Virus record (IMG/VR): IMGVR_UViG_3300024518_003508
Location: 1-22,169 of that record
Source of the DNA: a virus
Reading direction: 5' to 3' (one strand)
DNA: 22,169 nt
The notes under the pieces are model-generated. The model did no database searches. It was given only the letters and a program-made list of their open reading frames with translations, and was not told where the DNA came from. Shown here piece after piece: positions 1 through 22,169 of the stretch; the stretch's first letter is position 1; each line of letters opens with the position of its first letter. The position numbers and the translations under genes are program-made.

Positions 1-96
1 TTCACCAACCTCACTAACACCATCCATTGTGTTCTGGATGGTCCCTTGTCCAGATGAAGTTCCAACAAAATCGTCTAATAAATCCCACATTCCCAT
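1..96 (-). CDS. Partial hypothetical protein, N-terminus only
   Basis: An ATG at 96 opens a frame that runs off the left edge after 32 codons, beginning MGMWDLLDDFVG. An SD-like GAGG lies 6 bases upstream, and the gene begins 9 bases after the fibre stop codon, so it probably belongs to the same operon. P22-type phages have needle and DNA-ejection genes at this place in the order. That is only positional: the 32 visible residues carry no motif I recognise. The start is well supported; the function is unknown. Confidence 0.65.
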   Translation of the reverse strand, partial: MGMWDLLDDFVGTSSGQGTIQNTMDGVSEVGE

Positions 97-105
97 AATA
101 ACCTC

Positions 106-3100
106 TTAGTCTGTTTCCAACCATATTGATAAACTACTGTCCCATCGAATTAACTTGCCACTACTCGATGGCATTGTTCTTGCAAAATTTCTGACAGTAA
201 CCGTAAAAGCACTGTTATTGTAAGCCAAGATATCCTGTCCCTCAACCTGTCCTGTGAAAGCATAGAATGCATTCGCTCCGCTCGTAGGGGTCAGTATTAC
301 CGTTGCATAACCGGATACATCATCCTCGTTTGAAGCAGCTGTACCTGCGTCAACGTACCCGGTACCCAGATTAACCTTGGACGTAAGAATCAATTCATCC
401 TGACATGTCAGAGTACCAGCTATAACCGTATTTCCAGTAGCACCGGCCACAGTGAATTTATCTGTATTGAAGATTATATCACTGGTGCTGGAGCCAATAA
501 GGTCATCTCCGGTGCCCAGTGTTATGTCCCCACCCGCTGTGGTTAAGCCTGCTGTTGCGGTGATTAGGCCGGTTACCCCAAGTGTACCGCCTATGATTGT
601 ATTACCTGTCGCCCCTGCTACGGTGAATTTATTGGTATTAATGGTTATATCACTTGTGCTTGAGCCTATGAGGTCATCACCCGCACCCAGTGTCAACGGG
701 CCGCCTGCTGTGGTTAGTCCTGCTGTTGCGGTGATTAAACCGGTTACCCCAAGGGTCGAATTAAACAACCCAGCGCCAACAGCCCTGAAGGTGCCGTTCA
801 CATCCATTTTATACTGTGGGCTCACTGTGTTAATTCCTACATCACCACCACCTTCTATTACCATTAAAAATGTTGCGTTATTCATCACTGTCAGTAAAAG
901 CTGACCCGAGTCAAAATCAGTAATTCCGGCTACGTTCTTCTTTGCGGCCATCAGTTCTATGCCTACAGTGCCTTCGGACACATTCGAATATGAATGGAGT
1001 TTCATTGATCCGCCTATCGGTGATTCCGATAAACTGGTGATCTGAATACCGCCGTTTGTGGCACTAGCTTTGTTTATAATACCGTAGCTGTCTGTCTCTG
1101 CAAAATCCGTCATTCCGTGAGCAACGTCACTGGATTTCAGGCTTAGAATTATATCATCATTGGCGCCTTGATTGATTGTCAGGCCGGAGCCTTCTGGGGT
1201 CTCGGTGCCAATTGCGACAGCTTTGTCTTGATCTATCGTCATTGCCAAAACAGGTATATTTGTTGTCCCCGGATTATTGGGTGTTATGAAGAAATCAAGA
1301 GCCGTCCCACCATCAGTATCAGCGGCATAAGATTCGGTCGCTCTGTTCACTATTGCAGCCAAAAACTTTGGGCTCTCAGTGGTGAACTGAGGATCAGTAG
1401 ACATGAATTTTATGGGGCGACCGTATTTACTGCCGGTATTCATTCCACCGATCACAAGCTCTAATCCACCCATCGTTCTGGTTAGTGCTGCCTTGCCAGC
1501 ATCAGCACCAGTTATTCTGACTATAGGGGTATTAGCTGCGTTCTTAACCTGTAGTGTTGCCCCGGTTCCAGGTGAAGCGTCTCCAATAGAAAATTGCTCG
1601 TTGGCACTTGAAAAAAACATCCCGCCACTGTTTATGTTTATATCACTAGTTGAACTTCCAATAAGGTCATCACCCGCACCCAGTGTCACCGGGCCGCCTG
1701 CCGTGGTTAGGCCTGCCGTGGCTGTGATTAAACCGGTTACCCCAAGTGTACCAGTAAAAGCACCGGCCCCCGCTGAGGATATGGTCAGTCTGGCTACCCC
1801 ATTAGTATCAACTTCAAAGCCATTTGCCCCATTGGCAATAAGATTCAAACTTGATGCCCCCTGCCCTACAGTACTTGTAAGTCCTCCTGTGGTTTGGCTG
1901 AATGTAACAAGTGCCTTCGCGGATGTCGGATCTGTTATTGCCAGCCCTTCATTCGCAGTTAGAAGGCCATTTGCAATAAGAGTTCCAGCTACAGTCACAT
2001 TCGTAGCCAGACCCACAGTCAACGTCTGTGCACTCCCACTAGTGGTTATTTCACCAGCCGTACCCGCAATAGTCAAACTCTGGCTATCCAAGTCCACCGA
2101 ACCCGTACCACTATCACCAGCAAAATCCAAATCCTCTAATGTCAAATCAGACAGTAAAGCAATAACCCCGTCAGAATCAGGCACCTGTAATGTGCGAGTG
2201 TTCCCTGTGGTTACCAGTGTACCGACATCCAGATTGAGTATCTTTGTGGTGTCAGCCTCATCAAATACAGAGAACTGATTATCTGCAAAATCAGTCACGG
2301 TCCCACCAGTGCTTGCACCGCCAGCCACATCAGTTGTTCTTAGGTCCAGTGTGGATATATGAGTGAGTGTAGTTGTACCGCCAGTCCATTTAAAAGTCAT
2401 TCTACAAATAGCTACCCCTGTTGACGAGTCAATACCAAACTGTCGGGGCATTGTTAAATTGTCAAACCCGTCCACATCATTGGTTGCATTTGTTTCTGTG
2501 ACATAGCTTCCACTGGGTAACTGGCACATAATAGGTGCGTGCTCACCTGTTTTATTAGCAACACCAAAAAAGAATACATTGAAATACTTGTTGTTAAGTG
2601 CTCCACCGGCTGAGTCCGATACAATATCAAACAAATCCGTAAATATATGGTAAGCGTCCCCGGACCAGTTTATGGCGTGGATTTTATCCGTACTTGAAGT
2701 ATCAATTGCTGGCATGGTATGGCTGTGAAGCTGGTAAACCATACCTGCTGTTGATTTAAAAAAAGCTGCTGACCCGGCGGCATCATCAAAATAACTCGTA
2801 GCTGCTGCCTGATCCGTCCCGTTTGGGTCCAGCCCTGAGAAATAAACAGTCCCATTATGCCTCATTCTTTCAGCTAAATGGGTTAGATGCCCTCTGTCGT
2901 TTCCGTTTTTTACATGGTCATTCCAGTTCTGGTTTACATAAACACCGCTCACGGTTTGAACCGAGGCTGCACTTTGAACAAGAAAATAAGCCACTTTAAT
3001 ATGCTCTGGTGTTGGCCATGAAGACGTTGATTTAGTCAGTGCTTTCGTGGATTGCAGAATATATATCCAATTGCCCTGTGGCGAGGTATCACTTCCAGCC

Positions 3101-3909
3101 GTTAAGGCAATAGTTGCTGCCGGGGTACAATCAAGAGTGGTGTCATTATCACTGAACTGCATTGTCAAATCACCAGTACCCTGCTGCTCAAGACTCATTG
3201 TGATAATGGTTCCGTTGGATGTCACTACAGCATCAAATGTTTCCTTGAATGTACCATTATAAATCTCTCTTAGAGCAAAAGTATTATTTCCAAACGCTGC
3301 GATTGACTGCTGGGTGGCAAGAGATACCGCAGAATCAGAGGCCATATCATCTTCATCAAGAACCCCTGTCACTGCAATGGTTGAGCCTACATTGATAGTA
3401 AGTGCAGTAACAGCCCCTGAGAAATTCGCAATTGCCGCCGTTAAAGTCCCGGTTGTCGTGGGACTGGTACTCATCATCACATTACCCGTTCCTGTGATTG
3501 TATTACTTACAAGACCTTTTGAACCGTCCGTGAAAACAGCCTGTGAAGCTGTCAGAGTACTTGCTATTGGTTGAGCTGTGAATGTGGCTACCCCGGTCAC
3601 ACCAAGTGTACCGCCAATCGTGATGTTACCTGAGAAATTCGCCGCCGCTGCTGTAACCGTCCCGGTCAAAGTCGGGCTTGCACTCATTACATTACTGACC
3701 GTGCCAGTATTTGCCACCGAAACCAGATTACTGTCTGAATCCGTTTGTACATCCATACTGGCTGAAAGAGGAGTCGTAGGAATAGAAGCCCCTTGATCGT
3801 GAACCTTCTCAAAAAACATCTCCCAAGGCCAGCTCAATTTATTAGCAAGCCTCCCTTTAGAATCTCTCCTAAATACTTCGTGTTCTCTGGGGACGGGTGG
3901 CAGACTCAT
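106..3909 (-). CDS. Large repetitive fibre-like virion protein (1267 aa)
   Basis: This protein is probably a head or tail fibre. It begins MSLPPVPREHEVFRR, then has a short charged segment (about residues 8-45). Long stretches rich in Gly, Ser, Thr and Ala follow, with recurring GTLGVTG and DLIGSSTSDI motifs, as expected of beta-structured, trimeric fibre shafts. Three copies of a repeat of about 57 residues are visible, near residues 718-763, 1046-1103 and 1103-1160. The last 65 or so residues look different and may form a tip or knob domain. No peptidase or chaperone motif is visible. The ATG overlaps the stop of the upstream gp10-like gene (ATGA), suggesting translational coupling. Its position after the tail-completion genes fits a receptor-binding or host-range role, but binding is inferred. 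Its length is large for a podovirus fibre. Confidence 0.8.
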   Translation of the reverse strand: MSLPPVPREHEVFRRDSKGRLANKLSWPWEMFFEKVHDQGASIPTTPLSASMDVQTDSDSNLVSVANTGTVSNVMSASPTLTGTVTAAAANFSGNITIGGTLGVTGVATFTAQPIASTLTASQAVFTDGSKGLVSNTITGTGNVMMSTSPTTTGTLTAAIANFSGAVTALTINVGSTIAVTGVLDEDDMASDSAVSLATQQSIAAFGNNTFALREIYNGTFKETFDAVVTSNGTIITMSLEQQGTGDLTMQFSDNDTTLDCTPAATIALTAGSDTSPQGNWIYILQSTKALTKSTSSWPTPEHIKVAYFLVQSAASVQTVSGVYVNQNWNDHVKNGNDRGHLTHLAERMRHNGTVYFSGLDPNGTDQAAATSYFDDAAGSAAFFKSTAGMVYQLHSHTMPAIDTSSTDKIHAINWSGDAYHIFTDLFDIVSDSAGGALNNKYFNVFFFGVANKTGEHAPIMCQLPSGSYVTETNATNDVDGFDNLTMPRQFGIDSSTGVAICRMTFKWTGGTTTLTHISTLDLRTTDVAGGASTGGTVTDFADNQFSVFDEADTTKILNLDVGTLVTTGNTRTLQVPDSDGVIALLSDLTLEDLDFAGDSGTGSVDLDSQSLTIAGTAGEITTSGSAQTLTVGLATNVTVAGTLIANGLLTANEGLAITDPTSAKALVTFSQTTGGLTSTVGQGASSLNLIANGANGFEVDTNGVARLTISSAGAGAFTGTLGVTGLITATAGLTTAGGPVTLGAGDDLIGSSTSDININSGGMFFSSANEQFSIGDASPGTGATLQVKNAANTPIVRITGADAGKAALTRTMGGLELVIGGMNTGSKYGRPIKFMSTDPQFTTESPKFLAAIVNRATESYAADTDGGTALDFFITPNNPGTTNIPVLAMTIDQDKAVAIGTETPEGSGLTINQGANDDIILSLKSSDVAHGMTDFAETDSYGIINKASATNGGIQITSLSESPIGGSMKLHSYSNVSEGTVGIELMAAKKNVAGITDFDSGQLLLTVMNNATFLMVIEGGGDVGINTVSPQYKMDVNGTFRAVGAGLFNSTLGVTGLITATAGLTTAGGPLTLGAGDDLIGSSTSDITINTNKFTVAGATGNTIIGGTLGVTGLITATAGLTTAGGDITLGTGDDLIGSSTSDIIFNTDKFTVAGATGNTVIAGTLTCQDELILTSKVNLGTGYVDAGTAASNEDDVSGYATVILTPTSGANAFYAFTGQVEGQDILAYNNSAFTVTVRNFARTMPSSSGKLIRWDSSLSIWLETD
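428..769 (-). repeat. Two tandem 171-bp (57-codon) repeats inside the fibre gene
   Basis: The string gtgaattta recurs at 452 and 623, an exact period of 171 bases, and the sequence around it is highly similar through the period. The units encode GTLGVTG-, TTAGG- and DDLIGSSTSD-containing segments. A third, diverged partial copy lies at about 1620-1755. The period keeps the reading frame, so copy number could change by recombination and alter shaft length. Confidence 0.85.
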
Positions 3910-5339
3910 TTCGTTTCCACAAAAGCGTTAAGCATGCTGAATTTAGTGGGTTCCGAATATGTTATTTCCCATATTCTGGCCCTTGAAGCCCCCAGCCGAT
4001 TCTTTTTTACTCTGGTTCCAAATGCACCGATAGCCCCGACCGACATTTGATATTTATTACTCCAGCGTCCTTTATCTTTCCAGCGAATCATTACAAGTGG
4101 CGCACTCCCCTGACCCGTGGGAAGACCTACGCCAACATCCATGTCAAGCTGAAAACTGGTATAAAATATCCTTTCCAGTGCGTTCCAGTTGGTTGGCCCG
4201 GTGCGATTCCTGATAATTACCTGTGTATCATCCGTGTAAGTAGTCTGTGATACCTCATATATTTTACCGTTATCCCAATCACCGAAATAATTGTTACCAT
4301 TAAAAAACACCTGTCGCCTTGCCCTGTGCCGTTCATCCACTGATGTACTCGGATTCCTGTACAATTTTTCATGCCAGAGCCCAGTACCTTTGTCATACAC
4401 CCATGTTTTGTTTTCAGAGGGGAAAGTCAGCTGATAAAAATCATGGCCGTCCTGTTGAAAGCAAAGCCCTTCGGCATCAGCCGTAGTAGTGTATCCGTGT
4501 ATAGCTCTCTCGATCGGGATTGTTGAAATCTTAACAGCATCGAAGCCTTGATTCATGTAGACCTTACCGAACCCCTGAGCACTTGCACCAAGCCAGAAAA
4601 TATTTTCCCCATCCTGAGTTAAGCTGTCTGGTGCTTCAAGGCCAATTTCATGATAGGTTCCTTCCATTCTTAAAAATTGATTCGTTGAATTCCCGGTGTT
4701 GTAATGAACCTCATAGCTCTGTCGGCCGAACAACCACAAACGTCTGTCGGATACAATTAGCCCATTAATAGGGTCTGTGGTTCCTTCTTTTGTGATAGTA
4801 TTTCCTGAAGGCCAGTCAGTAGGGTCGTCAAGCGTGGAGAAAAAAGCAAACAGAGTGCCCGGCTTATTCACTATGTAATAACCGTCAAGGATACCGCAGA
4901 ACAATCCACCCGGATAATCAGCGTCCGTTATCTGCGTGGCTGTTGAAGTATCAAGATTCCATGTATAAGCGTTTGCGGTCCCATCAGCAATCAATAGTTG
5001 TGTCTGGTTGTCTGCCATTCTGACAATTGAAGCCTCACCGGGCAAATCCCCGGTGCTCAGATTAAACCTTGCCGTCTCTGTCCCTGCCGTATTAACTGTG
5101 GAAACACTTTTGCCCCTGACAGTAAATAAAACCCCCGTAGAGGTTAAGTAAAGTTCCCTTATGCTTTGAGTACCGGCCAGAGTAGTGAATAGCAACAGCC
5201 CATGAGTAGGCCTTAAAGATATATGGTCTTTTGCGTTGGCATCAGTGTATACCTCCGGGTACATATTAACACATCTCTGTGCTGATACTTCCAGAAAATC
5301 CATCTCATACGAGGCCCCTATGAAAGGAATTTTAATCAA
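3906..5339 (-). CDS. P22 gp10-like packaged-DNA stabilisation / tail-hub protein
   Basis: A 477-residue protein beginning MIKIPFIGASYEMDF. The motif QRCVNMYPEV near residue 30 and the later blade-like beta repeats (for example GDLPGEASIVRMADNQ, DGYYIVNKPGTLFAF, LFGRQSYEVHYNTG) are characteristic of the P22 gp10 family. These proteins close the portal and form the hub to which tailspikes attach. The length matches P22 gp10 (about 470). The start is TTG at 5339 with AGGA 8 bases upstream. It overlaps the stop of the gp4-like gene, and its own stop overlaps the fibre start. Order after a gp4-like gene is the same as in P22. Family assignment is from sequence character and context, not a search. 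Confidence 0.85.
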   Translation of the reverse strand: MIKIPFIGASYEMDFLEVSAQRCVNMYPEVYTDANAKDHISLRPTHGLLLFTTLAGTQSIRELYLTSTGVLFTVRGKSVSTVNTAGTETARFNLSTGDLPGEASIVRMADNQTQLLIADGTANAYTWNLDTSTATQITDADYPGGLFCGILDGYYIVNKPGTLFAFFSTLDDPTDWPSGNTITKEGTTDPINGLIVSDRRLWLFGRQSYEVHYNTGNSTNQFLRMEGTYHEIGLEAPDSLTQDGENIFWLGASAQGFGKVYMNQGFDAVKISTIPIERAIHGYTTTADAEGLCFQQDGHDFYQLTFPSENKTWVYDKGTGLWHEKLYRNPSTSVDERHRARRQVFFNGNNYFGDWDNGKIYEVSQTTYTDDTQVIIRNRTGPTNWNALERIFYTSFQLDMDVGVGLPTGQGSAPLVMIRWKDKGRWSNKYQMSVGAIGAFGTRVKKNRLGASRARIWEITYSEPTKFSMLNAFVETK

Positions 5340-6046
5340 AATGTAATCCTGTTTATATATCCATTGTTTCTACCCCTGTTTAGATACCTTCCTATAGGTG
5401 AGGCCATTCGAGGGCGGTCTTTTTTGTTTACACGCTTAATCCATGCAATAGCTTCATTAGCTTTCCGAAGCACAGCATTAGAAGCTTCTTTATATTCTGG
5501 TGCGAGTTCTGTTGCCAGAATCCATTTAAGAGCCCTGATATACCCCGGTGCTAAATCAACCGAACTCGAGCCCGCAGAAATAGCGGCATGAACCGCCGGG
5601 ACTTCCATGTGAAGGGTATAAGCCACACTTGGGACCGGCCACAGTTCCACGACTCCCAGTGGATACTCTGCCCTGTAGTACAAATATCTGGGGTATGGAT
5701 TAGTGTTCGTTTTGTAGAAAATATTTGAATACTGCTCATTATCAATAATGCTTAAGGGTAAATCATAATTATTGGAATCCCTGATAAAAGCGGTTTCTAT
5801 CCACTGGGGGCGGGTGGAATTATCTCCACCACTCCCGAAAGTGTAACTCCCATCAGATGCCGAAAGGGTTTGTGTCAATTTGACAAGATTGGTCTGCATG
5901 TACCGCTCATTGCTCCATGAATCCAGAATATCATTGATAGCGATAAGCCCGTCTGCCGATTCATCAGCATCAAGCGTCTCACCAGCCTCCTTGACATTCA
6001 GTTTTCTAAGTGCAAAGAGTGTAATTGCATCTGCTGTTTCGGCCAT
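5336..6046 (-). CDS. P22 gp4-like tail accessory / head-closure protein
   Basis: A 236-residue protein beginning MAETADAITLFALRKL. The early segment with DILDSWSNERYM and the later aromatic stretch ending in ELWPVPS are typical of P22 tail accessory factor gp4. That protein is the first to bind the portal after DNA packaging and seals the head. P22 gp4 also has muramidase activity; I see no clear catalytic signature here and do not claim it. The length is larger than P22 gp4 (166), with a C-terminal basic extension (NKKDRPRM, YLNRGRNNGY). A strong SD (AAGGGGGG) precedes the ATG at 6046, and the stop overlaps the gp10-like start, a typical coupled pair. Confidence 0.82.
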   Translation of the reverse strand: MAETADAITLFALRKLNVKEAGETLDADESADGLIAINDILDSWSNERYMQTNLVKLTQTLSASDGSYTFGSGGDNSTRPQWIETAFIRDSNNYDLPLSIIDNEQYSNIFYKTNTNPYPRYLYYRAEYPLGVVELWPVPSVAYTLHMEVPAVHAAISAGSSSVDLAPGYIRALKWILATELAPEYKEASNAVLRKANEAIAWIKRVNKKDRPRMASPIGRYLNRGRNNGYINRITF

Positions 6047-6055
6047 GCGCCCCCC

Positions 6056-6481
6056 TTATTTCCGTTTTGCTGTTCTTTTCTGTACCTGTTTTAATACCGT
6101 AGGAGTTTCTTGAGTTGTCGTTTCAGCCTGTTCAGGTACCTTATTTTTTTCCGTAACAGGTGACTCTTCCACAACCTTTTCAGAAGTTTTTTCACTGTCC
6201 TCCCGGTCAAGTTCAGCCTGGGCGAGCCCTATTGCTTCAGCTTTTAACTCAGCTTTTGCCGCATCAATAGCGTTTTTTTGAGCAAGTTTTTCAGCCTCAG
6301 ATAACTCAATTACAGGACGTTTTCGAAGTATTTCTTTATCAGTCCCTTTCTGCAATGCGTTTATCTTAGGGTTTTTATGGCTTTCATATCCTTCAAGCCC
6401 GGCCTCATATTCTTCAGTCTCGTTGTTTACTCGTATTCTTTTACCACCTGCTTTCACTACACTTCTGGGGTAACTTCTCAT
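6056..6481 (-). CDS. Hypothetical charged head/neck-region protein (141 aa)
   Basis: I do not recognise a family. The first 35 residues form a basic, compact segment (MRSYPRSVVKAGGKRIRV, then acidic NNETEEYEAGLEGYE). This resembles small structural proteins found next to coat genes in other phages. Residues 60-105 are Ala, Glu and Lys-rich and probably helical. The C-terminus is Glu, Thr and Lys-rich and probably disordered, ending KRTAKRK. GGAG sits 8 bases before the ATG. The gene lies just after a terminator-like hairpin and 9 bases before the gp4-like gene, so it is expressed with the tail-completion genes. A minor virion or assembly protein is possible, but that is inference. Confidence 0.7.
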   Translation of the reverse strand: MRSYPRSVVKAGGKRIRVNNETEEYEAGLEGYESHKNPKINALQKGTDKEILRKRPVIELSEAEKLAQKNAIDAAKAELKAEAIGLAQAELDREDSEKTSEKVVEESPVTEKNKVPEQAETTTQETPTVLKQVQKRTAKRK

Positions 6482-6500
6482 TTTCCCGTCTCCTTTTGTT

Positions 6501-6525
6501 AAAATGGGGACGGTTTCCCGCCCCC
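6501..6525 (-). terminator. Hairpin with GAAA tetraloop and short U tract
   Basis: Read on the minus strand, an 8-bp stem (one G-U wobble) spans 6525-6518 and 6513-6506, closed by a GAAA loop and followed by ATTTT. The geometry fits an intrinsic terminator, although the U tract is only four long. It lies between the 218-residue protein and the 141-residue protein, so it could lower readthrough from the strongly expressed capsid genes into the tail genes, or stabilise the upstream mRNA end. Confidence 0.55.
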
Positions 6526-6531
6526 TGTGAA

Positions 6532-7188
6532 TTATGCTGATACCGCTTTAATAACGGCAAAATTAATTAGGATTGCTCCTGTTTCTGCTGTACCCGCTGC
6601 CACATTACCATTATGTACTCGAATGGTAAATGAACCCGCTGCCACATCCTGAACAGAAAGCACTGTACCTCCACTATCTTCACCTGATTGAATAGACAGA
6701 ACAACGCAGTCACCAATAGCCACTGCACTGTTTGTTACTATAAAATCGGCTGACGCTTCTGCCGCCAGAGAAGTATTGTCGGTTGTGATTGTTCCACAAA
6801 TGGTATTCACTGTCACGCCCGTTGACCGGTTTGTGATTTGTGTTACCGCTCCACCTGCACCAGTTGCATAACCTATACCAGAGGTTGCCCCGGTAGAAGT
6901 AATGGTTGTGGTTGCGGATATGGCACCGGTAGTTGTTAGAGCACCAGTAGCCACAGTACCCGTGAGTGAAATAGCTCCGCTTGTGGTGATTGTGTAAGCC
7001 GTTCCCGCTGCTCTAGGCCCGAAATCAGACAGCACAACACCTAAATCAATAGTTGCACCCGCCTGATCAACCGGAGTAGCGCCATGTGTTGAGCAAACAG
7101 AGGAAGTGGCATTTCCCATTCGGCACCCTGCATCTCCCTCATCGGAAAGTTCAAGGATACCAGCCTTATTTGAGTTTGTAGTTCCCAT
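6532..7188 (-). CDS. Repetitive capsid-adjacent protein, possible head fibre or decoration (218 aa)
   Basis: The gene lies 14 bases downstream of the coat gene and has a near-perfect SD (GGAGG). The N-terminal 60 residues contain two Cys and the motif LSDEGDAGCRMG. Residues 70-115 are a Thr, Gly and Ser-rich repeat (ITTSGAISLTGT and related), similar in style to the fibre shaft at 106-3909. The C-terminal 100 residues, from about VTQITNRSTGV, form an ordered-looking beta domain ending in INFAVIKAVSA. This type of domain recurs in phage structural proteins. A decoration or head-fibre role is inferred from adjacency to coat and composition. Catalytic residues are not evident. Confidence 0.75.
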   Translation of the reverse strand: MGTTNSNKAGILELSDEGDAGCRMGNATSSVCSTHGATPVDQAGATIDLGVVLSDFGPRAAGTAYTITTSGAISLTGTVATGALTTTGAISATTTITSTGATSGIGYATGAGGAVTQITNRSTGVTVNTICGTITTDNTSLAAEASADFIVTNSAVAIGDCVVLSIQSGEDSGGTVLSVQDVAAGSFTIRVHNGNVAAGTAETGAILINFAVIKAVSA

Positions 7189-7202
7189 TTATTTATCCTC
7201 CT

Positions 7203-8393
7203 TTAAGGTAAGTACAGGCGGGTTGCCCATCTGTCGATTACAAGTTTAACGCCAAAGAGAACGTCAATTCTCATGGAACATACAGAAGTGTTCATATCGA
7301 AACCCCTGATTATTCTCATCGAAATATTATCCTCAACCCGTCTTTCAGCATATGCAGCCTCAGCCGGGATATCCAAATCACAAAAACCGATTGCGATAGC
7401 GGCAGGGTCAAAAGCGAGTCCCTGTTTATAAGCTGTGCTTAATGTACCAGTGAATACCAGATCATCATTTACAGCAGGCAGGCTATCAACATTCTGATAA
7501 GGTCCCGTAGAAATGATTGCCGGGCTTATCGCCAGAATGACATCACCACCAGCAGAATCAGCTGTAACTGTGAATTTTTTCAAGCGTCCGGTTGAAACCT
7601 TGGTATTTGCATCGACGGCAAAAACTGTATCAATAGTGAAAACATCACCTTTTTTAACAGTTCCCGATCCAGTATCGACGTCAAGAGTTTCATCTCCTGA
7701 AGTTGAGGCTGTTTTGACATCATAGTTGGCATCATAACCACCAGTTGTATGGGTTGAGACATTAGTTGTCATTCCTATGCCTTGGAATCCAAGGGTAGGC
7801 ATTTTAATAATCCCGTCCGTCCATTGCTGATTTAGGTTTTCAGCCTTATGAAACAATGCCGCTGAATCAATCACCAGATCACCGTGTGCCTGTGGTGAAA
7901 GAATTAAACGTCTGTCACCTCTGGGGGCTAGACCCTCATCAAGGATTATTCCAGCATTAACCAGATCCGTCCTGTCAAGGTTGGTTGCAGGCAATGCAAT
8001 GGCCTGGGCGATTTGGTCGCTTACAGTATCCATGCAGTAAGTGTCAATTTTAGCCGCCAGTGCAGTCATTGCGGGTTTAATCTTCCTTTCGGAAAAACCG
8101 TCAATATCCTGAGTTAATTCAGGGCTTGAATACTTGATATCCACACCACGAATTACCGAGCGGGTTAAGGGAACCGTCTTTTCTTCCACATCCTGAGTAT
8201 CCATGCTCAGGGTTTCCCTGACAGTGTATTCCTGCGGTACAGGCAAGCGGATTTCCTGCCCTGCTTTCGCTCCATGAACCTTGTAGTCATCATTATAATT
8301 AGCACCGCAGCTATTAACGAAAATAGTGTTGTTTCGAAAATGGCGCTGTGCTTCAAGAAACACAAGGTCATTAGTCTTGTTTGTATTAGCCAT
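7203..8393 (-). CDS. Major capsid (coat) protein, P22 coat family
   Basis: A 396-residue protein beginning MANTNKTNDLVFLEAQRHF. The pattern of the N-arm, the EYTVRETLSMDTQDVEEKTVPL segment and the C-terminal RWATRLYLP region resembles the P22 coat protein (gp5, 430 residues). Residues of about 215-320, rich in Asp, Gly and Val, correspond in position to the inserted I-domain that P22 coat carries within the HK97 fold. It forms the icosahedral shell with the scaffold encoded just upstream. AGGAG precedes the ATG closely. The 91-base leader between scaffold and coat contains strong hairpins, which may help the high expression coat needs. I am confident of the role. Confidence 0.9.
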   Translation of the reverse strand: MANTNKTNDLVFLEAQRHFRNNTIFVNSCGANYNDDYKVHGAKAGQEIRLPVPQEYTVRETLSMDTQDVEEKTVPLTRSVIRGVDIKYSSPELTQDIDGFSERKIKPAMTALAAKIDTYCMDTVSDQIAQAIALPATNLDRTDLVNAGIILDEGLAPRGDRRLILSPQAHGDLVIDSAALFHKAENLNQQWTDGIIKMPTLGFQGIGMTTNVSTHTTGGYDANYDVKTASTSGDETLDVDTGSGTVKKGDVFTIDTVFAVDANTKVSTGRLKKFTVTADSAGGDVILAISPAIISTGPYQNVDSLPAVNDDLVFTGTLSTAYKQGLAFDPAAIAIGFCDLDIPAEAAYAERRVEDNISMRIIRGFDMNTSVCSMRIDVLFGVKLVIDRWATRLYLP

Positions 8394-8433
8394 AGTATCT
8401 CCTATGCTTTTTAAATGTTTAAGCGACTAGGAG

Positions 8434-8473
8434 CGACGATCTAACGTCGGGACGGAATCACTGTGATTCCGTC
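8434..8473 (-). promoter_or_regulatory. Two hairpins in the coat-gene leader
   Basis: Bases 8451-8473 form an uninterrupted inverted repeat of 11 bp per arm around a single central base (GACGGAATCAC on the minus strand, then its complement). Bases 8434-8449 form a second, 5-bp stem (CGACG/CGTCG) with a 6-base loop. Neither is followed by a U run in either direction, so a simple terminator is unlikely. In the 91-base gap before coat they could act as an mRNA processing or stability element. An operator is possible because the larger repeat is nearly a perfect palindrome. Confidence 0.6.
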
Positions 8474-8484
8474 AAAATTCGCGT

Positions 8485-9279
8485 TTATCTTCTATTTTTC
8501 TTCATGTTCCATTCACGCTGACTCACTTTACTGGTTTCGCCTGAATTTGCGCCTCCGGTCACCTTGCCTGCGGGTTCCGGTGCGTCGCTAACAGTTTTAG
8601 GTGCCTTAGCTTTCACCTTCTGTTCAATCTCAAAGATTTCGCGGATCTGTTCGTCTCTGCTTAAACTGGCTATTTCATCCAGCTCATCCAGATTGTTCCC
8701 CAGATAGTTTACTATTTCTGCGCTGTTTTTCTTTGAACCTATAATTGCATCTCTCATTGCCCAGGCACCATCACGCTGCACCACGGCCAAAATTTCGTTT
8801 TCACTTCTCTGATAATTGTCAAATTTTTTGGCACCCTCAAGACGATCTACACCGTACCTGTCCGATACTTTTTGCTGTCGCCTTAACTGCTCTCTTTCCT
8901 GATTGCCTGCTTGTACTTTTGCCCGTTCGTCTGCTCTGATATCCTGTTCATTCTGCTTGCTCCACCGTTTAGTATCTCTTTCGTGCTCTTCTTCAGTGGC
9001 ATAGTTTTCTCTTAAGGGCTCCGAGGGGAGTCTTTGTCCTTGTTCCAGTTCTGCAATTCTAGCATTAGCCGCTGTCAACTCCCGGCCTGTTTCCTCTGCC
9101 TGGTACTTGTATCTCCCAATACTTTTCTCGACCCGTCTGGAATATTTTTCTTTGTGCCCTTCTTCCTTTGGTTTAGAATCTTCTTTTGTCTCAAGTCCTT
9201 CTGAGGTGGTCTTATCTTCAATTACAGGCGCGGTTGGCTCATTCGCCAGCTCTGCCTGTGGGGTTTCTTCTGTCTCCAT
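8485..9279 (-). CDS. Scaffolding protein
   Basis: A 264-residue, highly charged and probably largely helical protein that starts with an acidic tail (METEETPQAELANEP). Residues 45-145 are rich in Glu, Arg, Lys and Gln with heptad character. It ends in a basic segment, SQREWNMKKNRR. A basic C-terminal coat-binding helix pair is the known feature of P22 scaffold (gp8, 303 residues), which directs procapsid assembly and then leaves. Position directly before coat is the same as in P22. The ATG at 9279 has a purine-rich GGAGAGAG SD. The identification rests on composition, tail and position, since scaffolds diverge quickly. Confidence 0.82.
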   Translation of the reverse strand: METEETPQAELANEPTAPVIEDKTTSEGLETKEDSKPKEEGHKEKYSRRVEKSIGRYKYQAEETGRELTAANARIAELEQGQRLPSEPLRENYATEEEHERDTKRWSKQNEQDIRADERAKVQAGNQEREQLRRQQKVSDRYGVDRLEGAKKFDNYQRSENEILAVVQRDGAWAMRDAIIGSKKNSAEIVNYLGNNLDELDEIASLSRDEQIREIFEIEQKVKAKAPKTVSDAPEPAGKVTGGANSGETSKVSQREWNMKKNRR

Positions 9280-9294
9280 TCTGTCTCTCTCCGG

Positions 9295-9603
9295 TTATGA
9301 TTTCAAAAAGCTAATGCCGATATGGACATCTGTGGTTGTGGTCCCGGTGTCCTCAACGTTCTTTACTGGTGCGACATAATGCCACATCCCTGCTATTAAA
9401 GCGGGCAGAGTTTCCGAGCTGCCGTCATAATAAATAACCTTAACCGGGCTCGAAACCCCCACCATTATCATATTAGTGTATGTCTCACTGATTATTGCGT
9501 TGCCCACGTTTGAGTTCCCCGTTTCCCCATCGTCTGCCAATACACATAACTGGCTTTTTCTGGGGGCGTGGTCCGTGTTTAAAATTCTTTTTTGTGCTGC
9601 CAT
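9295..9603 (-). CDS. Small putative head-associated protein (102 aa)
   Basis: I do not recognise a named family. Residues 55-100 (STETLPALIAGMWHY-like segment, then VEDTGTTTTDVHIGISF) resemble the short beta modules with a TGTT motif that recur in phage structural and decoration proteins. The ATG at 9603 has GAGG 6 bases upstream and follows the 132-residue gene by one base. It is the last gene of the insertion between portal and scaffold. A minor capsid or decoration role is inferred. Confidence 0.72.
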   Translation of the reverse strand: MAAQKRILNTDHAPRKSQLCVLADDGETGNSNVGNAIISETYTNMIMVGVSSPVKVIYYDGSSETLPALIAGMWHYVAPVKNVEDTGTTTTDVHIGISFLKS

Positions 9604-9604
9604 T

Positions 9605-10003
9605 TTATCCCTCGTGTGCTTCGATTATTGCAAGCATTAAACCTATATCTTCCTCGTCCTCAAGCTTTTCCTCAAGTGGTACGACCTGTCTTTCCTGACT
9701 AGGCTCCCTCACCAGACTTAAAGCACTGTCTGTTAACACCTTACTTAAATCAATATCAGGTAATTCAACCCTTTCCTCTAATATACTACTTTCTATTACT
9801 TCAGGGCCAACTATTTTTTCAGGTGTTTCGAGTGCTTTTGCATAGTCAATTAACCCCTGTGCCTCCTCATCTGTTAATTTCCCTCGTTTTCTCCTCTTTT
9901 TCGTCTCCCAGCCGCCTGAAGGTGCAACAGTTTCTTCTTCCACGACTACAGCCGCACTGGTTGCCCCCTTGACTAATTTTGAGGTTAGTAAGTGGATCCA
10001 CAA
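9605..10003 (-). CDS. Hypothetical acidic protein (132 aa), TTG start
   Basis: The predicted start is TTG at 10003, with AGAGG 6 bases upstream overlapping the end of the 505-residue gene; no ATG is available near the start. The protein has a basic patch (KKRRKRGK, about residues 34-41) directly before an acidic helical region (LTDEEAQGLIDYAKAL). Two further Glu and Leu-rich segments follow, ending in IGLMLAIIEAHEG. No membrane segment or enzyme motif is visible. Tight spacing on both sides makes it part of the portal-to-scaffold insertion. It may be an assembly or adaptor protein for the neighbouring structural proteins, but that is a guess. Confidence 0.68.
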   Translation of the reverse strand: MWIHLLTSKLVKGATSAAVVVEEETVAPSGGWETKKRRKRGKLTDEEAQGLIDYAKALETPEKIVGPEVIESSILEERVELPDIDLSKVLTDSALSLVREPSQERQVVPLEEKLEDEEDIGLMLAIIEAHEG

Positions 10004-10004
10004 A

Positions 10005-11522
10005 TTAAACCTCTACGTATTGAAAAGAACCATCAACACCAATCGCCGCAGAAAGTTCCATATTAAGCAAAGCATTGTCAGCTGTTTCAAACCAGCCATT
10101 CGGGTTATACGGTAAAACAAAACCACTGTTTGCCACTAAAGGCATTTGACCTGTTAAAGCTGTACCAGCGGCCCCGCTTTCAAAACGGACATTCACAGTA
10201 CCAGCCGAAACCACAAAAAGGCTCGTCACCCTTATTTTAACCCCAGCACCAGCAGCTGCCTGTAAAGTATTGTCTCCACTTGATGCAGCATTTATTACCC
10301 CAAATTTAGGAACACTGGTTGCATCCGGCTCCAATGTGACTTTTAATTTACCATATTTATCCGCTGTAGGAACAACATAATCCCCATCAACAGGGGTCAC
10401 AGCTGACTGTTCATCATCTCTCTTTGCAAGCATAGCCACGCCAGTGTCAGTTGCCCCGACTGCTGTATCCTGAGCTTTGCCTAAATTGGTTGCCCCGGTA
10501 CCTGGTATCTGGGCAGTAGTTGAAACGGTACCAATAGCAGCAGAGCCAGCCGCCAGCTTGCCTATTTCCGCTGTACCTGCCTGCAATGTTGCTTGAGTAG
10601 CAAAGGTTCCGCTATTCTTTACATTCCCAATTTCAGCAACCCCGGCGGCAAGTTTACCAATCTCTGCCGTACCTGCTGCCAGAACGACCGCTCCGGTATT
10701 ACAAGCGGTTATTTTACCATCGATAGAGGTTGTATCGCCAGCAATTGTACCTGTATCAGTGTCAATGGTTGTCAGTAAAGCATCGGAATCAGTGGTTTTG
10801 ACGTACATCTCCCCGCTATTATTACCCCTGACTGCCACATTATCACCATCAGTAGTGGTTAAACTTCCAGCCCTTGCATCCTCACGAATTACAATTAAAG
10901 CCCCTCCTGCTGGGTTTGCTGTTGCGGCGGCATCCTCTGTGTACTCCGTGCCACTTGCACTGCCAGCCTTGATGTTTACTTTTAAAAACCCACTTGCATC
11001 TGTCTGCAATGGTTCATAATCCAGATCGCTACCACTGAGAGCGGCATCTGCTGATTGTCTTACAGCAAGGGCCATCACTCCGGTATCACCTGTGGTATGT
11101 CCTCCATCCTCAGCTTTGCCCAGGTTAGTCGCCCCGGTTCCGGGTATCTGGGAAGTAGTCGAGACTGTACCTATTGCAGCAGAACCAGCAGCCAGTTTGC
11201 CTATTTCAGCAGTACCTGCTGCAAGAACCACGGCCCCGGTGTTACAGGCAGTAATTTTAGCATCAATAGATGTGGTGTCGCCAGCAATAACCCCGGTGTC
11301 AGCGTCAATCGTACCAAGCAAAGAGACTGCTGGGTCATCTGCTGCAAGTGTTGTTCTTGGTGTTCCAGCATCAACCGAACCCGCACCACCTGATAATAAA
11401 GTAACAGAATTAAGGGCACCTAAAGCTATTTTACTTATAGGATAATGTTTGCCACCCACATCATCAGATGCAAATTTAACCCCCAACTCATCGCTGGCAT
11501 CTACCGTAAAATCATCAGCCAT
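10005..11522 (-). CDS. Repetitive virion protein with decoration-like C-terminal domain (505 aa)
   Basis: Two long internal repeats start near residues 71 and 251. They share the motifs IAGDTTSID, ITACNTGAVVLAAGTAEIG and IPGTGATNLGKA. Each is followed by an ordered module of the DTGVMALAVR type, common in environmental phage proteins. The last 100 residues (from about FGVINAASSGDNTLQ to FQYVEV) form a compact beta domain with VRFESGAAGTALTGQM and a WFETADNALLNMELSAA stretch. This type of domain is typical of phage decoration or surface proteins. The ATG overlaps the stop of the beta-helix gene (TAATG). It is probably a virion surface protein of the inserted module, perhaps working with the beta-helix protein. 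Function is inferred from composition and domain style. Confidence 0.78.
   Translation of the reverse strand: MADDFTVDASDELGVKFASDDVGGKHYPISKIALGALNSVTLLSGGAGSVDAGTPRTTLAADDPAVSLLGTIDADTGVIAGDTTSIDAKITACNTGAVVLAAGTAEIGKLAAGSAAIGTVSTTSQIPGTGATNLGKAEDGGHTTGDTGVMALAVRQSADAALSGSDLDYEPLQTDASGFLKVNIKAGSASGTEYTEDAAATANPAGGALIVIREDARAGSLTTTDGDNVAVRGNNSGEMYVKTTDSDALLTTIDTDTGTIAGDTTSIDGKITACNTGAVVLAAGTAEIGKLAAGVAEIGNVKNSGTFATQATLQAGTAEIGKLAAGSAAIGTVSTTAQIPGTGATNLGKAQDTAVGATDTGVAMLAKRDDEQSAVTPVDGDYVVPTADKYGKLKVTLEPDATSVPKFGVINAASSGDNTLQAAAGAGVKIRVTSLFVVSAGTVNVRFESGAAGTALTGQMPLVANSGFVLPYNPNGWFETADNALLNMELSAAIGVDGSFQYVEV
10488..11312 (-). repeat. Two long in-frame repeats within the 505-aa gene
   Basis: About 200 bp at 11111-11312 recur at about 10488-10770 with high similarity. 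The second copy is interrupted by one extra short unit (the VAEIGNVKNSGTFATQATLQ segment). The repeat starts at an Asp and Thr-rich segment and ends at GATNLGKA. A shorter element, GTAEIGKLAAG, occurs three times. The pattern suggests internal duplication of a structural building block. Confidence 0.75.
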
Positions 11523-13084
11523 TATATACCTACTCCCATTAAAGATAAACTCCCGGCTACCGGGCCTCCACCAGCCGCAGCAGGATCTCTCTGACTGGCC
11601 CCAATATCAAAAGGCGCACTTCTCCTGCCAGTAGCATTGTTAACATCATCTGTGAACGTGCCACTTAAATCTTCACCATCATCTAAAATTGCAAGGTTGG
11701 TGCTGTCACCGTCCTTGTCAATTGTATAATCGTCCGTTGCATAACCGTTAAATACTGTGTTCGTATGCAGGTCTTTTGACCGATAGCTTGCATCCGGGCT
11801 TGTTGCGTCTTCACTGATATTCTTTGCGGTTGTTCCGTATCCAAACCCACCATCACGATAATCTGAATTTCCAGAACCCTGAGCCAAATTATTCTTAAAA
11901 ACAAGAGTATCATTACCGCTTGTATCTATATAAAAATTATCATAGTTCCCTATACATGTGTTATTGTATAATGTTCTGGTAGCAGAACCAAACCCAACAT
12001 TCAGTCTTATTCCAGCGTCTGCGGCACCGTTCCCGATACCATAACATGTATTGTTGGTTATAAGTTCATTCTTGGATTGCTCAACCAGATAAAGGCCGTT
12101 TGCACTGTCAGCATCTCCTGCTATTAACATCCGGTTAATTTTCCAAAGCCCAGAATCACCGCCATTGTTAAATATAATCCCCTGATTACCCGATCCTGTT
12201 ATATCAAGAGCCAGTTTTGATACTTCCACACTGTTTAACGTGTCACCACTGGCCTCAACAAATGTAAAACTATCAAAAGCCCCAAATGTAATTCTGGCAC
12301 CGTTCCCGTAAGCACCACCATTGTGTTCGGCTCCACTGGCAGCGGTAAGTACAAAATCGTAAGTTGCAGTATCAAAATCAAATGTAACATCAGTAGTTAT
12401 TGCTGTTTCTTCGTTGGCATGTTCCCCTCTAAGAGTCGCTGTCAAGGTGGCTCCAATCGCTGCCTCAAAAGCTGTTACCGTGTCATAATCAAGTCCACTC
12501 CCGATACTGTGTGTTCCTGATGTGATTGACGCATGTTCAAGCAGCCACGAAGGATCAAGCCTTGTGTGTGTGTTCTCATGTCTTAATATACTGTTAATGC
12601 TCATCACTGAGGCGACTGTTAAAATCGTTTTAGTATTGTGATCATACGCCTGCTCTCTTTCCGATTCAGTTATGTCTCCAGTGTTTTCAAGTTTCTTTAA
12701 ATCAATAAAATAATCTCTGGTTTTCCTTACTCTATTAAAGGGGTTCCCTTTTGGGACTTCCCATTTATACTTTCCATTTATATTTGCCGTGTGGTTTATC
12801 TTGTCCCAGATTGTGGGGGTAGCGGGTAAAATCTTCCATCCCGCCTGTGTTCGCCCTCCGATATCCAGATAGTTAACATTAGGCAGCTTTATCAAAAGAA
12901 GACAATACCCCACGAAAGTCGCTGTATGAAATCCCAACGGCATAATCGATATTATCTGACCATCTCGCCATGAACTCTCATGGCCGGGGTGGACAGGATC
13001 GGGAAAGCGTGTCTTCATCTTAATAAGAATCTCACATCCTGTGTCTGAAACTGTTTTTCCAAAAAATTGCATTAGCTGGCCCAT
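11522..13084 (-). CDS. Right-handed beta-helix virion protein, spike-like (520 aa)
   Basis: The protein looks modular. Residues 1-180 form a non-repetitive, Trp-containing segment (for example MKTRFPDPVHPGHESSWRDG) that may attach it to the particle. Residues about 190-450 have beta-helix character, with recurring Asn-rich turns such as NNTCYGIGNGAADAG, NNTCIGNYDNFYID and FKNNLAQGSG. Near residue 495, RRSAPFDIGASQ matches the end motif seen in many secreted beta-helix proteins. The C-terminus is Gly-rich, ending SLSLMGVGI. Beta-helices are common in polysaccharide-binding or -cleaving tailspikes, but I see no clear catalytic site. The gene overlaps a Cys-rich small gene upstream and the 505-residue gene downstream. 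It is a candidate receptor-binding or capsule-interacting protein, here inside the head-gene block. Confidence 0.75.
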   Translation of the reverse strand: MGQLMQFFGKTVSDTGCEILIKMKTRFPDPVHPGHESSWRDGQIISIMPLGFHTATFVGYCLLLIKLPNVNYLDIGGRTQAGWKILPATPTIWDKINHTANINGKYKWEVPKGNPFNRVRKTRDYFIDLKKLENTGDITESEREQAYDHNTKTILTVASVMSINSILRHENTHTRLDPSWLLEHASITSGTHSIGSGLDYDTVTAFEAAIGATLTATLRGEHANEETAITTDVTFDFDTATYDFVLTAASGAEHNGGAYGNGARITFGAFDSFTFVEASGDTLNSVEVSKLALDITGSGNQGIIFNNGGDSGLWKINRMLIAGDADSANGLYLVEQSKNELITNNTCYGIGNGAADAGIRLNVGFGSATRTLYNNTCIGNYDNFYIDTSGNDTLVFKNNLAQGSGNSDYRDGGFGYGTTAKNISEDATSPDASYRSKDLHTNTVFNGYATDDYTIDKDGDSTNLAILDDGEDLSGTFTDDVNNATGRRSAPFDIGASQRDPAAAGGGPVAGSLSLMGVGI

Positions 13085-13212
13085 TCAGGTGGCTGTGTCA
13101 TTGATGTCGGGCAAACGTCAACAGCATAAACCGCACAACGGCAGTCATTAAGAGGGTACCCACAGCCGGTACACACCAGTATACAATACTCTATTTTGAT
13201 ACTATCGCCCAC
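13072..13212 (-). CDS. Cys-rich 46-residue peptide, zinc-knuckle-like
   Basis: A small overlapping gene that begins with GTG at 13212. AGGAG lies 7 bases upstream, inside the end of the XhlA-like gene. The sequence has six Cys within residues 10-34, including CTGCGY and DCRC, a spacing that could bind one zinc ion or form disulphides. It overlaps the start of the beta-helix gene by 13 bases, giving three genes chained by overlap. The strong SD and lack of room for other coding support reality. No family is recognised; a shadow frame cannot be fully excluded because most of it lies in the 107-base gap. Confidence 0.6.
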   Translation of the reverse strand: MGDSIKIEYCILVCTGCGYPLNDCRCAVYAVDVCPTSMTQPPEWAS

Positions 13213-13415
13213 GTTGCCACTCCTATTGATATTACACCTGAAAAAAGCATTGTCACAACTAATGTATTGATTCGCTGGGGTATCTTTGCAAGCTCTTCGA
13301 ATATCTTCTGGATATCAGATTCATTCCGGGTGACTTTTGTCTCCAACTTCTCAACCTCCATTAGTCTTTTGTCGAACCCGTTAAGCTGCTCACGTACTTG
13401 CTTCTCTATTGTCAT
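13191..13415 (-). CDS. XhlA-like small membrane protein (74 aa)
   Basis: Residues 1-48 form a charged helix with heptad character (EKQVREQLNGFDKRLMEVEKL onwards). Residues about 50-71 are a single membrane segment (LVVTMLFSGVISIGVATWAIV) and the tail is VSK. A cytoplasmic coiled coil followed by one C-terminal transmembrane helix is the layout of XhlA/haemolysin-XhlA family proteins. In some phages these are part of the lysis cassette. AAGGAT lies just before the ATG, and the start overlaps the portal end by 26 bases. Finding it between portal and a beta-helix protein rather than near a lysin makes a lysis role uncertain. Confidence 0.7.
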   Translation of the reverse strand: MTIEKQVREQLNGFDKRLMEVEKLETKVTRNESDIQKIFEELAKIPQRINTLVVTMLFSGVISIGVATWAIVSK

Positions 13416-15777
13416 TATCCTTCAGCTTTGAATCTACTTTGTAACCCTCACCGCTTTCCTTAACCGTACCAGTGGTTACAGTGCCATTATCCGCTTTGGT
13501 TTCAAATTTATACTTGCCCTTACCGCTTTTCTTTACTGTTGTGGTTTTCTTCGTGGGGGGCTTGACCGCCTCAAAACTCTCACGAATAAGCTCTTTAATC
13601 TCGCTCATCTTGTTACCAGTTTCAGTCTTGATTTCAGTCTTAACATTGACAGATTCTTTCTCTTTGGATTTCTCTGTGTTTTCGTGAAGCCGGTCAATCT
13701 TTATTATCTCTGAGTCAGTGGATACTTTGACCTTAATAAGCTCTGCTTTGTTTTTCTCGTTTGCTATCTCAACCTGAGCACCTGTCTGTAAATCAGCAAT
13801 CTTGCCATTAACCTGCAGCTCTTTTTCCTTTAGGGCCAGTTCCGCTTTACCTTTCTCAATCTCAGCTTTCAGTTTAGCCCATTCAATTTTAAGCTGCTCC
13901 ATATCATTCTGAGCTTTACCCGCTGCCGCTGCGTTTTTGTCGGCGTTTGATTTCTGAAGTGCCTGTTGTAATTCCTGCGCCTGCTGGGCCATCTGCTGCA
14001 TTTGCTGCTGTGCCTGTTGTAATTGCTGCTGCAATAAGGCAACCTCATCATTATCGCCTTCTTCCGGTTTGACCTGTGTGGTTATTCCCGGTATCTGTTT
14101 CTCCACTGCAAATTCAAGCCTGTCGGCCAGTGCGTCCTTACCTACCCAATCCTGAGACCTTACCACCAAATCAGGGGCAGTGTTTTGAATAAGTGGAACC
14201 TGCTGTAATGTTTCAAGCATACCCTGTGCAGCCTCTTCCCTCTGCGTGTTTGTCGAAGGGCCCACCGATACAGTCACATTATAATTACCATCACCAAGAC
14301 CAATATCATCAGTCCCATTTATCTCTGTCATTTCTTCCTCATCGTCCTCACCCATAATGGTAATCGTGCGCTGAGTATCATAAATAATCGGTAAAGCAGG
14401 GTTGATTATCCGACCCTCATGTGTGATTGCATGCGAATAATTCTGAATATAGTGGTAATTTGCGTTATCTGCCTGAGCCTCTCGCCTGCGTATTGCTACG
14501 CCGCTGGTTTCGTTCGATTTTTGCCCAACAGATGAATTATAAATACCTGTGATGCGCTTTATATCCTCAATAATCTCCTGTTTCTGGTTGACAATCCCGA
14601 CAGGTACTCCGGCAAATGGTATAGGCTGGGGAGGTGGGACAAGCTGGCCTTCGAAAGTTTTAGGGGTGTAAGTCAAGGTCGAAAGGGTGTCACGATTACT
14701 ATTACCCCATTCATCCTCATAGGATTCAAGCTGCCCCTCTGCTGCAATATATCTGGTCTTTGGTGACAAACTGATTAATTCAGCCTCAGAGCTGGACAGA
14801 AAATTGTACATCCTGCATGGTTGTATGATATCCCTGATAAGCCCCTTGAGTGACAACCGGCCACGGGAAATGCTTTCCTTACCGATTACAGTTACAATCG
14901 GAATCACCTTCCAGGGTAAATCTTTCTTCTCAAGGATTTCTTCAGAAGTAATAAGACACCACTTCCATTGCGGGTCTTCAACCCATCGCTCCTTGATAAT
15001 CTTGTACCGTTTGCGCTTGATTTCATCCTCATACAGTGTTCTTGTCCCGGAAACCCCGTCTTTTGTCTCTTCGATGGTAACCAGTTTGCGCTTTTTCATA
15101 TCCCGGTAGAAATATTCAGCAACCGTTACTCTGTCGCTGCTCGACCATTTTTTGCGGTCACGGCTACTTGAGGACCATCCAGAGTCATACGCTTTAGGAT
15201 ATTTCTCTTCAAACTTGGTGCGCTCCATATCATTGATGATAAATCCGTGGTCACAGTCAGAGTAATCAACTTTTTCCCGTTCGATATCCATATAAACCGC
15301 AAGTGAATCTTTGATAGGGTCTATATAAATCTTCTGATTCATCGTGCCTTCAACATACTCAGTCCTTACCACATAATGCCCTCTGCCCATATCCACAGCA
15401 TCGTCAAATGCCTGTTGCCGGGCCATCTGTGCTTTACTTTCATAGCTGATATGTCGTACTAAGCCTTGTCTTCGGGTAGCTATTTTTTCCTGTGCCCCCT
15501 CATCTGTGGGGGATATCTTTACCGATGGTTTATTCTGTCGCTGCTGATTCTTGACGTGGTCAGTGAACATATTAGAAAGCATCACTGTAATAAATGGCCT
15601 GCCTGTCGCGTCTCGCCCCTTCCAGTCTTGCTCTTCCCACTGGGAATTATTTGTATTCAGGCTGAAATCTTTGTCCTCTTCCATAAGAACTCGTTGATCG
15701 TTCTCATAGCCCTCTATGACTTGGAACTGCTTCATGGCTTTTTCGAGTAGTTTTCTGTCGGCTTCAGAAACAGCCAT
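13390..15777 (-). CDS. Portal protein, P22 type (795 aa)
   Basis: This protein forms the dodecameric DNA gate at one capsid vertex. The N-terminal half resembles P22 gp1: SQWEEQDW, RPFITVMLSNMFTDHVKNQQRQNKP and the DPIKDSLAVYMDIER segment, followed by NQKQEIIEDIKRITGIYNSS and SGVAIRRREAQADN. These stretches are strongly conserved in P22-type portals. From residue 581 a Gln-rich helical region (LLQQQLQQAQQQMQQM) and a long Lys/Glu coiled coil run to about 720, corresponding to the barrel helix. The last 75 residues are a Lys, Thr and Gly-rich extension. At 795 residues it is somewhat longer than P22 portal (725). The ATG SD lies inside a hairpin (15779-15815). It follows terL as in P22. Confidence 0.92.
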   Translation of the reverse strand: MAVSEADRKLLEKAMKQFQVIEGYENDQRVLMEEDKDFSLNTNNSQWEEQDWKGRDATGRPFITVMLSNMFTDHVKNQQRQNKPSVKISPTDEGAQEKIATRRQGLVRHISYESKAQMARQQAFDDAVDMGRGHYVVRTEYVEGTMNQKIYIDPIKDSLAVYMDIEREKVDYSDCDHGFIINDMERTKFEEKYPKAYDSGWSSSSRDRKKWSSSDRVTVAEYFYRDMKKRKLVTIEETKDGVSGTRTLYEDEIKRKRYKIIKERWVEDPQWKWCLITSEEILEKKDLPWKVIPIVTVIGKESISRGRLSLKGLIRDIIQPCRMYNFLSSSEAELISLSPKTRYIAAEGQLESYEDEWGNSNRDTLSTLTYTPKTFEGQLVPPPQPIPFAGVPVGIVNQKQEIIEDIKRITGIYNSSVGQKSNETSGVAIRRREAQADNANYHYIQNYSHAITHEGRIINPALPIIYDTQRTITIMGEDDEEEMTEINGTDDIGLGDGNYNVTVSVGPSTNTQREEAAQGMLETLQQVPLIQNTAPDLVVRSQDWVGKDALADRLEFAVEKQIPGITTQVKPEEGDNDEVALLQQQLQQAQQQMQQMAQQAQELQQALQKSNADKNAAAAGKAQNDMEQLKIEWAKLKAEIEKGKAELALKEKELQVNGKIADLQTGAQVEIANEKNKAELIKVKVSTDSEIIKIDRLHENTEKSKEKESVNVKTEIKTETGNKMSEIKELIRESFEAVKPPTKKTTTVKKSGKGKYKFETKADNGTVTTGTVKESGEGYKVDSKLKDNDNREAST

Positions 15778-15778
15778 A

Positions 15779-15840
15779 GACGCACCTCATGGGGGTAATT
15801 CGATGTGGGTGCGTCAGTTACGACGGGTACTCAGGAGTAC
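15779..15840 (-). promoter_or_regulatory. Hairpins in the portal leader, one covering the SD
   Basis: On the minus strand, 15815-15808 pairs with 15786-15779 in a perfect 8-bp stem (GACGCACC/GGTGCGTC). It ends two bases before the portal ATG and contains part of the GAGG SD. A second hairpin, GTACTC-AG-GAGTAC, lies at 15827-15840. The terL-portal gap of 107 bases has no other gene. The layout would limit portal translation unless the stem is opened, a plausible way to keep this low-copy protein scarce. That is inference; no U-tract is present, so it is not a terminator. Confidence 0.5.
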
Positions 15841-15884
15841 TGTCTTAAGATACTATTATTTTAGCTTGCGTGGGAGTTTAATTT

Positions 15885-17327
15885 TCATCCCATATAGCTC
15901 CCTTTCCGTCTTCGGATTACTGGTTTCTTAGGTAAAGGTTTGACTTTTGCTTCATCTCTGCCCATATACACATACCTTGTACAATCCATTACGTGGTCAT
16001 TGGTCTTAACTATCTTACCTTTATCATCCCTGCGGTAAATCCTGAATTCTTCAAACCACTGTCTTTGGCTTTTGAATACCTTTAATCTTCCGGTGCTTAG
16101 AGCCTCCCAAACCTTGTATAATCCAGCCTCAACAGCGTTCTTCGCGGAGCTTATGTGTAATCCTAAATCCGTATAGCTTTGTATGAGCTGAGAACCGTCA
16201 TTCTGTGACCTTCCTCTAGCAGCAGGGTCAATCTTACCATTTATCCAATCACCACGAGCCTTGAACGCTTCAGCATGGATGGCAGGTTCGGCCTCACCCT
16301 TTTTGTAAACGGAATAGATATAGGTCACCCCGGTTTCCTTATCAATTGCTATCCAACACCCAGCGGTAAAGTTCCAGCCCACGTCCATTGCATACAGTTT
16401 GGGCCAGTGAACAGGGATTTCGAAATCAGGTACTTCAATCTCAGACTCAGGGACGGGGTAAATAACACCAGAGCCGAGCTGGGGTATCCCCTTTGACCTG
16501 GCATCTCTCTGATATGGTGGGATTGATGCCCACAGTTTGTCAGCCTGAGCCTTGCTTATATGAGGAGCATCATCCCATGTTGCCATAATGACAAACTTGG
16601 ACCCCGCATTATCAATAGTTCCCCAATCACCATCTGGCAGGAAGTGCATAACAGTCTCTGAAATACCCTCAAGTGGGGTAAACGTGCAGATTAGAAGCCC
16701 TGTATCATCCCCTCCACTGGTATCCATAGTCCTGAGCAGGCACTCAGAGTAAATGGGCAGTGGCGGCTCTTCATCCATCCAGATAAAATCCTTCTTGGTC
16801 CCTTGAAATGATTTACGCTTTTGGTCATAACTCTTGAATCCAAGCAGGCTGGTACCACCAGACTTGTGCTTAATTCTCACTGTCTCGATTGCTTCCGGTA
16901 CACCAGTTTTGGGAGTAGTGCCGATTATCAAGTCTTTTGGTATTAGGCCCGAGCCAATATCATTGTAATCTCCAAGGAGTTTTTCCTGAAGGATGTCCCG
17001 AACGGTGGTGTTAGTGTCACCAGCAGCCCATCCAGTGGTAGGTTTATCAAATCGTTTGCCGGGCCACCAGTCTGGATAATATCCTGTTAAATGATGAGAG
17101 GCTTCAAATCCTCCCACTGACTCGGTCTTGCCCACCCTGTTCGCTGCAAGCATACACCTTTCAGAATAAGTTAGGCCAGCTTCAAAAAACGTTGTGTGTT
17201 TAGTGTACAACTCCCGGCGAAGGGGGCCAGTGTCAGGGAAATAGGTATCTATCTTGTTGTATTTAATCCTGTCCCGGAGTTCTTCCTTGATTTGGATCTT
17301 CTCTCTTAGTTCATCGTCTGTTAGGAT
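15885..17327 (-). CDS. terL: Terminase large subunit; start codon uncertain
   Basis: The ATPase-nuclease that packages DNA into the procapsid. Counting from the proposed ATC start, the Walker A motif AANRVGKT lies at about 61-68 and Walker B FIWMDEE at about 181-187. The nuclease domain has an Asp in AMDVGWN near 315 and DHVMD near 444-448. The nearest usual start is TTG at 17210. The frame stays open 39 codons further, encoding a stretch (ELRDRIKYNKIDTYFPDTG, then PLRRELYTKH) that is typical of the N-terminus of this terminase type. No ATG, GTG or TTG occurs in it; a TAG closes the frame at 17342. GGGAGAGG lies 5 bases before the ATC at 17327. Product is certain; start is not. A G-to-C change in an original ATG would explain it. 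Confidence 0.9.
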   Translation of the reverse strand: MLTDDELREKIQIKEELRDRIKYNKIDTYFPDTGPLRRELYTKHTTFFEAGLTYSERCMLAANRVGKTESVGGFEASHHLTGYYPDWWPGKRFDKPTTGWAAGDTNTTVRDILQEKLLGDYNDIGSGLIPKDLIIGTTPKTGVPEAIETVRIKHKSGGTSLLGFKSYDQKRKSFQGTKKDFIWMDEEPPLPIYSECLLRTMDTSGGDDTGLLICTFTPLEGISETVMHFLPDGDWGTIDNAGSKFVIMATWDDAPHISKAQADKLWASIPPYQRDARSKGIPQLGSGVIYPVPESEIEVPDFEIPVHWPKLYAMDVGWNFTAGCWIAIDKETGVTYIYSVYKKGEAEPAIHAEAFKARGDWINGKIDPAARGRSQNDGSQLIQSYTDLGLHISSAKNAVEAGLYKVWEALSTGRLKVFKSQRQWFEEFRIYRRDDKGKIVKTNDHVMDCTRYVYMGRDEAKVKPLPKKPVIRRRKGSYMG

Positions 17328-17387
17328 TTCTGCCTCTCCCTATGCGTATTTAATACAATTGCTGTTGTTGATTCCTGTCTAAAAACG

Positions 17388-17492
17388 TCATTCAGTGCCA
17401 GTGGGATAGAATCCGTCAAAACCAAATAATACAAGTATCAGATAAAATAACCCGCCAACCACAATCATACCAATCGCAATAGATTCTATCAC
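17388..17492 (-). CDS. 34-residue single-pass membrane peptide between terS and terL
   Basis: GTG at 17492 overlaps the terS stop (GTGA), and GGAG lies 8 bases upstream within the last terS codons. After MIESIAIGM the peptide has a hydrophobic segment (IVVGGLFYLILVLFGF) long enough to cross a membrane, and it ends FYPTGTE. The gene fills most of the 149-base gap between the two terminase genes. The overlap, SD and hydrophobic helix support a real gene, although a peptide this short could be chance. A membrane role between packaging genes is unexplained; it could be a holin-like or host-interaction peptide. Confidence 0.55.
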   Translation of the reverse strand: MIESIAIGMIVVGGLFYLILVLFGFDGFYPTGTE

Positions 17493-17782
17493 CCTTCCAG
17501 CTCCTTTAGTCTCTGTTCCAGCTCTTCACGTGATTGGTTCTTCAGTTCGTTCATATCTGTGTTTTCGATGGCCTGTGGTTGTCTCCTGTGTACAAACGGG
17601 GCAGCAGCTTTGCCAGCGTCCACCCTGGTACCGACTGTCTGCTCTTCATCGTTCATAACCTCCAATAAGTACTCTAAAGGGGATTTACCGCCATCTTCCT
17701 GAACCTTTGCCAGTATCTTGGCTTTGTGGCTTGATCGGCCTTTAACAGCTCCACCTGTCTTTTTTTGCCCTTTTGCGCCCAT
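17489..17782 (-). CDS. terS: Terminase small subunit
   Basis: A 97-residue protein whose central region (SPLEYLLEVMNDEEQTVGTRVDAG, split by helical turns, then KAAAPFVHRR) is typical of a family of small terminase subunits. These have the form PLEYML.VM..., then AAPYVHPR. The basic N-terminus (KGQKKTGGAVKGRSSHKAK) suits recognition of the packaging start site, and the C-terminus (QSREELEQRLKELEG) is a helix that can form a ring. It is short for the family and lacks an obvious helix-turn-helix. The ATG has only a weak SD. Its position immediately upstream of terL supports the call. Confidence 0.8.
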   Translation of the reverse strand: MGAKGQKKTGGAVKGRSSHKAKILAKVQEDGGKSPLEYLLEVMNDEEQTVGTRVDAGKAAAPFVHRRQPQAIENTDMNELKNQSREELEQRLKELEG

Positions 17783-17820
17783 AGTCTAAATCAGTCTCTT
17801 TTTATCTATCAACACCTGCA

Positions 17821-18015
17821 CTAGTGAGCAGTAATCTCTTCTGTTAAATCATTAAAATCCCCGAATTCCCGAGTTATCGGATTATATGATATAATATTCC
17901 CCCGACGCACCAGAAATGTTTCACTTGGGTGTATTTTCCATTTACGCCCTGTATTTTCTATTTCATCCTCGTGCTTGTCAAAATCGTCCGGTGTTTTTCT
18001 TACAATAACACTCAT
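17821..18015 (-). CDS. Hypothetical 64-aa protein
   Basis: It starts with ATG at 18015, overlapping the stop of the head-binding-like gene upstream (ATGA), with only GAG just before it, so translation is probably coupled. The N-terminal third is acidic (DDFDKHEDEIEN). The remainder has beta character with aromatic turns (WKIHPSETFLVRRG, ISYNPITREFGDF). No motif or family is recognised. It is the last gene before terS and belongs to the small-gene operon. Confidence 0.65.
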   Translation of the reverse strand: MSVIVRKTPDDFDKHEDEIENTGRKWKIHPSETFLVRRGNIISYNPITREFGDFNDLTEEITAH

Positions 18016-18281
18016 TCAAGCTCATTTATTCTTTTATGGTAAATTTGGACATCTCTATCATCATAGAGATCAATAAACCCCTCATTAGTCTCTAAATAAA
18101 TATCTGCTTCAGCTGCATAATCAAGAATAACAGGGTTAGTGTTCACGGTTTCCCCATCCTTATCATGGTATGAGATAATCAAATTTCCGCTTAAATCAGT
18201 AATTCTAACTTTCCCGTTTGGATATTTAATACCCTGGCGTTCACCGATAAACCTTACTTTTGGTTTTAGTTTAAACTTCAT
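18012..18281 (-). CDS. Stand-alone fibre/tailspike head-binding-like domain (89 aa)
   Basis: I choose the ATG at 18281, which has AGGAG 5 bases upstream; an earlier in-frame ATG at 18326 has no comparable SD. The core (KVRITDLSGNLIISYHDKDG, then TVNTNPVILDYAAEADIYLE) follows the form: property strand, NTNP(I/V)(I/V)LD, acidic turn, (I/V)(Y/W)L. That form is found in N-terminal particle-binding domains of phage tailspikes and fibres. Here it is the whole protein; no spike follows, and the next gene is unrelated. It may be a capsid-bound minor protein, a spike adaptor, or a relic of a lost fibre. A second small protein of this kind lies at 21289-21501. Confidence 0.7.
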   Translation of the reverse strand: MKFKLKPKVRFIGERQGIKYPNGKVRITDLSGNLIISYHDKDGETVNTNPVILDYAAEADIYLETNEGFIDLYDDRDVQIYHKRINELE

Positions 18282-18435
18282 TATGCTCCTGGTAATATTT
18301 TGTGAGTTTGAAAAAGACTTCCTCACCTCTCGTTTTCATCTCATCAATGGCTTTCTGCCAGATATCATGCGTTTTCTTATCATAGATGGTTATTTCTATA
18401 ACTTCCCTCTTTTGTGCTTCTATACCGCTATGCAT
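18271..18435 (-). CDS. Hypothetical 54-aa helical protein
   Basis: A small gene between two others: ATG at 18435 has GAGGGG 4 bases upstream and overlaps the upstream stop. The stop lies 11 bases inside the next gene. The sequence is rich in charged residues and looks helical (EAQKREVIEITIYDKK, then DIWQKAIDEMKTRGEEV). No family is recognised. The SD, overlap pattern and sensible composition make it a likely real gene that length cut-offs would miss. Confidence 0.6.
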   Translation of the reverse strand: MHSGIEAQKREVIEITIYDKKTHDIWQKAIDEMKTRGEEVFFKLTKYYQEHNEV

Positions 18436-18595
18436 CAAACCCCTCTTTCATTTCCTTTTTCTTTTCCTCGCTGCTGTTGTAGTACATATCCTTGATTTTC
18501 TTCTCAAAAAGGGCTTTAGAGCCTTTACCTGTTATCCCGGACTTTCTCCTCTGGTAATTAGCTATTCCTTTGAGGATGTCGGTTAAGTTGCTCAA
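18428..18595 (-). CDS. Hypothetical 55-aa basic protein, TTG start
   Basis: TTG at 18595 has a near-perfect GGAGG 7 bases upstream and overlaps the stop of a 20-codon mini-frame (TTGA). An in-frame ATG at 18613 lacks a good SD, so TTG is preferred. The protein is basic and helical (NYQRRKSGITGKGSKALFEKK) with an acidic tail (EEKKKEMKEGFDA). No family is recognised. Neighbours overlap on both sides. Confidence 0.6.
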   Translation of the reverse strand: MSNLTDILKGIANYQRRKSGITGKGSKALFEKKIKDMYYNSSEEKKKEMKEGFDA

Positions 18596-18654
18596 TACGG
18601 AGCCTCCACCCATCTGCAAAGCTGTCTGTCAAATATCCACATTTTCTCAGTCAT
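18592..18654 (-). CDS. Possible 20-codon peptide frame
   Basis: ATG at 18654 overlaps the stop of the gene at 18647-18859 (ATGA). The frame encodes MTEKMWIFDRQLCRWVEAPY and its TGA overlaps the TTG start of the next gene. It fills the gap exactly and could serve mainly for translational coupling. It is too short for sequence evidence of function and may be chance. Confidence 0.3.
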   Translation of the reverse strand: MTEKMWIFDRQLCRWVEAPY

Positions 18655-18859
18655 AGGTTTTACCTGCTTTCCATTGATAAAGTCCATAGGTTTTTTTAAC
18701 GGGTCTGTTTGTAGCTATGCACCTCATGTCACCCTGTTGTGTATTAAACATCACTAATCTGCCTTTCCTGTCTTTGAAACAGCCTTCAATAGTGAATCTG
18801 GTTCCTTCAGGCAGAGGTCTGTTCACCTCTATGGATTTAACTTCAAAGGGTGTCTTCAT
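18647..18859 (-). CDS. Hypothetical 70-aa protein
   Basis: It starts MKTPFEVKSIEVN and has alternating hydrophobic strands suggesting a small beta barrel (RFTIEGCFKDRKGRLVMF, QGDMRCIATN). The C-terminal segment is aromatic (YGLYQWKAGKTYD). No family is recognised. Its ATG overlaps the predicted stop of the frameshifted gene upstream (ATGA), so expression may depend on ribosomes leaving that gene. The SD (AAGAGA) is modest. Confidence 0.65.
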   Translation of the reverse strand: MKTPFEVKSIEVNRPLPEGTRFTIEGCFKDRKGRLVMFNTQQGDMRCIATNRPVKKTYGLYQWKAGKTYD

Positions 18860-18977
18860 TTTTGGTTTGTCTCTTTGTATTTAGCCTCAAGCCATTCGGT
18901 GTACTCAAAATAGTTCTAAATATGGTTTTAATAACCGGCTTGCCCGTCTCTTTCTCGTATTGTTCTCTGGGTGTCAT
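18856..18977 (-). pseudogene. Small gene split by an apparent one-base deletion
   Basis: ATG at 18977 overlaps the upstream stop (ATGA), with AAGG 8 bases upstream. It begins MTPREQYEKETGKPVIK, a typical start of small phage proteins, but in frame 0 the protein then changes character. In the -1 frame the downstream part reads FEYTEWLEAKYKETNQK, the expected C-terminus of such a protein, and stops in an ATGA overlap with the next gene. Adding one base to the four-base run at 18907-18910 joins the two into a 40-residue protein. It may be a real mutation, a sequencing error in a short homopolymer, or less likely programmed frameshifting. Confidence 0.6.
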
Positions 18978-19135
18978 TTGGGTGCCTTGGCTAGTAATTC
19001 CAGTTGCATTGCAAGGACTTTATTGTGTAGTTTCGTCACATTTATCTGCAATCTGGTTCTAGTTATAATCCGATTATCGTACCCGTTTCTCATCATAATT
19101 TCTACTGCACTCCTTGGCTCTCTGGGGTTATTCAT
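18974..19135 (-). CDS. Hypothetical 53-aa protein
   Basis: ATG at 19135 lies inside the end of the upstream gene, with AAGG about 8 bases before it, and the TGA overlaps the next start (ATGA). The protein is basic and probably helical (SAVEIMMRNGYDNRIITR, then NKVLAMQLELLAKAPK). No family is recognised. Overlap on both sides supports a real gene. Confidence 0.58.
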   Translation of the reverse strand: MNNPREPRSAVEIMMRNGYDNRIITRTRLQINVTKLHNKVLAMQLELLAKAPK

Positions 19136-19319
19136 GCAAGTACCTTTTCATAGGTTTAGTGGTACCCTCTTTTGTTGGGGGTTCTGGAAAAAACATATCC
19201 CAAGCCAGCCTTAGCATTGAATAATCCTCTATGTCGTAGGCTATATCACTTTCATGGGATAATAGGTAGTATTGGAGGTCATCCATCCACTTTATTGATA
19301 CTGGACTGGATGTAGTCAT
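19128..19319 (-). CDS. Hypothetical 63-aa protein
   Basis: ATG at 19319 overlaps the upstream stop (ATGA). GGAG lies unusually close, so initiation probably relies on coupling. The protein is acidic with many aromatics (IKWMDDLQYYLLSHESD, then LRLAWDMFFPEPP) and may be alpha helical. No family is recognised. Confidence 0.6.
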   Translation of the reverse strand: MTTSSPVSIKWMDDLQYYLLSHESDIAYDIEDYSMLRLAWDMFFPEPPTKEGTTKPMKRYLHE

Positions 19320-19501
19320 GCTCCTAATACCATTGTTTTAAAGTGTTTTGGGCCGGATATTTCCCATGGCATCATAACGTCAAAGCTGGTTGGTTCCTGA
19401 ACTTTAGAGAACCACAATTCTTTTGTTACCGGCCCCTTACCTAAAAACCACCCTTCTTTTGAAAGCTTCTTTGCCTGCTTCTTTCTTTGGCGCTTATTCA
19501 T
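19316..19501 (-). CDS. Hypothetical 61-aa protein with basic N-terminus
   Basis: It starts MNKRQRKKQAKKLSKEG, a strongly basic helix, then a Trp-containing segment (WFLGKGPVTKELWFSKV). This kind of N-terminus is frequent in small phage proteins and may bind nucleic acid, but no family is assigned. GAGG lies 6 bases before the ATG, and the start overlaps the upstream gene by 8 bases. Confidence 0.62.
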   Translation of the reverse strand: MNKRQRKKQAKKLSKEGWFLGKGPVTKELWFSKVQEPTSFDVMMPWEISGPKHFKTMVLGA

Positions 19502-19667
19502 CAGATACCTCGATTATTTTAGAGCTTATTTGTTTCACTTTAGGGTCATTAAACCATCCTATCTTAATGTGCTGATCTTCATTGAACTGATTGTCAAAAT
19601 ACTGTTCTTTGGTTATTTCAAGAAACTTGCCTAAATCCCATCTAAAATATTTTAAGTGTGCATTCAT
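19494..19667 (-). CDS. Hypothetical 57-aa protein
   Basis: A short gene in the gap: ATG at 19667 with GGAG 8 bases upstream, immediately after the stop of the upstream gene, and a TAA 8 bases inside the next gene. It reads MNAHLKYFRWDLGKFLEI and continues with a mixed hydrophobic and acidic sequence (QHIKIGWFNDPKVKQ). No family is recognised. Position and SD make it likely real. Confidence 0.6.
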   Translation of the reverse strand: MNAHLKYFRWDLGKFLEITKEQYFDNQFNEDQHIKIGWFNDPKVKQISSKIIEVSDE

Positions 19668-19859
19668 TCAAAAAGCTCCATTTGAAATCCTGCAAGAATA
19701 AACAGGTTTAGTTTCCTTTAATTCAACCAGGGTTTCTATAATAAAATTATCCCCTTTTTCTTTCATTCTGATTTTTTTAATAGAAACTTCGTCGGCTTTT
19801 TCCACTCTTTTGTAGAAGTCTGAAGACTCTTGATCATTATCTAAGTTGACTTTATTCAT
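19668..19859 (-). CDS. Hypothetical 63-aa protein
   Basis: It starts MNKVNLDNDQESSDFYKRV and is rich in Lys and Glu, followed by beta-like strands (NFIIETLVELKETKPVYSC). No family is recognised. The SD (AAGGTG) before the ATG at 19859 lies within the 32-bp repeat that carries the parS-like site, so that repeat supplies both the end of the upstream gene and the translation signal for this one. Confidence 0.6.
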   Translation of the reverse strand: MNKVNLDNDQESSDFYKRVEKADEVSIKKIRMKEKGDNFIIETLVELKETKPVYSCRISNGAF

Positions 19860-19860
19860 C

Positions 19861-19892
19861 TCGATTCACCTTGTTTCACGTGAAACCTGTTC
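19861..19892. repeat. 32-bp direct repeat, copy C (exact match to 20491-20522)
   Basis: These 32 bases are identical to 20491-20522, 630 bases away, and diverge on both sides. They contain a parS-like palindrome. On the minus strand they encode the shared C-terminus EQVSRETR of two otherwise unrelated small proteins. Confidence 0.9.
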
Positions 19893-20126
19893 CTGTATTG
19901 TTTTATTTACTTTTATTCCCTGTGATTTCAGTCCATCAGCCCATTTTATGATCGTAGAATCCCGGCATTCCTTGCAAATATCAAATTCTATCCCATCATA
20001 TCTCATGGCTTTCAATATAAAACGATCAACTTTTGTAACCCCTCCAATACTGTTTTTGAACTCAAGGCTGTTGCAGGCATAGACCTCTTTTTGGCAATAA
20101 TCACAGGTTGTTTTTGTGTGTTTCAC
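19866..20126 (-). CDS. Zinc-ribbon-like protein (86 aa), GTG start
   Basis: Two CxxC pairs, at residues 8/11 (TCDYCQ) and 51/54 (DICKECRD), suggest one bound zinc ion. I choose GTG at 20126, which has GAGG 5 bases upstream; a TTG 15 bases further upstream has no SD. The C-terminus EQVSRETR is encoded by a 32-bp repeat shared with the gene at 20496-20720. The start lies in a third, decayed copy of the same duplicated segment. The gene therefore looks as if it was placed between two copies of another gene's 3' end. A regulator or nucleic-acid-binding role is possible, but this is inference. Confidence 0.68.
   Translation of the reverse strand: MKHTKTTCDYCQKEVYACNSLEFKNSIGGVTKVDRFILKAMRYDGIEFDICKECRDSTIIKWADGLKSQGIKVNKTIQEQVSRETR
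19872..19887. promoter_or_regulatory. parS-like site 1
   Basis: The sequence TGTTTCACGTGAAACC differs from the bacterial chromosomal parS consensus TGTTTCACGTGAAACA only in the last base. The 14-bp core is a perfect palindrome. parS is bound by the partition protein ParB. Whether a host or phage ParB binds here is unknown; no ParA or ParB gene is in the window. Confidence 0.65.
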
Positions 20127-20180
20127 TGTTCCCTCACCCAATCCTCAAAGGTTGGTTTTTCTGCTGATATGCTGCATTTA
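20119..20180. repeat. Decayed third copy (B) of the parS-bearing duplicated segment
   Basis: Bases 20133-20180 match 20524-20571 at 45 of 48 positions. Read on the minus strand they encode CSISAEKPTFEDWVREQ then stop, a remnant of the C-terminus of the 74-residue gene. The similarity continues after an apparent 8-base gap that removes half of the parS palindrome and leaves only TGAAACA. The gap junction forms the GTG start of the zinc-ribbon gene. Confidence 0.7.
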
Positions 20181-20462
20181 ATGAGCACCTTTTAGGTATT
20201 CGTGCGTTATTGCATCTTTCATGGCATCAGCGGCGAGTTCGCTTTCAAAGTGGTAATCGTTTAAATTAACTTCTTTGTAATTTTCTGGTTCAGCCCCATA
20301 ATCACCCATAAATCGAAGCCTATCCCCTTGGTTAACAAACATATAATTGACTAAAGCACAATGTACTGTTGAATTTAAGCATATTGGCCCTTCCTTTATA
20401 TGGTGGTTCCAGTGAACCTCTTCTTTCTTTGTGTCGTTATATAAGTGATAATAAGTTCCCAT
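20178..20462 (-). CDS. Hypothetical 94-aa protein
   Basis: A strong GGGAGG lies shortly before the ATG at 20462. The protein is rich in His, Tyr and Asn (YYHLYNDTKKEEVHWNHH, then DRLRFMGDYGAEPENY) and ends in a probable helix (ELAADAMKDAITHEYL). No transmembrane segment or known motif is visible. It lies between the full and the decayed copies of the duplicated segment. Confidence 0.68.
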   Translation of the reverse strand: MGTYYHLYNDTKKEEVHWNHHIKEGPICLNSTVHCALVNYMFVNQGDRLRFMGDYGAEPENYKEVNLNDYHFESELAADAMKDAITHEYLKGAH

Positions 20463-20490
20463 TTACCGCCTCCCTTGCTCATTATTAATT

Positions 20491-20571
20491 TCGATTCACC
20501 TTGTTTCACGTGAAACCTGTTCACTCACCCATTCCTCAAAAGTGGGTTTTTCTGCTGATATGCTGCATTTA
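20491..20571. repeat. Complete copy (A) of the parS-bearing segment
   Basis: The segment combines the 32-bp repeat (20491-20522) with the 48-bp block (20524-20571). In the other location these two parts are about 240 bases apart (19861-19892 and 20133-20180). Copy A lies inside the 3' end of the 74-residue gene, so it is probably the ancestral arrangement. Confidence 0.8.
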
Positions 20572-20720
20572 TACTCCCATTGCTTTCTTAAAATACCTTC
20601 GTATACCCTGAGTCTGGCGTTCAGGTTCTCAGTTACCTGTACTTGTTCCAGTGGTATGTGAGATTCCAAACCAGCCTCCTTGAGATAAAAGCGCCTAAAT
20701 GCAGATACTTTGAGGGTCAT
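20496..20720 (-). CDS. Hypothetical 74-aa protein, C-terminus duplicated elsewhere
   Basis: ATG at 20720 overlaps the stop of the HExxE gene (ATGA) and has AAGGAG about 9 bases upstream. The protein begins MTLKVSAFRRFYLKEAG and looks helical. Its last 25 residues (CSISAEKPTFEEWVSEQV, then SRETR) are encoded by segment A of the duplication. The motif TFEEWV resembles the C-terminal WLE/WVE ends of other small phage proteins. No family is recognised. Confidence 0.68.
   Translation of the reverse strand: MTLKVSAFRRFYLKEAGLESHIPLEQVQVTENLNARLRVYEGILRKQWEYKCSISAEKPTFEEWVSEQVSRETR
20502..20517. promoter_or_regulatory. parS-like site 2
   Basis: The same 16 bases as site 1, 15 of 16 identical to the bacterial parS consensus, with the 14-bp palindromic core intact. 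It lies in the last codons of the 74-residue gene. Identity to site 1 reflects a shared duplication, so the two are not independent observations. Confidence 0.65.
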
Positions 20721-21082
20721 GGCCTGTGCTCCTTAAATATAGTGTTTTCAAGCGTTCTTATTACATAATGAAGTTGTTCGGTTACAATATCATTGCTGTG
20801 TCCCCATGTGGCCAAAACACCCAGTTGACAAAGCAGTAATTCACAAACCTCATGAAAGGCACATTTTTTCACTTCATTTCTTGCGGGTTCATATTCCCAT
20901 TTACTGGACAACCTAATATTGCAAGTCTTGCCAATTATATTCACAGAACAATCGCCCCTGGACACTTCAAGCTCTTTTGAAGAATACCTCACCTCCCAAT
21001 CACTAAGCCCGAAATACTCAAGCCAGTACTCGGCCTCCTTTTTAAACTCTAAGAAGTCCTTCTTGTTGGTTTTGTAGGTCAT
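20717..21082 (-). CDS. Hypothetical protein with HExxE motif (121 aa)
   Basis: Residues 77-81 read HEVCE within CAFHEVCELLL, a helix resembling the HExxH helix of zinc metallopeptidases but with Glu in place of the second His. The rest has an acidic N-terminal helix (LEFKKEAEYWLEYFGL), DWEVRY strands and a C-terminal helix. Phage proteins of this form, with a conserved AFHE...ELLL segment, are known to me as uncharacterised; activity is unproven. The ATG at 21082 has GGAGG nearby, and its stop overlaps the next start. Confidence 0.72.
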   Translation of the reverse strand: MTYKTNKKDFLEFKKEAEYWLEYFGLSDWEVRYSSKELEVSRGDCSVNIIGKTCNIRLSSKWEYEPARNEVKKCAFHEVCELLLCQLGVLATWGHSNDIVTEQLHYVIRTLENTIFKEHRP

Positions 21083-21212
21083 TTACGCCCTCCAGCTTGA
21101 CGATTTCACTGGTGTCAATTGGGCAGACGTAAACACCGAAAACAACCCCGTATTTCTCGAAGTACCGATCCCAGTCGCACTCAGTGCCGCAATGTTTACA
21201 AATTTGTTCCAT
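21042..21212 (-). CDS. Possible zinc-ribbon peptide (56 aa)
   Basis: It reads MEQICKHCGTECDWDRYF and contains CKHC, a third Cys close by and a fourth at residue 30 (VYVCP), a plausible zinc site. The ATG at 21212 lies 12 bases from GAGG, longer than ideal. The last 41 bases overlap the HExxE gene. A competing frame from ATG at 21220 has the better-spaced SD but an unconvincing composition. The Cys pattern leads me to favour this frame. Confidence 0.55.
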   Translation of the reverse strand: MEQICKHCGTECDWDRYFEKYGVVFGVYVCPIDTSEIVKLEGVNDLQNQQEGLLRV

Positions 21213-21288
21213 TGTGTCATATAACCTCGTTATTTAATATAGTGTTATAGCAAGATAAAAGTTATTTATTTTCCGGATAGCTTCATTT
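21213..21288 (-). other. Short gap, no clear gene
   Basis: 76 bases after the stop at 21289 contain AT-rich sequence and the SD for the next gene. A TTGAAA at the far end is followed by weak -10-like sequences at poor spacing, so I do not call a promoter. No hairpin stands out. Confidence 0.4.
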
Positions 21289-21501
21289 TCAACACCACAT
21301 CTTATGTTCTTCACCGTTTTCGCCTAAAATTATCGGATTAGTATTCATGATATCACATTCTTTACTGGTAAAAGTTTCTTTAAGAGTGTCGGTTCCTTTC
21401 TCATAAACGTAAAGTATTGGGTTTGTTGGCTCTTTTGGTGGCCCATAGTATTTCCATTCTCGCAGTAAGCTAATCAACCAATCAATTATATTATTTCTCA
21501 T
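21289..21501 (-). CDS. Small protein with truncated head-binding-like motif (70 aa)
   Basis: After an amphipathic N-terminal helix (NNIIDWLISLLREWKYYG) the protein reads LYVYEKGTDTLKETFTSK, then NTNPIILGENGEEHKMW. This is the property-strand, NTNP-I-I-L, Gly/Glu-turn pattern of fibre and tailspike particle-binding domains, seen more fully at 18012-18281. The ending right after this motif (KMWC) suggests a truncated module. GAGG precedes the ATG, which overlaps the lipoprotein stop (ATGA). The role is unknown; a virion adaptor or a relic are both possible. Confidence 0.65.
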   Translation of the reverse strand: MRNNIIDWLISLLREWKYYGPPKEPTNPILYVYEKGTDTLKETFTSKECDIMNTNPIILGENGEEHKMWC

Positions 21502-21695
21502 TTTCCCTCACACAGTTTACTGTCCACTTCATGCGGTACCCAGACTTTAGTCAAACGGTCTCTCTCCCAGCATCGGTTATACTCCCCTTTGATATACTCA
21601 GGCACGTAAACCGCCTTCAACTCGCTGAATGACTCTGTACAGGCCAGTAAAAGAGGAAGAAACAGGAAGTTCAATATATATTTGCTTTTTGGCAC
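21498..21695 (-). CDS. Small lipoprotein (65 aa), GTG start
   Basis: The N-terminus MPKSKYILNFLFLPLLLAC is a lipoprotein signal peptide: basic start, hydrophobic core and LLAC lipobox with Cys at residue 19. The mature part is about 46 residues, with charged and aromatic segments and two more Cys. GTG at 21695 has AAGGCGG 7-8 bases upstream. The start lies 98 bases inside the upstream gene. Phage lipoproteins serve in superinfection exclusion or as outer spanin; the low proline content argues against a typical Rz1. Function is open. Confidence 0.68.
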   Translation of the reverse strand: MPKSKYILNFLFLPLLLACTESFSELKAVYVPEYIKGEYNRCWERDRLTKVWVPHEVDSKLCEGK

Positions 21696-21948
21696 GAGAT
21701 ACCGCCTTTTTTTGATTGATAATGATTTCTTCCTTTGTGACCTGTCGTTTTTTTTCGTTATCCCTGACCCCTTTTAGCATACTTCTGGATTTTTCCCGCT
21801 GGACATTTAGCTGCTTTAGCGGGCATCTATCGGGTATCTCAAAAGACTTTTTCCCGCAATAAATAGGCCCGTTTTTGTAGCTACAGTCATAAGTTTTTAT
21901 GTCATGATAAGCACATTCAAGCACACTTTTTATTTTTGTTCCGGGCAT
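21598..21948 (-). CDS. Hypothetical protein with four-Cys N-terminus (116 aa)
   Basis: ATG at 21948 has a strong AAGGAAGG. Cys at residues 12, 22, 31 and 42 lie in a compact segment (ECAYHDIKTYDC, then IYCGKKSF, DRCPLK) and may bind zinc. Residues 45-90 are highly charged and helical (NVQREKSRSMLKGVRDNEKK). The last 33 residues overlap the lipoprotein gene and look less protein-like. The true end may therefore be earlier if an indel exists near the eight-base A run upstream of the overlap. No family is recognised. Confidence 0.62.
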   Translation of the reverse strand: MPGTKIKSVLECAYHDIKTYDCSYKNGPIYCGKKSFEIPDRCPLKQLNVQREKSRSMLKGVRDNEKKRQVTKEEIIINQKKAVSRAKKQIYIELPVSSSFTGLYRVIQRVEGGLRA

Positions 21949-22120
21949 TAGCCTTCCTTTGGTTCTTGTGGTGTGAGGGCTGGTATATTAAGATTTTTTT
22001 CATTGTATTCTGTTGCTACCGTTAAACATGCTAATGCACACTTGCCGGTTTGTCGGTTTCAATTTCTTTTTTGGCTGCTTTTCGCTCCAGTTTGTGTAAA
22101 AGCCGCTTCCAATATCTCAT
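21948..22120 (-). pseudogene. Small gene split by an apparent one-base deletion
   Basis: ATG at 22120 overlaps the upstream stop (ATGA). Frame 0 encodes MRYWKRLLHKLERKAAKKEI, then ETDKPAS, and soon stops. In the shifted frame the following bases read KCALACLTVATEYNEKNL, then NIPALTPQEPKEG, ending with a TAA that overlaps the next start. Adding one base at the AA at 22042-22043 gives one 57-residue protein. It may be a sequencing error or a real mutation. Confidence 0.58.
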
Positions 22121-22169
22121 ATAACGCCCACCAGCACTGATACCTGCCAGGGGTCTACGGCTCCACCAT
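22117..22169 (-). CDS. Partial gene, C-terminus only
   Basis: The frame enters from the right edge and ends GGAVDPWQVSVLVGVI, stop at 22117-22119. The stop overlaps the next ATG. The sequence looks protein-like but is too short to assign a family. Confidence 0.5.
   Translation of the reverse strand, partial: GGAVDPWQVSVLVGVI

Follow-up and report, generated by a model that had tools for sequence, protein, structure and literature searches.

A probable AUC start for the large terminase gene of a P22-like phage

The terL gene and its reading frame

Where does translation of a phage terminase gene begin when none of the usual start codons precedes its conserved N-terminus? The question is raised by IMG/VR record IMGVR_UViG_3300024518_003508, whose 22,169 nucleotides (the whole stretch analyzed here, termed the window) carry on the minus strand a gene for the large terminase subunit, terL. 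Its frame opens right after a TAG (17342-17340), which bounds it on the 5' side, and runs for 484 codons to a stop at 15887-15885. Upstream of the first in-frame TTG (17210-17208) the frame contains no ATG, GTG or TTG, a point that an earlier note on this DNA had made and that inspection of the frame confirmed. The same note had described the frame as open for 39 codons ahead of the TTG; this is the distance to an ATC at 17327-17325, while the frame itself is open for 43. As judged from sequence, terL of this P22-like phage is probably translated from AUC with the aid of a strong Shine-Dalgarno (SD) sequence, in which case the gene occupies 15885-17327 and has 480 codons.

The identity of the product is well supported by several searches. 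TerL matches the Pfam families Terminase_6N (E = 3.3e-19) and Terminase_6C (E = 6.9e-10), with PF03237 and PF17289 above cut-off, as well as the PHROG large terminase families, and in a profile search it matches 4dkw, the nuclease domain of the P22 terminase, with an E-value of 1.4e-42; an NCBIfam search with the TerL protein gave no match. In Foldseek, TerL matches the D6E and P22 terminases with low whole-chain TM-scores, and the P22 nuclease domain alone fits it well (TMt 0.84, rmsd 2.1). Upstream lies the small terminase subunit gene, terS (17489-17782, minus strand; PHROG 641, E = 5.8e-09; 45% identity to ORF 368-664 of the related locus L024), and downstream a portal gene (PHROG 156, P22_portal). 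The ATPase and RNase H-like nuclease domains, with terS and portal adjoining, are those of a P22/T4-type TerL. The terL genes of EBPR podovirus 1 and Chlorobiaceae phage CV-1-33 belong to the same protein family but, unlike that of the window, have usual start codons. Among the other homologs, one TerL (L023:2007-3878; MW202478.1) carries, by eye in the translation, an insertion resembling an intein close to the C-terminal part, and terL is in two frames or broken in L021 (1878-3510; MW202785.1), L011 and L012.

A ribosome-binding site and the start positions of homologs

A ribosome-binding site positioned for the candidate codon is a mark of non-AUG-start genes, and it is present here. The proposed SD sequence, GGGAGAGG (17340-17333, minus strand), begins with the final base of the TAG and is followed by five bases and then the ATC, as the earlier note had observed; its computed duplex with the anti-SD of the 16S tail has an energy of -9.0 kcal/mol. 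This value is reached at 2.0% of positions on the minus strand, by 6 of its 268 ATC triplets (the terL ATC included), and by 4 of 26 hand-listed gene starts, for which the median is -6.55 and among which one coordinate, 18283, is without a start codon. Five ATC, ATT or ATA codons lie between the TAG and the TTG, and only the ATC at 17327-17325 has a strong SD sequence, the remainder having energies of -4.0 to -5.3. Given the 2.0% background and five candidate codons, we estimate the chance of finding such a pair at about 1 in 10; an SD sequence beside one of these codons by coincidence is only mildly improbable. Two further features of the start region were considered and rejected as relevant: an mRNA hairpin masking the SD sequence (only -3.0 to -4.8 kcal/mol) and an ATG that lies out of frame among the opening codons of terL and reads M-N-stop.

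At the level of sequence comparison, the agreement of the ATC with the start positions of homologs is evidence independent of the SD-ATC pair. Homologous terL genes start within about four codons of the ATC site, nearly all with ATG. L002, L003, and L024, the relatives closest to the window (77-78% protein identity), have their ATG two to three codons farther 5' than the ATC equivalent. In a nine-row alignment (A1), L020 and L022 have their first ATG in the column of the ATC, and the other six starts are within four columns. The alignment with related terL genes that had been proposed as a check (A1, and the larger A3) thus places the starts near the ATC and not near the TTG. The ATC is 60 codons ahead of the Walker A motif, and in 65 of 86 homologs with the PDxG motif the chosen start is 55-67 codons ahead of it, although the tightness of this range and the column-1 agreement in A3 are partly imposed, because the ATG nearest to 58 codons was preferred.

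The stretch between the ATC and the TTG is conserved as protein, which bears out the recognizable terminase N-terminus described previously; the lack of a usual start at such a conserved N-terminus is a further mark of non-AUG-start genes that terL displays. In A3, which comprises the window and 37 rows drawn from the 86 PDxG-type homologs, every one of the 38 rows has the same residue at P31, G34, and R38, all encoded 5' of the TTG. Over codons 2-39, synonymous differences per site exceed nonsynonymous ones against L024 (pS 0.82, pN 0.26), L002 (pS 0.66, pN 0.27), L025 (pS 0.77, pN 0.35), and L104 (pS 0.63, pN 0.39), the last being the weakest contrast of the four, and these codons are less constrained than the remaining terL (pN 0.16-0.30). 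Residues 1-40 are modeled with confidence (block pLDDT 82-91), with a helix at 4-23. The constraint on these codons mostly reflects history in common with ATG-starting relatives; since the two contigs that have the ATC are identical throughout terL, there is no sign of selection on the N-terminus from the time after the ATC arose.

Competing readings of the start

The second of these contigs, IMGVR_UViG_3300024520_000645 (loci L001 and L018), has the same bases at the terL start, including the ATC. It is about 99.7% identical to the window over the aligned parts but distinct in its flanks and at scattered bases; for 6094-7108 and 17860-18434 of the window, no counterpart was found in it. Across 13139-17507, which holds terL, there are zero base differences, so the two contigs have a recent common ancestor and cannot test the ATC by divergence, and both may come from one population or a related sample. 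A search with the start-site pattern found this one contig with ATC and none with ATA, ATG or ATT, although records very near the window were possibly outside the search. Relative to L018, the window also has base differences clustered where terS ends (17507-17528), and upstream of terS a stretch has been replaced (17859-18435); these differences suggest recombination.

The earlier note had left three options for this gene: a start at the ATC, an ATG that was mutated or misread, and a truncated protein made from the TTG. The start at the ATC is the best supported by sequence, with the SD sequence, the homologous start position and the conserved N-terminus in its favor. That the TTG is the start of a TerL shortened by 39 residues is unlikely, even though it is the first codon of the usual start set and the one that gene callers would pick: its SD energy is only -1.5, it lies just 21 codons ahead of Walker A, and a protein begun there would lack both the helix at 4-23, predicted with good confidence, and the three invariant residues, which, together with the conservation of codons 2-39, makes truncation unlikely. 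Moreover, among the PDxG-type homologs examined with the 5' end present, only the sibling L001 is without a usual start further upstream. A base-call or assembly error in place of a true ATG is easily imagined for a metagenomic assembly in which a single base change would restore the codon; this is nonetheless very improbable, given the same ATC in a contig that departs from the window in its flanks and at scattered positions, and given the outcome of the pattern search. The misreading part of that option is accordingly weakened, while an evolutionary change of the codon is implied by the ATC start itself.

It is also quite improbable that the phage population is defective, with the ATC being a genuine mutation after which little or no TerL is made. 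Initiation at ATC is much weaker than at ATG, and the identity of the two contigs across terL is compatible with such a mutant; however, the remaining gene is an intact frame of 480 codons, the SD sequence and its spacing are good, and the variant occurs in two genomes that differ elsewhere. Least probable is that terL is entered by other means, either through a programmed -1 frameshift from an overlapping frame (17437-17321) or through reinitiation from a 13-codon ORF beginning at 17391. The overlapping frame ends at a TAA (17323-17321) adjoining the ATC, and the ATG of the short ORF overlaps the stop of the preceding peptide ORF. Against this, inspection showed that the only starts in the overlapping frame are TTG codons lacking an SD sequence and that the overlap contains no slippery heptamer; the 13-codon ORF, for its part, has already ended where the terL frame opens, which leaves it only a role in reinitiation, itself in need of a start such as the ATC.

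Initiation, comparable genes and the region upstream of terL

For initiation at the AUC, the 30S subunit would bind the SD sequence and thereby bring the AUC into the P site; there, initiator fMet-tRNA would pair with the A and U and mispair at the third base. Such initiation is probably weaker than at AUG and checked by IF3, as for infC, and ribosomes ending short upstream ORFs of the same operon could help. The product would be the full-length 480-residue packaging ATPase-nuclease. The packaging motor needs few copies of TerL, and weak initiation would therefore be tolerable.

Starts of this type have been described in bacteria. According to PMC5472188, infC, which encodes IF3, starts with ATT in E. 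coli and with ATC in Streptomyces, and IF3 represses such non-standard starts; a study cited in PMC12350097 places AUC among seven E. coli start codons far above background. In infC, the well-known case of non-standard initiation, the start class (AUC/AUU) is shared with terL, but infC is autoregulated by IF3, whereas feedback of this kind would have no obvious purpose in a phage terL. Similarly, sigR of Streptomyces combines a non-standard start with an extended SD sequence, and the same paper (PMC5472188) describes it as repressed by IF3 and its extended ribosome-binding site as suggested to help the GTC start. It differs from terL in its codon, in being a host regulatory gene, and in having been tested by experiment. 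A literature search found no phage gene, terL or other, reported to start with ATC, which does not prove that none exists. The terL gene would be an ordinary phage gene with a rare, already known start type, uncommon but not new.

The window and its sibling are not the only sources in which terL is without a usual start. The start survey covered 182 sources, namely the window and the loci L001-L183, from which L017 and L018 were omitted as repeats of the window or of L001; 13 of the 182 had no recognizable landmark. Among the other 169, four with the 5' end present (the window, L001, L006, and L154) offer no usual start codon 30 or more codons ahead of Walker A, a count that is not a rate because some of the 169 are near-duplicates; two further genes run off the contig end. 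L006 (IMGVR_UViG_3300003215_000090) and L154 (a Bradyrhizobium MAG) form a second such terL lineage, seen in two diverged sequences, since they share 88% protein identity and 89% DNA identity around the start. In both (L006:2920-3067; L154:1414-1561), ATG, GTG and TTG are absent at the conserved N-terminus, and a single TAG separates terS from terL, which share one reading frame. Their candidate starts are GTA/GTC directly after the terS stop (SD -4.1 and -6.3), a CTG (SD -8.0 and -6.6), and a conserved ATT 41 codons ahead of Walker A that has no SD sequence and at whose site 5 of 9 related loci (L185-L193) have ATG. In the genus of this lineage, 11 of 265 genomes matched, and apart from the genome of the lineage itself none of them exceeded 45% identity.

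This second lineage suggests checking terL annotations for non-standard starts. If AUC initiation holds in the window, it would be a case outside infC, in an essential phage assembly gene whose start codon gene callers would miss or misplace; they would give a 441-residue TerL without the conserved residues. It is unlikely that deliberate use of IF3-discriminated starts for terL is a trait of some P22-like phages, a choice that would have arisen at least twice (in the ATC lineage of the window and in that of L006 and L154). Such starts would then hold the packaging motor at low levels compared with TerS and portal or, alternatively, tie TerL synthesis to the translation state of the host late in infection.

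The gene order just 5' of terL differs between the window and its nearest relative, L024. In L024, the TAA of the preceding gene abuts the terL ATG, and the homolog of that gene in the window (18012-18326, minus strand; 60.6% identity over 94 aa, E = 2e-36) instead lies upstream of terS. At the DNA level, the resemblance to L024 tails off near 17310, within the first six or so terL codons. The differing order and the fading similarity suggest a rearrangement that would have altered the 5' end of terL, its start codon and its SD sequence; the ATC start may have originated with this rearrangement, during which the codon would probably have turned to AUC. Between terS and terL, the window has a 34-codon ORF for a membrane-type peptide (17388-17492, minus strand) whose GTG start overlaps the terS stop and which has weak similarity (E = 0.008) to a peptide encoded between terS and terL in L024. 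Read-through into terL from the in-frame upstream peptide ORF was rejected on account of three in-frame stops (TGA, TAG, TAG). The 13-codon ORF that follows (17350-17391; MTFLDRNQQQQLY), with its ATG on the stop of the membrane-type peptide ORF, is a possible leader ahead of terL.
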